A stretch of 64,000 nt of DNA from Bacteroidia bacterium (GTDB lineage Bacteria; Bacteroidota; Bacteroidia; J057). The notes under the pieces are model-generated. The model worked only from the letters and a program-made list of their open reading frames with translations. It was not told the origin of the DNA and ran no database searches. The position numbers and the translations under genes are program-made. The stretch spans positions 1 through 64,000 of the forward strand of contig JAIBAH010000002.1 of assembly GCA_019695295.1 (NCBI GenBank), given 5' to 3'. Shown in pieces: positions 1 to 64,000 of this stretch (position 1 is the first letter of the stretch; each line of letters starts with the position of its first letter).

Positions 1-132
1 GTGCTGATTCTGGAAGCCATGAAAATGGAAAATATTATCAAGGCCCCTTCTGACGTTACCATCGATAAAGTTCATGTATCAGTAAAGGCCTCTGTAGAAA
101 AAGGGGCTGTGCTGGTAAGTTTTAAAAAATAA
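1..132 (+). CDS. Biotin carboxyl carrier domain, 3' end only
   Basis: The last 43 codons of a gene that starts before the window. They contain the biotinylation motif EAMKM, with the acceptor lysine as residue 8 of the fragment, followed by a second beta-strand half (IKAPSDVTI, VEKGAVLVSF) and a TAA stop. The biotinyl domain carries CO2 between carboxylase or decarboxylase active sites. The fragment cannot say whether the parent is an acetyl-CoA, propionyl-CoA or pyruvate carboxylase subunit, or a decarboxylase gamma subunit. A terminator hairpin follows 30 bases downstream, so this is probably the last gene of its operon. Confidence 0.9.
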   Translation: MLILEAMKMENIIKAPSDVTIDKVHVSVKASVEKGAVLVSFKK

Positions 133-161
133 ATGATACTCTTTTTTAAGAGGTTTTATAC

Positions 162-184
162 AGCCGGGGCTTCCGGCTTTTTTT
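162..184 (+). terminator. Rho-independent terminator after the biotin carrier gene
   Basis: AGCCGG and CCGGCT arms (6 bp) flank a 5-base loop and run directly into seven T residues. It lies 30 bases after the stop codon of the biotin carrier gene. Confidence 0.8.
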
Positions 185-382
185 GGGGTGTCTTTTCGGC
201 CCATATTGGAGAAGAATGTAATAATTGAATCCAGGGTTTGCAGAGCATAAAGACTTATTGACAACGACAGAATTAACGCTTATTCGACTCAAATATCTCC
301 CTTCAACTGTATTTGCCGATACTTCTGAAGACCTCAGTACCTAATCCTTTGTTTTTTGAATGATTTCTCATGATTTAAAAAC

Positions 383-414
383 ATTGGTTAATTCAACAAA
401 GTTATTTATTTTTG
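383..414 (+). promoter_or_regulatory. Bacteroidota-type promoter (copy 1 of a duplicated segment)
   Basis: ATTG at 383-386, a 20-base spacer, then TATTTTTG at 407-414. This fits the phylum consensus TTTG/TTG, about 19-21 bases, TAnnTTTG. Transcription would start near 421, about 60 bases before the ATG at 484. The surrounding 85 bases closely resemble those at 5030-5118, including the spacer length. Confidence 0.65.
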
Positions 415-483
415 CCGGGAGGTTCTGAATAGGTGTGCGTTTATTCAGAAAATCATTCCTGTCACCGAAAAATGGTTCAATAC

Positions 484-1026
484 ATGAAAACGATTTTTTA
501 CTTATTGTGTTTTATATTTAATGTATCAATCCTGTTCGCTCAGGATTTTGAGATAGTGGAAGACACGAGCAAATTATATGTTTTTGTTGGAGAAAAGATA
601 TCGGTTTCCAAAACAGCTTATTCTGGTTTTGATGAATGTTATATAGCTAAATACAAGGTGTTGAAAAATATTTACGGTGACTACTCCGGTGACACCATTG
701 AGTTTAAGGTGTATGACCATTACGGAGTTCCTGCTTTCTCCCAATATAAAAATGTTATGTTGTTCGTTTCCAGACATAAAGGGCAGTTATATCACGAAAA
801 ATATCAATATTTTGATGTCTATAAGACGATAAATGGTCGTTGGGCGAGTTACGGAGATCCTTATAAAAATGATGCATATCACAGGAAAAAGTTAACTCCT
901 GTTCTGATAACGTTTGCGGATGATATTGATGCAAAACCCACTTTGGGAGCTTATGCAGAAGACCTGTTTATTGTAAAAAAAGAAGGCGTTTTAAAAGCCA
1001 GAGGCTTTTTCTATCAAAAAAAGTAA
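484..1026 (+). CDS. Exported protein of unknown function
   Basis: A 180-residue protein with a clear Sec signal peptide (MKTIFYLLCFIFNVSILFA, cleavage before QDF). I chose the ATG at 484 rather than 433 because the upstream 17 codons would bury the signal peptide. The mature part is about 160 residues and rich in Tyr, Lys and Val, with a few Cys (for example DECYIAKY). It alternates short beta-like stretches such as DTIEFKVYDHYG and VMLFVSRHKGQ, which suggests a small beta-sandwich. Only 24 bases separate it from the propeller lipoprotein, so the two may be co-transcribed from the promoter at 383-414. No family recognised. Confidence 0.7.
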   Translation: MKTIFYLLCFIFNVSILFAQDFEIVEDTSKLYVFVGEKISVSKTAYSGFDECYIAKYKVLKNIYGDYSGDTIEFKVYDHYGVPAFSQYKNVMLFVSRHKGQLYHEKYQYFDVYKTINGRWASYGDPYKNDAYHRKKLTPVLITFADDIDAKPTLGAYAEDLFIVKKEGVLKARGFFYQKK

Positions 1027-1050
1027 TCCTCAATGTTGAAACCCAATCAT

Positions 1051-2157
1051 ATGAAAAGCAATGAAAGCATGAAAATATTCATGGCAAGTTATTTAATTTT
1101 AGTTTTTTTGTTTTTTCAAATCTCTTCCTGTACGGGACAGGTGAAAGAAAAACCGGCTGATGGGAAAACGGCGAACAGTCAAAATAATCTATCCCTTTTT
1201 CAAAATCAAAGTACAATATTTCCCCAAATCCACACCAATTTAAATGGAATGGTCAGTGAATTCGTCCGGTCTATGTATCAGGATGCAAAAGGGAATTTCT
1301 GGTTCGGGACAAATGGAAACGGGATTATCCGTTATGATGGAAAAATACTTGAAACGATAACTACCCAAGGAAAACGTTCATGCAATGCAGTCAGGGAAAT
1401 TGTTGAAGATAAAGCAGGAAATATATGGTTTGGGACTGACTCCGGATTAATAAAATACGATGGTCAGAAATTTACAACCTTCTCAGAAAAAGAAGGCCTG
1501 CAAAATAATGAAATCTGGGCATTGGCGATTGACCGAAACGGACTAATTTGGGTGGGTTCAACCGGAGGGGTTAGTCATTTTGATGGAAAAAAGTTCACTC
1601 CTTTTTTATTGCCGGAATCAACGGTCGAAAATCCTCAGTATATGTTGTCCAGTGATTTGGTGTTGAAATTTATGGAGGACAAAAATGGAGTTATGTGGAT
1701 GGTCACCGATGGAAATGGGATTTTCCAGTACAATAAAGGGGAGTTTACGCATTTAACCCAAAAAAATGGGCTTACTGATAATAATGCTGCGGATATTTTT
1801 GAAGATAAGCAGGGAAATATTTGGATTGGGACTTTTAATGGAGGGGTGAGTAAATCGGATGGAAAAACGTACACCCATTATACCAAAGAGGGAATTATTA
1901 AAGGGGCAGAGGCCTATAATTTCTGTGAAGACAGTAAGGGAAATATTTGGTTTTCGGCAGAAGGACATGGGGTTTACCGCTACGATGGCGCAAGTTTCAC
2001 TCAATTCACAACAGAGAATGGATTAACCAATAATGTAGTGCAAAGTATTCTTGAGGATCATAAGGGGCAGATTTGGTTTGGAACCTGGCAGGGGATATGC
2101 ATCTATGATGGACAGAAAATCACGAATGCAAAAGACAAAGAGCCCTGGACGAACTAA
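1051..2157 (+). CDS. Lipoprotein with a seven-bladed two-component-regulator-type propeller
   Basis: About 368 residues. The signal peptide ends in FFQISSC, a lipobox, so the protein is probably membrane-anchored outside the cytoplasm. The rest is seven repeats of roughly 40 residues, each carrying the Reg_prop signature (D-x-x-G-x-I/F-W-F-G-T followed by a YDG turn), for example GNFWFGTNGNG, GNIWFGTDSG and GQIWFGTWQG. Such propellers normally form the periplasmic sensor half of hybrid histidine kinases; here there is no Y_Y_Y domain, membrane span or kinase after the last blade. It may bind a ligand or carbohydrate by itself. In-frame ATGs at 1033, 1051 and 1069 are all possible starts. Confidence 0.8.
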   Translation: MKSNESMKIFMASYLILVFLFFQISSCTGQVKEKPADGKTANSQNNLSLFQNQSTIFPQIHTNLNGMVSEFVRSMYQDAKGNFWFGTNGNGIIRYDGKILETITTQGKRSCNAVREIVEDKAGNIWFGTDSGLIKYDGQKFTTFSEKEGLQNNEIWALAIDRNGLIWVGSTGGVSHFDGKKFTPFLLPESTVENPQYMLSSDLVLKFMEDKNGVMWMVTDGNGIFQYNKGEFTHLTQKNGLTDNNAADIFEDKQGNIWIGTFNGGVSKSDGKTYTHYTKEGIIKGAEAYNFCEDSKGNIWFSAEGHGVYRYDGASFTQFTTENGLTNNVVQSILEDHKGQIWFGTWQGICIYDGQKITNAKDKEPWTN

Positions 2158-2542
2158 TTTTTTTGTTGCAGGTATATAATTTACCGGATTCCTTTGCAGG
2201 GAAGAAATTTCTACCACCGTTTGATTATTTCGGTCTCTGAAATAATATAAAAAATCAGCATTTTGTTGTGAATAATTTGGAGGTTTGGAGGTTTGTTTTT
2301 AGGTTTGCGGTTCAATTGTTTTTGTTCGGTACCTGGGCATGAAAAAGGTGTGGATTGCTAACGGGTTACAGTATGTAATCTCTTTTGAGTAACTTGCAAT
2401 AAATACAGGCGGAAGTATCAGTAACTGGTTCTTAGTCAATGCAAAAAATGCTTCAACCGGGAATACAAAGCAATAAAAAATAATTTACGGGAGAATCAAT
2501 ATAACTTACATTCGCTAAACCTTTAAGACATTAACCGTTTTT
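2158..2542. other. Intergenic region, 385 bases
   Basis: No gene seen. It contains a short G/T-rich direct repeat near 2277-2312, where GGAGGTTTG occurs twice and GGTTTG twice more. I see no clear promoter with both boxes and no strong terminator hairpin. Confidence 0.5.
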
Positions 2543-3196
2543 ATGGAAAATTCACCAGCCGCATATGTGGTATTTTTTTTGGCTTATGGGGCTTCAATGC
2601 TTGCTTTTAGTTTCAGGTCTATTTATTTGCTCAGGATTTTTACCATTATTGCCTCCAGCCTGTATGCTATATACTATTTCGTATTTCCTGTCTCACCTAT
2701 GTGGATTGATATTATTTCGGAGTCTGTACTGGTACTTCTGAATGTGGGGATGTTGTTGTATTTAACCTACTCACAAAGTCAGGTGAGTTTTACTACAGAG
2801 GAAAAAGAACTCTATGATGGTATATTTTATCGTTTGTCTCCTTTTGAGTTTTTTAAACTTATGAAGCTGGCCAAATGGAGTTCTTTCAACTCTCAGGAAA
2901 AACTGATAGAAAAAAATAAGAAAGTAAAAGGTATTTATTTGATATACAGTGGAGAAGCACACGTTATTAAAACAGAAGACAAAACAATTATCCTTAAGGA
3001 TGGCGCATTCATCGGTGAATTAAGTTTCAATTCCGGTAATCTGGCAAGTGCAGATATTTATGTTCAACCTTTGACAAGGCTCATACACTGGGATCAGAGA
3101 GATTTAATGGATTTCCTCAACCGCAATCCTTCCACCAAGGAACAATTTAACGCCATTATCACAGACGATTTAGCGAAGAAACTGGTAATTAGCTGA
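2543..3196 (+). CDS. Popeye-like membrane protein with cyclic-nucleotide-binding-type domain
   Basis: 217 residues. Three hydrophobic segments (about 6-24, 28-48 and 55-78) are followed by a cyclic-nucleotide-binding-fold domain (about 95-217). The order and details match vertebrate POPDC proteins: a short N-terminus, three membrane spans, then a domain whose end reads TRLIHWDQRDLMDFL...DDLAKKL, resembling the POPDC pattern CR-x-x-x-W-x-R-x-x-L-x-x-F-L...I-x-x-KL. The usual phosphate-binding cassette Arg of CAP/PKA domains is absent; the loop reads FIGELSFNSGNLASADI. Animal POPDC proteins bind cAMP. Ligand and role here are unknown. It stands alone, flanked by gaps of more than 300 bases. Confidence 0.75.
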   Translation: MENSPAAYVVFFLAYGASMLAFSFRSIYLLRIFTIIASSLYAIYYFVFPVSPMWIDIISESVLVLLNVGMLLYLTYSQSQVSFTTEEKELYDGIFYRLSPFEFFKLMKLAKWSSFNSQEKLIEKNKKVKGIYLIYSGEAHVIKTEDKTIILKDGAFIGELSFNSGNLASADIYVQPLTRLIHWDQRDLMDFLNRNPSTKEQFNAIITDDLAKKLVIS

Positions 3197-3517
3197 TGAG
3201 TGAAAGTACGGCAGGAGGAAAAGACAGAGTAGATTGTGAAATTGTTTTCCGGCTTGTAGTTTTCGATACTCAATTAAATAAGATTTATGGGAATTTAATA
3301 CAGAAATTGACAACATTTCAACAGAAATTTGGGTGCTGGAGTTAACCGGCTATCCATGAACATGGTAAAAAAAGGCATGGATGCTGATTAGAGTTTAGTG
3401 TACAAATTCCGGCTACTTAAATAAAAAACAATATTCCTTCCCAAATTCAATCAAAATACTTTTATCTGCTATCAGTAAAATTTGTATATTTGTTGTGTAC
3501 TATAAAAAACTCATCAA
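3197..3517. other. Intergenic region, 321 bases
   Basis: No gene seen. A TATATTTG -7-type box at 3485-3492 lies 26 bases before the next ATG. Its upstream partner is only a weak TTTT at 3460-3463, 21 bases away, so this is a tentative promoter for the GldM-like gene pair. Confidence 0.4.
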
Positions 3518-4240
3518 ATGAAAAATGGATTTATTTTTACAATTTATCTTTTTCTTATTCCGATAAATTTAAAGAGTCAGATTACTGTATTCCGTTACCC
3601 CAGCCCGGTTTTATACAAATATTGTAATAATCCTGTTCTTTTTACTGAGGTTTGTGACAGGCAAATCGAGGTAGATTATGTGTTTGAAGGGGGCAAAATA
3701 GAGATTTCGGATAACAACAGGTTGCATATTCGCCTTTTTCCCATGGATGATTCTTGTTTTTTGACAATTTTTGAACCCAAGAAAGGGTTTAATCAATTCA
3801 TTATGAGGATGAAATGTAAGGTACTCGAACCGCCTGCGCCGTATATTGAGGTCAAACCCAAAAATAAAAGTACTGCTTTTATGCAAGACACGTTGAATTT
3901 GAAAGTAGCCGATACTTTAATGATTAAGGTTATTCCTGACCCCCAATTTGCGTTCAATCTTCCCAATGAAATTCAATACAGGCCTGAAAAAATTATAATC
4001 GAGTTGCTTCCCAATTCTATCAACAAACAAGGGAACCCCCCAAAAACTGAACAGATAAACATCCTGAACAAATGGGAAAACAATCAGGTAGAATGGGTAA
4101 TTCCCTTGAGTTATTTGAATACAAGCTTTATATTGTATGTCAATGATTTGCACCGCACCGATTCACAGTCGAATAGCAAACCTGTATCCAGTACCTTTTA
4201 TTTTGAGAATAGCAGAAAAATAGTTGTGCATATAAAATGA
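3518..4240 (+). CDS. Secreted GldM-like protein, first of a tandem pair
   Basis: 240 residues with an N-terminal signal peptide (MKNGFIFTIYLFLIPINLKSQ). The mature protein starts with a segment about a VLYKYCNNPV strand, then a beta-rich domain ending in MKCKVLEPPAPYIEV, then a second domain with VIPDPQFAFNLP. The layout (strand, hairpin, a K/R-x-PDP linker, a final beta domain) resembles the periplasmic C-terminal domains of GldM, the type IX secretion and gliding motor subunit. The GldM transmembrane helix and coiled coil are missing. It shares that layout with the next gene, which it overlaps by ATGA, so the two are probably translationally coupled. GldM relationship is an inference. Confidence 0.55.
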   Translation: MKNGFIFTIYLFLIPINLKSQITVFRYPSPVLYKYCNNPVLFTEVCDRQIEVDYVFEGGKIEISDNNRLHIRLFPMDDSCFLTIFEPKKGFNQFIMRMKCKVLEPPAPYIEVKPKNKSTAFMQDTLNLKVADTLMIKVIPDPQFAFNLPNEIQYRPEKIIIELLPNSINKQGNPPKTEQINILNKWENNQVEWVIPLSYLNTSFILYVNDLHRTDSQSNSKPVSSTFYFENSRKIVVHIK

Positions 4241-4962
4241 GGAAATACCTTTTAGCCCTTCTTTTGGGTTTTAGTATATTGGCAATGTATGGTCAAACCC
4301 CTTTTTTTCTGCAAAAAGGGACAGAAAATCATGTATTATATAGAATGTTTTCCAATGATATTTGGTTATATACGTCTAATATTTGCGAAGATTTACCTTT
4401 TGAAGTAAAGGTTTCTGACGCTACTTTCTGGCAAAATCCGGTAGAGAAAAGACACCTTCAAATTATCCCCCGTGGTCCCAAAGTGAAAATAGAAATGCAT
4501 TATTATAATACAACCGGAAAAGAAATTTACCTGGAAAAAACACTTATGGTAATTGACCCTCCCGGGGAATATTATCAATTTGCAGTAGATGGGAAATGGA
4601 TAAATCGCCATGATATTCCCATTGATAAAAACAGTAAAATTACCTTTAGGATTGTGCAAGACCCTGAGTTTAAAACACTAATGGGGTTGCAGGCGGATTA
4701 CCGTGTGGATAGTATCTGGATTACAGTTTTACCTCCCGATAACCATCCGCCTGTACATATTAAAGGCATAGGTTTTGATATACATCAGCCGCAAGGCATT
4801 CTTTCTATTCCCTTGCCTCTAAAGTGTTTTGCTTATGGTTCCGGTACTAAAATTTTTGCAGAAGTTGGGAATGTTTATCGGAGGAATGAAAAAGGGGAGT
4901 GGGTGGATTTTTTTGTTAGAGCAAGCATGTATGACAGAACAGGCATTTTTGTGGTAAAATAA
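4237..4962 (+). CDS. Secreted GldM-like protein, second of a tandem pair
   Basis: 241 residues, signal peptide MRKYLLALLLGFSILAMYGQ. It starts inside the stop codon of the upstream paralogue (ATGA at 4237-4240). The N-domain has HVLYRMFSNDIWLYTSN, comparable to the NVLYIGVDNP strand of GldM. It continues to a LMVIDPPGEYYQF linker and a last domain with IVQDPEFKTLMG and DSIWITVLPPDN, which parallels IIIELLPNS in its partner. Both lack membrane helices beyond the signal peptide. A role at the cell surface or in the periplasm is likely; anything more specific is guesswork. Confidence 0.55.
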   Translation: MRKYLLALLLGFSILAMYGQTPFFLQKGTENHVLYRMFSNDIWLYTSNICEDLPFEVKVSDATFWQNPVEKRHLQIIPRGPKVKIEMHYYNTTGKEIYLEKTLMVIDPPGEYYQFAVDGKWINRHDIPIDKNSKITFRIVQDPEFKTLMGLQADYRVDSIWITVLPPDNHPPVHIKGIGFDIHQPQGILSIPLPLKCFAYGSGTKIFAEVGNVYRRNEKGEWVDFFVRASMYDRTGIFVVK

Positions 4963-5069
4963 TTACTTTAGTCATTTTCTGTTCATTCAGGGTATTGAGT
5001 ACCGAAAGCCAAAAACTATTTTATGATATATTGTTTTTTCTTCTGCATTTCTGACGAATTAAAAAAATA

Positions 5070-5101
5070 ATTGTTTAATTCTTCAAAGATATTTAATTTT
5101 G
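5070..5101 (+). promoter_or_regulatory. Bacteroidota-type promoter (copy 2 of a duplicated segment)
   Basis: ATTG at 5070-5073, a 20-base spacer, TAATTTTG at 5094-5101, followed by CCGG as in the copy at 383-414. Expected start of transcription near 5108, giving an untranslated leader of about 140 bases before the PorT-like gene at 5247. Confidence 0.7.
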
Positions 5102-5246
5102 CCGGATGTTTCAGATGAGGGAGGTGTCGTGCAGCATTTTGCCTTCAGCATTCGTCTATGCATTGGGGAATTATTAAAGGGTGTAATTTCGGGAAAAGTA
5201 TTAAAATTATAATTATTTTTTACATATTTAACAAATTTTAAACATT

Positions 5247-5954
5247 ATGAGAAAAGGGTTATTTACATTAATCGTGTTGTTTGCTGCATTCAGCGCCATC
5301 GGTCAGTCCAAGTTTCAGTTTGGCCTTCGTCTTAGTCCTGTAATCAGCTGGGCAAATACTAAAGACTCAACCAATGTTCCTTATGAATTACCTGAATCCA
5401 TTAAATCAGGTTCAAGCATGGGGCTATCTTATGGTTTAGCCGTTAATTATTATTTTGCTGATAATTTTGGGATTTATACCGGCCTGAACTGGGTTACAAA
5501 AGGTTACAACCTGAGTGGCCCGCTTTATGCTCCGCTTACTACAGAAACCTATAAGCAAAAAAGAAGATTGTCCGCGCTGGAAATTCCCCTCGCTTTACGT
5601 TTGCGTTCAAAGCCGATTGGTCCTGAAAGTTTAGGGATGAGAGTAAGAGGGTTAGTAGGGGTTTCCGGAGATATCAATGTAAGCGGAAGAGTTACTGATT
5701 CGCCCGCTTCTCCTCAGGGGGTTAAGTACTCTACCAAATGGTATCAGCCTGCCGGTGTTTCTACCTTGTTTGGGCTTGGTGTAGAGTGGAATATCGAAAA
5801 AGTAGGTACTTTTGATCTGGGTGTAAGCTATCATAAAGGATTGCTAAACCAAAGATTAATGAAAGCTGCTGATGGTAGTGGAAATATCGTGAATCCTTCC
5901 AAATTCAAACAAAGGTTTGACTATATCAGTCTGGACGTAGCCTATTTGTTCTAA
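5247..5954 (+). CDS. PorT-family outer-membrane beta-barrel protein
   Basis: 235 residues. A signal peptide (cleavage after SAIGQ) is followed by a small predicted beta-barrel: FQFGLRLSPVISW, GLAVNYYFADNFGIYTGLNWVTKGYNL, LEIPLALRLRS, FDLGVSYHKGL and a C-terminal aromatic strand YISLDVAYLF. The opening GLRLSP and the LEIPL strand are hallmarks of the outer-membrane protein beta-barrel family that includes PorT and many uncharacterised Bacteroidota proteins. Function unknown. It has its own promoter and a strong terminator, so it is probably monocistronic. Confidence 0.8.
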   Translation: MRKGLFTLIVLFAAFSAIGQSKFQFGLRLSPVISWANTKDSTNVPYELPESIKSGSSMGLSYGLAVNYYFADNFGIYTGLNWVTKGYNLSGPLYAPLTTETYKQKRRLSALEIPLALRLRSKPIGPESLGMRVRGLVGVSGDINVSGRVTDSPASPQGVKYSTKWYQPAGVSTLFGLGVEWNIEKVGTFDLGVSYHKGLLNQRLMKAADGSGNIVNPSKFKQRFDYISLDVAYLF

Positions 5955-5978
5955 ACAACCGGATTCATTAAGATAAAT

Positions 5979-6019
5979 TAACCGGGGAGGAGTCTGATGG
6001 ATTCCTTCCCGGTTTTTTT
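5979..6019 (+). terminator. Rho-independent terminator after the barrel gene
   Basis: A GC-rich hairpin, AACCGGGGAGG pairing with CCTTCCCGGTT around a 13-base loop, is followed by a run of seven T. Confidence 0.85.
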
Positions 6020-6213
6020 GTTTTATATTTTCTGAACAGGCCCGGAAATGCCTAATATATTAATATTTACGAACTTGTTATAAAAAAGAATCGAAAAACT
6101 CAAACCTTTGTAATTTTACTTCCGTATATAAATAAAAAATTATTACAGAAAATATCTGAATATACTTAAATTTAATCCAAAATATAATTAAAACAAAAAA
6201 TTAATAATTATAA

Positions 6214-6245
6214 TTTGATAATATCAAAAAAAGCTATTACTTTTG
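6214..6245 (+). promoter_or_regulatory. Bacteroidota-type promoter
   Basis: TTTG at 6214-6217, exactly 20 bases, then TACTTTTG at 6238-6245. Both boxes match the consensus. Expected transcription start near 6252, about 45 bases before the ATG at 6296. Confidence 0.7.
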
Positions 6246-6295
6246 AAACAAATTTGTACCTTAATTAATCAGTTAACTTCTAAGATATTTTTGAC

Positions 6296-6760
6296 ATGAA
6301 CAGTTCCATTTTATCCTTTGTTTTGGTTTCTGGTATTTTTCTTACCGGACTCAATATTTTGCCATCCAGGTTACAGGAAAAAGCTCCGGTTGTAGCCAAT
6401 ATGGAAGACCCGGGCCTTGCAGATAAACTTGAGAGTGCTGTTGAAAATCGTTTGCTTGCTCCCTTAAGGAAAAAAGACCATAATCGTCCGAGAATGTTTA
6501 GTCGTTGTCCCAGTGGTTACGATATGAATTTTGCGGAAACAGACTATACAGACGGTCAACTTGAAATCAAACCTTCGCAGGACGGATTGTATTACGGAAA
6601 AATTCTGTACTATAATTCCTGTGACGGAAATGAAATCTGTGAATACAGAGTAAACGGAGAAACGTTAGTAGTGGAAGCAAGACATTCACTGGCAGATGAG
6701 TTTATTCCGGCACGTCAATGGCTGGAAACATACAATAACGATAAAGGCGGTGCGCTGTAA
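6296..6760 (+). CDS. Exported protein of unknown function
   Basis: 154 residues with an N-terminal hydrophobic segment (SSILSFVLVSGIFLTGLNIL), probably a signal peptide or anchor. The mature part has a charged region (ENRLLAPLRKKDHNRPR) and four Cys placed as RCPSGYD, YNSCDGNEICEYRV, which may form disulfides outside the cytoplasm. It ends in an acidic/aromatic tail (QWLETYNNDKGGAL). Its own promoter and terminator make it a single-gene unit. No family recognised. Confidence 0.65.
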   Translation: MNSSILSFVLVSGIFLTGLNILPSRLQEKAPVVANMEDPGLADKLESAVENRLLAPLRKKDHNRPRMFSRCPSGYDMNFAETDYTDGQLEIKPSQDGLYYGKILYYNSCDGNEICEYRVNGETLVVEARHSLADEFIPARQWLETYNNDKGGAL

Positions 6761-6790
6761 TTTCTGAACGCCCCTACTATATTTTCATTG

Positions 6791-6831
6791 AAAGATAATT
6801 CCTGCTACCTCAGGGATTGTCTTTTTTTTTT
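6791..6831 (+). terminator. Rho-independent terminator
   Basis: A 13-bp stem with two G-T pairs (AAGATAATTCCTG with CAGGGATTGTCTT), a 6-base loop and then nine or more T. It ends the 154-residue exported protein gene. Confidence 0.85.
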
Positions 6832-6860
6832 ACGCTTAGCGTTTTTAGAATACCATTTTT

Positions 6861-6893
6861 AGTCCTGTAAGGTTTCAAAAACCTTACAGGACT
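6861..6893. repeat. Perfect 15-bp palindrome with 3-base loop
   Basis: AGTCCTGTAAGGTTT, loop CAA, AAACCTTACAGGACT. A stem this perfect between convergent genes, just after another terminator, looks like a REP-type element or a second terminator. The T-rich TTCTTCTT follows only on the plus side. Confidence 0.75.
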
Positions 6894-7057
6894 TTCTTCT
6901 TAATACTTCCTTTTGTGTCAGGTTTTTTATGGTCAGTTACTGAAAGCATTTCACAAAAATAAACTTCCCACCTCTGCAAGAGACCCTCCAACCCAAACTC
7001 ATCGCCTTTGCGACTCTGAGAGAGCTTCCATTAGCGACTTCCTCCCTCTGCCAGAGA

Positions 7058-8731
7058 TTAATTCCCTCTTTCAAAAAAGATAAATCCTCCCTTTTCATTT
7101 TTTTTCCGAAACAGAGAAAGCTGTGATTCATATTCCGGAGTGAGTAAAATATTTTTAGTAGCCAGATAAACGGGTTTGTCAGGGTCTCCGTTAACCAGCC
7201 AGTCTTCCCGGTACGCATTTGGGTTAGTGTGAGGCTTGACTTTTCCATAAAATAAATGCAGGTAACTTTTATATCTTCCGGTGACAAGATAGACATCCTT
7301 TCCGGCCTGCGCCTCAAAAAAATCCTGGGCTGAACCCTGAGTATATCGGGCAATACCCGGAAGCATTATTTTATACTGAGCATTTACAAAAAACAAGGTA
7401 AGTGCCACCTGAAGGTATAAAAAACTAATGAATCTCCTTTGAACGAGATGACCCGCATTAATAATCAGCCCAATCAGAAAAAGGGTACCGGCCAGCCACT
7501 CAAATCCGGACCATTGTACATCCATTGTCAGGTTCCCTCTTGCTACAGGGTCTTTAATATAAGGAATGATTAAATCAAGATGGTTGATAATCAGATTAAT
7601 ACAGGATGGCGCAACTCCCCAAAGCAAAATGCCGGTAATATAGATGAAAAAAGAATCCCATTTGATTTTTTCCTGATTACGAATGAGGTTTTCTATATAT
7701 AATGCACTGATAAAAGCCGCAGGGAAATACAGCATCGAACTATAATGCACAATTTTGGTTTTGGATATCGAAAAAATAATCATCACTACCCAGAACCAGA
7801 CGAACATGATTTTCTTCAGATACTGGTCTTCACGCTGATTGTATTGGGTCATCATCCCCCTGTAAACAAAAACCGACATAGGAAAACAACCCAGCGTAAA
7901 AACAAGAAAATGATAGTAAAACGGCTGTTCGTGTCCGGCAACCGGTTGCGTTAGCAATTCCCACTGATATCGGATAAAATTTTCCAGAAAAGTGCTACCG
8001 TGAGCCATTGTTTCCGCTCCATACCATAAAGAAACAGTAATCAGCATGGAAAGAAGCATTTTTCCGATAAACCCCCATGCAAAACGGTGTTTATTTACCC
8101 AAACCGAGAAAATAAAGTAAGACAGACCCGTAATCAGAATTGCAGCAGGGCCTTTGGTCATTACTGCCAATCCCAGCCAGATTCCAGTAATCCAGGGCGA
8201 AAATCCTTCCGTTTGGTTGTTTCTTTCAAAGGTTTCGAAGTGATAAATCCGGTATATAGCCAAAAAAATCAAAAAATTAAAAGAAGGGTCAATAATTCCG
8301 GATTTAAAATAAATGACAGGCAGGAGGGAGCAAAGATACAGGCAGGCCAGAATTCTCCCAAACAAACGCCCTTTAAGCTGAGTTCCGGTAAGATACAAGG
8401 TGAGAATCGTCAGGATACCGGTAAGCGCATTCGGAAACCGTGCCCCAAACTCATTGATTCCAAATATTTTCATAGATAAACACTGAAGCCAGATAAATAA
8501 AGGAGGCTTCTCAAAAAAAGGCTGGTAATTAATCTGAACCTGAAGGTAATTGTCGCTTTCTATCATCTCTCTTGCACATTCTGCAAAATTGATTTCGTCC
8601 CAGTCTAACAGAGGTGCTGCGCTTAAAAATAACGGAAAGCCTGTTACGGTAAGAATCAAAAAGAAAAAAAAGTCTCCGGTTATCAGACCAAAGGGGTTTT
8701 TTACAGGAACAGGCGGTTGTTTGTCAATCAT
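7058..8731 (-). CDS. GT39-type (ArnT/PMT-like) membrane glycosyltransferase
   Basis: 557 residues with about ten or more hydrophobic spans. Near the N-terminus, LLDWDEINFAECAREM carries the acidic DE pair in the first large external loop, followed by FEKPPLFIWLQ and GARFPNALTG. This is the signature of ArnT-like enzymes that move a sugar from a polyprenyl phosphate onto lipid A, protein or another acceptor on the outer face of the inner membrane. The C-terminal soluble part (KDVYLVTGRYKSYLHLFYGK) is typical. I start it at MIDKQPPVPV (8731) because the longer frame runs through the divergent gene's leader. A TAATTTTG box on the minus strand (8766-8759) could serve it. Acceptor unknown. Confidence 0.85.
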   Translation of the reverse strand: MIDKQPPVPVKNPFGLITGDFFFFLILTVTGFPLFLSAAPLLDWDEINFAECAREMIESDNYLQVQINYQPFFEKPPLFIWLQCLSMKIFGINEFGARFPNALTGILTILTLYLTGTQLKGRLFGRILACLYLCSLLPVIYFKSGIIDPSFNFLIFLAIYRIYHFETFERNNQTEGFSPWITGIWLGLAVMTKGPAAILITGLSYFIFSVWVNKHRFAWGFIGKMLLSMLITVSLWYGAETMAHGSTFLENFIRYQWELLTQPVAGHEQPFYYHFLVFTLGCFPMSVFVYRGMMTQYNQREDQYLKKIMFVWFWVVMIIFSISKTKIVHYSSMLYFPAAFISALYIENLIRNQEKIKWDSFFIYITGILLWGVAPSCINLIINHLDLIIPYIKDPVARGNLTMDVQWSGFEWLAGTLFLIGLIINAGHLVQRRFISFLYLQVALTLFFVNAQYKIMLPGIARYTQGSAQDFFEAQAGKDVYLVTGRYKSYLHLFYGKVKPHTNPNAYREDWLVNGDPDKPVYLATKNILLTPEYESQLSLFRKKNEKGGFIFFERGN

Positions 8732-8813
8732 GAACAAATTGTTTTGTAAATTTGCCCGCAAAATTACATATTTCCGGCTAAATTGTTTAAACAGAAAATT
8801 AATAAATCCAAAA

Positions 8814-9578
8814 GTGAAATTTACTTTTTTAGGTACAGGCACATCTCAGGGAGTCCCGGTAATTGCATGCCCTTGTCATGTCTGTAATTCAAATGATTAC
8901 AGAGATAAAAGACTGCGCACTTCCGGTATGCTTACGGACGGTGAAACCACGGTTGTTTTTGATACAGGGCCTGATTTCAGGCAGCAGATGCTGAGAGAAA
9001 AAGTAAAGGTACTGGACGGCGTTATCTTTACGCACCCTCACAAGGATCATACCGCAGGACTGGATGATGTAAGGGCGTTTAATTTTCTCCTCGAAAGGGA
9101 GATGGATGTTTATGTCAATGATATTACGCTGGAAAGCCTCAAAAGAGAGTTTGCCTATATTTTTGAGGAAAATAAATACCCGGGAGTACCCAATATCAAT
9201 GTTTCTGAGATAAAGTCATTTCAGAAATTTTCTGTCGGAAAGATTCAGCTGTTGCCGGTAGAAGTAATGCACCATAAAATGATTGTACTGGGTTTCAGGG
9301 TGAAAAATTTTGCTTACATTACAGACGCTAATTTTATCCCTCTTGATACGATGAATCATCTGATGAGACTGGATGTGCTTGTAATCAATGCTCTCAGAAT
9401 ACAAAAACACATTTCCCACTTTAATCTGGAAGAAGCCCTTGGAGTAATCAGGGAGCTGAATCCCCGTAAAGCTTATCTTACACACATCAGCCATCTTATG
9501 GGTACTCAGGAAGAAGTAAGCCGCCTGCTGCCTTCCAATGTAGAGATAGCCTATGACGGACTTACGATAGAATGCTGA
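8814..9578 (+). CDS. PhnP-like metallo-beta-lactamase-fold hydrolase
   Basis: 254 residues. It begins MKFTFLGTGTSQGVP from a GTG codon at 8814, the usual opening of this family; the open frame extends further upstream but has no family-like sequence. A zinc-type C-x-C-x2-C cluster (IACPCHVC) and the metal-binding THPHKDHTAG motif are present, and a later histidine lies in AYLTHISHLMG. PhnP cleaves cyclic phosphodiesters (5-phosphoribosyl 1,2-cyclic phosphate in phosphonate users); with no phosphonate genes nearby the true substrate is open. TTTG at 8720 and TAAATTTG at 8747 form a promoter candidate with a long 23-base spacer. The next gene is convergent, 10 bases away. Confidence 0.85.
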   Translation: MKFTFLGTGTSQGVPVIACPCHVCNSNDYRDKRLRTSGMLTDGETTVVFDTGPDFRQQMLREKVKVLDGVIFTHPHKDHTAGLDDVRAFNFLLEREMDVYVNDITLESLKREFAYIFEENKYPGVPNINVSEIKSFQKFSVGKIQLLPVEVMHHKMIVLGFRVKNFAYITDANFIPLDTMNHLMRLDVLVINALRIQKHISHFNLEEALGVIRELNPRKAYLTHISHLMGTQEEVSRLLPSNVEIAYDGLTIEC

Positions 9579-9588
9579 CCGGTCCGGC

Positions 9589-10818
9589 TTATTGCATATA
9601 CTTCTGACCGGGAAAATCCAGAATATTCAGATAGGGAATTCCGGCCTTATACCGGTTATTGATAACTTCTATCAGATTATTGGTAAGCATTGCATTGCCT
9701 CTTGGAGAAAACGAGTATCCATCGAGTGTGTAAAACCCTCCAAAGACATATTCATCCGTAAAGTGAACGCCATCTTCTACCAGTTCATGAGTTTTTAGAT
9801 TGTAAAGCATTTTGTTTAAATCAAAAACCGGTAGCTGATATTCTTTCCCCAACTCAAATATTATCTGATTATAGGCATGAGTCATGGCTGTAAGGTTTTC
9901 TACTTCCGCACTGTCCACTGTAATATATTCCGGTATGGGGGTATTGATGGAAGCCCCGATTTGGGGATAGTTTTTTAAATATTTTATAATGTAATACAAA
10001 CTTACATAATCATACGGTCCGGCTTGTTTTTTCTCTCCTTTATCCGTAATGATATAATAGGGAACAGGTTCGCAGGTCTCCGGATTTTTAAAATAGGATT
10101 TTGAAGCCAGAAGGTAGGGGGTTAAGGTAAGGTCAGGAATGGTAATCAGCACGCCTTTCCTGGTATGCAGAGAAATCGTATTAAGCAACTTTCTGTATTT
10201 TTGCTCAAATTCTGCCGGACTGATTAACTCTTTATTCAGGGTAGAATATTTCCATACATCATCAAACCCGAGCTCAAGGGTGAAGAAAGAAGGCTTCATG
10301 CCATCTACTAATTGAAGATAGGAAATAGCCGTATCCGAAAAACGATTCAGATAGGCACATTCGATTTGTCTTTTTTCAATATCTGCCACTCCGATACAGG
10401 GCGCACCCAGATTGTGGTATTCGAAACCATTTACTTTGGGTAAAGAAAGCCCGTTAGAGGAAACACTTTCCAGAAGATTGATAGAACTATTCCCCATACA
10501 ATCCCAGTTTGTAGTGGAATCAGGGGGAGAAATAGTCCAGTAATTATCGTAGCCTTTGGGAATATAAGCCTGATTAAAGCTCATCGGGTTTACTTTTTGC
10601 ATTTGCTGAGCAAGTAAATAAGGGAATGCGTATCTTTGGCCTTCTTCAGATACACCATAATCCGACAACCCGATTGTATAATCAGAACCCAGCGCAATGT
10701 AATGACTTCCATCCACTTCCCCCATAGAAAAAGGAGGAGTGTCTATAGCAGGAGGCCTGCAACCCCAAACGAATGCCAGTACCGGAAAAATATATATGTA
10801 TAATTTCTTCATCTTCAT
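9589..10818 (-). CDS. GDSL/SGNH-family lipoprotein, probably catalytically dead
   Basis: About 409 residues with lipobox VLAFVWGC. It follows the Bacteroidota SGNH lipoprotein layout: block I YIALGSDYTIG, block II HNLGAPCIGVAD, block III LELGFDDVWKYS, and block V LDGYSFSPRGNAM. In active relatives these read GNSLTAG, NLGVPG, IGNNDVLGYA and DGVHPTARG. Here the nucleophile Ser position holds Asp, the oxyanion Asn holds Asp and the DxxH His holds Ser, so hydrolysis looks unlikely. It may act as a binding protein. Starts at 10827, 10818 and 10812 are possible. It is divergent from the persulfide dioxygenase operon. Confidence 0.8.
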   Translation of the reverse strand: MKMKKLYIYIFPVLAFVWGCRPPAIDTPPFSMGEVDGSHYIALGSDYTIGLSDYGVSEEGQRYAFPYLLAQQMQKVNPMSFNQAYIPKGYDNYWTISPPDSTTNWDCMGNSSINLLESVSSNGLSLPKVNGFEYHNLGAPCIGVADIEKRQIECAYLNRFSDTAISYLQLVDGMKPSFFTLELGFDDVWKYSTLNKELISPAEFEQKYRKLLNTISLHTRKGVLITIPDLTLTPYLLASKSYFKNPETCEPVPYYIITDKGEKKQAGPYDYVSLYYIIKYLKNYPQIGASINTPIPEYITVDSAEVENLTAMTHAYNQIIFELGKEYQLPVFDLNKMLYNLKTHELVEDGVHFTDEYVFGGFYTLDGYSFSPRGNAMLTNNLIEVINNRYKAGIPYLNILDFPGQKYMQ

Positions 10819-11021
10819 TTTATGCAATATCGTAATTTCTTGCTGAAAAGTTGTTTCTTATGCACGATTTTTCTTTTTACCTGCTTTTATACGATATTTT
10901 TTTCAATGTATTATGATTTTCTGTAAATTTGCTGAACAATCTCTTTAAAACAACAAATTTCTTTTTGTAATCCTTCCCTAAAACTAAAAAAAAGAGAAAA
11001 CGGTTTACAAATTTAGGTTTG

Positions 11022-11066
11022 TGTAACTAAAGTTACATATTAACGTTTAAACATTGAGTAATTTTG
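11022..11066 (+). promoter_or_regulatory. Crp/Fnr-like operator and activator-dependent promoter
   Basis: TGTAACT-AA-AGTTACA (11022-11037) is a perfect 7-bp inverted repeat with the size of a Crp/Fnr half-site pair. TAATTTTG (11059-11066) is a full -7 box, but the expected TTTG about 20 bases upstream of it is missing. With a start site near 11072, the operator is centred close to -42, the class II activator position. Confidence 0.65.
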
Positions 11067-11090
11067 CATTCAATTCAGAATAAAATAAAG

Positions 11091-12512
11091 ATGAAAGTAG
11101 AACAAATTTATACCGGTTGCCTTGCGCAGGGAGCTTATTATATCAGCAGTGAAGGCGAGGCTTTAATCATTGACCCTTTGCGTGAAATCGCTCCTTATCT
11201 TACAATGGCCGAAAAAGAAGGTGTCAGAATCAAGTATATTTTAGAAACGCATTTTCATGCAGATTTTGTCTCCGGGCATATTGACCTGGCGAAAGCTACG
11301 GGCGCAAAAATTATTTACGGACCTACGGCAAAACCTCAGTTTGAGGCTTATATTGCCAAAGACGGGGAGGAGTTTAAACTGGGTTCTCTTACAATCAGGG
11401 TGATTCATACTCCCGGACATACAATGGAAAGTACCTGTTATTTATTATTGGATGAAATGGGTAAACCTCACTCTATTTATACAGGAGACACGCTTTTTAT
11501 TGGCGATGTAGGAAGGCCTGACCTGGCTCAGAAAGTTTCCGCTGACCTTACACAGGAAAAACAGGCGGGTTTTCTGTATGATTCCCTCAGAAACAAAATC
11601 ATGACTTTGCCGGATGAGGTGATTGTGTATCCGGGTCACGGTGCCGGTAGTGCCTGTGGTAAAAATATGAGTAAAGAAACCGTTAGTACTATTGGAGCAC
11701 AAAAACAGTTGAATTATGCGCTTCGTCAGGATATGAGTAAGGAAGAATTTATCCATGAATTACTCGACGGACTTGCTCCGCCTCCTGCTTATTTTCCCGC
11801 CAATGTAATGATGAATATTCAGGGATATAAAAATATCAGTGAAGTAATCCATCAGGGAACAAAAGCCCTCAATCCGGATACCTTTGAACTGGTCGCAAAT
11901 GAAACCGAAGCACTGATTCTGGATACGAGAGATGCTCAGCGTTTTGCCGCCGGATTTATCCCCAATTCCATTAATATTGGAATAGACGGCGGCTTTGCTC
12001 CCTGGGTTGGGAGTCTGATTCCGGATATTAATCAGCCTCTTTTGATTGTTGCTGAGTCTGGAAGAGAAGAAGAAGTGGTGACCCGTCTTGCAAGAGTCGG
12101 ATATGATAATACCCTGGGATTTCTCAGTGGCGGATTTGAAGCATGGAAACAGGCCGGAAAAGAAACCGATACTGTAGTTTCCATTTCAGCCGATACTCTG
12201 GCAGGAATTATGGGCGAAAATCCCGGAATCAAAATTCTGGATATCAGAAAACCCGGAGAATATGTGAGTGAGCATATTGATAAAGTAAGCAATCTCCCGC
12301 TGGATTATCTCAATGAAAATATGTCCCGCCTGAATAAAGACGAAACCTATTATGTACATTGTGCCGGAGGTTACCGCTCGATGATTTTCTGTTCGATTCT
12401 GAAAGCAAGAGGATATGAAAATGTGATTGATATACAGGGCGGATTCAAAGCCATCAATCAGTCCGGGAAGTTTCACATTACAGATTATGTGTGCCCGACT
12501 ACGTTGAAATAG
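11091..12512 (+). CDS. Persulfide dioxygenase fused to two rhodanese domains
   Basis: 473 residues. Residues 1-240 are an ETHE1-like metallo-beta-lactamase domain with HFHADFVSGH (His54, His56, Asp58), HTPGHTMES and VYPGHGAGSACGK. This class oxidises glutathione persulfide to sulfite. Two rhodanese domains follow. The first (about 275-365) has AESGREEE where the active-site Cys loop should be and looks inactive. The second (about 370-470) has HCAGGYRS with the Cys, so it can carry persulfide. The ATG at 11091 is chosen because the family starts MKVEQIYTG. The DUF2892 gene follows 39 bases on. Probably switched on by a Crp/Fnr-type regulator through the upstream palindrome. Confidence 0.9.
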   Translation: MKVEQIYTGCLAQGAYYISSEGEALIIDPLREIAPYLTMAEKEGVRIKYILETHFHADFVSGHIDLAKATGAKIIYGPTAKPQFEAYIAKDGEEFKLGSLTIRVIHTPGHTMESTCYLLLDEMGKPHSIYTGDTLFIGDVGRPDLAQKVSADLTQEKQAGFLYDSLRNKIMTLPDEVIVYPGHGAGSACGKNMSKETVSTIGAQKQLNYALRQDMSKEEFIHELLDGLAPPPAYFPANVMMNIQGYKNISEVIHQGTKALNPDTFELVANETEALILDTRDAQRFAAGFIPNSINIGIDGGFAPWVGSLIPDINQPLLIVAESGREEEVVTRLARVGYDNTLGFLSGGFEAWKQAGKETDTVVSISADTLAGIMGENPGIKILDIRKPGEYVSEHIDKVSNLPLDYLNENMSRLNKDETYYVHCAGGYRSMIFCSILKARGYENVIDIQGGFKAINQSGKFHITDYVCPTTLK

Positions 12513-12551
12513 TTTTTTTAAATATATCTTTAACCAATAATTTTTTTGATT

Positions 12552-12755
12552 ATGAAAACAAACATGGGAAATATGGACAGAATGATTCGTATAATCATTG
12601 CCATCGTCATCGGAATCTTGTTTTTTATGAAGGTGATTTCAGGAACCTTAGGAATCGTATTACTGGTACTTGCAGTGGTGTTTTTACTAACAAGTCTTGT
12701 GAGTTTTTGTCCTCTTTACACGCTTTTTGGGATAAATACCTGTAAGAAACCATAA
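12552..12755 (+). CDS. DUF2892 (YgaP-type) small membrane protein
   Basis: 67 residues: GNMDRMIRIIIAIVIGIL, a second span rich in Leu/Val, and a C-terminal SFCPLYTLFGINTCKK with two cysteines. DUF2892 proteins are two-span membrane proteins often encoded with, or fused to, rhodaneses such as YgaP. The position just after the persulfide dioxygenase-rhodanese gene supports a shared role in sulfane-sulfur handling. The start is the ATG at 12552, since the frame upstream opens with a TTG. Confidence 0.85.
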   Translation: MKTNMGNMDRMIRIIIAIVIGILFFMKVISGTLGIVLLVLAVVFLLTSLVSFCPLYTLFGINTCKKP

Positions 12756-12766
12756 GGTATAAAATT

Positions 12767-12807
12767 AAAAATAAGCCGGGAACTGATTTGTTTCCGGCTT
12801 ATTTTTT
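12767..12807. terminator. Bidirectional terminator
   Basis: AAAAATAAGCCGG and CCGGCTTATTTTTT form a stem of 12 bp or more around a short loop, with A-runs on the left and T-runs on the right. It can end both the DUF2892 operon (plus) and ispH (minus). Confidence 0.85.
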
Positions 12808-12822
12808 ACAGATATATTCTCT

Positions 12823-14073
12823 TTACAAATCAATCGTTTCCTTCAGCACGGTTTCAATACTTTTGGTATTTGTATAAAAAGACAGGATTCTGGTCATTAC
12901 TTTTTCGAGCAAAGTATCCGGACAGGAAGCCCCGCTTGTAAGAATGACATCAACAGGATTTTTTTCAGGAATAAAATCAGATGTAGTGGATTCTGTTTTG
13001 GTATTGTAATGAAAATGAAGGATTTCGTGTGAAGAAAGAATATCTTCTTCGGAACGGATAAAATAAGTTGGCAGTTTTTCCTCACACATTTCCACGAGGT
13101 GAGAAGTATTGGAACTATTTCTCCCACCGATTACAATCGCCAGATCGGCGGGGGCCTCAAGCAGAAACTGAGTAGAAGTCTGATTGTTTTTGGTTGCGTA
13201 GCATAAAGTATCCCTTGTATTTCCGAAATGTGATTCAATGGCCTCATTTCCATATTTTTCTGTCAGGATACTTTTGATAAATTGCGCAATTTCCAGGGTT
13301 TCTCCGGCCAGCATTGTCGTTTGATTTACTACTGCGATTTTTTCAAGGTCTTGCTCAGGATTAAAACCCGGAGTGCATTTTTCCCGGAAATAAATCTCAA
13401 AATCAGAATAAGGTCGTTTATTGAGGATAATTTCCCCCAGAATCTCCGCTTCTTTCTTGTCTCTGATTACCAAAGTAGGAGCGTATTGCGCACTATAGGA
13501 AAAAGTAGCCTGGGTTTCTTCGTGGTTAAATTTTCCATGAACAATAATTGAATAACCTTTTTTGCCCAATTCTTCGGAGCGAAACCAGACATGCTCCACA
13601 AAACGACACATTGCATCCCATTTTTTTATATCTACCCCTTTTTCCTTCAGTAATTGTTTGTCATGTACTGTAGCCCCAAAAGCCGGCACCACAACAATAT
13701 CTTCTGTCCCGACATCTTCCCAGGGAATCAGCTGTTTGCCGGAGGCTGTTTTTATAAACCGGAGGCCTCTTCTGAATAAATCCTCATTGACAAAGTCGTT
13801 GTGAATCAATTCACTAATCATCAGAACCCGTTTTCCTTCATTTTGAGCGAGTGCTTCGTAAGCCATTTCAATTGCATTTTCTACTCCTTTGCAAAATCCG
13901 AAATGACGGGCTATCCGGAACCTGACCGGCCCGAAATCCAGCATCAGCGGAGTATAATCCCTGTCTGCCTGACGTGCATTTTTAATGAGGCCGATGATTG
14001 CGCTTCTGTATAAAGGAGCGTACTGACCCAGATTATAGGATTTTTTTAAAGGCCGGGAAATAAATTCTTTCAT
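12823..14073 (-). CDS. ispH: 4-hydroxy-3-methylbut-2-enyl diphosphate reductase
   Basis: 416 residues. IspH (LytB) makes IPP and DMAPP from HMBPP in the last step of the MEP isoprenoid pathway, using a [4Fe-4S] cluster. The three cluster cysteines are in RHFGFCKGVENA (Cys61), DAMCRFVEHV and DTLCYATKNNQ. VHGKFNHEET, VVNQTTMLAGET, GGRNSSNTSHLVE and LTSGASCPDTL match the remaining family blocks. It is about 100 residues longer than the E. coli enzyme, mainly at the N-terminus and around residues 200-260, as in other members of the longer bacterial/plant-type branch. Encoded alone between a terminator and the TerB gene. Confidence 0.95.
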   Translation of the reverse strand: MKEFISRPLKKSYNLGQYAPLYRSAIIGLIKNARQADRDYTPLMLDFGPVRFRIARHFGFCKGVENAIEMAYEALAQNEGKRVLMISELIHNDFVNEDLFRRGLRFIKTASGKQLIPWEDVGTEDIVVVPAFGATVHDKQLLKEKGVDIKKWDAMCRFVEHVWFRSEELGKKGYSIIVHGKFNHEETQATFSYSAQYAPTLVIRDKKEAEILGEIILNKRPYSDFEIYFREKCTPGFNPEQDLEKIAVVNQTTMLAGETLEIAQFIKSILTEKYGNEAIESHFGNTRDTLCYATKNNQTSTQFLLEAPADLAIVIGGRNSSNTSHLVEMCEEKLPTYFIRSEEDILSSHEILHFHYNTKTESTTSDFIPEKNPVDVILTSGASCPDTLLEKVMTRILSFYTNTKSIETVLKETIDL

Positions 14074-14177
14074 GATGAAAACTTGAAATTAAGCAACGAA
14101 AAACAGTTCAGATAACTTTTGAAGAAATCTTAGCCTATAAACGTTTTCCTTTCTATAATGTTTGTGTAAAAAACCTT

Positions 14178-14549
14178 CTATGATTCTTCTTCCTCATCCG
14201 TAATCTGTTGAAGTGCTGTCTGAAGCAATTCATCTAACTGGTCCTGAGTAATATTGCAAATCGTAGCAAACTTCAGGCATACTTCATACTCGTCAGTAAG
14301 GACAATTCCGTCCGAAGCCGCAATGGTAAGCATGTCTCCCAGGTCAGCGAGGTTGTCCTCTTCATTTTTATGTGCAATTAATTCAAGTTTCTCAGAGTTG
14401 ATGATTGGCTTGAGTACATCTGGAGTTAAACCCATTTCTACCCCGATTTCAATCAAAATTTCTTTTTCTTCGTCCTGAATATTTCCGTCTGCCCCTGCAA
14501 CCATCAGCAGGTTTTGAAATGAAATCAGTTTGTCATCCATTTGGTTCAT
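14178..14549 (-). CDS. TerB-like helical protein
   Basis: 123 residues, all alpha, acidic. It shows the TerB/DjlA-N pattern: FQNLLMVAGADGNIQDEEKE followed later by a similar MLTIAASDGIVLTDEYE half, giving an internal repeat of two Asp-containing loops that could hold a metal. TerB-fold proteins are linked to tellurite and stress responses and to chaperone regulation, but isolated copies like this one have no defined function. No other ter genes are nearby. A minus-strand TACCTTTG box (14600-14593) lies about 45 bases before the ATG. Confidence 0.75.
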   Translation of the reverse strand: MNQMDDKLISFQNLLMVAGADGNIQDEEKEILIEIGVEMGLTPDVLKPIINSEKLELIAHKNEEDNLADLGDMLTIAASDGIVLTDEYEVCLKFATICNITQDQLDELLQTALQQITDEEEES

Positions 14550-14592
14550 GTTTTAATTAATTATTGATAAAATTATAATGTATATTTTTTTG

Positions 14593-14600
14593 CAAAGGTA
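14593..14600 (-). promoter_or_regulatory. -7 box for the TerB-like gene
   Basis: TACCTTTG on the minus strand matches TAnnTTTG exactly. No TTTG was found at the expected upstream distance, so this is half a promoter by sequence. Confidence 0.45.
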
Positions 14601-14669
14601 CGAAAACCTTATTCGATTTTTGAATGTTTCCGTTGATTTTTTTTGAGTCGTCTCCTTTCCGGATATTTT

Positions 14670-15968
14670 TCAGGTAAATGTTTTTTCGGATTTATTCATC
14701 CTCGATTTATTTCCAGCCAGATAATGCAGCGAAAAAATAGTCAGAAATATCAGCAAAGCCGGAAAAAGGGTAAGCCACCACGCCTGAGGATAATTTCTGG
14801 CCTGAGCGAGCATTGCACCCCATGATGTATGATTTTCGGGATTAGTTCCGATACCCAGAAAAGACAAAGAGGCCTCAAACAGGATAATATCTGAAATAGT
14901 ATAGAGTGAAATGGAATATAATAAAGGCGCAATATTGGGGAATGTATGCCGGAGTAAAATTCTCAAAGGAGTAAGCCCCAGATTGTAGGCCGCTTCTGTA
15001 TAAGGCAACCGGAGGATAACCGAAAGCTCCGAGCGGATAATGCGGGCAAATCCGGTATAGGCTGCAAGTCCGATAGTTACTACGGTAGCTGAAACGGTTT
15101 TGGGTAAAATTGCCGTCAGGGTAATTACCATCAAAATAACCGGAATTGAGGTTTGGGCATCCAGGATAAACTGAAGGATTCTTTCTAATGGAAAAGGGAT
15201 TTTTTTACGAAAAAACGGAATGAAATTCAGAATTTTCCCCACATTATAAAACAGAAACAAGATAAAAACAGCAAGGATTACACTCGCTGTCCATGAGAGA
15301 ATATAACCCAAAGTTCCTGAAAAGAAAATGAATTCAGGAATTCCCCATTTCCGGATATAAAAGCCATAAAAAACTGCCGGTATCAATCCTGCAAGAATGA
15401 AAATCAATTCGCCGGTGCTAAAAGTGAGTTTATCATTTCCAAAATAGGCTGCACTTCCGCCTACCGTCATCCCAAGGGTGAGAATCAGGAGTAAAGTACC
15501 GGTTGCAATCCCAAAAGAATAGGCTGCTCCATGAATCAAGCCGGAAAATACATCGTAGTCATTATCATCAGTTCCGAGATAATGCCTTTTGCTGAAAGCA
15601 AGATTTTTTTTATATCCGTTGGATGCGGTATAAAATTGCGGCCCGAAAGGAGATTGTAACCGGGTTGTACTTCCACCGGTTTTGGGGGAGTAGCCAGCAA
15701 GGGTCAGGACATTTGCGGTACTTTCCAGAGAATGCCAGTTTACTTCCGAAAGAGACAGTAATTTCAGGGATTTTCCGGTTCTTAAATCCGGGAAGGAGTC
15801 TTTGAGAGCGGGTTGAAAAAGCGGATAATAGGTTTTGTTCCGGAAAGTGCTTTTTAAGGGTAAATCATTTGCCCAGAAATCAGGAAGCAATCCGAAAATT
15901 CCCCATATGCATAAGTGAATCCATGCAAAAATCTTTAGAAAATTGTATTTTTGCAGCGGTTTATTCAT
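14670..15968 (-). CDS. OppC/DppC-like ABC transporter permease with a large insert
   Basis: 432 residues. The C-terminal third has the binding-protein-dependent permease loop: YTEAAYNLGLTPLRILLRHTFPN (EAA loop contacting the ATPase), then FEASLSFLGIGTNP and SWGAMLAQARNYP, typical of OppC. The first span (about 11-30) is followed by roughly 110 residues before the second, including YYPLFQPALKDSF and RHYLGTDDNDYDVFSGLIHG; the GTDxxGxDxFSxLIxG block is the normal lead-in of OppC, but the rest is unusually long. I use the ATG at 15968, which overlaps the upstream gene by 8 bases. No ATPase, OppB or solute-binding gene is adjacent. Confidence 0.8.
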   Translation of the reverse strand: MNKPLQKYNFLKIFAWIHLCIWGIFGLLPDFWANDLPLKSTFRNKTYYPLFQPALKDSFPDLRTGKSLKLLSLSEVNWHSLESTANVLTLAGYSPKTGGSTTRLQSPFGPQFYTASNGYKKNLAFSKRHYLGTDDNDYDVFSGLIHGAAYSFGIATGTLLLILTLGMTVGGSAAYFGNDKLTFSTGELIFILAGLIPAVFYGFYIRKWGIPEFIFFSGTLGYILSWTASVILAVFILFLFYNVGKILNFIPFFRKKIPFPLERILQFILDAQTSIPVILMVITLTAILPKTVSATVVTIGLAAYTGFARIIRSELSVILRLPYTEAAYNLGLTPLRILLRHTFPNIAPLLYSISLYTISDIILFEASLSFLGIGTNPENHTSWGAMLAQARNYPQAWWLTLFPALLIFLTIFSLHYLAGNKSRMNKSEKTFT

Positions 15969-16833
15969 AAAAAAGATAGGAGAACGTATATTTTCTTTCT
16001 TTTCCGTCAAAGCCGGGTTTTTCCTGTATTTCTTTCAGTACTTTATTGGGCGCATAACTAAAGCGCAAATTAGAGCCCCCTGATTTTAGTCCGATCCATA
16101 AATTATTGCTGTCATAAAAATATTCAGTATTCAGATTCATGCCGGCTGTATTTTCGTTTTTTCCCTTCAGGATATTCTGACTGTTGTAATTATAGCTTAC
16201 GGTTTTTTCGGCCATATTTTCAGCCTCATTTTCCCAGACAATGTATTTTGTTGGCTTCTGTGGTGAATTTTCGTAAAAGCAGTCGCAGGTTTCTGCCGTT
16301 TTTCCGTTTACGATTTTTTTGATACGCAATTGTTTGGGAGAACCCTGAAGTCCATCATAAAAATAATAAATGGTTTCGTATAAATGGAAATCATTTTTAG
16401 GACCGTAGTTGAATTTTTTTTGCTGGTAAAGCGTCCCGTTTGAATTGTAGCGGTATGTAAGCTGATATGCTTCGTTGTTTTTTTTATTTCTGTAATATTC
16501 CCGGAAAAGCATTCCTTCCTCTTCCGTATAATAGTAGGAATGTTTCAGTATTGTATCACCCTCAGCAATCATGAAGAAAAGCGTCAGGCGTCCTTCAGTA
16601 TCAAACAGCCATTTTTCACTGAAGCCCGGCTCAGATTGGATGGTTGCAGATATTTCCCGGATTGCCCTTTCCTCAATAAATGCCGGATTGAAGTGGAGGA
16701 GCTCATCGCTTTGGTGTTTAAAACCACAGTCACTCACTGGTTTTGCCAGCAACATCTGTGAGTTTCCAGAAGAAGGAATTACAATTAATCCGAAAAGAAA
16801 AAAATAAATAAAACTTCTGCTCCGTATTTTCAT
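15961..16833 (-). CDS. Exported tyrosine-rich repeat protein
   Basis: 290 residues with signal peptide (FIYFFLFGLIVIPSSGNSQ). The mature part is a succession of short strand-turn units such as YQLTYRYNSNGTLYQQKKF, KTVSYNYNSQN and NLRFSYAPNKVLKEI. They are YD-like repeats reminiscent of RHS shells or antitoxin-type wrapping proteins, but this one is short and free-standing. Its 3' end overlaps the OppC-like permease start by 8 bases, so the pair is probably co-translated. Function unknown. Confidence 0.65.
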   Translation of the reverse strand: MKIRSRSFIYFFLFGLIVIPSSGNSQMLLAKPVSDCGFKHQSDELLHFNPAFIEERAIREISATIQSEPGFSEKWLFDTEGRLTLFFMIAEGDTILKHSYYYTEEEGMLFREYYRNKKNNEAYQLTYRYNSNGTLYQQKKFNYGPKNDFHLYETIYYFYDGLQGSPKQLRIKKIVNGKTAETCDCFYENSPQKPTKYIVWENEAENMAEKTVSYNYNSQNILKGKNENTAGMNLNTEYFYDSNNLWIGLKSGGSNLRFSYAPNKVLKEIQEKPGFDGKERKYTFSYLFYE

Positions 16834-16969
16834 GAAAAAATTTCAGGTTTTTTTATTTTAGTTCAAAAGTAACACATTTCCGGGATATGAACAACAGTAC
16901 ACCAATAAAATTATGTTCGTTGTGTTTTTTCAGGAACGGATTTGACACGAATAAAAACGCCAGCGGTAA

Positions 16970-17755
16970 TTATCCGAAAACCTCAGCAACGTTTCGGTTC
17001 GTAATTTCGCAGACCTGTTTTAATCCTGTGGACTGAATTTCCGCCAGCTGTTGAGCAATCAGGGGAATGTAACTGCTTTCATTTCGTTTCCCCCTGTGAG
17101 GTGTCGGAGGTAAAAAAGGGCTGTCGGTTTCCAGCACGAAGTGTTTTAAATCAATCTGACTGATAATTTCCGGTAAACTGGATTTTTTGTAGGTAATAAT
17201 TCCCCCGATTCCCATCTTAAAACCCGGAATAGAGGCTATTCTTTGGGCTTGTTCCAGATTGCCGTCAAAGCAGTGGAAAATCCCCCTTAATTCTTTGGTG
17301 CTTTCTATTTCAATCATTTCGATAGCCTCATCCAAAGTTTCTCTGCAATGCAGGATAATGGGCAGATTGTATTTTTTGGCCCACTCAATCTGGATGAGTA
17401 AAGCTTCTTTTTGTATCGCCAGTCTGGTTTTGTCCCAGTACATATCCAGCCCGGTTTCCCCGATTCCAAAGAAAGTTTTTTCCCCGTGCAGATTTCCTGC
17501 AATCAGCATTGCTTCCATTTCTTCCAGTATGTTTCTGAAATCTTCCTTCACCGAACAGGGATGAAGTCCTATCATAGGAAAGAAAAAATCATTATGAAGG
17601 TGACGCAATTCCAGCATGGAAGGAATCGTCTCCATATCAATATTGGGAAGGTAGATAGCGTCTAATACTTTCAGGGCTCTTTCCACTACCGCTGTTTTGT
17701 CGGAGTCGAATTGCGATAAATATAAATGTGAGTGAGTGTCTGTGAATTTTAGCAT
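16970..17755 (-). CDS. tatD: TatD-family metal-dependent hydrolase
   Basis: 261 residues, starting at MLKFTDTHSHLY (17755). All four metal-site blocks are visible: DTHSHL, GIGETGLD, LHCRETLDEA with FHCFDGN, and LETDSPFLPP followed by HRGKRNES. TatD enzymes are TIM-barrel deoxyribonucleases acting on DNA and D-aminoacyl-type substrates in repair and quality control. The upstream extension of the frame carries no family sequence. It lies 49 bases after aroC on the same strand, so the two may share a transcript. Confidence 0.92.
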   Translation of the reverse strand: MLKFTDTHSHLYLSQFDSDKTAVVERALKVLDAIYLPNIDMETIPSMLELRHLHNDFFFPMIGLHPCSVKEDFRNILEEMEAMLIAGNLHGEKTFFGIGETGLDMYWDKTRLAIQKEALLIQIEWAKKYNLPIILHCRETLDEAIEMIEIESTKELRGIFHCFDGNLEQAQRIASIPGFKMGIGGIITYKKSSLPEIISQIDLKHFVLETDSPFLPPTPHRGKRNESSYIPLIAQQLAEIQSTGLKQVCEITNRNVAEVFG

Positions 17756-17804
17756 ATTGTTTGGCTTATTTTTTTCGCAGTTAACCAGAAAGTACATCAA
17801 AAAG

Positions 17805-18887
17805 TTAAATCCTGCGGATTCGGTCAAGGAGAAACATATCAGCGAGTACAAGCGCAGTCATCGCCTCTACAATCGGGACAGCACGCGGTACAACACAAGG
17901 GTCATGCCGGCCTTTTGGCATCAGGACTACTTCTTCCCCTTCTGTATTGACCGTAGTCTGAGGTTGAAGAATCGTGGCAGTAGGCTTAAAGGCAACCCGG
18001 AAACAAATCGGTTCCCCATTGGAAATGCCTCCCTGAATGCCTCCGGAAAAATTGCTTCTTGTATGGATTTCTTTATTGAAGTCTGAGTAAAAAAGGTCGT
18101 TGTGCTGACTGCCCTTCATTTTTGTTCCCTCAAAACCGCTTCCGTATTCGAAACCTTTTACGGCATTGATACTTAACATTGCTGCACCAAGCAGGGCATG
18201 CAGTTTGCCAAAAACCGGCTCTCCCAGCCCTGCCGGAACCCCTGTAGCCTGACAACGGATGATTCCGCCCGTAGAATCACCGGACTTACGGACTTCATCT
18301 ATATACTCAAATGCCTTTGCGGAAAAATCAATATCCGGACACTGAACCGCCCGGCAGAAATCGGTCGTTAGGGAAAAATCGGTAGGCGTATCCAGATATT
18401 CAAGCGGACCAACTCCGGAAACCCATGCGTTGATGGTTAGTTCCGGGCATAATTTCCGAAGCAATAATCTGGCTACTGCACCTGCTGCTACTCTGCTGAT
18501 AGTCTCCCTCGCAGAGGAACGGCCTCCGCCTTTTTCGTCACGGATATGGTATTTTTTAAAATAGGTATAATCTGCATGGGATGGCCTGAACGCTTTCTGG
18601 ATTTCGCTGTAATCCAGAGGACGGGCATCTTTATTTCTGACCCAAAGTGTAAGCGGTGCACCGGTAGTAATGAAATCCACCGCTCCGGATAAAATTTCCA
18701 CTTTATCAGATTCTTTTCTCTGGCTGCTGATTCTGTTTTGCCCGGGCTTTCTTCGGTCGAGTTCCGACTGAATAAACTCCATATCCAATATAATTCCTGA
18801 AGGACATCCATCTATTATAACCCCAATTCCTTTTCCGTGCGACTCTCCGAAAGAAGTGATTCTGAAAATACTTCCCAATGTATTCAT
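17805..18887 (-). CDS. aroC: Chorismate synthase
   Basis: 360 residues, full length. AroC converts EPSP to chorismate, the last step of the shikimate pathway, with reduced FMN. Motifs: GESHGKGIG near the start, RRKPGQNRISSQRKE, FRPSHADYTYFKKYHIRD, GGGRSSARETISRVAAGA, GIQGGISNGEPI and the end region GRHDPCVVPRAVPIVEAM. A TAATTTTG box on the minus strand (18919-18912) lies about 25 bases before the ATG. tatD follows. Confidence 0.97.
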   Translation of the reverse strand: MNTLGSIFRITSFGESHGKGIGVIIDGCPSGIILDMEFIQSELDRRKPGQNRISSQRKESDKVEILSGAVDFITTGAPLTLWVRNKDARPLDYSEIQKAFRPSHADYTYFKKYHIRDEKGGGRSSARETISRVAAGAVARLLLRKLCPELTINAWVSGVGPLEYLDTPTDFSLTTDFCRAVQCPDIDFSAKAFEYIDEVRKSGDSTGGIIRCQATGVPAGLGEPVFGKLHALLGAAMLSINAVKGFEYGSGFEGTKMKGSQHNDLFYSDFNKEIHTRSNFSGGIQGGISNGEPICFRVAFKPTATILQPQTTVNTEGEEVVLMPKGRHDPCVVPRAVPIVEAMTALVLADMFLLDRIRRI

Positions 18888-19008
18888 GTAACTTTATTGT
18901 CTTATAATTTTCAAAATTACAAAAAAAAATGTAAAATACAGGAATTTTATAAACTGTTTCAATTCGGATTTCGTTCTATGGGAAAAAATATATTAAAAGC
19001 CCAATCCA

Positions 19009-20508
19009 ATGAGAAAAAAAAATATTTTCAATTTGTTGTTTTTCACAGTATTATTAAGTGCAGGGTTTGTTTCAGGATGTGAGAAAACGCCTGCCGTAGA
19101 GGAGAAGCCTGAGCTCCCTCCCAAAATTGCCCAGATTGTAACTACAAAATGTGCTGTTTCCGGATGTCATAATGCATTTCATGAAAGCCTGAATACCAGT
19201 GATTGGAATAGTATTATGAAAGGCTCAACCCGTTACGGCGCCGTTGTAGTACCTTACAATCCGGAATGGTCTCACTTCTTTCAGCATGTAAACCGTTATT
19301 CGGATTTGGGGTTTGTATTAAGTGCTGATGACCGGATGCCTCCTGTGCCTTTCGATAGCCTAAGCAGAGAAGAGGTTACAGAGATAAAAAACTGGATTAA
19401 TGACGGAGCCAAAAATGAATTTGGAAAATATTACTGGGAAAGTCAGGAAGTCAGGAGTAATAATAAAGCATTTATTTTGTGTTCCGGCAGCGACCTGATT
19501 GCTGTAGTGGATATCCCCTCCAATAAAATTATGCGTTATATCAGTGTAGGGGTAAATCCTGCTTCGGTAGAGTCTCCTCACTATATTGTCTTATCTCCGG
19601 ATAAAAAATATTTTTATGTTACTCTTATTCAGGGAACTGCAATAGAAAAATACAGAACGGATAATTATCAGTTTGAGGGTAGGGTAGTGGTGGCCAATAA
19701 TCCTTCCCTGATGGCGGTAAATCAAAGCGGAAACCGGATGCTGGTTACTCACTGGAATGATGATGTCACTTCTCCCAAAGTTTCATTGATTAATACAGAA
19801 AGTATGAGTGTGATGGACGTAATTATCGATGAACTTCCTTTTTCACACGGCCTTTCGGTTACTTCGGATTTTCTTACGGCCTACGTAAGCCCAAATGAAG
19901 GAAATTTCTTTGCTAAATATCGTTTGAAGGGAGATTTGAGCGGATTTCTGGATGCTGAAAAATTTCCGCTTGAGCCTACAGACCCTGTTCCTTCCGGAAC
20001 CAACAAATATTACCCTTATCAGGTACTGCTTTCTCCTGATCAGAGTAAATTGTTTATTACCTGCAGAAATACCAATGAGTTGCGGATATTCAATACTTCC
20101 AGTTATGACCTTACCGCAAAAATTCAATTAGACAGCCTGCCGAGACTAATGGTTTATGATAATGCGTCTGACCGTTTGTTTGTAGCCTGCGTGAAATCCA
20201 AAAATGTGGCAGCTCAGGGAAGCCTCAGGGGAAGCGTAGCCGTTGTGGATGGTATAAGCAATACACTGATAAAATATATTTATAATGTTGGACATCGCCC
20301 TCATGGAGTAGGGATTGACCCGGTACATAACCGCCTTTACGTTACTTCTGAAAATACTGGTGCCGTTGATGTACCTCATCATCCGATTCCGGGAGCGAAT
20401 TATCCGCCAGGCAAATTTAGTATAGTGAACTTGAATACACTGGAGCCGGTTTTGTCCCTTCAAACTGAAGTGGCAGAGTTTCCGACATCGCTTGTGATAT
20501 CTCAATAG
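19009..20508 (+). CDS. Lipoprotein with c-type heme motif and YVTN-type beta-propeller
   Basis: 499 residues. The lipobox is LSAGFVSGC. Residues about 40-135 form a small cytochrome-like region with IVTTKCAVSGCHNAFH, a C-x4-CH heme-attachment variant found in planctomycete- and Bacteroidota-type cytochromes, and ADDRMPP, whose Met may be the distal ligand. Residues about 145-495 are a YncE-like propeller: FILCSGSDLIAVVD, YIVLSPDKKYFYVTL, YQVLLSPDQSKLFITC, HGVGIDPVHNRLYVTSENTG. The combination suggests an extracytoplasmic redox or binding protein. It converges on the PhoX-like gene through a shared terminator. Confidence 0.8.
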   Translation: MRKKNIFNLLFFTVLLSAGFVSGCEKTPAVEEKPELPPKIAQIVTTKCAVSGCHNAFHESLNTSDWNSIMKGSTRYGAVVVPYNPEWSHFFQHVNRYSDLGFVLSADDRMPPVPFDSLSREEVTEIKNWINDGAKNEFGKYYWESQEVRSNNKAFILCSGSDLIAVVDIPSNKIMRYISVGVNPASVESPHYIVLSPDKKYFYVTLIQGTAIEKYRTDNYQFEGRVVVANNPSLMAVNQSGNRMLVTHWNDDVTSPKVSLINTESMSVMDVIIDELPFSHGLSVTSDFLTAYVSPNEGNFFAKYRLKGDLSGFLDAEKFPLEPTDPVPSGTNKYYPYQVLLSPDQSKLFITCRNTNELRIFNTSSYDLTAKIQLDSLPRLMVYDNASDRLFVACVKSKNVAAQGSLRGSVAVVDGISNTLIKYIYNVGHRPHGVGIDPVHNRLYVTSENTGAVDVPHHPIPGANYPPGKFSIVNLNTLEPVLSLQTEVAEFPTSLVISQ

Positions 20509-20533
20509 TCAGAGGCGGAAAAACAATTAATAT

Positions 20534-20584
20534 AAAAACGCAGGTTTTGTAAAGAAAATCTTTTTTACATGGCCCGCGTTTTTC
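20534..20584. terminator. Bidirectional terminator
   Basis: Outer arms AAAAACGC and GCGTTTTT enclose an inner TGTAAAGA...TCTTTTTTACA stem. A- and T-runs lie at both ends between two convergent genes. Confidence 0.75.
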
Positions 20585-20601
20585 TCTTATTTTATTCTCA
20601 G

Positions 20602-22470
20602 TCAGGGGGTAATCTGAATTTTAGTACTTAAAGTCTCTCCGTTATTCATCCTTAACCGTAGGGTGTAAATCCCTTCAGTGGAAAAAGCAGGTTTAATCTC
20701 TATTTTGTCTTTCATGATTTCTGCTTCAAATCCTACGGATTCTCCGTTGAGGGTTAAGATTTCAACTTCGTTTACACTAAAGGCCGGAGGATAAAATACA
20801 GTGAATTGCGTTGTTGCAGGGTTGGGTGTAACCCAAATGAGGTGTGGTGAGGAGAGCAAAAGAGCCTTTCCCAGGTCAAGAAAAAAGGAATTACCATTTT
20901 CTTCATATATTTTCATTTTATAATAATTCATTCCTCCCATAGGATAGTGATGTATATATTCATAAGTACGCTTACTGCTGCTAATGCCGGAGGTTAACTG
21001 TACTCCGATAGAGTCCCATTTTGTCATGTCCATAGAGTGATACAAAACAAATTGCGTTAAGTTTCTTTCTTTCAGGGTGCTCCACTGTATTTTCACCATT
21101 CTGTCTTCTAACTGTACTTTTCTTTCGCCTGCAATCATCGGTAATCCGCCATTTCCAAGGAATTCCTTTCTTGCAATAACCATTGCAAGGTCATCATCAA
21201 AACTGACCGGTTTTCCCCATGCGTCCGGCTGATTCGTGGTGATATTACTTCCCAGAGGATGCTGAATTGACATAAAAAGAAAACGAAAATCAGGAGAAAA
21301 AGTGATTCCGGTAGGCTCTGCGCCTGAGGGGGTACGCCCAAAAATTCTCACTTTGGGGTTTTCCTGTGTATGACCGCTATCCACTACCCATATGTAATTC
21401 AGGCTTCCGTCCTGTAATACCCAAAGATTCCCTTTTTCGTCAAAAGCGAGATTGTCATTCCCTGTTCCCCAGGGAATTTCCATACTGTCTGTTTCAGTAT
21501 GAATCATATAAGACCGATTGCCTGCAAAAGTCTGAAATTCCGTTACTTCAGTTCCGGTAAGAGGGTCAGAGTCCTGGAAGCTATAAACACTGTTTTCATT
21601 TTTTACGGCCAAATAAATTTTTCCGTCAACCGGGCTAATCTCTACATCTTCGATACCGCTGAAAACAGTAGCGCCTGCATTTTGAGAATACAAAAGCGTA
21701 TTATTACATTCCTCCGGGGTTGAGTTTGGAATCAGCACCCATTCTCCTGAGTCCGTTTTTGAACCTTTATACACATATAATTTTCCTGCGCTCAGGTTTT
21801 CTTCGGTGTCTGCCACAAATTTATAAAGATATCCTACAGCCATATCGGCTCCCTGATAGACAGTTCTCCGGTTCGGGTGAATCACAATGTTTTCGTGAGC
21901 CATATTACCCAAAGCCCAGAGCTTGTCTCCTCCCGGAAGTCCGCCGGGAAAATCCAGCACTTTACAGGTCGCCGGGTCAAATTCCGTAGCCCACCCGTAG
22001 TCAAAATATCCATCCCCGTTCAAATCCTCCTGAATAGCTTCTTCACAAACCACTACCGTATTCCAGGGAGTAACCGTACCGGAACAATGTCTTGAGCCAC
22101 CTCCTACCACAGAAAAGTCCACTGCCTGAGAACGAAGTACGTCCCAGCCTTTCCGGATAGAATCCCATTCTGCAGAAAGTACGGAAGCCCCTGCAACAGG
22201 CAACTCCGAACTGATAGAAATATATCCTTTTCTGCTGCTGCCATCAATTGGAACATATCCGGTAAAGTCAAAATTGTCGGGAAAATATCCTCCTTCTGTC
22301 AGGGAATCTCTGTGTTTTGCCAGAATTTGAAAAGCGTGAGTGTAGGGAATCTCAAAGGTGGGAGCCGGATAGCCAAATCCCAGGGAGGAAAAATCGCTTA
22401 CAGATTGTCCGTAAACAATACATTGAATCATCATTAATATGAAAACCGGTACTATTTTTTTGATTGCCAT
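20602..22470 (-). CDS. PhoX-like (DUF839) secreted protein with T9SS sorting domain
   Basis: 622 residues from MAIKKIVPVF. A Sec signal peptide is followed by the PhoX-type core: HCSGTVTPWNTVVVCEE (PhoX: SGGxTPWGTxLxxEE), ENIVIHPNRRTVYQGAD, YLYKFVAD, GIEDVEISPVDGKIYLAVK and a late GITFSPDFRFLFMSIQHP. PhoX enzymes are calcium/iron phosphatases; family members in Bacteroidota are often of unknown substrate. The last 85 residues form a type A sorting domain (WVTPNPATTQFTVF... EGIYTLRLRMNNGE...KIQITP), so export to the surface by type IX secretion is expected. An intervening segment (about 470-545) looks like a fibronectin-like linker. Confidence 0.85.
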   Translation of the reverse strand: MAIKKIVPVFILMMIQCIVYGQSVSDFSSLGFGYPAPTFEIPYTHAFQILAKHRDSLTEGGYFPDNFDFTGYVPIDGSSRKGYISISSELPVAGASVLSAEWDSIRKGWDVLRSQAVDFSVVGGGSRHCSGTVTPWNTVVVCEEAIQEDLNGDGYFDYGWATEFDPATCKVLDFPGGLPGGDKLWALGNMAHENIVIHPNRRTVYQGADMAVGYLYKFVADTEENLSAGKLYVYKGSKTDSGEWVLIPNSTPEECNNTLLYSQNAGATVFSGIEDVEISPVDGKIYLAVKNENSVYSFQDSDPLTGTEVTEFQTFAGNRSYMIHTETDSMEIPWGTGNDNLAFDEKGNLWVLQDGSLNYIWVVDSGHTQENPKVRIFGRTPSGAEPTGITFSPDFRFLFMSIQHPLGSNITTNQPDAWGKPVSFDDDLAMVIARKEFLGNGGLPMIAGERKVQLEDRMVKIQWSTLKERNLTQFVLYHSMDMTKWDSIGVQLTSGISSSKRTYEYIHHYPMGGMNYYKMKIYEENGNSFFLDLGKALLLSSPHLIWVTPNPATTQFTVFYPPAFSVNEVEILTLNGESVGFEAEIMKDKIEIKPAFSTEGIYTLRLRMNNGETLSTKIQITP

Positions 22471-22770
22471 AAGTTCTTTCGGAATTATTCCATACATAAC
22501 GTACTTTTATATTTGATGGTTTATTCGAAGGGCCTTTTAATATAAAGCCTGAACATTTACTGTACACTGAAAATCAATGTTAACGCCAGTTTTAGGTAAA
22601 ACAAATTAAATTGTTGTGGATAATTGAGAAAAAAATGAATTTTATTGCAAAAATATTTGCTAAATTCATTAATAGTGAATTACTTTGTTTGGATATTATA
22701 AATTTTGTAATTAAAGACTTTGGAATATATTTAAAATCGTATTAATTTATCAATCACTAATTTGTCATTT
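22471..22770. other. Divergent intergenic region, 300 bases
   Basis: Separates the minus-strand PhoX-like gene from the plus-strand paralogue pair. It is very AT-rich towards the right. No complete two-box promoter was found on either strand and no gene is seen. Confidence 0.5.
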
Positions 22771-23976
22771 ATGATCAGTTTATTCAAAAAACAAATTTTA
22801 TTTGCGGCAATTACAGGGGTTACTGCCTGTGGGGTTTTTGCTCAGTATGAGGCAGCGGTATTTGATTATCAGAATGGTACCTTCAATAACGGACAGGTGC
22901 TAAAAGCTGAAACGAACCTGATGATTTCAGGAGCTATACAACCGGATATAAACAGGGTTGAGGTTTCTGTTTATCATCCTGAAGGAAATCAGAAAAAAGC
23001 ACTTTATACCAATCAGTGGAAAAGGAGTTTTGATAATAATTCCAGCCTTTTTCAGATTCCGTTCAATTATTATCTCGGAGGCAATGAACAATATGATTTT
23101 GTTATCCGCTATTTCAAAACAGTAACTCCTGAAGAAAAAGAAGCATTAAGAACAGCTTTATATAACGCTATTGATAATTTTGTGGAACAGTCATTTTACG
23201 TAAAAAGAAAAAAGAACTATTCCAATAATCCCGAAAAAGCCGTTGTTGCAGAATTAAACGCTATTACGGCTGATATGCTGGAAATGTACAGAGGAAATTA
23301 TGAGAAAGTGTTTTTTCAGTATTCCAGCCTAATCACTGATTATATTGAACTTATGACAGATAAACGATTAACTTCAGAAGAGTCAGAAAGTATTGTAATC
23401 TACAAAAAGGACGAGTTGGGAAAAATCGCAGCATACCTGGATATCTATGAAAAAAGGCAGATTAAACTCAAAAAAATGTTGCATCAGGAAATTGATGCTG
23501 TGCTTACTCCTGAGCTTCTTGTATGTACAGACACAAGGGTAGCCAAAGAATACAAAACAGAAAAGGTTAGAGGAGAGCTGCCTGTAAATCTGGGATACGG
23601 AACAATATTACTGGATAATAACTACATCCGCCCTGATTTTGGGCTAACCCCTTTTATAGGAGTTTCCATGCCACTGTCAAATGCGGCTTTTGGGAGTGGA
23701 TTTTTGAGTAATTCTTCTTTATCAGCAGGAATATTAACCAATACATTCAAAGACAGAAATGAAAATATCGTAAAAGGACCTCTGTTTAACCGTCCGTTAT
23801 ATGTTTCCTATGGATACAGGGCATTGAAGTTTATCAGAATCAATGCAGGAACCGCAGTGGTTCAGGTGGCTCAGTCAAATGCAAATGCAAGCGGGTTGAA
23901 TACTTTTAGCTTCAGGCCTTTTGTTGGGGTGAGTGCTGAAATCAATTTATCAATGAGGCTTGGAAGTAAAAAATAA
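22771..23976 (+). CDS. Outer-membrane-type protein, paralogue A
   Basis: 401 residues, signal peptide ending GVFAQ. The mature N-terminus YEAAVFDYQNGTFNNGQVLKAE is shared nearly residue for residue with the next gene. An N-terminal beta-domain (to about 115), a helical middle (about 120-265: EEKEALRTALYNAIDNF, KKMLHQEIDAVL) and a C-terminal barrel-like part (GYGTILLDNNY, FIGVSMPLSNAAFGSGF, FRPFVGVSAEINLSMRLG) are visible. The start is the ATG at 22771, since the frame opens with a TTG nine bases earlier. The family is unknown to me. Confidence 0.75.
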   Translation: MISLFKKQILFAAITGVTACGVFAQYEAAVFDYQNGTFNNGQVLKAETNLMISGAIQPDINRVEVSVYHPEGNQKKALYTNQWKRSFDNNSSLFQIPFNYYLGGNEQYDFVIRYFKTVTPEEKEALRTALYNAIDNFVEQSFYVKRKKNYSNNPEKAVVAELNAITADMLEMYRGNYEKVFFQYSSLITDYIELMTDKRLTSEESESIVIYKKDELGKIAAYLDIYEKRQIKLKKMLHQEIDAVLTPELLVCTDTRVAKEYKTEKVRGELPVNLGYGTILLDNNYIRPDFGLTPFIGVSMPLSNAAFGSGFLSNSSLSAGILTNTFKDRNENIVKGPLFNRPLYVSYGYRALKFIRINAGTAVVQVAQSNANASGLNTFSFRPFVGVSAEINLSMRLGSKK

Positions 23977-24039
23977 ATAGTAATTATAACTTTTTTGCAA
24001 ACTTTTAGTTATAGAAGGGACTTTGGTTATTACATTAAA

Positions 24040-25269
24040 ATGAAAAAATTAAAAACAATTATTATGTTCTATTTCAAATCAACTTTATTTTTATTAGTTA
24101 GTTTGTTTACCACAACATTTGCTTTCGGGCAGTATGAGTCTGTTATCTTTGACTATCAAAATGCTTATTTCAACAATGGTCAACCTGTGCAGGCAGAATC
24201 CAATCTTATGTTCACAGGACCCATCAGTAAAAAAATTGAAAGGGTAGAAGTTTCGGTATTTAAGGCTAAAGGGAATACTAAAAAGCCGATTTATTCCAAT
24301 GCATGGAAACGCAGTTACGGAAACAGTCAGGAGTTATTTAACCTGCCTTTTAATTACAAACTGAAAGGAGACGCGAGTTATGATTTCGCCGTGGATTATT
24401 TCAGAGAGCTTAGCAAAGAAGAGAAAGCAGAGTTAAAGCAATCGGTTTATGAAGCAGTGGATAATTATCTTTCTCAGAGTTTCAGTATTAATGGCAGAAA
24501 GGTTACTATGCTCAACTCTGTGGATGCTGTAATGAGTGATATTAACAGTATTGTAAGAGAATCTTTTTATTATTACAGAAACGAAAGCGAAGTGGTTTTC
24601 CCGGGCTTTTCAGATATCGTAAAAAAAGGATTGAAATCGCTGGTTGGCAGAAAACTAAGTAATCAGGAAGCGGCAAATCTGGGAGATAATACGGATCATT
24701 CCGGAAGAGTTGCTTTAAGAGCGTCTTTGTTCGATAAAAGAATGGACGAACTTAAAAATGTAGCACACAATGAAATTGATCAGGTAATTAATACCCGTTT
24801 ACTGATTCGTTCTGACAACAGAATGGTACTGGATTATCCTACCGAACACACCCGTAACGATATCGCAATCAATGTCGGATACGGAGCTACTTATTTTAAC
24901 GGAGACCTTAAGAATCTTGACTATGGAAGAGGAACTTACCTCGGGTTGTCTTTTCCGTTGGGAAACAGTGCTTTAGGTGGACGTTTCTGGAGTAATTCTT
25001 CTATCTCGGCGGGTGCCTTCCTCAATAATTTTAAAGATAAAAATGACAATACAGTTACCGGACCAATCTTCGGAAGACCTTACTATGTTGCCTATGGTTA
25101 CAGAATGTTCAGATTCCTCCGACTCAATGCCGGTGCTACTTTCCTTCAGACTGATGCTTCCAATAACGGAGTAGGTAATATTAATACCAATACCCTGCAA
25201 ATCAGACCTTTTATAGGACTTAGTGCAGAGTTGAGATTCTGGTTAGGATTAGGAGATTCAAAAAGATAA
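24040..25269 (+). CDS. Outer-membrane-type protein, paralogue B
   Basis: 409 residues. A tandem paralogue of the preceding gene, 63 bases after it, with the same three-part layout. Shared blocks include YESVIFDYQNAYFNNGQPV, RVEVSVF, SNAWKRS, EEKAELKQSVYEAVDNYL, HNEIDQVI, LSFPLGNSALGG, SAGAFLNNFKDKND and ending PFIGLSAELRFWLGLG. The signal peptide ends TFAFGQ. ATGs at 24040 and 24064 are both possible starts. Together with the OmpA-family gene that follows, this is probably one outer-membrane module. Confidence 0.75.
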   Translation: MKKLKTIIMFYFKSTLFLLVSLFTTTFAFGQYESVIFDYQNAYFNNGQPVQAESNLMFTGPISKKIERVEVSVFKAKGNTKKPIYSNAWKRSYGNSQELFNLPFNYKLKGDASYDFAVDYFRELSKEEKAELKQSVYEAVDNYLSQSFSINGRKVTMLNSVDAVMSDINSIVRESFYYYRNESEVVFPGFSDIVKKGLKSLVGRKLSNQEAANLGDNTDHSGRVALRASLFDKRMDELKNVAHNEIDQVINTRLLIRSDNRMVLDYPTEHTRNDIAINVGYGATYFNGDLKNLDYGRGTYLGLSFPLGNSALGGRFWSNSSISAGAFLNNFKDKNDNTVTGPIFGRPYYVAYGYRMFRFLRLNAGATFLQTDASNNGVGNINTNTLQIRPFIGLSAELRFWLGLGDSKR

Positions 25270-25292
25270 AATTTGAATATTCTTATCGATAC

Positions 25293-25327
25293 TTTGATAT
25301 TCACTGTATTATGAAAGCATAATTTTG
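25293..25327 (+). promoter_or_regulatory. Candidate promoter for the OmpA-family gene
   Basis: TTTG at 25293-25296 and TAATTTTG at 25320-25327 with a 23-base spacer, at the long end of the usual range. It lies 48 bases before the ATG. Confidence 0.4.
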
Positions 25328-25375
25328 ATGAGATTGATTTCTTTAAAATTGAATAAACAATAAAAAAAGAGTAAA

Positions 25376-27628
25376 ATGAAATTTAAATATATCATTATCC
25401 TGCTATCCGGATTATTCATAATGAGTCAGGATGGGATGGGTCAGGGTTCAAAAATCCGTAATAATTACGGTTGGTCCTTAGGTGTTCAGGCAGGAGCTAC
25501 CGCTGCTTATTCTGATGTAAGTTACAAGTTCCTCCCTCCCAACTGGAGAGACCTCAGCAATATGAATCAGTCTTTCGACTCAAGAGCAGCAGAAGTTGTA
25601 CTGAGTAAAAGATTAAATAATGCGCTGGGATTGTCGCTTTCCGGAATGTATGGAAATGTTACGGGCAATGACCGTACTTACTGGTTAGGGAAAAACGTTC
25701 TGGAAAATCCTTCTTTTGCAAGGTCATTAAATTTCAGAACGGAATTTTATATGATGGATGTGTCATTGGTGTACAATATGGCAAATGGATTTCTGATTCG
25801 GAATAATGCAAAGTTTGCCCCTTATATCGGAATTGGCGCAGGTGCTACCAGTTTCTTCGTTTTTGGGGATTTATATACCAAAGAAGGCTCCCGTTATTTT
25901 TACTGGAGTGATAATACTGTCCGTAATCTGGCAGAGAATGACCCTAATGCTGCTTTGGCAACGGAGATTTCTCAGGACAAACAGTATGAAACCCGTCTTA
26001 CTAACTATAAAGTAGAAGGAAATAACTATTCTACGATTGCTTTACAGATTCCTGTTACTTTGGGAGTGAAAACCCGGATTGCAGACAGATGGGACTTATC
26101 TCTTTCTGCTTCTGCCAGATATTTATTTACAGATTATTTTGACGATATCAGCGGGAAATATCCTGTATCCGGCAATCCTTCTGCTCAGGAATCCTACTTC
26201 CTTAACCCTAATCCTAACTGGAAACCGGGAGAATACAGAGGTGACCCTAAAATGAATGACGTCGTTGGGTTTGTGGGTATCGGAATCCATCACCGCTTTG
26301 GTTTACAGTTGCGTAAATTCAAAGGTCCCCGCTTTTATTCTCAGGAGGTAGTAAGAACTCCTCCAAAACCTGTTACCCCTCAGGCTCCTGTTGTTCCTGT
26401 AAATGAAACAAAAGAGGTAACGATTAATGTAAATAATCAGGAATCGGTGGTGCTTATGGAAAAACAAATGGAAGAACTGAACGCAATCCGTTCCGAAAAT
26501 GCCGAAACCAGTAAAGCAATCGAGGCGTTAACTTCAGAACTTTCTGAACTCAAAAAAGAAAATGCAAAAATGGAGGCAAATAGCTCGCAGCCTGTGAATG
26601 ATAACCCTGAAATTGCTGCCCGGGCCAAAATACTGGAAATGAGAATGGATTCGATCCGTGATAAGGAAATCGCTTTTCAGGACAGAAAAATTTCTGACCT
26701 TGATGCAAGAATTGCAAAAATGGAGATTTCCATGATTTCAGGTGCCAGAGTAGATACAGTGGGATTGTCTGACCTTAAAAAAGAAAAAACCAAAGCAACC
26801 AATACGAAAGACAAACTCCGCCGCCAGAAAAGAGCGGAAAATGCAGAAATGAAAAAAATGCAATCCGAAATGGACGCACTGAATGCAAAAATCGAAAGCA
26901 TTTCTAATCAGCCAAAGGTAGTAGAAAAAGACCCTGAGGTAGTACTGCTCAGAATGGAAATTGAAAGAATGAAAGCGGAGCTGGAAAAAGTAAGAAATAG
27001 TCAGCAACCGGTTCAGATTTACAATACTCAGCCTGCAATTCAGCAACCCGCAGCACCTCAGGCTCCTGTGATTATTCAGGCTCCTGCTCCACAGGTAATC
27101 AACAGTCAGAATAATGAAGGACTAAACCGTACACTCATGGAAATCAATAAAAACCTTGAGGTAATGTCTTCGAGAATTGCTACGCTGGAAAATAAAAATA
27201 CCCCAGCGCCGGTTGTAAATACGCCCCCTCCGGTTATTGTAAATCAACCTGCGCCCATTGTAAATACGCCTGCTCCTGTCATTAACAATCCTGCTGCAAT
27301 TAATGTAGGGTTTAATAAGGCAAGCGTATTTTTCTCCAACGGGTCGTCTGTGATTCCCGCCAAATACTTTGACGTACTTGACGCAGTAGTTGCAGAGTCT
27401 CAAAAAGACAGCCGGGTTTTTCTCAGTATTCTGGGATATGCAAGCAAGTCTGGTTCAGCAGCGTTAAATAATCGTCTCTCCAAAGAACGTTCAGAAGCAG
27501 TCAGAAACTATTTGATTCGTAAAGGAGTAATGCCTGACAGAGTCAGTATTGAGTCTTTCGGCTCCTCTTACTCTACTTCACCCGGCGAACTGGACAGAAG
27601 AGTAGATATCATGCTTTTATCAAGATAA
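25376..27628 (+). CDS. Large OmpA-family protein with N-terminal barrel and coiled coil
   Basis: 750 residues. A signal peptide (ends MGQG) leads into an N-terminal beta-barrel-like domain (about 25-325, closing FVGIGIHHRFGLQLRKF). A coiled coil follows (about 345-545, many EMRMDSIRDKEI/AEMKKMQSEMDAL heptads). Then comes a Pro/Gln/Val linker with repeated PAPVVNTPPPVIV-like units (about 545-640). The last ~105 residues are an OmpA peptidoglycan-binding domain: NKASVFFSNGSSVIP, LGYASKSGSAALNNRLSKERSEAVRNYL, SSYSTSPGELDRRVDIML. It should tie the outer membrane to the wall and span a long periplasmic distance. It ends at a strong terminator. Confidence 0.9.
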   Translation: MKFKYIIILLSGLFIMSQDGMGQGSKIRNNYGWSLGVQAGATAAYSDVSYKFLPPNWRDLSNMNQSFDSRAAEVVLSKRLNNALGLSLSGMYGNVTGNDRTYWLGKNVLENPSFARSLNFRTEFYMMDVSLVYNMANGFLIRNNAKFAPYIGIGAGATSFFVFGDLYTKEGSRYFYWSDNTVRNLAENDPNAALATEISQDKQYETRLTNYKVEGNNYSTIALQIPVTLGVKTRIADRWDLSLSASARYLFTDYFDDISGKYPVSGNPSAQESYFLNPNPNWKPGEYRGDPKMNDVVGFVGIGIHHRFGLQLRKFKGPRFYSQEVVRTPPKPVTPQAPVVPVNETKEVTINVNNQESVVLMEKQMEELNAIRSENAETSKAIEALTSELSELKKENAKMEANSSQPVNDNPEIAARAKILEMRMDSIRDKEIAFQDRKISDLDARIAKMEISMISGARVDTVGLSDLKKEKTKATNTKDKLRRQKRAENAEMKKMQSEMDALNAKIESISNQPKVVEKDPEVVLLRMEIERMKAELEKVRNSQQPVQIYNTQPAIQQPAAPQAPVIIQAPAPQVINSQNNEGLNRTLMEINKNLEVMSSRIATLENKNTPAPVVNTPPPVIVNQPAPIVNTPAPVINNPAAINVGFNKASVFFSNGSSVIPAKYFDVLDAVVAESQKDSRVFLSILGYASKSGSAALNNRLSKERSEAVRNYLIRKGVMPDRVSIESFGSSYSTSPGELDRRVDIMLLSR

Positions 27629-27671
27629 AATAAAGACAGGTTAAAAGGAAAAGGTTTTCCTGAAATCATAC

Positions 27672-27708
27672 AGTTGCAGTATCTGAACGGGTACTGCAAC
27701 TATTTTTA
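27672..27708 (+). terminator. Rho-independent terminator
   Basis: AGTTGCAGTA and TACTGCAACT (perfect 10-bp arms, 10-base loop) followed by ATTTTTAT, 43 bases after the OmpA-family stop codon. Confidence 0.8.
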
Positions 27709-27783
27709 TAGGTAAAATGCGGATATTTTTCCGGATAATGCGCTTTAAATTTAAGAATATTTACGAAAAAATACAATAAAATT

Positions 27784-27814
27784 TTTGCACAATAAAAAAT
27801 TAATCGTAATTTTG
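27784..27814 (+). promoter_or_regulatory. rpsA promoter, full Bacteroidota consensus
   Basis: TTTG at 27784-27787, a 19-base spacer and TAATTTTG at 27807-27814 are an exact match. The start of transcription is expected near 27821, which puts the longer open-frame ATG at 27829 almost at the 5' end and favours the ATG at 27856. Confidence 0.85.
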
Positions 27815-27855
27815 CGCCACTTCTGTCTATGGCAGGAAGAAAGGAGATTTTATTA

Positions 27856-29745
27856 ATGGCAAAAAACATCGACGAAAATTTATTAAACAACGAAGAAAAT
27901 CCCGAAAATTGGGAGAAGGTGCGCCGCGAAGAAGAAAATCGCGTAGAACATGAAGCTGATAATAGCCTCGACATTATCAGTGCAATCAAACAAAAAGAAA
28001 ATGATGATGTGGATTTTGACTGGGATGAAGCGGAAAGCGGATATTCCAAAAAAGACCGTCAGGCATTGCAGGACATGTACAATAGTACTTTGAAAAACTT
28101 TAAAGCCAACGAAATCCTTATGGGGGTTGTAGTGGCAAAAAATGACAGAGAAGTATTATTGAACATTGGTTACAAATCTGAAGGAAGTGTACCTGCTTCC
28201 GAATTCAGGGATACTCCTAACCTTAAACCCGGTGATAAAATCGAGGTACTTCTCGAATCTACCGAAGATAAGGATGGTCAGTTATTGCTTTCCCGTAAGC
28301 GTGCCAAAAGTGTACGTACCTGGGAAATCATCAATAACGCTCTCGAAGGAGAAGTTGTTCTTGAAGGTCAGATTCTCCGCCGTACAAAAGGTGGTTTTGT
28401 TGTGGATATTCAGGGTGTGGAAGCTTTCTTACCCGGTTCACAAATTGATGTTAAACCTGTTCGTGATTTTGATCAGTATGTTGGTCGCACTATGGAATTC
28501 AAAGTTGTGAAAATCAATCCTACCTATGAAAACGTAGTAGTATCTCACAAAATCCTGATTGAAGAAAAAATCGAAGAACAACGCTATGAAATCCTGAAAA
28601 ACCTTGAAAAAGGACAGGTGCTCGAAGGTACTGTGAAAAATATGACTCCTTTCGGTGTATTCATTGACCTTGGCGGTGTTGATGGTTTATTACACATCAC
28701 CGATATTTCATGGGGTAGAGTAAATCATCCGCAGGAAGTATTGAAATTAGATGATAAATTAAATGTAGTAGTGCTTGACTTTGATGAAGAGAAGAAACGT
28801 ATCAGCCTTGGTATGAAACAATTGACTTCTCATCCCTGGGATACACTTACTGAAGATATAGTGGAAGGCTCTAAAGTAATGGGTAAAGTAGTTACCGTTA
28901 CGGAATACGGAGTATTCATTGAAATTAAACCCGGTGTAGAAGGCCTCGTTCATACAAGTGAAATGTCATGGTCACAGCATCCCAAAAATCCTTCTGAAAT
29001 GTTTAAGGCCGGTCAGGAACTGGAAGCCGTTGTATTAAACATTGATAAGGACGAAAGAAAAATGTCACTTGGTTTAAAACAACTGAACCCTGATCCTTGG
29101 ACTGTAAACTCTATTTCTGAAAAATATGCTGTAGGTACTAAACACAATGGTATCGTTCGCAATATGACAAACTACGGTTTGTTCGTAGAACTCGAAGACG
29201 GTGTAGATGGATTAGTGCATATTTCCGACTTGTCCTGGACTAAAAAATTCGCGCATCCTTCCGAATATATCAAACTCGAAGATACAATTGAAGTAATTGT
29301 ACTTTCTCTTGATGTGGAAAACCGCAAAATGAGCTTAGGACACAGACAATTAACTGAAGATGTTTGGGAAACTTTCGCTACCATCTTTACAGTGGGTTCT
29401 ATTCAGAAAGGTAATATCAAACGTATTGAGCCTAAAGGCGCTATCGTTGAACTGGAATATGGAGTAGAAGGTTTCTGCCCTACCAAGTCTCTTCGTGTTG
29501 CTGAAGGTCAGCCTGAATTGGTGGTAGATTCTTCTGCTGATTTTGAAGTAGTAGAATTCAGCAAAGAAGCGAAGCGTATTCTCCTTTCTCACACTTCCGT
29601 ATGGCAAAGTGAAGAAGATACTGAAAAACGCGCCAAAAAGGTGAAGAAGAAAGAAAAGGAAGATGAAAGCCCGGTTGTTTCTGAAGGTACGTTAGAAGAT
29701 AACGAAGCCCTCAATCAGCTGAAAGAAAAAATGGAAAAAGAATAA
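27856..29745 (+). CDS. rpsA: 30S ribosomal protein S1
   Basis: 629 residues from MAKNIDENLLN. An acidic N-terminal segment of about 75 residues is followed by six S1 (OB-fold) repeats beginning near residues 80, 165, 250, 335, 420 and 510. The third to fifth have the classic G-x-V-x-x-M-T-x-F/Y-G-x-F-V-x-L...G-L-V-H-I-S pattern. The sixth is divergent (CPTKSLRVAEG). S1 binds mRNA and docks it to the 30S subunit. An AAGGAGA stretch 10-15 bases upstream of the chosen ATG supports this start. A 40-residue charged tail closes the protein. Confidence 0.96.
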   Translation: MAKNIDENLLNNEENPENWEKVRREEENRVEHEADNSLDIISAIKQKENDDVDFDWDEAESGYSKKDRQALQDMYNSTLKNFKANEILMGVVVAKNDREVLLNIGYKSEGSVPASEFRDTPNLKPGDKIEVLLESTEDKDGQLLLSRKRAKSVRTWEIINNALEGEVVLEGQILRRTKGGFVVDIQGVEAFLPGSQIDVKPVRDFDQYVGRTMEFKVVKINPTYENVVVSHKILIEEKIEEQRYEILKNLEKGQVLEGTVKNMTPFGVFIDLGGVDGLLHITDISWGRVNHPQEVLKLDDKLNVVVLDFDEEKKRISLGMKQLTSHPWDTLTEDIVEGSKVMGKVVTVTEYGVFIEIKPGVEGLVHTSEMSWSQHPKNPSEMFKAGQELEAVVLNIDKDERKMSLGLKQLNPDPWTVNSISEKYAVGTKHNGIVRNMTNYGLFVELEDGVDGLVHISDLSWTKKFAHPSEYIKLEDTIEVIVLSLDVENRKMSLGHRQLTEDVWETFATIFTVGSIQKGNIKRIEPKGAIVELEYGVEGFCPTKSLRVAEGQPELVVDSSADFEVVEFSKEAKRILLSHTSVWQSEEDTEKRAKKVKKKEKEDESPVVSEGTLEDNEALNQLKEKMEKE

Positions 29746-29767
29746 TTTTTTTCTTCCTGAAAATAAT

Positions 29768-29801
29768 AATCCCCCGTTATCCTCAGGATAAACGGGGGAT
29801 T
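29768..29801 (+). terminator. Terminator-like hairpin after rpsA
   Basis: AATCCCCCGTTATCC pairs with GGATAAACGGGGGATT (14 bp with one bulge, loop TCA). There is no long T-run after it on the plus strand, but the stem is very GC-rich for this genome and sits 22 bases after the stop codon. Confidence 0.65.
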
Positions 29802-29888
29802 TATGTTAGAATAAGGTCTTCTGCTTTTATGTCCGTTTGGGCACCCGCTTAAGTCTGAGATATTATTAAAAAAATAATGAATGTTTAT

Positions 29889-31064
29889 ATGAAACACTAC
29901 TTATGTTTCCTCCTTATACTTACCGGAATACATGCTTCTTTGGCTCAGTCACTGACTCAGAAAGAGATATGGAGGGCTTTGATTGCAAATAATCATGATA
30001 TTGGCAAAGACCTCGCAATGGCTGAGCATTTGCTGGATCTTGTGGACATCAGTACTGCGGATTCTGTTTTCAGAAAAAAAACACAGAGGCATCGTTTTCC
30101 AATGAGTATTATTCTGGAACATGGATGGAACCTCTACTGGAAATCTGTCAATCAGAAAAGAGTGAAATTTGTGGGTACGAATGCCCGCTATCCCAGCAAC
30201 TGGGACGGAAAGCTCAGAGAATGGGATGTGAATTTTTTTCTGATGCCTCATCTGGATAAGTATGTTGAACTGGAGTTACTGGCTTATAAGGAAGGCCGAA
30301 AAGAAGGCGGTAAACTCGGAAGGGATACGACGAAAGGGACGATTTACAAACCGGGATTTGAGGGGCCTGAGGCTATCAGGCACAGCGAAGAAACGGGATA
30401 TTTTACCCTTCATACGGAATGTACGCCCTGGTTAAAAGGAAGAAAGGAACTCTTTGAGTTGTTTTACCCCTGTGAACCTAAAAGCACGATGGAAAATCAC
30501 CCGAATATGGGTACAACGTTTTTGCCAATGGGTTTTTACGGGCCTTTGGTTCTGGATTGCAATCATAATTGTAAGCCGGAGATTCATCCTTATGAATGGG
30601 TTTGGTGGATGGATTTATATGGAAAAAACAGCGGGGAGAAAAATCAGAAAACCTGGTTTCTGGGGCTTTTCAGGGATGATAGCTGGCGGTTCAGGGATTG
30701 GTCAACAAAACCCCGTTCAGGTGCTGTTTCCATACCTTTTGCTTTTCCCGAAAATGCAGACTCTATGTTGATAGAAGTGGAACACCTTTTGGTTGATAAA
30801 TGGATTCCTTTTCGCAGGAATAAAAATATCATTCCTGAGGGATTATCCGACTTCAAACAAAAAGAAAATGTATTTACTTTTCATCATAACGAACTCAAAC
30901 GCAATATTTTTATCCACTCCGATAAGAGCATTCAGGAGAATGCCATTGGATACAGGGTTTTGATGAATCCTGTTGAAAATGGAATTGTTTCCGGAAAAAT
31001 CAATCTCTTTCTATCCGTAAAAACACTATATTGCACCAAAATAAAAATCCGGTTTACCGAATGA
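29889..31064 (+). CDS. Exported protein of unknown function
   Basis: 391 residues, signal peptide MKHYLCFLLILTGIHASLAQ. The mature part has beta-type character and is rich in Trp, Pro and His. Notable stretches are HTECTPWLKGRKE, LPMGFYGPLVLDCNHNCKPEIHP and YEWVWWMDLYGK; the His/Cys cluster around LDCNHNCKPEIHP could bind a metal. A second ATG at 29877 adds only four residues. No family recognised. It stands between the rpsA hairpin and the hydrolase gene on the same strand. Confidence 0.65.
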   Translation: MKHYLCFLLILTGIHASLAQSLTQKEIWRALIANNHDIGKDLAMAEHLLDLVDISTADSVFRKKTQRHRFPMSIILEHGWNLYWKSVNQKRVKFVGTNARYPSNWDGKLREWDVNFFLMPHLDKYVELELLAYKEGRKEGGKLGRDTTKGTIYKPGFEGPEAIRHSEETGYFTLHTECTPWLKGRKELFELFYPCEPKSTMENHPNMGTTFLPMGFYGPLVLDCNHNCKPEIHPYEWVWWMDLYGKNSGEKNQKTWFLGLFRDDSWRFRDWSTKPRSGAVSIPFAFPENADSMLIEVEHLLVDKWIPFRRNKNIIPEGLSDFKQKENVFTFHHNELKRNIFIHSDKSIQENAIGYRVLMNPVENGIVSGKINLFLSVKTLYCTKIKIRFTE

Positions 31065-31143
31065 GTAAGGAGTAAAAGAAACTTTCCTGAAATGTTTCCG
31101 TTTTTTACTGAAATGATTTGATTATTATTACAATTTTCTTTTT

Positions 31144-32004
31144 ATGGCTTGGAATAAAATATTCTGGATAGGGGCAGGAGTAATTATTGGATTGATTGCT
31201 TTGGTTTTTTTACTTTTGCATACAATGAACTTCGGGACTTCGGCCAAAGAAGTGCAGAAAATGTTTGCAGGGAAAAAATATCAACCTGAGGAAAAAGTGT
31301 ATCAGTCAGAATACGGAGATATTTCGATTATATCGGTCGGGGAGGATACGACAAAACCCCTGCTGGTTTTTGCTCATGGCTCACCCGGAGGTTGGGATGC
31401 TTATGCCCGGTATTTGTCGGACTGTGACCTTCAGGAGCATTTCAGGATGATATCCTTTGACAGATGGGGGTATGGAAAAAACTTCAGAGGCAAACCTGAG
31501 GTCTCCATTTACAAGCAAGCAGCGATTCTTCACCCTGTAATCCTACAAAACAGATACAGTGAGAAAGTATATATGATGGGCCATTCTTATGGAGGTCCGG
31601 TGATTGCACGGTACGCAATGGATTATCCGGATGAGGTGAACGGATTGTTTTTTGTTGCTCCTTCGATTGACCCCGCTCAGGAAAAAGTAAAGTGGTATCA
31701 GAATGCTTCTGCTTCTATTTTTGTCAGATGGATGTTGCCTGCTGAGATAGATGTATGTAACAGAGAGATATTGCCCATGAAAACCGAACTGACCGGGATG
31801 TTGCCGTTGTGGAACAACATTAAAGCTTCTGTCTGGCACTTTCACGGTACCAAAGATGTCCTGGTTCCATTTGAGAATGCAGATTTTGCGCAAAAAATGC
31901 TGAAGCACGTTGATTTTCAAAGAATTGATTTTGAAGGGGAAAATCACTTTATTTTGTGGACAAAACTGGATACTATTAAAAAGTATCTCCTAAAACTGAA
32001 TTGA
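31144..32004 (+). CDS. Membrane-anchored alpha/beta hydrolase
   Basis: 286 residues. An N-terminal membrane span (about 6-26) leads into an alpha/beta-hydrolase fold: oxyanion-region HGSPGGWDAY (about 79-88), the nucleophile elbow GHSYGG (Ser148), DVLVPFENA with the acid (Asp238) and GENHFILW with the base (His268). The catalytic triad is complete. The substrate is unknown; esterase, lipase or peptidase are all possible. Five bases after its stop codon begins the HExxH gene, so they are likely one operon. Confidence 0.85.
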   Translation: MAWNKIFWIGAGVIIGLIALVFLLLHTMNFGTSAKEVQKMFAGKKYQPEEKVYQSEYGDISIISVGEDTTKPLLVFAHGSPGGWDAYARYLSDCDLQEHFRMISFDRWGYGKNFRGKPEVSIYKQAAILHPVILQNRYSEKVYMMGHSYGGPVIARYAMDYPDEVNGLFFVAPSIDPAQEKVKWYQNASASIFVRWMLPAEIDVCNREILPMKTELTGMLPLWNNIKASVWHFHGTKDVLVPFENADFAQKMLKHVDFQRIDFEGENHFILWTKLDTIKKYLLKLN

Positions 32005-32009
32005 AAAGA

Positions 32010-32705
32010 ATGATTTGGAAAGTTTATCCCCGTTTACTGGAAGTCCCGCCTTTTCTTGCTGATTTTTTAAACAGGATGTACCCTGCTGTCCCCTGGCAAA
32101 AAGTCCGCTTTTATGAAGGTATGCCCTGGTTTGCTCCCAAATGGGCATCCGCTATCGTATTGCCGCATCCCTGGCATTTCAATACAATGTGTGTCTATTA
32201 CAAGCAGTTTGATTTTTTGTCTCCTACCGGTTTATCCACGATTGCACATGAAGGAATGCATATTTTACAGGCATTCGAACTGCAAAAAGCAAAAGGACTG
32301 GGCTATTACAGAGGTTTCCTGATTTACTATAATATTTTATCGCTGATAAGAATGTTTCAGCTTCTGGGCAAAGTTTCTCTCAAAAAACTAAACAAATCTG
32401 CCTACCGTTCTCACCCAATGGAAATCCCCGCCTATAATCAGGGAGACAAAGTGTTTAAGTATCTTCATGAATATTATGCTGATAACCAATACAGTAAATT
32501 GCTTCATCATCATGAAGTCGTTTCTGCCTTTATGGATAAATACCCTGACCTTGTAAAAATCAATTCCGGTACACGATATGATAAAAGTATCCCTAAATAC
32601 TTTGCCGGCGCACTCATTACGATTCCGATTGCTTTGGTCAACCCTGTGATATTGATTTTTCTGAAAGGAATATTGTTTCTTCCTTATCTTTTTTTCAGGA
32701 AATAA
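32010..32705 (+). CDS. Putative HExxH zinc metallopeptidase, membrane-associated
   Basis: 231 residues from the ATG at 32010. HEGMH (residues 80-84) within TIAHEGMHILQAFE is a gluzincin-type zinc motif. A candidate third ligand is Glu138 in SHPMEIPAYNQGD, matching the spacing and ExxAY form seen in DUF4157-like peptidases. A hydrophobic C-terminal segment (about 200-228, ITIPIALVNPVILIFLKGILFLPYLFF) should anchor it. There is no signal peptide, so the domain may face the cytoplasm. Paired with the alpha/beta hydrolase just upstream. Activity is inferred from the motif only. Confidence 0.6.
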   Translation: MIWKVYPRLLEVPPFLADFLNRMYPAVPWQKVRFYEGMPWFAPKWASAIVLPHPWHFNTMCVYYKQFDFLSPTGLSTIAHEGMHILQAFELQKAKGLGYYRGFLIYYNILSLIRMFQLLGKVSLKKLNKSAYRSHPMEIPAYNQGDKVFKYLHEYYADNQYSKLLHHHEVVSAFMDKYPDLVKINSGTRYDKSIPKYFAGALITIPIALVNPVILIFLKGILFLPYLFFRK

Positions 32706-32891
32706 TATTTATGACGAAGAATAAAGAATTACAAAAATATTGAGAATCCGTAAAAGTAAAATGTACTTAAAAATCAAAATATATTTACATACGATACTCA
32801 AACAGGAAAAATTAATTCAAAAGAAATTTTTTTTGTTCGCAAAATTTATTTGTTTTGTGCCTTGATTCCTTAAAATATCATATTTTCAGTC

Positions 32892-34091
32892 ATGCGTTTT
32901 CGATTTACTAACCTGATTCTGCTATTCACCTTCACCTTTTTGGGAATTATCAGATCTAATTTCCTTTATTCTCAGGAATATTATGCTTGTGATTGCCTTT
33001 TGCCGGAAAAATATGCGCCTGCAGTTTCCAGTACGGAGAAATTGCCTGTATTATCTCTACCTGACGGGAAAGTACTGAAAGTCTTTCAATTTGGTCAGGA
33101 AAAAATGGTGAATCTTGATATCATGTCTGATTACAAGGGGGTTAAATATAAAAAAGTAAGAACAGGAGATGGAGCAGAAGGCTGGGTGGCGGCTAACTCA
33201 ATTACTTTATGTGGTCAGGGAAGAGTTGTTCGTCAGAATACCCGTTCATTCAAAGATTCATTACAAACCGAAAAAGGAGCTTCTTTTTTTTCCGCAGAGC
33301 CCGTCATCATTACAAAGACCCAATTTCAAATGGCACTGACGGAGAGTAAAGATAAGAAAAGAAAAGGGTGGCTGCCTGTGGAGTATCTCATGGAAGGAGA
33401 TAAGGAAGTAGCCTATGCGCTGGAATTTGACCGTATCATGTCAGAGCCTGCGTCTGAAAGGAAACTGAATGACATGGAACTGTTAAAAAATAAAGCAAAA
33501 GGCTCGGAAATGCTGGGATATATAGAAGAGCAATATTTTTACCTGAAAAAAATGTCTTCTTTACCGGCAGCAGTTGTAGCCGAAAGGGGAGGGGAAGCCA
33601 GTAAGGTTGTACAGACTCCACCGCAAAAATCAGTGGAAACTAAACCTCAACCAAAGGTTTTGCCCAAAGAAAAAGCGGTGATTAAGGAAAAGTTACTTAC
33701 TGCGTCTTCAGGAAATAAAAGCATTGTATCGACTAAGGACCCTTCGGCTTCTGTCAGCAACTCGGCTACGGCAGAGCGTTCGGTTCCTGTTATTGCCGGG
33801 ATTCAAAGGGAAAAGCAGCAGATGGGAAATAATGTGTACTGGAAAAATAAAGGCGACTTAAAACTGGTAATAACGAATCAGGATTCTGATGAATTAACTT
33901 GTTATCATCCGTTTTTGCCGGTGAATTCCGTTATTTATATTCCTGTACCGGATAATTCAGGAAAAATAGCCCTGAGAGTCATTGGGAAAAGCAGGGAAAA
34001 TGATAAATTATTTATTTCCAAAAAAACGGCTGACCGGATTTTTGGAGAAGCAATTCCGGATTTTACAGAAATAATTTATTTTACTAAATAG
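32892..34091 (+). CDS. Exported SH3-like and double-psi-barrel protein
   Basis: 399 residues with signal peptide. Residues about 45-105 look like a bacterial SH3 domain (LPVLSLPDGKVLKVFQFG...EGWVAANSI). After a second small beta region (about 110-165) comes a Lys/Pro-rich low-complexity stretch (about 235-305). The last ~85 residues resemble the RlpA-type double-psi barrel seen at the end of Bacteroidota LysM proteins: CYHPFLPVNSVIYIPVPDN, ALRVIGKS, FISKKTADRIFG. There is no LysM domain here. A role in peptidoglycan binding or remodelling is the likeliest reading. Confidence 0.65.
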   Translation: MRFRFTNLILLFTFTFLGIIRSNFLYSQEYYACDCLLPEKYAPAVSSTEKLPVLSLPDGKVLKVFQFGQEKMVNLDIMSDYKGVKYKKVRTGDGAEGWVAANSITLCGQGRVVRQNTRSFKDSLQTEKGASFFSAEPVIITKTQFQMALTESKDKKRKGWLPVEYLMEGDKEVAYALEFDRIMSEPASERKLNDMELLKNKAKGSEMLGYIEEQYFYLKKMSSLPAAVVAERGGEASKVVQTPPQKSVETKPQPKVLPKEKAVIKEKLLTASSGNKSIVSTKDPSASVSNSATAERSVPVIAGIQREKQQMGNNVYWKNKGDLKLVITNQDSDELTCYHPFLPVNSVIYIPVPDNSGKIALRVIGKSRENDKLFISKKTADRIFGEAIPDFTEIIYFTK

Positions 34092-34158
34092 CTTTTTTTA
34101 ACCATTCCGGTTAGATTGTTTATATTTTATGTTCAACTTTAATTACTCCTGATCTTTT

Positions 34159-35400
34159 ATGAAATTTAATCATACCGTTACTGAGCGTTTTTTGCGTTAT
34201 GTTCAGATTGATACTCAATCAGACCCGCAATCTTCAGCCAATCCCTCCACTGAAAAACAAAAAGATTTAAGCAGGTTGTTGGTCGCCGAACTACAGGCAA
34301 TGGGTATTTCAGATGCTTTTCTGGATGATTACGGATATGTGTATGCCACTATTCCATCCAATACAGAAAAGAATGTTCCGGTAATTTGTTTTTGCTCACA
34401 TGTAGATACTTCTCCTGATTGCAGTGGTAAAAATGTAAAACCCCTCGTTCATAAAAATTATGATGGCAGGCCAATTGCACTTCCTGATAATCCGGGGCAG
34501 GTAATAGATCCTAAGGACCATCCTGAATTACTGAATCATATCGGGAATGATATCATAACAGCAAGCGGAACTACCTTGCTCGGAGCGGATAATAAAGCCG
34601 GGGTTGCGGAGATAATGGATGCAGCTTATTTTCTGATGAATAATCCTTCGGTAAAGCACGGGAAAATCCGTATTTTGTTTACACCCGACGAGGAAATAGG
34701 AAGAGGAGTGGATAAACTTGATATGAATATACTGGGCGCTGATTTTGGTTATACGGTGGACGGGGAATCCACAGGGCATCTTGAAGATGAAACTTTTTCG
34801 GCCGATGGTGCAAGAATTACGATTAAGGGAGTAAGTACTCACCCGGGTTTTGCGAAGGGAAAAATGGAAAACGCAATCAAGATAGCCGGTGCAATTATTG
34901 ACCGTTTGCCTCATAATACCTTAAGCCCGGAAACCACAGAAGGAAAACAGGGCTTTATTCATCCGGTCAGAATAGAAGGCATACTTGAAGGAGTAACGAT
35001 TGATTTTATCCTGAGGGATTTTACAGAAGAGAAACTCAAGGCTCATGCTGTTGTGCTGGAAAGTATCATCAACTCTGTAATGCCTGACTATCCCGGTTCA
35101 AAGGCTGAGTTAAAAGTATGGGAGCAATACAGAAATATGAAGGTAGTACTGGATAACTATCCCAATGTAGTGGATTTTGCGCTTGAAGCAATACAGAGGG
35201 CAGGACTTACCCCGCATCGTTCAAGTATAAGAGGAGGTACTGACGGGTCCCGGCTCTCATTTATGGGATTGCCTTGCCCGAATATTTTTGCCGGAGAACA
35301 TGCTTTTCATTCCATTCATGAATGGGTTTCTGTTTCAGATATGGAAAAAGCGGCAGAAACACTGGTACATCTGGCTATGATTTGGGAGGAAAAAAGTTAA
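34159..35400 (+). CDS. pepT: Peptidase T (tripeptide aminopeptidase)
   Basis: 413 residues, full length for this M20B enzyme. Motifs: FCSHVDTSPD (metal-binding His81 and catalytic Asp83), LGADNKAG (bridging Asp), FTPDEEIGRG (catalytic Glu), FGYTVDGEST (Asp ligand), HPGFAKGKM, RGGTDGSRLSFMG and the last ligand His in NIFAGEHAFHSIHEW. Peptidase T removes the N-terminal residue from tripeptides in the cytoplasm using two zinc ions. It is preceded and followed by short gaps on the same strand but no obvious partner gene. Confidence 0.96.
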   Translation: MKFNHTVTERFLRYVQIDTQSDPQSSANPSTEKQKDLSRLLVAELQAMGISDAFLDDYGYVYATIPSNTEKNVPVICFCSHVDTSPDCSGKNVKPLVHKNYDGRPIALPDNPGQVIDPKDHPELLNHIGNDIITASGTTLLGADNKAGVAEIMDAAYFLMNNPSVKHGKIRILFTPDEEIGRGVDKLDMNILGADFGYTVDGESTGHLEDETFSADGARITIKGVSTHPGFAKGKMENAIKIAGAIIDRLPHNTLSPETTEGKQGFIHPVRIEGILEGVTIDFILRDFTEEKLKAHAVVLESIINSVMPDYPGSKAELKVWEQYRNMKVVLDNYPNVVDFALEAIQRAGLTPHRSSIRGGTDGSRLSFMGLPCPNIFAGEHAFHSIHEWVSVSDMEKAAETLVHLAMIWEEKS

Positions 35401-35450
35401 TTTAAAGACTTTTGGGTGTTCGGTAATTGAGTACGAATCTAATTAATCTG

Positions 35451-35466
35451 TCAGACATTTGTCTGA
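35451..35466. promoter_or_regulatory. Short palindrome upstream of the LysM-CAP gene
   Basis: TCAGACA-TT-TGTCTGA, perfect 7-bp arms, 37 bases before the ATG. Its size and position fit an operator, but no recognisable -7 box lies near it, so function is unproven. Confidence 0.4.
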
Positions 35467-35502
35467 AATATCCGATTTTTCGAGTAGTTTATATTTTTAT
35501 TA

Positions 35503-36750
35503 ATGAATAAATCAACTTTTACTTTATTGGGTGCGTTTTTGATTTTAGCATTAGATGCTTATACGCAATGCCCGCCAACAAATCAACGCGGATATCACGT
35601 TGTACAAAGAGGAGAAAATCTTTACCGGATATCTCTGAAGTATAATGTAAAAATGGATGATTTGTATGTTTGGAACAGCATGAAAGAAGGGGAAGTGCTC
35701 CTGCTTTGTAAAAAAATCAGGGTTGCTCCTCCTCAGGATTTGGTGAATGAAGGAGAAAGAGCGTTGAATGCAGAAACGGTTTTCCGTAAAAACCAGACTG
35801 TTGTTCGTCAGGATGGTCCTTATCATATAGTTCAGAATGGCGAAAATATCAAGAATATTGCAGAATTATATGGTTATACTGAAAGTTACTTTCGTTCATT
35901 TAATTCCCTCCGTTCCAGTGAGTCAGTAGCAGTAGGTTTTCCTTTGCTCTCAACAGATTGTGAGTGCAGATACAAGAATTATGGTCAGGCAGCCAATCAT
36001 TCTTCCGGATATACCTCTCAGGAAGTAACCCCAAATTATTCTGAATCTTATCTGACGGAGAATACTCAGCCTGAAGCAGAAGATAGTGAGTTGCTTCCGG
36101 ATATTACTGGCAAAAAAGGAAGAGGGTATCGGTTAAGTTCTGTTGCCAGTCTGGTGAAAATATTTGATGAAAAACCGGAAGCAAATCTTAGTCAGAGCAC
36201 GCGTCCGGAATCCGGGAAAGAAGCAATTGAATATATGTCGGCTGATGAACGGAAAATGCTGGATGAAATCAATATGTTAAGAGCAAACCCGTCTGGATAT
36301 ATTCCTTACATCGAAGACTATATTCGTGATATGCAGGAGTTTGGAGAGTTAGGGAATTCCATCGAGACCGCAAAAGAACTGATTGGATATCTCAGGAATA
36401 CTCCTGAACTCAACCCGCTTTCTCCAATGGAATGCCTTTACAGGGTAGCCCAAAAACACGCAAATGACCAGAAACCCACCGGAGATATTAATCATCAGGG
36501 GACTGAGGGTAGCTGGCCATGGGACAGAATTACCAATTCCTGTGAGGGGATTCAGGATGGTAATGAAAATATAGTGGCCGGACCGGAAGATGTACGTAAA
36601 CTGGTAATCATTCTACTGGTAGATGATGGTATTCCCAGCCGGGGACACAGAGGGAATCTTCTGAATCCTGACTGGAAGTATGTATCATGTCTGGAGATAG
36701 GGAATGTGGGCGCTATGCCAAACTATTGGTTACAAATGTTTGCCCGTTAA
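35503..36750 (+). CDS. Secreted LysM-LysM-CAP domain protein
   Basis: 415 residues with signal peptide. Two LysM peptidoglycan-binding domains (about 28-72, YHVVQRGENLYRISLKYN, and about 106-148, YHIVQNGENIKNIAELYG) are followed by a ~100-residue acidic/Ser linker. A C-terminal CAP (SCP/PR-1) domain starts near residue 245 (MLDEINMLRANP). The CAP cavity residues are visible: His in RVAQKHANDQ, Glu in GNENI and His in SRGHRGNLLNPDW. CAP proteins in bacteria are of mostly unknown activity. Its TAA stop shares the TTAA with the stop of the convergent SBP-LysM gene. Confidence 0.88.
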   Translation: MNKSTFTLLGAFLILALDAYTQCPPTNQRGYHVVQRGENLYRISLKYNVKMDDLYVWNSMKEGEVLLLCKKIRVAPPQDLVNEGERALNAETVFRKNQTVVRQDGPYHIVQNGENIKNIAELYGYTESYFRSFNSLRSSESVAVGFPLLSTDCECRYKNYGQAANHSSGYTSQEVTPNYSESYLTENTQPEAEDSELLPDITGKKGRGYRLSSVASLVKIFDEKPEANLSQSTRPESGKEAIEYMSADERKMLDEINMLRANPSGYIPYIEDYIRDMQEFGELGNSIETAKELIGYLRNTPELNPLSPMECLYRVAQKHANDQKPTGDINHQGTEGSWPWDRITNSCEGIQDGNENIVAGPEDVRKLVIILLVDDGIPSRGHRGNLLNPDWKYVSCLEIGNVGAMPNYWLQMFAR

Positions 36751-37931
36751 TTCTTTTTCCAGCCGGGGGGCATTTTCAGTAGTGTACCCACATAAATAAT
36801 ATCCGGACTTGCGAGTCTGTCTTTATTCAGATCGAAAAGCTCTTTATATCTTCCGATATCTCCCAGTTCCCTTTGCGCAATCATGGAGAGCGTTTCCCCG
36901 GATTTTACCTGATATACCGTTTTGGTGTCTTTCAGGTCAGCCGGGATTTCCGCAGGTGTTTTGCCCTCGTCAGGATTAGGGATAAACCGGGCAACAAGGT
37001 TGGCATATTCCGGCGAGGATTTGAATTTTATAATGGCTTCGTTAATTGCTATCAGGGTTTGTGTATTTCCGCAGGGTATTCCAAAAGAATAGGCCTTCAA
37101 ATCAGAGGGAGCATTCAGTCTTTTATTGGTAATGACCAGCTCACCCCGGTAATCTTTCAGTTCTTTTGCAGCAAAAGGAAAATCATATACAATCGCATCA
37201 ACTTCCCGGTTTACCAGCATCGTCATCCAGTCAGACTGAACGGTATTTTCATCATCAACTGCTGTTATAACTTCTCCTACACCAGCCACATTTTTCTTCA
37301 CCCAGTTTTCGGCTTCTCCATCATCATAAACCCCCACTTTTTTTCCTTTCAAATCCGCAAGGGAAGTAATTGTACTGGCTTTACCGAGATTGGTTATCAG
37401 GCAATACCCATAAGAAAGATAAGGCTCAGTCCAGTCCACTCCTTTGAGTTGATTATCCGCAACGTACCCCCCGCCAATAATATCTATTTCATTTCGCATC
37501 AGCATAGTAGGTAATTCATCATAAGGGTGACCATTTACCCGTATCTGAGCGTTGGGAAAAACGTTTTTTGCAAGTTTTTTCAGTAACTCATAATCAAATC
37601 CGGTTTCTCTTCCGTTTTCCAGAAAATACATGGGGGGGGCGTCCGGTTCCATACCGACAGAAAGCAGGGTTGTGCTCGGTGAAATCTGATGATTGCTGCA
37701 GTTTAACTTGAATTTTCCAATCACTCCTTTCCCTTTTTCCATATAAAAGGTATCATTTGCCCCCATTTTAAAGTCCCCAAGCGAACATGAAATTACAGTA
37801 TCCTGATCCGCTACATATCCGTCTGGAGCGCAATCTGACTCCCCGATTTTATTCATTACCAACCGGCAACCTGAGCTTGCAATCAGGAGAAAAACAGATA
37901 AAATCACATAAAAAGAATCTCTTTTTGACAT
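36747..37931 (-). CDS. Lipoprotein fusing a solute-binding domain to a LysM domain
   Basis: 394 residues, lipobox LLIASSGC. After about 60 residues containing four Cys, a family 3 solute-binding domain (about 90-320) shows VGMEPDAPPMYFLENGRETGFDYELLKKL, DIIGGGYVADNQ, VDWTEPYLSYGY, DLKGKKVGVYDDGEAENWV and YDFPFAAKELKD. A C-terminal LysM (about 342-390) reads YQVKSGETLSMIAQRELGD...PDIIYVGTLLKMP. No transporter permease or ATPase is adjacent, so it may sense or bind an amino-acid-like ligand while attached to peptidoglycan. A minus-strand TATATTTG box (37970-37963) lies 30 bases before the ATG. Confidence 0.85.
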   Translation of the reverse strand: MSKRDSFYVILSVFLLIASSGCRLVMNKIGESDCAPDGYVADQDTVISCSLGDFKMGANDTFYMEKGKGVIGKFKLNCSNHQISPSTTLLSVGMEPDAPPMYFLENGRETGFDYELLKKLAKNVFPNAQIRVNGHPYDELPTMLMRNEIDIIGGGYVADNQLKGVDWTEPYLSYGYCLITNLGKASTITSLADLKGKKVGVYDDGEAENWVKKNVAGVGEVITAVDDENTVQSDWMTMLVNREVDAIVYDFPFAAKELKDYRGELVITNKRLNAPSDLKAYSFGIPCGNTQTLIAINEAIIKFKSSPEYANLVARFIPNPDEGKTPAEIPADLKDTKTVYQVKSGETLSMIAQRELGDIGRYKELFDLNKDRLASPDIIYVGTLLKMPPGWKKN

Positions 37932-38037
37932 ATTAAAATAATAAAATTAATCATTCTGAATGCAAATATAAATAATAATATTCATGAAAGTATAAATAAT
38001 CAACAGCATTAAATACGAGGTTTGGTTTTTTTATGAC

Positions 38038-38219
38038 AACCTTCCGCTGTCTCCTGCTCTAGCAGGGGTTATACCCGCCGTTGCATGTGTTTTTTTACTG
38101 CAACAGTTCACCTTCCCGCCGTCTCCCACTGTAGCACCTGCAAAATTTTCTACCTTATTCCCGCAATTGCCGGTGTTTTTCACCGGCAACATCCATTGGC
38201 ACCGGCGCAAATTTTCTAT
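38038..38219. repeat. Hairpin-rich imperfect repeat patch
   Basis: Two imperfect copies of ACCTTCC-GCYGTCTCC...CT-TAGCA start near 38039 and 38111. Two CCCGC-led hairpins with GTGTTTTT loops follow: GTTGCA...TGCAAC (about 38080-38104), and a perfect TTGCCGGTG-TTTTT-CACCGGCAA at 38167-38189. GCAAAATTTTCTACCTT and GCAAATTTTCTATCTTT are also near-copies; the second overlaps the 3' end of pyrC. It is GC-richer than the surrounding AT-rich DNA. Confidence 0.6.
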
Positions 38220-39547
38220 CTTTCAAAAGTCAGTCTCATTCCTCGTACAAATTCATTTACTTCACCATGATGGAAAACGTGATTCCCATTTACCCAGGTA
38301 TCGGTAATGCTGCTTTTAAAAGTATATCCCTCAAAAGGAGACCATCCACATTTATATAAAAGATTTTCCCGTCTGACGGTCTGGGGTTGGTTCAAATCCA
38401 CAAGTACAAGATCTGCGAAGTAGCCTTCCCGAATAAATCCCCGCTTCTCTATCTGAAAACAGATTGCCGGATGGTGCGATAATTTTTCAACAATTTTTTC
38501 CAGAGAAAATACCCCCTGATGATACATTTCCAGCATAGTATTCAGACTGTGCTGAACCAAAGGTCCGCCTGAAGGAGCCTGAAGATAAGGAAGAGCCTTT
38601 TCTTCCAGGGTGTGAGGCGCATGATCCGTAGCTACAATGTCTATGAGGTTTTCATTTACCGCTTTTCGGATTGCTTCCCTGTCCGATTCTTTTTTTACCG
38701 CCGGATTCCACTTTATCAGATTTCCTTTAGAGATATAGTCCTTATCCGTAAACCAAAGGTGATGAATACAGGCTTCTGCCGTAATTTTCTTTTTCTCAAG
38801 CGGTAAATCATTGCTGAATAATGCAATTTCTTTAGCCGTAGATATATGAAGAATGTGTAGTCTTGCGTTGGTTTTACGGGCAAGCGCAACGGCTTTGGAA
38901 GAAGAAAGATAGCACGCTTCTTCACTTCTGATGAATGGATGATGTTCGATGGAAACGTTTTCTCCGTAAAGGGATTTATAATGTTCAAGATTATTTTTTA
39001 CGGTCATTTCGTCTTCGCAGTGCGTAGCGATAAGCATTGGTGAATTCCGGAAAATAGATTCCAGTACACTTTCATTATCTACCAGCATATTTCCGGTAGA
39101 GGAGCCCATAAATATTTTGATTCCGCATACATTTTGCGGATTGGTTTTCAGCACCTCCTCAAGATTATCGTTGGAAGCTCCCATGAAAAAAGAATAATTA
39201 GCTACAGAAACTTCGGCAGCCCGGTTATATTTTTGTTGCAGCAGTTCCTGAGTAAGCGTAGGCGGCGAAGTATTGGGCATTTCCATGAAAGTCGTAATCC
39301 CGCCGGCTACTGCTGCGATAGATTCCGTCCGGATTTCTGCTTTATGCGTCAGTCCGGGTTCTCTGAAATGCACCTGATCATCAATTACTCCCGGAAAAAG
39401 GTACTTCCCTTTGGCGTGAATAACTGTATCCGCAGGCAAATTCAGATTGGGTCCAATGCGGTGAATGATTCCATTCTGAATAAAAACGTCTGCTTCAAAT
39501 TGTCTGCCTTCATTTACGATGATTGCGTCTTTGATGAGTGTACTCAT
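38216..39547 (-). CDS. pyrC: Dihydroorotase
   Basis: 443 residues. Dihydroorotase closes carbamoyl aspartate to dihydroorotate in pyrimidine synthesis. PGVIDDQVHFREPGLTHKAE is the metal-site block. The first His of the usual D-x-H-x-H is replaced by Gln58, as I recall for dihydroorotases of this phylum. Other blocks are MEMPNTSPPT, CGIKIFMGSSTG, IATHCEDE (His ligand), LHILHISTAKE, EACIHHLW and VATDHAPHTLEEK with the catalytic Asp. It is divergent from thiH across 117 bases. The 3' end runs into the hairpin-rich repeat patch. Confidence 0.94.
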   Translation of the reverse strand: MSTLIKDAIIVNEGRQFEADVFIQNGIIHRIGPNLNLPADTVIHAKGKYLFPGVIDDQVHFREPGLTHKAEIRTESIAAVAGGITTFMEMPNTSPPTLTQELLQQKYNRAAEVSVANYSFFMGASNDNLEEVLKTNPQNVCGIKIFMGSSTGNMLVDNESVLESIFRNSPMLIATHCEDEMTVKNNLEHYKSLYGENVSIEHHPFIRSEEACYLSSSKAVALARKTNARLHILHISTAKEIALFSNDLPLEKKKITAEACIHHLWFTDKDYISKGNLIKWNPAVKKESDREAIRKAVNENLIDIVATDHAPHTLEEKALPYLQAPSGGPLVQHSLNTMLEMYHQGVFSLEKIVEKLSHHPAICFQIEKRGFIREGYFADLVLVDLNQPQTVRRENLLYKCGWSPFEGYTFKSSITDTWVNGNHVFHHGEVNEFVRGMRLTFER

Positions 39548-39664
39548 GAATTTAACCTGATTATCCGGCGTTTCTCCGGAGATGATTGTTTTGGTAAAAC
39601 GATTTTTTTTAAAACGATTTTCCCCCTGAATTCGTTTAGAGAGAAATAAGATATTTTTTTGTTT

Positions 39665-40777
39665 ATGGAATTATTCTCGGACTTAATCGGCAAATATACA
39701 TGGAACGAAGTAAAATCGGCGATATACTCCAAGACGGCTAAAGAGGTAGAGGCCGCTTTAAGTAAGCCCAAAAGAGATTTACAGGATTTTATGGCATTGA
39801 TTTCTCCTGCTGCGGCTGATTATCTCGAAGAAATGGCTCAGCTAAGTCATGCGATTACCCGTAAGCGTTTCGGGAAAACCATGCAGTTGTATGCGCCGAT
39901 GTACCTCTCCAATGAATGTCAGAATATCTGTACTTATTGTGGTTTTAGTCTTGAAAACGGAATCAGGAGAGTCACTCTTTCCGATCAGCAAATAATAAAA
40001 GAAGCAGAATTTCTTTCCAGTGCCGGATATCAGCATATTTTGCTCGTTACCGGAGAAGCAAACCGTACGGTTGGAATGCCTTATTTTGAAAATGCACTCA
40101 GGTTGCTGAAACCCTATTTCTCCCATATTTCGATTGAAGTTCAGCCTCTGGAAGAAGAAGAATATAAAATACTTACAGAGAAAGGATTAAATACTGTTTT
40201 AGTGTATCAGGAAACCTATCATCAGGATAATTACAGAAAACATCATCCCAAAGGAAAAAAATCCAATTACGAATACCGGCTGAATACTCCTGACCGTTTG
40301 GGAAAATCGGGTGTTCATAAAATCGGGCTGGGCGTTTTGCTGGGGCTGGAAGACTGGAGGGTGGATAGTTTTTTCTGCGCACTTCATCTGGGTTATCTTG
40401 AAAAAAAATACTGGCAAACCAAGTACTCTGTTTCTTTTCCCCGCCTCAGAAAGTGCGAAGGACATGAAGATATACACTCGGATATGAGTGATAAAGAACT
40501 GGTTCAGTTAATCGCCGCTTACCGCATTCTGAATGAAGAGCTGGAATTGTCAATTTCTACCCGTGAAAAAAGGAACTTCAGGAATCATGTAGTGAATCTT
40601 GGGGTTACTTCCATGAGTGCAGGCTCTAAAACCAATCCCGGTGGATATACACAACTGGACGATTCCCTGGAACAGTTTGAGATTTCGGATGACCGAAGCG
40701 TTGCTGAAATTGTGGAAATGCTTCACAGTAAAGGAATTGAGCCTGTCTGGAAAGACTGGGACAGGGTTTACTGGTAA
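39665..40777 (+). CDS. thiH: 2-iminoacetate synthase (radical SAM)
   Basis: 370 residues from the ATG at 39665. ThiH cleaves tyrosine to dehydroglycine plus p-cresol, supplying the nitrogen and C2 of the thiamine thiazole. The radical-SAM cysteines are in NECQNICTYCGFS (Cys85, Cys89, Cys92). VTGEANRTVGMPYFE, VQPLEEEEYKIL, VLVYQETYHQDNY and SAGSKTNPGGYTQ are family blocks. The other thiazole genes (thiC, thiE, thiG, thiS) are not in the window, so thiH stands alone here. Confidence 0.94.
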   Translation: MELFSDLIGKYTWNEVKSAIYSKTAKEVEAALSKPKRDLQDFMALISPAAADYLEEMAQLSHAITRKRFGKTMQLYAPMYLSNECQNICTYCGFSLENGIRRVTLSDQQIIKEAEFLSSAGYQHILLVTGEANRTVGMPYFENALRLLKPYFSHISIEVQPLEEEEYKILTEKGLNTVLVYQETYHQDNYRKHHPKGKKSNYEYRLNTPDRLGKSGVHKIGLGVLLGLEDWRVDSFFCALHLGYLEKKYWQTKYSVSFPRLRKCEGHEDIHSDMSDKELVQLIAAYRILNEELELSISTREKRNFRNHVVNLGVTSMSAGSKTNPGGYTQLDDSLEQFEISDDRSVAEIVEMLHSKGIEPVWKDWDRVYW

Positions 40778-40859
40778 TCCCTTGTTCCAGAATAAACCGG
40801 ACTGATTGTTTGGCTTTTCAATTCTAAAAAAAATACTGAAACCTTTTTACTTCATTTTA

Positions 40860-41639
40860 ATGAAATACATAGTTTTATTATTCTCTTTCGCCCTGATTGT
40901 CAATGTTCTGGCCCAAAATGAGACTTGTACTCCCCGTAAGATAGAGCGTCTTTCCGGAAAAATCATCAGCAAACTTTCTCCCGCTCAGATTGCCTCCGTG
41001 ATGGAGAAAGACAAATGGACGGCTTTGGAAGGGGAACTTAGTAGCGAAGTGTACCCTTTAAAGAACAACGAACTCAAAGCCGTTTATGATTATGTTTCGG
41101 GTAAAGGATGTCACAGTTTTTACAGAGAAAAAGCAGAAGACGCTGTTTTTTCTTATGTTTACTTTAAAATCCATAAAAAGGACACCTGCCTGAGCAAATT
41201 ACTTCAACCGGAAATTGAGGTGGTACTTCAGCAGCAAAAGTTCAGTAAAATGCATATTGCAGCGGATTCTATAGAAGGCATTTATATTCCCCGTAATCTC
41301 GAAGACTGCTTTTCCCAGCTGGATTATTATTGGGATGATACCGTCAAAACGGGTATTCTGATGGTTACCGAAGAGGAGTTTGTAGGCAATATGCATATTG
41401 GTACAGGAATGTGGTTACGAAACAGCTGGAAATTATGGAGTGGCTCCCGGCTTACGGAGTACTTTAATTATCTGGGTATTCATCACCCTGATGATATGTC
41501 AGCGATTATTCTGGCAAGTTATCATCGTTATCTGAGTAAAAAACCGGTTAACCTTGAAGAGCAGATTCAGTTTTATCAGGATTACTGGAAGAAAACCGGG
41601 GCAGAGGAAAAAAAACGTTTAAAAAAAGCTAAGAACTAA
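40860..41639 (+). CDS. Exported DUF6794-like protein
   Basis: 259 residues with signal peptide MKYIVLLFSFALIVNVLAQ. The C-terminal ~100 residues carry YIPRNLEDCFSQLDYYWDD, HIGTGMWLRNSWKLWSGSRLTEYFNYLGIHHPDDMS and ILASYHRYLSKKPV, the pattern I associate with DUF6794. The N-terminal ~130 residues are a helical extension. Function unknown. The ATG at 40860 is chosen over a TTG 54 bases earlier because it gives the signal peptide. Confidence 0.7.
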   Translation: MKYIVLLFSFALIVNVLAQNETCTPRKIERLSGKIISKLSPAQIASVMEKDKWTALEGELSSEVYPLKNNELKAVYDYVSGKGCHSFYREKAEDAVFSYVYFKIHKKDTCLSKLLQPEIEVVLQQQKFSKMHIAADSIEGIYIPRNLEDCFSQLDYYWDDTVKTGILMVTEEEFVGNMHIGTGMWLRNSWKLWSGSRLTEYFNYLGIHHPDDMSAIILASYHRYLSKKPVNLEEQIQFYQDYWKKTGAEEKKRLKKAKN

Positions 41640-41725
41640 AAAGAGCTTATTTCAAAAGTGGGGGTATTTTCTCTTTATATTCTTATCTTTGCCGGAAGAT
41701 TTCAATTATTTAAAACCAGTAAACA

Positions 41726-42172
41726 ATGAAAATACGATTTGCAAAACCAGAAGATATGAACGCAGTGTGGAACTTGATTTATGAACTCGCTGTGTATGAA
41801 AAAGCCCCTGAGGAAGTTATTACTACCCCCGAAACAATGCTGAAAGATGGGTTTGGGGAAAATCCGCTGTTTCAGTGTATTGTAGCAGAGGATGAAAGTG
41901 AACAAATAGTGGGTACAGCTGTTTTTTATTTCGCGTATTCTACCTGGAAGGGGAAAATAATATATCTGGATGATTTAGTTGTAACAGAAAGTTGCAGAAG
42001 GGGAGGATTTGGTCAGTTGCTCATCGATAAACTCTTAGAGATAGCCAAATCTGAAAATGTAAGACAGGTAAGGTGGCATGTGCTGGACTGGAATGAGCCT
42101 GCGATTCGGTTTTATAATAAAATCGGGGCAGATCTGGATTCTGAATGGATAAAATGTAAAATTCATTTATAG
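41726..42172 (+). CDS. GNAT N-acetyltransferase, diamine/thialysine type
   Basis: 148 residues, a complete GNAT fold. The FYFAYSTWKGKIIYLDDLVV block, the acetyl-CoA pyrophosphate loop CRRGGFGQLLIDKL and WHVLDWNEPAIRFYNKIGA match the spermidine/spermine- and thialysine-acetyltransferase branch (SAT2-like). The substrate is likely a small amine such as a polyamine or lysine analogue. A TATCTTTG box at 41684-41691 lies 35 bases before the ATG, without a matching upstream TTTG. Confidence 0.85.
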   Translation: MKIRFAKPEDMNAVWNLIYELAVYEKAPEEVITTPETMLKDGFGENPLFQCIVAEDESEQIVGTAVFYFAYSTWKGKIIYLDDLVVTESCRRGGFGQLLIDKLLEIAKSENVRQVRWHVLDWNEPAIRFYNKIGADLDSEWIKCKIHL

Positions 42173-42245
42173 AAAATATCCGTTAAGGAAAACGAAATCC
42201 TTCTCCATTTTCTATTTTGTACCTTACTAAAACAAATCTTTTTTA

Positions 42246-42253
42246 TACCTTTG
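42246..42253 (+). promoter_or_regulatory. -7 box for the TonB-receptor gene
   Basis: TACCTTTG matches TAnnTTTG. The nearest upstream TTTG (42216-42219) is 26 bases away, longer than usual. The box lies 25 bases before the ATG at 42278. Confidence 0.4.
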
Positions 42254-42277
42254 TGCAGGTTTTTTAAAAGAAATGAC

Positions 42278-45085
42278 ATGAAACAATTTACGATACTTAT
42301 TATATGCTTCTTTCTGAGTGTTTTTCTGTATGGTCAGGGAGTACTGAAAGGGAAAATTCTTGACGCAAAAACAAAAACTCCTATGGAAGGAGTGGAAGTA
42401 TTTATTGTAGGAACTTATTTTGGTGCATATTCAGACAGTGATGGAAATTATGAAATTCAGGAAGTTACTGAAGGGGATTATACAATCCGCTTTTCCATCC
42501 TGAACTATTCCGAAAAGGAATATACCGGAATTTCTGTCAGGAATAATGAAACCCGTGTGCTGGATATTGAAATGGGAGAATCCATTGAATCTATGGGGGA
42601 AGTGGTGATTGTGGGAGAAAAAAATCTGATTGACCTGGAATCAGGAAAATCTCAGGTAAAAATAGGGGAGGAGCAGATTTCTCAGATGAACGTAACCAAT
42701 ATTCAGGGAATTGTGGCGCAGCAGGTAGGCGTAAATCAAACACCTGACGGAATACAGATACGGGGAGCGAGGGTTTATGAAACTCAGTATGTAGTAGAAG
42801 GAATCAATGCGCAGGACCCGCTTGCAGGTACAGGTTTTGGGGTAGATGTTAATGCAGGAGCGGTTTCCAGTATAGACGTTATTACAGGAGGAAGTGACGC
42901 AGAGTTTGGAAGCGGTTCTTCCGGTGTGGTTTCAGCAAGAATTAAGGAAGGGAGCAATCAGTTGCAGGTAGCCGGTCAGTATTACCGGGATAACCTTGGA
43001 TTTAACGTTAACAAAGGCGTAAGCTGGAACACTGATCAGGCAAATATCGCATTGAGCGGGCCGATTATCAAAAATAAGATTTTCTTTTTCGTAAATGCGG
43101 GTGCAAATCTTTCTGATAATTACTTCAGGGTATATGCCCGTCAGTTACACAGTTCTATGTTTACCAACGATTCTCTCTGGGCACCCCGTCAGGATAATCA
43201 GTGGAATAATACATTAAAGCTCACATGGAAAATATCCAATGCATTTAAAGTTTCTCTTACCAATCAGAAAAGCCTGAACATCAATCAGAATAACCGGACT
43301 TTGCAGGTGGTGGGCAATAATGCGATTATGCAGCCGGGTTTGCAGTATATTTTTTCTGAGCAACCGGATAATGCCAATACTTTTACCCATAACTCTAATC
43401 TTTCTGTCTTGAATATCAGAGGGTTGCTGAACGAGCAATGGACACTGGACGGTTCTGTCGCCCGTCTTTTTACCGGATTGAGAGCGGACGCCAACGGCAG
43501 GCCCTTTCGTAACCCAACGGTTGATCAGGTGTACGATCCGTTTTCTATCGTTACTGCTCCGGTTTCTGCATTTAACCCGAATGACAGTGTAGTGTATGTG
43601 TATCCGGGTTCTGGTTTTATCAACAATAATGGAATCGCAACGCTGTGGCATGATCATTATGCCGAGGAATACACCCTGAAAACCAAATTTTCCTATCAGT
43701 CCAAAAACAAAGTTCATTATATGACAATGGGTCAGGAACATGTTTTTCAGGAATATCAGTGGATTGATGTAACCCGCCCGTGGATTGGTGCTCCGATTCA
43801 AATCAATGATTCTGTAACTACCCCCTCTACGAGTCTGGGAAGCAGCAGTGATTTATGGAAAGTAAATCCTCATAACGGAGGCTTTTTTTATCAGGATGAA
43901 ATACGATATAAAGGAATTATTGCCGTACTGGGTGCCAGGCTGAATTATTGGGCTCCCGGAAAATTTGCCGATGAAGCTGTGAAAAATCCGGAAGCTCCGG
44001 TGCTGGATAAAATCCGGGAAGATTATCAGAAGCAAACCTTTGGGCTTATGGGATTGCGGTGGAAAGCACGGATTTTGCCCCGTCTGAGGGTGTCTTTCCC
44101 TATCAGTGCCAATAACGTACTGTATTTTAACTATAGTCATGCGATGCGATTGCCGCATCCCCGTTTTGTCTATGCCGGACTGGACCCTGTCTATCAGGAC
44201 CGCTCTTTCCTTTCTAATCTGGGAAATCCGAACCTGAACCCGGAAGTTACCGTATCGTATGAGTTGGGGGTAAAAAGCCAGTTGACTAAAGACCTGGCAC
44301 TGACAGCAACCGCTTTCTATAATGATAAGTTTGACTATATTGTAAGCCGTAGAATTGTGGTAAAAGACCAAACCGGCAGATTCGTGGAAAAAACCTTCTT
44401 TATTAATCAGGACTATGCAAGGGTTCAGGGTCTGGAACTAAGCCTTACCCGAAGACTTGGAAAATGGTTTATGGGAACTGTTTCCGGTTCATATACTCAG
44501 GCGAAAGGTAAATCCAATTCAGCGGCTGAGTCTGCCCTCCAGATTCAGCAGCAGGGTTTTGTCAATACTACCAAAGAGCAATATCTCGCCTGGGACCGGC
44601 CTTTTGACTTTAAATTATTGCTGATATTCAAAGGCGATTCCAGTATCAGCCTGGGTAAATTAAGACTTAATGGCTGGAGAGCAATGGTTTCTTCTACCTG
44701 GAAATCCGGATTACGCTATACTCCTACAGTGCAGACAGGAGTTTCAGATGCCGGAAGGCCCATTTATGAGCTAATAGAAAATGAACCTTTCAGCAGAATC
44801 GGATCTTCCTGGTTCTGGACTGATGTAAGGGTCAGTAAAGATGTTCCTTTGGGAAAAAACCGGTTCATTTCCTTTTCCGCAAGAATGGACAACGTCTTTA
44901 ACTATAAGTCTGCTGCAATCATAAACCCTGTTACCGGTAAAGGTTACGAATTCGGTGACCCCTTGCCGTTGGGTACGCGTGACCCTAAATATCCGGACCC
45001 TCAGGATACCGGTACTCCTCCTTTGAATCCCGCACGTTACCTTCAGCCCGCTCATTTTATGTTGGGAGTAGAATTTAAATATTAA
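42278..45085 (+). CDS. TonB-dependent outer-membrane receptor
   Basis: 935 residues with signal peptide ending FLYGQ. Residues about 22-105 form the carboxypeptidase-regulatory-like domain (VLKGKILDAKTKTPMEGVEVFI, GAYSDSDGNYEI). A plug domain follows (about 115-225: IQIRGARVYETQYVVEGINAQ, ITGGSDAEFGSGSSGVVSARIKEG), then a long TonB barrel with LRLPHPRFVYAG-like strands and LGNPNLNPEVTVSYELGV. It ends in aromatic residues (MLGVEFKY). There is no SusD partner, so this is not a classic polysaccharide-utilisation pair; the substrate is unknown. The kinase gene follows 39 bases later on the same strand. Confidence 0.92.
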   Translation: MKQFTILIICFFLSVFLYGQGVLKGKILDAKTKTPMEGVEVFIVGTYFGAYSDSDGNYEIQEVTEGDYTIRFSILNYSEKEYTGISVRNNETRVLDIEMGESIESMGEVVIVGEKNLIDLESGKSQVKIGEEQISQMNVTNIQGIVAQQVGVNQTPDGIQIRGARVYETQYVVEGINAQDPLAGTGFGVDVNAGAVSSIDVITGGSDAEFGSGSSGVVSARIKEGSNQLQVAGQYYRDNLGFNVNKGVSWNTDQANIALSGPIIKNKIFFFVNAGANLSDNYFRVYARQLHSSMFTNDSLWAPRQDNQWNNTLKLTWKISNAFKVSLTNQKSLNINQNNRTLQVVGNNAIMQPGLQYIFSEQPDNANTFTHNSNLSVLNIRGLLNEQWTLDGSVARLFTGLRADANGRPFRNPTVDQVYDPFSIVTAPVSAFNPNDSVVYVYPGSGFINNNGIATLWHDHYAEEYTLKTKFSYQSKNKVHYMTMGQEHVFQEYQWIDVTRPWIGAPIQINDSVTTPSTSLGSSSDLWKVNPHNGGFFYQDEIRYKGIIAVLGARLNYWAPGKFADEAVKNPEAPVLDKIREDYQKQTFGLMGLRWKARILPRLRVSFPISANNVLYFNYSHAMRLPHPRFVYAGLDPVYQDRSFLSNLGNPNLNPEVTVSYELGVKSQLTKDLALTATAFYNDKFDYIVSRRIVVKDQTGRFVEKTFFINQDYARVQGLELSLTRRLGKWFMGTVSGSYTQAKGKSNSAAESALQIQQQGFVNTTKEQYLAWDRPFDFKLLLIFKGDSSISLGKLRLNGWRAMVSSTWKSGLRYTPTVQTGVSDAGRPIYELIENEPFSRIGSSWFWTDVRVSKDVPLGKNRFISFSARMDNVFNYKSAAIINPVTGKGYEFGDPLPLGTRDPKYPDPQDTGTPPLNPARYLQPAHFMLGVEFKY

Positions 45086-45124
45086 CCCTTCGAATTGTCC
45101 GGATGGAATTAACAGCGAAAAATT

Positions 45125-47044
45125 ATGAGTGAACTGCTTAAAGGTACCTTACTCCAAAACGGAAAATATGAGATTCTGAGAACACTCGGCCAGGGTGGGT
45201 TCGGAATTACCTATCTGGCTAAACATCAGTTGCTGGGAGAAGTGGTCGTGAAAGAACTGTTTTTGTATAATAGTTGTACCCGTAAAGCAGACCGCCAAAC
45301 CGTTGATACTGCCATTGATAAAACACTGTTTGAAACTTTCAAAAAGAAATTTCTGGAGGAGGCCCGTCTTTTGGTGAAATTCAAGGAGGTAAAAGGAATT
45401 TCTACAGTACTGGATTTTTTTGAGGAAAACAACACCGTTTACTTTTCAATGGAGTATATTCAGGCTGTTTCCCTCGCAGATTATGTACTATCAAAAGGCA
45501 AACTATCCGAAAAGGAAGCAATAAAGTATATTCTTCAGGTGAGCCGTGACCTTGAAGTAGTGCATCGGCAGGGCGTATTACACAGGGATATCAAACCCCA
45601 GAATATATTACTGACCCCCGAAGGGAAAACTGTATTGATAGATTTTGGCATTGCCAGAGAATTTGAAGAAGGAAATACCGCACATCATACCACTTATTTT
45701 ACGCCGGGCTACGCTGCGCCTGAGCAAATGACGGAATCGGATAAAAGAGGAGCCTATACGGATATTTATAGCCTTGGTGCGACCCTGTACTTCCTGCTTA
45801 CCGCTCAGCATCCTCAAACCCTCGGGCAAATCTCTATCAATGGGTATGTTCCTGTCAGGAGTGTCAATCCGGCTGTTTCTGAAGGACTGAACCGCATCAT
45901 TACTCAATCTATGGAACTGAGAAGGGAGAAACGGTATCAGAGCCTGAATGAATGGGTGTCAGAGATTGAAAAACTGGAAAGAGCCGGTTTTCATAAAAAA
46001 GATGATTTTTTAATTGATGCAGATGAAAGTATGCCTGAGAAAAAACCGGAGCCCGTTCAACCTCCTCCACCGGTTATTAAGAAAAGCTACCTTGAAGAGA
46101 CCGTGGAAGCCGCATCCCGGCCCTATTCACAATCACCTGAGCCGGTAATCCATAAGAATAAACCCGTTAACCGGGACGCAATCCGGGCGATTGTAACTTT
46201 TTTGGTGGTTGTAGTTGCATTAGTAACAATGTTTGTGATTTTTAAACCAGAAAATAAAACGCTGAAAAAAAGCAAAGCGGCAGCAAAAAATACCTCAGCA
46301 CATGATTCCTATGATAATGGCGAAAGGGCGCTGGAGGTAGAATTTGTGCAAAATGAAAACGCTTCGGGGTTGATTCCTTCCTGGCAGGAGGCTGTTTTTA
46401 ATCAGTACGATGACGCATATTCCTGTAAGATCAAAGGGTATCTGAAATTAGATAAAATTGAGGTTTCAAAATTGTCTCTCGAGGTGGAGTTTTACGGAGA
46501 AAACGGGGATTTACTGGAAACTAAAGCAGAAAGTGCACATTCTGACTCTGATCCTGCCCTCAGGAATGGAGATTTATTGCCGGTAAGTATGTTGATTTTT
46601 GAACAGAAAAGAGCAGAAAAGCCCTATAAAAAAGCCAAAATTAAGGTTACCTATATTCAGAAACAACCCTCGGCTGCAACTTTTGCAAAAGGAAAACCGG
46701 TAACTGTTTCCTGGGTCAACTCTCCGGGTGACAGTAATACAAGCCTCAGTATCAGAGAGAGAAAGAGCCGGTTTTCAGACGCATTGAATTCAGGAGAGTC
46801 GTATCATGCAGGAGAATGGGAGGTGGAGAATACCGGAAATACCTCGTTTGAGCAAATCAAGGTTGCTTTTTGCTATAAAAACGCTTCCGGTAAAATCCTG
46901 GATGAAACCGAACGGTACATAATTTCTGATAGTGAGCCCAAAATTCAGTCGGGACAAACCTTTGTTTTTGGTTCAACGATGGGATGTAAAGCCCGGACTA
47001 AAGAGATTGCAGGGTATGAAATCCGGATTTTGGAATGGAAATAG
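45125..47044 (+). CDS. Membrane-bound Ser/Thr protein kinase with beta-type C-terminal domains
   Basis: 639 residues. The kinase domain (about 14-280) is complete: LGQGGFGITYLAK (P-loop), Lys43 in VVVKELF, HRDIKPQN (catalytic Asp155), DFGIARE (Asp173) and AAPEQ. A Pro-rich juxtamembrane stretch is followed by one membrane span (about 354-374, IVTFLVVVVALVTMFVIF). The rest (about 410-639) would be outside: two beta domains, the last resembling an FxLYD-type domain (GEWEVENTGNTSFEQIKVAFCYKN...IRILEWK). The C-terminal part could sense an envelope signal. It follows the TonB receptor closely, possibly in one transcript. Confidence 0.9.
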   Translation: MSELLKGTLLQNGKYEILRTLGQGGFGITYLAKHQLLGEVVVKELFLYNSCTRKADRQTVDTAIDKTLFETFKKKFLEEARLLVKFKEVKGISTVLDFFEENNTVYFSMEYIQAVSLADYVLSKGKLSEKEAIKYILQVSRDLEVVHRQGVLHRDIKPQNILLTPEGKTVLIDFGIAREFEEGNTAHHTTYFTPGYAAPEQMTESDKRGAYTDIYSLGATLYFLLTAQHPQTLGQISINGYVPVRSVNPAVSEGLNRIITQSMELRREKRYQSLNEWVSEIEKLERAGFHKKDDFLIDADESMPEKKPEPVQPPPPVIKKSYLEETVEAASRPYSQSPEPVIHKNKPVNRDAIRAIVTFLVVVVALVTMFVIFKPENKTLKKSKAAAKNTSAHDSYDNGERALEVEFVQNENASGLIPSWQEAVFNQYDDAYSCKIKGYLKLDKIEVSKLSLEVEFYGENGDLLETKAESAHSDSDPALRNGDLLPVSMLIFEQKRAEKPYKKAKIKVTYIQKQPSAATFAKGKPVTVSWVNSPGDSNTSLSIRERKSRFSDALNSGESYHAGEWEVENTGNTSFEQIKVAFCYKNASGKILDETERYIISDSEPKIQSGQTFVFGSTMGCKARTKEIAGYEIRILEWK

Positions 47045-47069
47045 CGGATTTCCGGGATAAAAAATCAGG

Positions 47070-48212
47070 TTAACTACCAGTTTGAATCGCCTGATATAGT
47101 TCCAGAATTCCTTCCGCCATGCTTCTCCATGAATATTTCTCCTTTTCTTTTTTTACATTTTGAGTAAACTCCTCATTTTTATTTTCTGAGTAATACCGGA
47201 CAATGGCATCCGCAATAGCCTTAGCTGATACTTCCGTTACGTATCCGCACTTTCCGTCGGGTACTATTTCCGGCAGGCCCCCCACATTGGTTACAATCAT
47301 CGGCTTTTCGAAATGATAAGCCATTTGGGAGATTCCGCTTTGGGTAGCCGTTTTGTAGGGCTGAACGATGACATCTGCCGCAGAAAAATAGTATTTTACC
47401 GCTTCATTGGAGATAAAATCCGGCTTTACTATGACATTTTCAGTAATTCCAAACTGCTCAATCATGGCGTCGTATTCAGGCTTGTCCCCGTAGTATTCCC
47501 CTGCAACCATCAGTTTGATTCCCATTGTCCGTATTCTTTCGTCCGCCATTGCTTCGAGCAAAATATCCAGCCCTTTATATTTCCGGATAAACCCAAAAAA
47601 AAGAATGAGTTTATCGCTTTCATTGATTCCAAAATACCTGCGCGCCTCATTTTTAGGAAGGATTTCCCCGAAATTATCATAAATCGGATGGGGAATGTAC
47701 CGTACATTTTTAGTGTCTGAGAACTGTTTTAATTCTTCGGTTACCGAATGAGACATCGTCACAAACCCATCACAGGCATTGGCATAATATTGGGCAAATT
47801 GCCGGTCACCCGGTCTTTTTTCGTGAGGGATAATATTGTCAATGATAGAAATAAAGCGGGAATGACGATTTTTTTTCATTCTCCGGGCTACCGTCCCGAA
47901 TGCCGGCCCCATAAAAGGCAGCCAGAATTTGCATATCATCAAATCCGGTTTTTCGTTTCGCAGGCGGTTTCCCACAGAAAGCCAGTTTAGCGGGTTTACG
48001 GAGTTCAGCACCTGTTCGATTTTGATATCGGTGGGCGGAGGGTCTGTACTGATCTGCGTTTTACCGGGAAATAAAAAAGAAGGGTACTGAAGCGTAAATG
48101 TATAAATTTTCGTTTCATGTCCCATACGGGAAAACTCCTGCATCAAACGCTCGTTGTACGAAGCCAATCCGCCCCTGAAGGGATATGCCGTACCAAGAAG
48201 ATAGATTTTCAT
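47070..48212 (-). CDS. GT4-family glycosyltransferase
   Basis: 380 residues from MKIYLLGTAYPF. A GT-B glycosyltransferase: an N-terminal Rossmann half with RGGLASYNERLMQEF, and a C-terminal half with LFFGFIRKYKGLDILLEAM, KLMVAGEYYGDKPEY and the nucleotide-sugar block VIVQPYKTATQSGISQMAYHFEKPMIVTNVGGLPEIV. It probably transfers a sugar during surface polysaccharide assembly, although no other polysaccharide genes are adjacent. It lies 36 bases after the CoA-transferase gene on the same strand and converges on the kinase gene with a 25-base gap. Confidence 0.92.
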   Translation of the reverse strand: MKIYLLGTAYPFRGGLASYNERLMQEFSRMGHETKIYTFTLQYPSFLFPGKTQISTDPPPTDIKIEQVLNSVNPLNWLSVGNRLRNEKPDLMICKFWLPFMGPAFGTVARRMKKNRHSRFISIIDNIIPHEKRPGDRQFAQYYANACDGFVTMSHSVTEELKQFSDTKNVRYIPHPIYDNFGEILPKNEARRYFGINESDKLILFFGFIRKYKGLDILLEAMADERIRTMGIKLMVAGEYYGDKPEYDAMIEQFGITENVIVKPDFISNEAVKYYFSAADVIVQPYKTATQSGISQMAYHFEKPMIVTNVGGLPEIVPDGKCGYVTEVSAKAIADAIVRYYSENKNEEFTQNVKKEKEKYSWRSMAEGILELYQAIQTGS

Positions 48213-48248
48213 CTGCAATGAAGGTTATCGGAGAAAATTAAATGAAAA

Positions 48249-48944
48249 TTATGACTTTCTCACGGTTCTTTGTTCAATTCTTTTTTCGTATCCGGATCCC
48301 TGAAAAATTCTTTTTACATAAATTCCGGGAACGTGAATATAGTTGGGGTCCAGTTCTCCCGGTTCAACCAGTTCTTCAACCTCAGCGATACAGATTTTGC
48401 CTGCTGCTGCCATCATCGGATTGAAATTTCTGGCGGTGCCTTTAAAAATAAGGTTGCCATTAGTATCTCCTTTCCAAGCTTTTACTATAGAAAAATCAGC
48501 ATATAAAGCATGTTCCAGCAAATGCGGTTTTCCATTAAACCAGCGTACTTCCTTTCCATCCGCTACCTCAGTTCCATAGCCCGCGGGGGTAAAAAAAGCC
48601 GGAATTCCTGCTCCTCCAGCTCTGCATCTTTCTGCCAGTGTTCCCTGAGGAATCAATTCTACTTCGAGTTCACCTGAAAGCAGTTGCCTTTCAAACTCAG
48701 CATTTTCACCTACGTAGGAAGAAATCATTTTTTTTACCTGACGATGCTGAAGCATAAGCCCTATACCAAAGTCATCCACTCCGGCGTTATTGGAAATACA
48801 GGTAAGGTTTTTTACGCCTTTTTTTACCAAAGCCGCAATCGTATTTTCCGGAATTCCGCATAACCCGAATCCGCCGAGCATAAGTGTCATTCCATCTTCA
48901 ATTCCTTTGATTGCTTCTTCGGCGTTTGCAACTACTTTATTCAT
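48249..48944 (-). CDS. CoA transferase subunit A, SCOT type, without its B partner
   Basis: 231 residues. It matches the A subunit of succinyl-CoA:3-ketoacid CoA transferase: [82 protein letters not shown] and [14 protein letters not shown]. The enzyme moves CoA between succinyl-CoA and acetoacetate or similar acids. The catalytic Glu is on subunit B, normally encoded next door. Here the neighbours are a glycosyltransferase and rnhA, so subunit B must be elsewhere in the genome. Confidence 0.92.
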
Positions 48945-49060
48945 AATGATTTAGAATTATTGAGATATTATTAGTCAGGTTTCAGGGAATTTTTATGTAT
49001 TTTTACCCCTGTTTTCCGGTTCAAAATTAAAAAAAATACTGATTGATAAAAAATCTTTCC

Positions 49061-49552
49061 ATGAATATTATAATTTATACTGACGGGGCTGCATTGGGAA
49101 ATCCGGGGCCTGGTGGATACGGAGTAGTGATGATGTTTGGTCAGCACAGAAAGGAACTTGCGCAGGGCTACCGGCTCACTACCAATAACCGTATGGAATT
49201 GCTTGCGGTAATCGTTGCGCTGGAATCCCTGAAGCGGGAAGATATCCCTGTTACAATTTTTACTGATTCTCAGTATGTTTCCAAAGCAATTACAGAAAAA
49301 TGGCTGCTTGGCTGGGCCAAAAAAGGATTTACCAAAATAAAAAATCCGGATTTATGGATGCGTTTTTACCCTTTGTATAAAAAATATAAACTGAATTTTC
49401 AGTGGGTGAAAGGGCATGCCGGAATCCCGGAGAATGAACGCTGTGATGTACTTGCTACTACTGCGGCAAGGTCGTCTGTACTGCTTGTGGATGAGGGATA
49501 TGAGAATGCTTCCAAAGAACAGAACACCTTACTGGATGAATCCGGAGAGTAA
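49061..49552 (+). CDS. rnhA: Ribonuclease H I
   Basis: 163 residues from MNIIIYTDGA. It removes the RNA strand of RNA-DNA hybrids. The catalytic residues are visible: Asp8 in YTDGAALGNPGPGG, Glu46 in NNRMELLA, Asp69 in FTDSQYV, His119 in VKGHAG and Asp129 in NERCDVLAT. A Lys/Trp handle region (EKWLLGWAKKGFTKIKNPDLW) is present. The start at 49061 drops six residues that lack family sequence. It converges on the GDYXXLXY gene 6 bases later. Confidence 0.95.
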   Translation: MNIIIYTDGAALGNPGPGGYGVVMMFGQHRKELAQGYRLTTNNRMELLAVIVALESLKREDIPVTIFTDSQYVSKAITEKWLLGWAKKGFTKIKNPDLWMRFYPLYKKYKLNFQWVKGHAGIPENERCDVLATTAARSSVLLVDEGYENASKEQNTLLDESGE

Positions 49553-49558
49553 TGTTTC

Positions 49559-50080
49559 TTATTGTTCCTGTGATTTCATGCTCAGAGAGTCTTTTTGGGT
49601 GTCCAGAAAACGCAGGTTACGGTCGTATAATCCGGTAAGTACCGTTTCTCCCGTTTCTGATACCCTGAGGCCACCGTATTTTGCTGAATCAAGTGTATAA
49701 GCTTTTCCTTCCTCAAAAAAGTAGGCTTCCGCTCCAATGCGAATCATGGAACCATTGTAATGAAATCTTACGCCCGCCTGATTGGGTTTGAGGGAACTTA
49801 AGTCTTTTCCGTAAGCGATTTGTTGAGCAATATTCAGGCTGTCGAGGTCAAGAATACAAAATCCGTTGGCGGGATTCAGGCTGTCTTTCCACGTAAGACT
49901 ATCCAGCAGGCGATATTCCAGCCGCATAAAATCACCCTGCATGAGAGAACGGGGATCTACCGGAGATAACTCAAGATAAACTATCTTTCCGGTTTTCAGG
50001 ACTTGCTCTTTTTTCCAGATCATGAAATTAAAAATCACAAAAAACAGTACCAGATTGAGTATATAAAAAAGATGTTTCAT
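49559..50080 (-). CDS. GDYXXLXY-domain protein
   Basis: 173 residues. One N-terminal membrane span (HLFYILNLVLFFVIFNFMIW) is followed by LELSPVDPRSLMQGDFMRLEY, a QGDF-x-x-L-x-Y version of the motif that names the GDYXXLXY family. The rest is an extracytoplasmic beta-rich domain. The start is the ATG at 50080, 28 bases after the DUF4401 gene. It is the third gene of a DUF2157-DUF4401-GDYXXLXY operon, a recurrent bacterial set of unknown function. Confidence 0.85.
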   Translation of the reverse strand: MKHLFYILNLVLFFVIFNFMIWKKEQVLKTGKIVYLELSPVDPRSLMQGDFMRLEYRLLDSLTWKDSLNPANGFCILDLDSLNIAQQIAYGKDLSSLKPNQAGVRFHYNGSMIRIGAEAYFFEEGKAYTLDSAKYGGLRVSETGETVLTGLYDRNLRFLDTQKDSLSMKSQEQ

Positions 50081-50108
50081 GTATGTTTTTTTTCGGATTA
50101 AGGTAAAA

Positions 50109-51182
50109 TTATGAATTTGCCGCAAGAGACAGTGAATATTTCCGGAGGATTAAATATACCCCCAGAAATAATAATCCGCTTCCCATAAGAATGAGCGATT
50201 TAACCCAGAGTGTCAACTGAAGATTGTAGTAAAATACCGAAATGAATACGGAAAGCGCAAGAATCCCCATGGCTACAAACCATATACTTTTATGGTAAAA
50301 ACCCAGAATCAGAATCAGAATTCCCCCCAGGATTCCCGGTGAACCGACAAGCGGAAGCAATATAATTCCCATCGGCAGGGTTTTGTAGGGATTCCATTGA
50401 AAATCCTGAGATACTTTATAGATTGTGAGCAGAATACATACAAGAATAATAATGGAAGTGATTTCCCAGAACCGTATTTTCAGCACTTGCCATGAGTGAG
50501 TTTGCTCGCTGAGTTTTACAAAAAGCAGTAAAAGAAAACTGAGCGTTACTGCCGCACTCAACGGCTGATAGGAGGAAATCCATTGCTTAAAGCGGGTCAG
50601 GATTTTTTCTTCCCATAATATCATTACCGTTAGTAGTAATGCATTGAGGCCTGCCACAAGATGAATTCCATCATAAACTTCTTTATAGAGCAGATAACCG
50701 GTTAGCAGGCAGTTGAACAGAAAAGTAGCGATGAACTTCTGTGTATTATTGATGGTGGCAAAAAACAACAGAACCTGTACTCCGATTCCTGCCAGAAAAA
50801 GTAAATCCAGTTCCTTAAAATCAGAAAATTCACTCAACCCATAGCCAAAACAAATCTGTCCGGTAATACTTGCCGTAAGGGCAAACGGGATAGAAAAAGG
50901 ATTGCTTTTCAATGCTCTGAATGCAATCATGGCGGCTGTCATAAGGAGAATTCCTAAGATAAATACAGCCAGGGGAGAATTAAAAATACCCAACAGGGCT
51001 ACTACTCCAAAAAAACATCCGGCTGCAATCCATGCGCCTACCATAGTTACTACTCTGATTATCCATGAAGTAGGGTTTTCTGTTTCATGGGTTACTGCTG
51101 CTTCAAATTCGTTTTCGGACAGAGAAAATAATTCTCCTTCGCTCGTCCGAATATATTCTAATGTTTCTTTTAACGTTTTCAT
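50109..51182 (-). CDS. DUF4401 multi-span membrane protein
   Basis: 357 residues with about ten hydrophobic spans. The cytoplasmic N-terminus (MKTLKETLEYIRTSEGEL) and first span (VGAWIAAGCFFGVVALLG) match DUF4401. It starts 9 bases after the DUF2157 gene and is followed by the GDYXXLXY gene. Function unknown; the consistent clustering implies a membrane complex. Confidence 0.82.
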   Translation of the reverse strand: MKTLKETLEYIRTSEGELFSLSENEFEAAVTHETENPTSWIIRVVTMVGAWIAAGCFFGVVALLGIFNSPLAVFILGILLMTAAMIAFRALKSNPFSIPFALTASITGQICFGYGLSEFSDFKELDLLFLAGIGVQVLLFFATINNTQKFIATFLFNCLLTGYLLYKEVYDGIHLVAGLNALLLTVMILWEEKILTRFKQWISSYQPLSAAVTLSFLLLLFVKLSEQTHSWQVLKIRFWEITSIIILVCILLTIYKVSQDFQWNPYKTLPMGIILLPLVGSPGILGGILILILGFYHKSIWFVAMGILALSVFISVFYYNLQLTLWVKSLILMGSGLLFLGVYLILRKYSLSLAANS

Positions 51183-51191
51183 TTTGGGGAA

Positions 51192-52208
51192 TTAAGTGGT
51201 TTGAGAAGATTCGGTATTATCGGCTTCATTCAGGTGTTTTTTGAATTTGGTTAGAAACGAAATCAGAAAACCACAGGCAATAACCACAAATCCGCCTATT
51301 GTCAGGTAAGTAAAGATATCCTCTCCTCCGGATTGATGACCGATAAAAATTGCGATGAGGCAAATGACTGCAAATGGAATGAGCCCAACCATCGCAATTT
51401 CTTTTTTTATATGATAAAAATAGTAAAAACCCAGAGGGAAAAGAACTGCGGATAAACCGAGCAGGATATTTCTTGACAATACTGAACCATTGAAGTACTC
51501 ATTGAGAATATAGGCAGATACATTCATTGATAAAATTAAGAGGATAAATGCACTTACAATTTGGGGGAACCAGCGGTGAGTATCCAGTTCTTTCCGGAAG
51601 CGATTCAGCATTTCAAACAGAAGGAAAGCGATAAAATTAATGCCGAAGAAATAAAGCGAAGCGGTCTCCGTCTGAATATTGGTATGAAATTGTTCTATCC
51701 AGGTCATCATTGTCAGGTTGAGTAAGACCAGATACAAAAACCACAAAGGCGGGAAACTGCTGATAGCTACCCAGACAAACGCAAGTATTGCCCATCCCTT
51801 CAGAAAATCAAAAGCAGTAGCTCCGGTTTGGTAAATTTGTCCATATACGGCAAATGCCAGTCCTATCAGGCAACTAAGAGCGGTAAGAGTGATTTTTCCG
51901 GCAAGAGTATCGGTTTTTTTAACAATAAGATAAATCCCCAGTACAGCTACAGGTAACTGAGTGAAACCGAGTTTTACCATTCGGGGCATTTCATCCCAGT
52001 TATAGGCAAAGAAAAAGAACAATCCGCATACAAAGAGGATCCCTCCAAGTGCGAGGAAGATGTAGTCCAGAAAAAAGAGCCATTGAGTAAGGCCGGGCCG
52101 GAGTGCTGTTTTTTGCATTGTGTCTTTGACTGACTCTTCTCTCCATTGACTGTGTTTGGCCAGAATATGCAAAAGCGAGCGGTTTATTTTGGTGTTTTCG
52201 TTAAGCAT
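51192..52208 (-). CDS. DUF2157 multi-span membrane protein
   Basis: 338 residues. A soluble N-terminus of about 50 residues is followed by about nine membrane spans. LALGGILFVCGLFFFFAYNWDEM and YGQIYQTGATAFDFLKGWA are diagnostic of DUF2157. It is the first gene of the three-gene operon ending with GDYXXLXY. No clear promoter with both boxes was found before it. Confidence 0.84.
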   Translation of the reverse strand: MLNENTKINRSLLHILAKHSQWREESVKDTMQKTALRPGLTQWLFFLDYIFLALGGILFVCGLFFFFAYNWDEMPRMVKLGFTQLPVAVLGIYLIVKKTDTLAGKITLTALSCLIGLAFAVYGQIYQTGATAFDFLKGWAILAFVWVAISSFPPLWFLYLVLLNLTMMTWIEQFHTNIQTETASLYFFGINFIAFLLFEMLNRFRKELDTHRWFPQIVSAFILLILSMNVSAYILNEYFNGSVLSRNILLGLSAVLFPLGFYYFYHIKKEIAMVGLIPFAVICLIAIFIGHQSGGEDIFTYLTIGGFVVIACGFLISFLTKFKKHLNEADNTESSQTT

Positions 52209-52329
52209 ACATGAAATATAAGACTATTTCTGCAATATTAAGGGAATTATCCGGAAATAAAAAACAGAAAAGAAGGCAAATATTCGTTTGAGTATTTTTT
52301 TTTAAAATGAAACGAGGTGTTTTTGATAT

Positions 52330-53319
52330 TTATTCTTTCAGTTTATGTTTTTCGTTGGTGGAAATGTTGGCTATATCCCAGTGAACCACTTTTACAAATT
52401 CATTGCTTCTCTCTTTACAATGAATTTTAGGACATATTTTGCACGAAAAATCCAGACAACCATCCGTATGAACAAAGAGTTCTACGCTGCTGCCGTATTT
52501 ATCTTTTACTAATTTATCCAGAATTTCTACTTCTTTGTGGGCTTCGTGTACATTCAGGTACCAGGGTACAGTAAGATGACAATCCAGATGCAGAATACTC
52601 CCATATTTAATTACCCTGAGATTGTGCATATCCACCCAGTTCTCATTTTTGTTTTTGTATAAATATTCGACGAGTTCGTTGAGCAGGGCTTCATCTGCTT
52701 CGTCCATAATTCCTGAAATGGATTCCCTGATAATCATCACGCCGGTATATATAATAAAGATGGCAAAAATAATCGCTACCACACTGTCAATCCACAACTG
52801 ATGGGTGATTTTTATCAAAAATAGTCCAATCAGAATACCAATTGTAGAATAGGTGTCAGACTGAAGGTGTTTTCCGCTTGCAACCAGCGCAAGAGAATTG
52901 TTTTTTGTCCCTCTTTTTATGGCAACTGCTCCCAGAAAATAGTTTACGAGAGCCGAAAAACCAATAAGAATCATTCCGTAATCCAGCTGACCGATTGAAT
53001 GAGGATGATTCAGGTTGCTGATGGCTTCTATTATAATGATTATGCCTGCAATGGTAATCAGCGTGCCTTCTACTGCGGCAGATAAAAACTCTACTTTTCC
53101 ATGTCCATAGGGGTGATTATTATCCCGGGGCAGTGCGGAAAGGTACAGACTGTAAAGTCCGATAAATCCACTGATGACATTTGCAGTACTTTCAAGTGCA
53201 TCTGTAAGCACAGCGACAGATTGAGTTAAATACCATGCAATCAGCTTTACAATAAACAAAAACAGAGCAATAAAAACTACCCATTTCTGTACTTTTAAAT
53301 TTTCGTAAACTCTTTCCAT
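52330..53319 (-). CDS. Cation diffusion facilitator metal exporter
   Basis: 329 residues. Six membrane spans; metal-site motifs DALESTANVI in span 2 and HPYGHGKVEFLSA after span 3; a cytoplasmic dimerisation domain (about 210-290: DMHNLRVIKYGSILHLDCHL, HVHEAHKEVE-type helix). The last ~40 residues hold CLDFSCKICPKIHCKE, a Cys/His-rich tail common in this phylum's members that may bind Zn. CDF proteins export Zn, Fe, Co or Mn against protons. It is divergent from the M16 protease with a shared inverted repeat between them. Confidence 0.92.
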   Translation of the reverse strand: MERVYENLKVQKWVVFIALFLFIVKLIAWYLTQSVAVLTDALESTANVISGFIGLYSLYLSALPRDNNHPYGHGKVEFLSAAVEGTLITIAGIIIIIEAISNLNHPHSIGQLDYGMILIGFSALVNYFLGAVAIKRGTKNNSLALVASGKHLQSDTYSTIGILIGLFLIKITHQLWIDSVVAIIFAIFIIYTGVMIIRESISGIMDEADEALLNELVEYLYKNKNENWVDMHNLRVIKYGSILHLDCHLTVPWYLNVHEAHKEVEILDKLVKDKYGSSVELFVHTDGCLDFSCKICPKIHCKERSNEFVKVVHWDIANISTNEKHKLKE

Positions 53320-53340
53320 TTTAGTATATCAAAATTTCTG

Positions 53341-53367
53341 TGTAATTTTGAGCGCTGTAAAATTACA
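53341..53367. promoter_or_regulatory. Inverted repeat between the CDF and M16 genes
   Basis: TGTAATTTT (53341-53349) and AAAATTACA (53359-53367) are perfect 9-bp arms around GAGCGCTGT. The left arm contains a plus-strand -7 box, TAATTTTG (53343-53350). It may be an operator controlling one or both divergent genes. Confidence 0.5.
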
Positions 53368-53415
53368 GATTATATCTACATACTATCAATTTTATAATCA
53401 TTATCTGGAATTAAA

Positions 53416-56367
53416 ATGAAAAACCTGTGTTTATATGTTTTATGTGTTGCTGGTTTTGGATTGATGTTTTGTCCTGAGGCAAATGCTCAGACCGAACCCG
53501 GCAGAGTAGTGCGCTCTACCGAAAACGTTCAAATAAAAAGTAGTAATCCTTCATTCCCGTCACCGCCAACCAATAATTTGCTGGTGGAGAAATACACGCT
53601 TCCCAACGGACTCACGGTTTATCTCAATGAAGACCATAATCTGCCAAGTGTTTATGGAGGCGTTGCCGTAAATGCCGGCGGAAAATATGACCCGGCTGAT
53701 AATACAGGAATGGGGCATTACCTTGAGCACATGCTTTTTAAAGGGACAGAAACGATGGGTACTGTAGATTTTCAGAAAGAAAAACCCTACCTTGAACGGA
53801 TAAACCGCCTGTATGATTCCCTTGGAATGACAAAGGATGAAGAGCAAAGAAAAAAAATCCAGCTTTTAATTAATGAAACCGGGGTCAAAGCCGCTGAGTA
53901 CGCTGTGCCGAATGATATGGACCGGCTGCTGAAGTCTTTTGGCTCAACGGGTGTGAATGCATTTACTGCATTCGAACTGATTTTTTATCACAATACTTTT
54001 CCGGCAAACGAAATGCAAAAGTGGCTCACTATATACAGCGACCGTTTCGAAAATCCCGTTTTCAGGCTTTTTCAGTCAGAACTGGAGGTCGTATATGAAG
54101 AAAAAAACCGTGGTCAGGACAATATGGGAACTGCTATCTTTGAAACCTTTTTGACCAGCTTTTTTAAAAAACACCCTTACGGTCAAAGTATCATCGGGAA
54201 AACAGAACATCTGAAAAACCCGTCCCTGAATAAAATGTATGAGTACTACCATACCTATTATGTACCCAATAATATGGCATTGGTACTTTGCGGAGATTTT
54301 GACAGTAGAGAAGTTAAGCCACTGATTGAAAAGCTTTTTGGTGACTGGAAAAGAAAGGAGTTGCCGGTTTTTAATGCCCCCAAAGAAGCACCTTTTAAGG
54401 GTGCGGAAGTAATCAATGCAAGACTGACACCTGTAAAAGTAGGCGTGGCGGGCTATCGCTCTGTCCCGAATGGTCACCCCGACCAATATGGAATGGAAGT
54501 AGTAAGTCATCTGCTCAGCAATGGGAATCAGACCGGATTGCTGGACAGGCTGACAACAGAGCGTAAATTAATGGTGGCTCAGACTTTCCCGCTTCAGCTC
54601 AATGATGAAGGAGCATATATTGTAATCATGGTTCCCAAAATTGTGGGTCAGTCTCTGAAAAAAGCCGAAAGCCTGATTCAGGGGGAAATGAATAAGATAA
54701 AAAAGGGAGAGTTTACACAGGCTCAGTTAAATGCCGCTAAACAGCAGCTGAAAATGCAGTTTTACCGGAATCTTGAGGATAACGAGTCAAGAGGAGTGCA
54801 AATCGCCAATCTTTTTACCCAGAAAACCGAATGGGAAACCTATCTGAATTATCCTCAGATGATAGACCGTCTCACGAAAGAAGACGTTATCCGTATTGCA
54901 AATCAGTATCTGGGAGAAAATTACCTGAAATTAAACAGTAAAATGGGTTTCCCCAAAAAGGATAAACTCACCAAGCCTGAATTCAAACCCGTAATTCCCA
55001 AAGACGGCTTACATTCAGAATATTCAGTTGGGTTTCAGAAAATCCCTTCCGGCAAAATACTGTCTCCTTTCATTGATATTAAGAAAGATGTTTCTTTGAC
55101 GACAAACATTGGAGAGGGTTTATATTATGTAAAAAATCCGGTAAATGATATCGCTTCCCTTACTGTAAAGTACAAAACCGGCTTCCTGAAAAACCGCTAT
55201 CTTTCCAAAGTGGCGGAATATATGAACCTTACCGGGTCAGAATCAATCCCTTTTCTGAATTTTAAAACCCGGTTAGACAGCCTCGGCTGCAGTGTAAATT
55301 TTGAGGCGGGAGAAGATTATTTTGAAGCAGAAATAGAAGGCTTGGAAGGTAATTTTCCTGTGGCGGTTGCACTGTTTGGCAAAATGATGAACTCTCCGGA
55401 AATTAATGATTCCAAAATAAAGAACCTGGTAAATAATGCTCAGTTTGAGCCCCGTTTATTCAAAAGAGAAAAAGAACAGATTGGAATTGCCTTGAGGGAT
55501 TATGCAATGTACGGAGATAAATCAGTGTATCTTAACCGACTGACACTGAAAGAAATAAAAGCACTTACTGCAAGCGGTTTGGTAAGTGAGTGGGAAAAAG
55601 TAAAACAGGAAAAACCGGAGTTTCATTATGTAGGAAAAATGCCGGAAAAAGAAGTGGCTAAACTGATTCAGGAAAATATATCAGTGAGTGGAAACTCCTC
55701 GCAGGAGGAAGTAAAGCCCCTGAAACCCTGTACAGAAAATACTGTTTTGTTGCTGGATGATAAAAAAGCAAGACAAAGTCATATATGGTTTTATATTCCC
55801 GGAAATGATTATAATATCAATGATGAGTATCAGATGGACGCATTCAACAGTTATTTCGGTGGAGATATGAGTGCGCTCATGTTTCAGGAAATAAGGGAGT
55901 TCCGTTCACTTGCTTACGCAACCCGCGGAAATTATACCAAACCTCCGAAATCCAGCCAAAAAGGATACTTCGCAGGGTATATTGGTTGTCAGGGAGATAA
56001 AACAATGGAGGCAATTCAGACCTTACAGGAAATGCTCGTAAACTTACCCCAAAAACCAGACAGAATAGAGGCAATCCGTTCCGGCTTAATCGCTAAGATT
56101 CCCAGTAATAAACCCGAATTCAGGTCTTTGATTCCTGTAGTAAGAAGATGGCAGGAGTTTGGATACAAAGAAGACCCTTCTGTTGCAAAATCCCACGCTT
56201 ATCCCAAACTTACCTTTCAGGATATCGTACAATTCTATAACAATAATCTCAAAGGGAAGCCAATGGTGATTACGATTGTGGGGGACAAATCCAAATTTGA
56301 TCTGGATATGCTTCAAAAGTTTGGGAAAATCAGAAATGTAGAACTTAAGGAAATATACAGACATTAA
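53416..56367 (+). CDS. M16-family zinc protease, two-domain
   Basis: 983 residues with signal peptide ending ANAQ. The first M16 half (about 55-500) has the inverted zinc motif HYLEH (101-105) in GMGHYLEHMLFKG and the downstream Glu in VVYEEKNRGQDN, so it should be active. The second half (about 540-980) lacks the zinc residues, as usual for the partner lobe, and shows FNSYFGGDMSALMFQEIREFRSLAYATRG, matching the RxxY region. Expected in the periplasm, degrading peptides. It may share a transcript with the TPR gene 74 bases downstream. Confidence 0.93.
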   Translation: MKNLCLYVLCVAGFGLMFCPEANAQTEPGRVVRSTENVQIKSSNPSFPSPPTNNLLVEKYTLPNGLTVYLNEDHNLPSVYGGVAVNAGGKYDPADNTGMGHYLEHMLFKGTETMGTVDFQKEKPYLERINRLYDSLGMTKDEEQRKKIQLLINETGVKAAEYAVPNDMDRLLKSFGSTGVNAFTAFELIFYHNTFPANEMQKWLTIYSDRFENPVFRLFQSELEVVYEEKNRGQDNMGTAIFETFLTSFFKKHPYGQSIIGKTEHLKNPSLNKMYEYYHTYYVPNNMALVLCGDFDSREVKPLIEKLFGDWKRKELPVFNAPKEAPFKGAEVINARLTPVKVGVAGYRSVPNGHPDQYGMEVVSHLLSNGNQTGLLDRLTTERKLMVAQTFPLQLNDEGAYIVIMVPKIVGQSLKKAESLIQGEMNKIKKGEFTQAQLNAAKQQLKMQFYRNLEDNESRGVQIANLFTQKTEWETYLNYPQMIDRLTKEDVIRIANQYLGENYLKLNSKMGFPKKDKLTKPEFKPVIPKDGLHSEYSVGFQKIPSGKILSPFIDIKKDVSLTTNIGEGLYYVKNPVNDIASLTVKYKTGFLKNRYLSKVAEYMNLTGSESIPFLNFKTRLDSLGCSVNFEAGEDYFEAEIEGLEGNFPVAVALFGKMMNSPEINDSKIKNLVNNAQFEPRLFKREKEQIGIALRDYAMYGDKSVYLNRLTLKEIKALTASGLVSEWEKVKQEKPEFHYVGKMPEKEVAKLIQENISVSGNSSQEEVKPLKPCTENTVLLLDDKKARQSHIWFYIPGNDYNINDEYQMDAFNSYFGGDMSALMFQEIREFRSLAYATRGNYTKPPKSSQKGYFAGYIGCQGDKTMEAIQTLQEMLVNLPQKPDRIEAIRSGLIAKIPSNKPEFRSLIPVVRRWQEFGYKEDPSVAKSHAYPKLTFQDIVQFYNNNLKGKPMVITIVGDKSKFDLDMLQKFGKIRNVELKEIYRH

Positions 56368-56441
56368 ACTCACGGAATCCATTCTTATTTTTATCGTTAA
56401 AATAGTAGAAAAAAAGCAATTTATATTAATATCCAGACAGA

Positions 56442-59400
56442 ATGAAAAAAATATGGTTCGTTATTTTGGCGTTTCTGAGTATCGTCAATATAAATGCACA
56501 GGAATTACCGGTTTATACTGATTATCGTCAGTTGTATGATGAGGGGCTGGAACTTTATGACAAGAACTTATTTTCAGCAGCACATGCTAAATTCAATGAT
56601 TTTTTACTGAAAACCAAAGAGCAAAACTGGATTAAACCCAATAGCCTTGTGGCAAATGCCCGGTTTTATCAGGCAACAAGTGCCTATTTTTCCGGTGCCC
56701 CTGATGCAGAAGAGCGATTGATTGATTTTATAGAAGAATATCAGGAGCATTCTCAGGTTCCTTTTGCACAGTATTGTGTCGGTGTAGCGTATTTTGACCG
56801 CTACAAATATAAAAAAGCTTTGCCTTATCTGAATGCCTGCGCTAAATCGGATCTGATAAAACTCAAAAACGAAAAAGTGTTTTCGGCAAAAGACAGGGAT
56901 AAACTTATTTTCTCTCTGGGATACTGCTATATGATGGAAGCAGACGATGTAAATGCAGATAATCAGTTTGTGAGGATTAAAGATAAGCCCGGACCTTATC
57001 AGGAACCTGCCCTCTATTATCATTCCCTGATTTCCTATAAAAATGAAATTTACAAAGATGCTTATGAAGGATTCAGCAGGCTGGAAAGTTCGGCTCAATA
57101 CGGGGGAAAAATGCCGCTTCTGATGGCAAACTGTCTTCTGATGGAGAAAAATTATGACGGACTTCAGAAACTCGCCGACAGAATGTCCAAAGACGAGCCG
57201 CAGGTCTCCTTTCTGGCTGCAAATGCCGCTTATGAAAGAAGAGATTACCCCAAGGCAGTTCAAATGTATGACGCTTATTGTGCAAAAACGCCCAAACCTG
57301 ACAGGGTTACACTCCTTAGACACGGCTATTCCAATTACAAACTTTCTAAATACAAAGAGGCGATAAATCCGCTGGAAAAGGCTTCTTTTGGTAATTCTGA
57401 TTCCATCGCTCAGGCGGCTTCCTATTATCTTGGATTCTGTTTCCAGAAAGAAAACCGACAGGATGATGCATTGTATGCCTACAAAGTGGCCGCTCAGAAT
57501 ACCACAGCCCAAAACGCTGAAATGGCTAAAGACGCGGCTTATCAGTATGCAAAGCTTTGTTTTGCTACCCAGAACTATGCGGATGCTATGACTGCACTTA
57601 CCAGTCTGAATGAAAAGTATCCTGATGCTTCTTTTTCGGAAGAAACAAAGGAAATGATTGCTGAGATTTTTTCCTATTCTCAAAATTATGAGGACGCAAT
57701 TCCTTTCTTTGAAAAAACCAATCTGGTTACCAACCGCGCAAAATCAGCCTATCAGTCTGCGTGTTTTTACTACGGGCTTGAGCATCTGAAAAGAGAGCAG
57801 TGGGAAGAAGCTGATTTATACCTTTCCAAAGCAGAAGCAAACCCTTTTGATGAAGATTTGTCTCTCTCTGCTGCTTTCTGGCTGGCAGAAATGCAATACA
57901 AGCAGAATAAATTCGATGCTGCAACCGGAAGATATGTGGAGTATATGAATAAACCCGGTGCAAAAAGTCATGAAATGTATCCTTATGCACAGTTTGGGCT
58001 TGCATGGTGCAACTTTAATCAGAAAAAATATAAGGACGCTTCCGTTAATTTTGAATCATTTTTGAAGAATTCCAAAAAAGGAGGAATCCCGCTGAATTAT
58101 CAGGGTGATGCTTATGCCCGGCTGGGGGATATTGAGTTTCTTGCCAAAAACTACCCGAAAGCCATAAAAAATTATGAAAAGGTTATCAATGAGGATTTAA
58201 ATGGTACTGAATATGCGCTATTGCAGGCGGGAGAATCTTATTACCGTACGAATAAATATGATCAGTCTATTACTACTTTTGAAAAACTAATCACTCAGTA
58301 TCCTCAGTCTGAATTAAGGGATGAAGCACTGGACAGGGTTTCTGAAATTTATTATTCCTGGAAAAAAGACCTTGTAAAATCCGAGAAATACGCACAAATG
58401 CTTGTCAAGGCTTATCCGAGAAACCCGCTTGCGGCAGATGCCTACAACCGTCTTGGACTTATAGCCTATGAGCGGGAAAACACCCCCATGGCAATCACTT
58501 ATTTTGAAAAAGTAATCAACGATTATACTTACGATACCAAAAACTGTAATATCGCGCTCAATAACCTCAGCAGTATTGTAACCCCCAATGAGTTTGATAA
58601 TCTGCTGAAAGAGTATAAACTCAAAAATCCCAACTCTGATTCTCAGCTGAGTGACCTTACACTAAAGACAGCAAAAGACAGATATTATCTGGGAAGTTAT
58701 GGCGCAGCGATAGAATTACTTACGAATTTCCTTTCAAGCAATCAGAAGGGAAAGGCAATGCTGGAGGCTTTATATCTGAGAGGAGAAAGCTATCGTAAAA
58801 CAGACCAGTATTCACTTGCACTTTCAGATTTTGAAAAGGTATATTCAGACCCCGTACAGAATGAATTTGCAATCAGTGCGCTTTCATCAGCAGCGAGTAT
58901 AAAATATGACCAGAGCGATTTTGACGGAAGCATTAATCTGTATAAACTAATGCAGAAAGAGGTACAGTCTCAGCAGGAAAAAACAGATCTTGCTTTTGGA
59001 TTTGCCAGAAGTTACATGGCCAAAAAAGAATTTACCAATGCATTGACAAGCCTTGAGCCGATAGTCAATAGTGAGTCTCATGAACAGGATGAACTGATGA
59101 AAGCCCGTTTATGGAAAGGGAATTGTTTGTACGGAATGAAAAAATATGAAGAGGCAATTGCTTTGTATCAGGATGTGGTAAATCATAATGCTGACGATCT
59201 GGGGGCTGAGGCTCAGTATATGCAGGTAAGAACGTATTTTGCAAAAGGTCTGTATGAAGAATGTGTTGAAGCCGGAAAAATATCCAAAAATAATTATATG
59301 GACAGTGAGTGGAAAGACCGGGCTATTTTATGGATGGCAGAAGCAAGTGTGGAACTGAATAATATTTTTCAGGCAAAAAACCTTTTTGATGAAGTAGCGA

Positions 59401-59471
59401 AATCTACTCCTTATCCGGATATTCAGAAATATGCTCAGGACAGGCTGACTGCGCTGGAGTCCGGACAATAA
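56442..59471 (+). CDS. Large TPR-repeat secreted protein
   Basis: 1009 residues. A signal peptide (ends NINAQ) leads into TPR-type repeats from end to end, at least 15 visible by the W/Y-x-x-G/A-x-x-Y spacing, for example LGDIEFLAKNYPKAIKNYEKVI, AGESYYRTNKYDQSITTFEKLI and KGNCLYGMKKYEEAIALYQDVV. It should form a long periplasmic superhelix. The barrel gene starts 39 bases later; the pair (about 1000-residue TPR protein plus about 570-residue barrel) probably forms an envelope-spanning unit. Its substrate is unknown. Confidence 0.88.
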   Translation: MKKIWFVILAFLSIVNINAQELPVYTDYRQLYDEGLELYDKNLFSAAHAKFNDFLLKTKEQNWIKPNSLVANARFYQATSAYFSGAPDAEERLIDFIEEYQEHSQVPFAQYCVGVAYFDRYKYKKALPYLNACAKSDLIKLKNEKVFSAKDRDKLIFSLGYCYMMEADDVNADNQFVRIKDKPGPYQEPALYYHSLISYKNEIYKDAYEGFSRLESSAQYGGKMPLLMANCLLMEKNYDGLQKLADRMSKDEPQVSFLAANAAYERRDYPKAVQMYDAYCAKTPKPDRVTLLRHGYSNYKLSKYKEAINPLEKASFGNSDSIAQAASYYLGFCFQKENRQDDALYAYKVAAQNTTAQNAEMAKDAAYQYAKLCFATQNYADAMTALTSLNEKYPDASFSEETKEMIAEIFSYSQNYEDAIPFFEKTNLVTNRAKSAYQSACFYYGLEHLKREQWEEADLYLSKAEANPFDEDLSLSAAFWLAEMQYKQNKFDAATGRYVEYMNKPGAKSHEMYPYAQFGLAWCNFNQKKYKDASVNFESFLKNSKKGGIPLNYQGDAYARLGDIEFLAKNYPKAIKNYEKVINEDLNGTEYALLQAGESYYRTNKYDQSITTFEKLITQYPQSELRDEALDRVSEIYYSWKKDLVKSEKYAQMLVKAYPRNPLAADAYNRLGLIAYERENTPMAITYFEKVINDYTYDTKNCNIALNNLSSIVTPNEFDNLLKEYKLKNPNSDSQLSDLTLKTAKDRYYLGSYGAAIELLTNFLSSNQKGKAMLEALYLRGESYRKTDQYSLALSDFEKVYSDPVQNEFAISALSSAASIKYDQSDFDGSINLYKLMQKEVQSQQEKTDLAFGFARSYMAKKEFTNALTSLEPIVNSESHEQDELMKARLWKGNCLYGMKKYEEAIALYQDVVNHNADDLGAEAQYMQVRTYFAKGLYEECVEAGKISKNNYMDSEWKDRAILWMAEASVELNNIFQAKNLFDEVAKSTPYPDIQKYAQDRLTALESGQ

Positions 59472-59510
59472 TTATTTTTACACTTAAAATTACTAAAAAT
59501 TCAAAAGTAT

Positions 59511-61235
59511 ATGTTCAGCGTTAAATATAAATCGAATTTCATTCTGGGATTATTCCTCATGCTCTCCGGATTAGGGGCGTTTGCGCAGGGAGGAAATGAC
59601 CCTAAAAATAATCCTATGGCAGGACAGGATAGCCTGATTCTTGAAAATGAAAGAATCTTCGATATTATGGAGAGCGAAAAAACGCCTGTATATTATCCTG
59701 TCAGGGAGATGGAAACCCCGGATGTCACAGAAATTCAGTTTTTATCCAAAGACTATTATTTCGATTCTAAAGTGGAAGCACCTGAAGTGTTGCCTGAAAA
59801 ATTTGTGACACCCGAACCTAAAAAGGAAGATATTCCCAGACTGTTCAATCATTACGTCAAATTGGGGGTAGGGAAGTATCTTACCCCTTACGCAAGGCTC
59901 TATCTTGGCAGTAATCCCGATAAAGATGTAAGGTGGGGCGTGAATTTCCAGCATCTTTCTGCCCATCTGGATAAAATTCCACTTCGTAATTTCAGAAATG
60001 ATGACTTGGGAGTACAGTTTTCTTCTGATAAAAAAAATCACTGGGAAGTTTCCTTAAAAGGCGGAAACAATCAGTATTTTCTGTACGGTACTCCGGCTGT
60101 TTATGAAATCAAAACGCCTTCTGATGCCATGAAAGATTCGCTCAGAAGAGGATTTTCCTATGCAGATGTTCGTTTTCAGGCGGATAATAAAGCCAACAGA
60201 GAGAAATTTTATTATAATATTCCGGTTTCCCTTACCAATATCTGGGACAGAAGAATTGCGGATAGTGTGTCCGGCAATTCAGAATATAATATCGGAATAA
60301 ATCCCGATTTGGCTTTTTTCTTCAATGATTTTCTCAGTGCAGGGATTCAGCCTCAGGTTGTTTTTTCAATTGGGAAAATTGCAGACAATAGTACGAATCG
60401 TATCCTGACGAATACCCTCCCTTATGTGTCTTTTGAGAAAAAAGCAATTAAAGTAAAAGCGGGCGCCAATCTCGGATATTTTAATCAGTTTTCCGGGCCT
60501 GTAAAAGGAGATGATTTCAGGGTTTTTCCTTCTGTTGAAGCCGAATACAAAATCAGCAGGCTTTCGATGTCGGTACTTGCGGGATATAAAGGAGGTTTTC
60601 TGAATAATACATACAGAGATATGCTTTCTACTTGCCGTTATCTGGACCCTTCCGCTCAGATTCGCCCCACAATTGAAAAAATGAATGTTTTTATTGGTTC
60701 CAAAGCCGTTGTGAAATCCCGGTATGATATAAACTTTCTGGCCTCTTACCGCAAGCTGGAAAGTCCGTTACTGTACACAGGGTTTGAAAATAATGGATTG
60801 ATTCAGGCGGTGTACGATTCCTTAACCACCAATGTAGGCGTTGAGCTGGAAACCAACTATTCTGTTTTGCAGGAAATGCAGATTGGGGGAGCAATCGTAT
60901 ATAATTATTTTAAAACCACTTCTGCAAAAGCTTATTTCGGAGTTGCTCCGTTAGAGTTAAGGCTTTTCAGCAGACTTCAGTTTTTAGAAAACAGACTGAA
61001 CCTCAGACCTGCGTTTTATCTGTACAGTAAAACACCGATGGGGCTTACTAATCAGGGGGCGGTTGCTTACAGGGGAATTACTCCGGATTTTAACATAAAT
61101 GCTGAATATCGTATTACTGAACGGTTTTCTGCCTGGGTACAGTTTAATAATATGTTTGCGGCCAATAATTTTCGCTACTACGGTTACCCTGAAAGACGAT
61201 TTGATTTTCTGGGTGGGATAGGATTTATTTTTTAA
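59511..61235 (+). CDS. Outer-membrane beta-barrel protein paired with the TPR protein
   Basis: 574 residues with signal peptide ending GAFAQ. After a ~90-residue periplasmic lead (VTEIQFLSKDYYFDSKVEAP, TPEPKKEDIPRLFNHYVKLG) it is a barrel of alternating hydrophobic/aromatic strands: YARLYLGSNPDKDVRWGVNFQHLSAH, FKVKAGANLGYF-type, RFDFLGGIGFIF at the C-terminus. It lacks a plug domain, so it is not a TonB receptor. It follows the TPR gene after 39 bases and precedes the Rossmann protein by 5. Confidence 0.85.
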   Translation: MFSVKYKSNFILGLFLMLSGLGAFAQGGNDPKNNPMAGQDSLILENERIFDIMESEKTPVYYPVREMETPDVTEIQFLSKDYYFDSKVEAPEVLPEKFVTPEPKKEDIPRLFNHYVKLGVGKYLTPYARLYLGSNPDKDVRWGVNFQHLSAHLDKIPLRNFRNDDLGVQFSSDKKNHWEVSLKGGNNQYFLYGTPAVYEIKTPSDAMKDSLRRGFSYADVRFQADNKANREKFYYNIPVSLTNIWDRRIADSVSGNSEYNIGINPDLAFFFNDFLSAGIQPQVVFSIGKIADNSTNRILTNTLPYVSFEKKAIKVKAGANLGYFNQFSGPVKGDDFRVFPSVEAEYKISRLSMSVLAGYKGGFLNNTYRDMLSTCRYLDPSAQIRPTIEKMNVFIGSKAVVKSRYDINFLASYRKLESPLLYTGFENNGLIQAVYDSLTTNVGVELETNYSVLQEMQIGGAIVYNYFKTTSAKAYFGVAPLELRLFSRLQFLENRLNLRPAFYLYSKTPMGLTNQGAVAYRGITPDFNINAEYRITERFSAWVQFNNMFAANNFRYYGYPERRFDFLGGIGFIF

Positions 61236-61240
61236 GGAAT

Positions 61241-61891
61241 ATGAATACAACTGCTTTGCTTTTTGGGGCTACCGGACTTACGGGTTCTGCCCTTCTGGAT
61301 TTGTTGCTGAAAGAAGATAGAATTGGTAAGGTCAAGATTTTTGTCCGTAAACCCACGGGAATCTCTCATCCCAAATTAACGGAAATTATCTTTGATTTTG
61401 ATGCTATGGATAAACCGGAGGAAATAAAGGGGGATTATCTTTTTAGCTGCCTGGGTACAACCCTGAAAAAAGCCGGATCAAAAGCTGTGCAGCAAAAAAT
61501 TGACAGGGATTATCCGGTAAAAATCGCACAGATTGCCGCCCAAAACGGGGTAGGGAAGTATCTCATGGTTTCCTCTGTGGGTGCAGATGCCCGGTCCGGT
61601 AATTTTTATCTTCGAACCAAAGGTGAAATGGAAAATGGCGTTATTGAGGCTATGACAGCCGAAAAAACCCGTATTTTCAGGCCTTCTTTTTTGTTGGGTG
61701 ACCGAAAAGAATCCCGGCTGGGAGAAAAAATCGGGATTATTCTGGCAAGACTCCTGAATCCGCTTTTTGTTGGAGGAATAAGAAAATACAAAGGAATTGA
61801 TGTCGTTCTGCTTTCCAAATCCATGCTTTATACAGCCCTTACCGGTAAGTCGGGACTGATTTACGAGTATGATGATTTTTTCAGAATGTAA
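61241..61891 (+). CDS. NAD(P)-binding Rossmann-fold protein (HTATIP2-like)
   Basis: 216 residues. An N-terminal NAD(P) loop, LLFGATGLTGSALL, and the strand-turn KIFVRKPTG are followed by YLFSCLGTTLKKAGSK, YLMVSSVGADARSGNFYLRTKGEME and RPSFLLGDRKESRLGEK. This matches the HTATIP2/TIP30-like short-chain NmrA group of atypical SDR proteins. The substrate is unknown; NADPH-dependent oxidoreductase or redox-sensor roles are known in relatives. It begins 5 bases after the barrel gene's stop codon, so it is in the same operon, and converges on the purM-type gene. Confidence 0.88.
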   Translation: MNTTALLFGATGLTGSALLDLLLKEDRIGKVKIFVRKPTGISHPKLTEIIFDFDAMDKPEEIKGDYLFSCLGTTLKKAGSKAVQQKIDRDYPVKIAQIAAQNGVGKYLMVSSVGADARSGNFYLRTKGEMENGVIEAMTAEKTRIFRPSFLLGDRKESRLGEKIGIILARLLNPLFVGGIRKYKGIDVVLLSKSMLYTALTGKSGLIYEYDDFFRM

Positions 61892-61906
61892 TTTTCTGTC
61901 AGTAGG

Positions 61907-63079
61907 TTAGTGATTCAAAAACTCATACACTCCTTCTTCGGTATGAAGTGTGAGTTTATTGCCCTCATGCTGATAACATCTTCCGATAATTTTGGCTTCA
62001 ATATTGAAAGAAGCGGCAATGGAAATCAGTGATTCAGCGGTTTTTTCGTCCGTATAAATTTCAAGACGATGTCCCATATTCAGGGTTTGATACATCTCTT
62101 TCAAAGAAATTCTGGAAGAAGACTGAATCATTCTGAATACCGGCGGAATTTCAAAAAGATTATCTTTAACAATATGCAGGTTTTCTACAAACTTCAGGCA
62201 TTTCGTCTGTGCCCCTCCTGTACAGTGAATCATTCCGTGAATATCATTTCTGTGTTTACTGAAAATTTCCCGTATTACCGGAAGATAAGTTCTTGTTGGA
62301 CTTAACAGTAATTTCCCTACATTCAGCGGGCTGTTTTCATAAGAATCTGTAAGAGAATGTTTTCCGCAGTATGCGAGGTCTTCCGGAATATTTTTGTCAA
62401 AAGTTTCGGGATAAATTGTTTTATATTTTTCGGACAAAACTTCATGTCTTGCATTGGTCAGTCCGTTACTGCCAATTCCACTGTTATATTCATTTTCATA
62501 CGTAGCTTTTCCTGCACTCGCAAACCCAACAATCACACTGCCATTCCCAATTTTCTCATTGGTAATCACATCTGAGCGTTTCATTCTGCAAAAAATAGTA
62601 GAGTCCAGAACGAGCGTCTGCACGAGGTCTCCCAAATCAGCCGTTTCGCCACCGGTATTGATAATATTAATGCCCATTTCTCTCAGGGTTTCAAAAAACA
62701 TCTCCATTCCGTTGAGGATTTCCGATAAAACTTCACGGGGAATCCGGAATTTATTTCTTCCGATTGTATTGGAAACCAAAAAGTCATTGTCTGCCCCCAC
62801 ACACAGTAAATCATCCAGATTCATAACGATTGCGTCCTGTACAAGCGTGTGCCAAACCGAAACATCCCCCGTCTCTTTCCAGTACATATAAGCCAAAGCA
62901 GACTTTGTACCGGCACCGTCTGCATGCATTAAATTGCAATATTCGGGGTCTCCACCGGTAAAATCCGGCAATACCTTACTGAAAGCTCTGGGATAAAGCC
63001 CTTTATCTAAGTTGCGGATTGCAAAATGAACATCTTCTTTGCCGGAGGATACGCCTCGTTTTGAATAATTGGTTTCCAT
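61907..63079 (-). CDS. purM: AIR synthase (phosphoribosylformylglycinamidine cyclo-ligase), Bacteroidota form
   Basis: 390 residues from METNYSKRGVSSGKEDVH. PurM makes aminoimidazole ribonucleotide in purine synthesis. Blocks matching the phylum form: NLMHADGAGTKSALAYMYWKETGDVSVW, AIVMNLDDLLCVGADND, INIINTGGETADLGDLVQT, VGFASAGKATYENEYNSGIGSNGLTNARHEV and MIHCTGGAQTKCLKF. It is longer than E. coli PurM, mainly in the N-terminal part. The start at 63079 skips an 11-residue upstream stretch. A minus-strand TACCTTTG box (63117-63110) lies about 30 bases upstream. Confidence 0.88.
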   Translation of the reverse strand: METNYSKRGVSSGKEDVHFAIRNLDKGLYPRAFSKVLPDFTGGDPEYCNLMHADGAGTKSALAYMYWKETGDVSVWHTLVQDAIVMNLDDLLCVGADNDFLVSNTIGRNKFRIPREVLSEILNGMEMFFETLREMGINIINTGGETADLGDLVQTLVLDSTIFCRMKRSDVITNEKIGNGSVIVGFASAGKATYENEYNSGIGSNGLTNARHEVLSEKYKTIYPETFDKNIPEDLAYCGKHSLTDSYENSPLNVGKLLLSPTRTYLPVIREIFSKHRNDIHGMIHCTGGAQTKCLKFVENLHIVKDNLFEIPPVFRMIQSSSRISLKEMYQTLNMGHRLEIYTDEKTAESLISIAASFNIEAKIIGRCYQHEGNKLTLHTEEGVYEFLNH

Positions 63080-63109
63080 TTCTGTAGTAGCGATTAATGA
63101 AATTCGCTG

Positions 63110-63117
63110 CAAAGGTA
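63110..63117 (-). promoter_or_regulatory. -7 box for the purM-type gene
   Basis: TACCTTTG on the minus strand, the same eight bases as before the TerB-like gene and the TonB-receptor gene. No upstream TTTG at the usual distance. Confidence 0.45.
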
Positions 63118-63404
63118 AAATTATTTTTTTGTTTTTTGAAGGAAACTATAAAAACTAAATTAGTACCTATTGTTTTTTTTATTTCAAAATAATCAAAAGC
63201 TTTACAAATATAATCAGTTTCTTTGGATCCAGACTAAGACACTTAACTGGCTAAATCCGAAACTCCATCACCAGGACTACAAAACAGCACTATGTTTGTA
63301 TTGGCGGCATACATGGAAACTATATTCGTTTCCTGCGGTGTATATATTATTGATATTTCGAAATATTATCTCCCGAAAACAGAGTTGAAAAAAAACTAAA
63401 AATA

Positions 63405-63437
63405 ATTGCTTAAATAAAAATTATATTAGTATATTTG
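63405..63437 (+). promoter_or_regulatory. Promoter for the lytic transglycosylase gene
   Basis: ATTG at 63405-63408, a 21-base spacer and TATATTTG at 63430-63437. Transcription would start near 63444, about 45 bases before the ATG at 63488. Confidence 0.6.
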
Positions 63438-63487
63438 CAATAAATATTAGTAAAACGGAAGTTCACATTTTAACGGTCTTTGTACTT

Positions 63488-64000
63488 ATGAAACCAATTA
63501 ATAATTATCCTGATCATGAAGTAAAAAAGTATGCTTTAGTTCCCTTCATCGGAAATATTCCTTTCTATAAAATAAAAGGATTTAGTATCGCATTTGTCCT
63601 GATTATTGTATCTAACCTGCTGACTAACAGCTTTTTTAATCCTGATATTTTTGGAAATATCAGAAGTAAAAAAGGTGAAAAGCTGTATTTATCAGAAAGG
63701 GCAGCTATTTACGTATCGGATATAACGTCTTTCGAAGAAAAAGTGAGAGAAGTATCCCAAAAACTCGAAATACCTCCTGAGTGGTTAATGTCTGTTATGT
63801 ATTCTGAATCCCGTTTTGATGCTGCTGCAGTTAATATTAAAGGTAGTGGCGCCGTAGGCTTAATTCAGTTTATGCCGGCTACTGCTATTGAATTAGGTAC
63901 TACAACCGCTCATTTACAAAGGCTTACACATACAGGACAACTGGATTATGTGTTTCAGTATTTGAATAAAATTAAGTCAAAATATGGAAAATTTGAAAAT
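63488..64000 (+). CDS. SLT-type lytic transglycosylase, 5' part
   Basis: The first 171 codons of a gene cut by the window end, open to the last base. A membrane span lies at about 31-50 (GFSIAFVLIIVSNLLTNSFF), then a domain with the SLT signature: PPEWLMSVMYSESRFDAAAV, with catalytic Glu107 in YSESRF, and GAVGLIQFMPATA (about 122-134). Such enzymes cleave the MurNAc-GlcNAc bond in peptidoglycan to 1,6-anhydro products. The next residues (TTAHLQRLTHTGQLDYVFQYL) resemble phage-type or gliding-related lysozyme-like domains. The rest of the protein is unknown. Confidence 0.88.
   Translation, partial: MKPINNYPDHEVKKYALVPFIGNIPFYKIKGFSIAFVLIIVSNLLTNSFFNPDIFGNIRSKKGEKLYLSERAAIYVSDITSFEEKVREVSQKLEIPPEWLMSVMYSESRFDAAAVNIKGSGAVGLIQFMPATAIELGTTTAHLQRLTHTGQLDYVFQYLNKIKSKYGKFEN

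Follow-up and report, generated by a model that had tools for sequence, protein, structure and literature searches.

The open reading frame at positions 2543-3196 of the window (the whole 64,000-nucleotide stretch of Bacteroidia DNA analysed here) encodes a protein that, as supported by profile comparisons, is a full-length bacterial relative of the animal Popeye (POPDC) proteins, membrane proteins that bind cAMP in heart and muscle; the homology extends from the membrane part through the linker into the soluble domain. We consider it fairly probable that this protein functions as a cyclic-mononucleotide receptor anchored in the membrane, the ligand most probably being cAMP, which would be made by a cyclase and, in many relatives, removed by the product of an adjacent phosphodiesterase gene, and that the receptor regulates a partner protein. 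This reading is based on the full-length homology, the predicted fold of the cyclic nucleotide-binding domain (CNBD), the conserved Gly-Glu pair in its cassette, the co-occurrence with cyclases and the adjacency to phosphodiesterase genes. Against it stands the absence, in every member of the family, of the cassette arginine that normally holds the cyclic phosphate; the DSPE and FQVT motifs of POPDC are missing as well.

The predicted protein and its relationship to POPDC

The frame, located on the forward strand, runs from ATG to TGA over 217 codons and is a real gene under purifying selection. Its copy in a second MAG, named Saprospiraceae (locus L003/L056), is 80% identical to it at both the DNA and the protein level, with the differences falling mostly in third codon positions (31, 17 and 83 by position; dN=0.10, dS=1.20, dN/dS of about 0.09), whereas the 300 bp flanking the two genes on each side show no detectable similarity; a chance frame is thereby ruled out.

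Of the features that had been proposed from the sequence alone, the three N-terminal membrane spans are borne out by hydropathy as well as by an AlphaFold2 model (mean pLDDT 89.2), which also shows the CNBD fold behind them. In this model, predicted membrane helices occupy residues 5-23 (positions 2555-2611), 27-47 (2621-2683; L30-R31 is invariant in 29/29 family members) and 54-79 (2702-2779). Linker helices (residues 85-109, positions 2795-2869), which lie within the PF04831 match and are also covered by the family profile, lead from the membrane part to the beta-roll of the CNBD (residues 111-184, positions 2873-3094), and C-terminal helices follow (residues 185-216, positions 3095-3190). 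Foldseek searches with the predicted structure recovered the CNBDs of HCN, CRP and PKA-R at E of about 1e-9, and no direct POPDC structure was among the PDB matches shown, by sequence or by Foldseek. The C-terminal pattern quoted as POPDC-like is present in the form TRLIHW (R179...W183), LMDFL and DDLAKKL. Judging from the charge pattern, the N-terminus is probably outside the cell and the CNBD in the cytosol.

In Pfam searches, the window protein scores 38.1 bits (E=2.1e-9) against PF04831, the POPDC1-3 model (curated cut-off 28.1 bits), and 33.6 bits against PF00027, the cNMP_binding model (cut-off 27.5 bits); in the whole-genome search, the PF04831 score of the gene drops to 28.9 bits. When parts of the protein are searched separately, residues 1-112 match PF04831 only (27.5 bits, E=3.7e-6), residues 84-217 match PF00027 only (35.2 bits, E=1.2e-8) and leave PF04831 unmatched, and residues 1-83 give no significant Pfam match (E=0.16), so that the POPDC signal comes from the membrane part, the linker and the C-terminal end jointly. 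On its own, the soluble domain resembles a generic CNBD; it is the complete protein that passes the PF04831 cut-off.

Given the generic appearance of the soluble domain, a profile built from 26 bacterial relatives, all of which match both PF04831 (with up to 59.6 bits) and PF00027, was run against human POPDC1. The query was a working version of the human sequence, which agrees with the published length of 360 aa and with D200, S201, E203 and V217 and scores 155.9 bits against PF04831. The profile aligned with residues 42-263 of this POPDC1 sequence at 68.4 bits (E=8e-19 in a 20,000-sequence search), and both pieces of it were significant when taken alone, namely residues 42-150, comprising the membrane part and the linker (35.7 bits, E=8e-9), and the CNBD piece (27.8 bits); reversed POPDC1 and 200 shuffled versions produced no match to the profile at E<=10. 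Similarity in the membrane-linker part is found both with PF04831 and with the family profile. The window protein taken singly is not significantly similar to this POPDC1 sequence (phmmer E=0.19), and the link to POPDC therefore rests on the family profile.

The same profile matches many CNBD structures, including those of PKG, PKA-R, HCN and CRP, and in the best 60 of these matches, the matched stretch starts at profile position 88 at the earliest, that is, covers only the soluble half. The match over the membrane part and linker is therefore specific to POPDC, and the interpretation of the protein as a generic CNBD and nothing else is rejected. Chance or hydrophobic bias can be dismissed as the source of the PF04831 match as well, given that none of the 14 control genomes matched and that shuffled and reversed POPDC1 remained scoreless; PF04831 matches that were found chiefly through the membrane-linker part proved to carry a CNBD too. 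No placement of animal POPDC in a tree is claimed because the human branch is too long and is represented by a single sequence, the working version described above.

Three membrane helices, a linker helix, a CNBD fold and a C-terminal helix thus align with POPDC1-3 over the full length, and the canonical phosphate-binding arginine is lost in both groups. Unlike POPDC1-3, the bacterial protein lacks the glycosylated extracellular N-terminus (about 27-39 residues) and the long variable C-terminal tail: in the model, it starts about 4 residues ahead of helix 1 and stops after the C-helix. It also lacks DSPE and FQVT, the cassette motifs of POPDC, in place of which it has FIGELSF...SADI and retains Gly-Glu; among the 29 members, the cassette reads F-[IVL]-G-[ED], and DSPE is found in none. 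We therefore regard these proteins as a homologous bacterial branch rather than as POPDC in the strict sense; the gene product probably works like POPDC in outline.

Distribution and genomic company

The gene is not a lone bacterial copy but belongs to a family. PF04831 matches were detected in 23 of the 345 sampled Bacteroidota genomes (about 7%), in 5 of the 199 genomes of the Planctomycetota sample, and in Chlorobiales, Chloroflexales and Omnitrophota MAGs, adding up to four phyla besides Bacteroidota. Within the window's own family, the gene is missing from all 12 other genomes sampled, two of them from the same genus. Whereas the nearest copy is 80% identical, the chorismate synthase and the S1-type protein of its host are only 39-47% and 51% identical to those of the window genome (the corresponding values within the window's family are 59-69% and 64-67%). 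Considering also the dissimilar flanks, the window copy was probably gained by horizontal transfer as a single gene, although a misassigned short MAG contig may be an alternative explanation; the GC content of the gene is unremarkable. An origin as a phage or plasmid gene was discarded: there were no phage matches, and the plasmid matches were at the CNBD level only, some of them annotated as antiporters. Two family members have unusual gene structures. At L040:7528-8320 (G309), the POPDC-like gene is spread over two overlapping frames, which indicates a frameshift or an assembly error, and at a contig end, L062:1-1188 (G561), the last 67 residues of a 396-aa open frame match the POPDC-like membrane region, so that either a fusion or a truncated contig is possible.

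Class III cyclases (PF00211) are encoded in all 23 POPDC-bearing Bacteroidota genomes compared to 162 of the 322 genomes without POPDC (Fisher p=6e-7 by genome and 0.013 by genus, kinship being ignored in both tests); the association is weaker by genus because such cyclases are common in the phylum. A second association is with an Apyc1-like enzyme, close relatives of which are present in 14 of the 345 Bacteroidota genomes; of these, 11 are among the 23 POPDC genomes and 3 among the 322 others (p=3e-12 by genome and 2e-8 by genus, again ignoring kinship). In eight loci from the Bacteroidota families f46, f48 and f56, the immediate neighbour of the POPDC-like gene encodes an MBL-fold protein about 276-282 residues long. 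The two genes are co-directional, with a gap of about 23-70 nt, in L046, L047, L052 and L055; they are arranged tail to tail with a 4-nt overlap in L045, L048 and L049, and tail to tail about 90 nt apart in L050. Hence the description of the gene as free-standing is accurate for the window and not for about a third of the relatives, which adjoin a phosphodiesterase gene.

The adjacent gene likely encodes an Apyc1-like cyclic-nucleotide phosphodiesterase. The three members that were scanned score 93-122 bits against PF23023 (Anti-Pycsar_Apyc1; cut-off 50), the THSHxDH signature containing the HxHxDH metal motif is invariant in 8/8 of the neighbour enzymes, and there are only three PDB matches at E<=1e-10, two of which are named Apyc1. 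Apyc1 and its relatives in phages and bacteria hydrolyse a broad range of cyclic mononucleotides, and related MBL enzymes of B. subtilis favour cAMP and cGMP (PMC9117128). In the tree, the POPDC-like genes with an Apyc1 link cluster in related groups, and the linkage may therefore reflect few events.

Apyc1-like genes are also found without POPDC. In each of the three POPDC-lacking genomes, which belong to a single genus, one copy comes right after the gene of a response-regulator class III cyclase, forming a cyclase-phosphodiesterase operon (L096:6463-8573, L097:7422-9743 and L098:7021-9271, in G312, G320 and G378), and a second Apyc1-like copy is located elsewhere in the genome. The upstream cyclase carries EKIKTMGD and YDLWGDTVN, the Lys/Asp pair of which we take, as a substrate call by motif, to be of the adenylyl-cyclase type. 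A different recurrent neighbour, a gene of the ABC_sub_bind family (PF04392), is found in four loci from different families, where it closely follows the POPDC-like gene (L005:2358-3365, L042:6282-7247, L043:613-1683 and L044:6173-7228). Other genes in the vicinity of the relatives encode ornithine carbamoyltransferase, pantoate ligase and MutS, and the gene order around the POPDC-like gene is conserved within a family.

The window gene itself has neither a cyclase nor a phosphodiesterase gene beside it, and no close Apyc1-like gene was found in the window genome in the search of the 345 genomes. Its neighbours, which include a Reg_prop beta-propeller protein, an outer-membrane barrel protein and two secreted-type proteins, are uninformative with respect to cyclic nucleotides; the last two (3518-4240 and 4237-4962) are adjacent, about 240 aa each, and lack a confident Pfam match. 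An MBL gene at 8694-9575 of the window was considered as a linked phosphodiesterase and discarded because it matches PF12706 and not Apyc1. The single class III cyclase of the window genome, which has nine CNBD matches in total, is a response-regulator cyclase encoded away from the POPDC-like gene (G000:C42), next to a CNBD-patatin protein whose CNBD keeps the arginine (GEFALFTGAARSATV). In that cluster (L073:4975-7852), two histidine-kinase-like genes and the gene for an NTE-type patatin phospholipase, whose CNBD is canonical, precede the cyclase gene; the arrangement is likely to be a cAMP-controlled phospholipase operon.

As to which nucleotide is sensed, a question raised from the sequence alone, the genomic company of the family favours a cyclic mononucleotide, with cAMP as the likeliest candidate, over a cyclic dinucleotide.

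The binding cassette and alternative readings

The phosphate-binding-cassette position, FIGELSFNSGNLASA, covers residues 156-170 (positions 3008-3052). Column counts over 29 family members, with the phosphate-arginine column 168 set by alignment to HCN2, in which it is occupied by Arg, show that F156, G158, A170 and K213 are invariant (29/29) and that E159 is present in 28 of the 29 members. Column 168 contains A in 17 members, P in 7, T in 4 and N in 1, and never Arg, so that of the canonical cNMP-binding elements, the Gly-Glu pair is present and the phosphate arginine is absent in the window protein (A168) and in 29/29 members; the loss that had been noticed by eye extends to the entire family. 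Compared to the canonical CNBDs (HCN C-linker/CNBD, CRP/CAP and PKA regulatory subunits; PF00027), the fold and the cassette Gly-Glu are shared, whereas the arginine is missing and the membrane-linker part has no counterpart. Because the canonical Gly-Glu is kept, the bacterial members may represent an intermediate stage between the ordinary CNBD and the DSPE cassette of animals.

One hypothesis suggested by the conservation pattern is that the invariant Lys213 of the C-helix (codon 3179-3181), which aligns with K260 of POPDC1 in the working human sequence, helps replace the missing arginine. In a model of POPDC2, Arg263 of the partner subunit lies near the cyclic phosphate (PMC12256823), so that a basic residue near the C-terminus acting in this role has a precedent, albeit with a residue other than K213.

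A different resolution, which we regard as rather improbable, is that the CNBD-fold receptor has switched to an uncharged or otherwise different ligand, such as a nucleoside, as in the trypanosome PKA regulatory subunits. The near-complete retention of Gly and Glu combined with the universal replacement of Arg by A, P, T or N fits this possibility, and the kinetoplastid PKAR, which swapped the same arginine for V, T, A or N, all small neutral residues, bind nucleoside analogues (PMC6440977); the PKAR entry 6ftf, with the cassette GELELMYDTPVVA, is among the PDB sequence matches. However, the second kinetoplastid hallmark, Glu at the position of mammalian PKAR Ala202, is seen in only 3 of the 29 members at the presumed column 161 (S or A in the other 26), the kinetoplastid proteins consist of soluble tandem CNBDs, and the link of the bacterial family to a cyclic-mononucleotide phosphodiesterase and to class III cyclases argues against a nucleoside ligand. 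To our knowledge, no phosphodiesterase linkage exists for the kinetoplastid PKAR.

CNBD homology domains that bind no nucleotide exist, and the domain could be a ligand-free structural or scaffolding module, as in potassium channels of the EAG/ERG type; EAG/ELK channel domains are indeed among the structural and sequence matches, and the loss of the phosphate arginine fits this view. This option also appears unlikely to us, considering that the invariance of F156, G158 and A170 and the presence of E159 in 28/29 members across phyla are hard to explain without a ligand and that the family is associated with a phosphodiesterase.

Pycsar effectors of the PycTM type combine membrane helices with a CNBD, as does the window protein, but its identity as a PycTM-like anti-phage effector sensing cCMP or cUMP, despite the Apyc1-type neighbours and some weak matches in PADLOC, namely to the CNBDs of PycTIR and PycC (E 5e-5 to 1.5e-3), is highly improbable and was rejected, since these matches are confined to the CNBD, the PycTM model is unmatched, no PycC or other cyclase gene adjoins the window gene, and the relatives' neighbours are ordinary genes in an order conserved within a family, unlike typical defence islands.

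Proposed function and significance

Under the cyclic-mononucleotide receptor reading, the three membrane helices would tether the CNBD in the cytosol, where it would bind a ligand, most probably cAMP, produced by class III adenylyl cyclases; its source in the window genome would be the single response-regulator cyclase, encoded elsewhere. In many relatives, the Apyc1-like MBL-fold phosphodiesterase encoded next door would remove the ligand. Ligand binding is predicted to alter a putative dimer or the membrane part, and this change could in turn regulate a partner protein, much as POPDC1 regulates the channel TREK-1 and adenylyl cyclase 9 (AC9). The animal protein binds AC9 and reportedly interacts with PDE4, and TREK-1 leaves the complex in response to cAMP (PMC9724675). 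Adenylyl cyclase and cNMP phosphodiesterase accompany both groups, as interacting proteins in animals and as genes of the same genomes in bacteria, which is a striking parallel. A bolder proposal, which we put forward tentatively and deem doubtful, is that bacteria possess an equivalent, or the forerunner, of the animal POPDC scaffold of membrane cAMP receptor, adenylyl cyclase and phosphodiesterase. It would consist of a receptor paired with a phosphodiesterase and linked to class III adenylyl cyclases, and the receptor would bind cAMP despite lacking the canonical arginine, perhaps via K213.

Reviews of POPDC describe a family of animals and one protozoan and regard the Popeye domain as exclusive to POPDC proteins; no papers on bacterial POPDC were found in the literature searched, the coverage of which excludes most subscription journals. 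Because the bacterial proteins pass the Pfam cut-off, databases may already list them as PF04831 members. According to the same reviews, the biochemical activity of the Popeye domain is poorly understood, and there was no experimental POPDC structure as of 2025. A small, tail-free bacterial homologue of about 215 residues, amenable to bacterial expression, would be a tractable model in this respect, and several genomes offer a two-gene pair of a POPDC-like protein and a likely cyclic-nucleotide phosphodiesterase. Such a homologue would make testable both ligand binding by a CNBD that lacks the canonical arginine and the passage of the signal to the three membrane helices.
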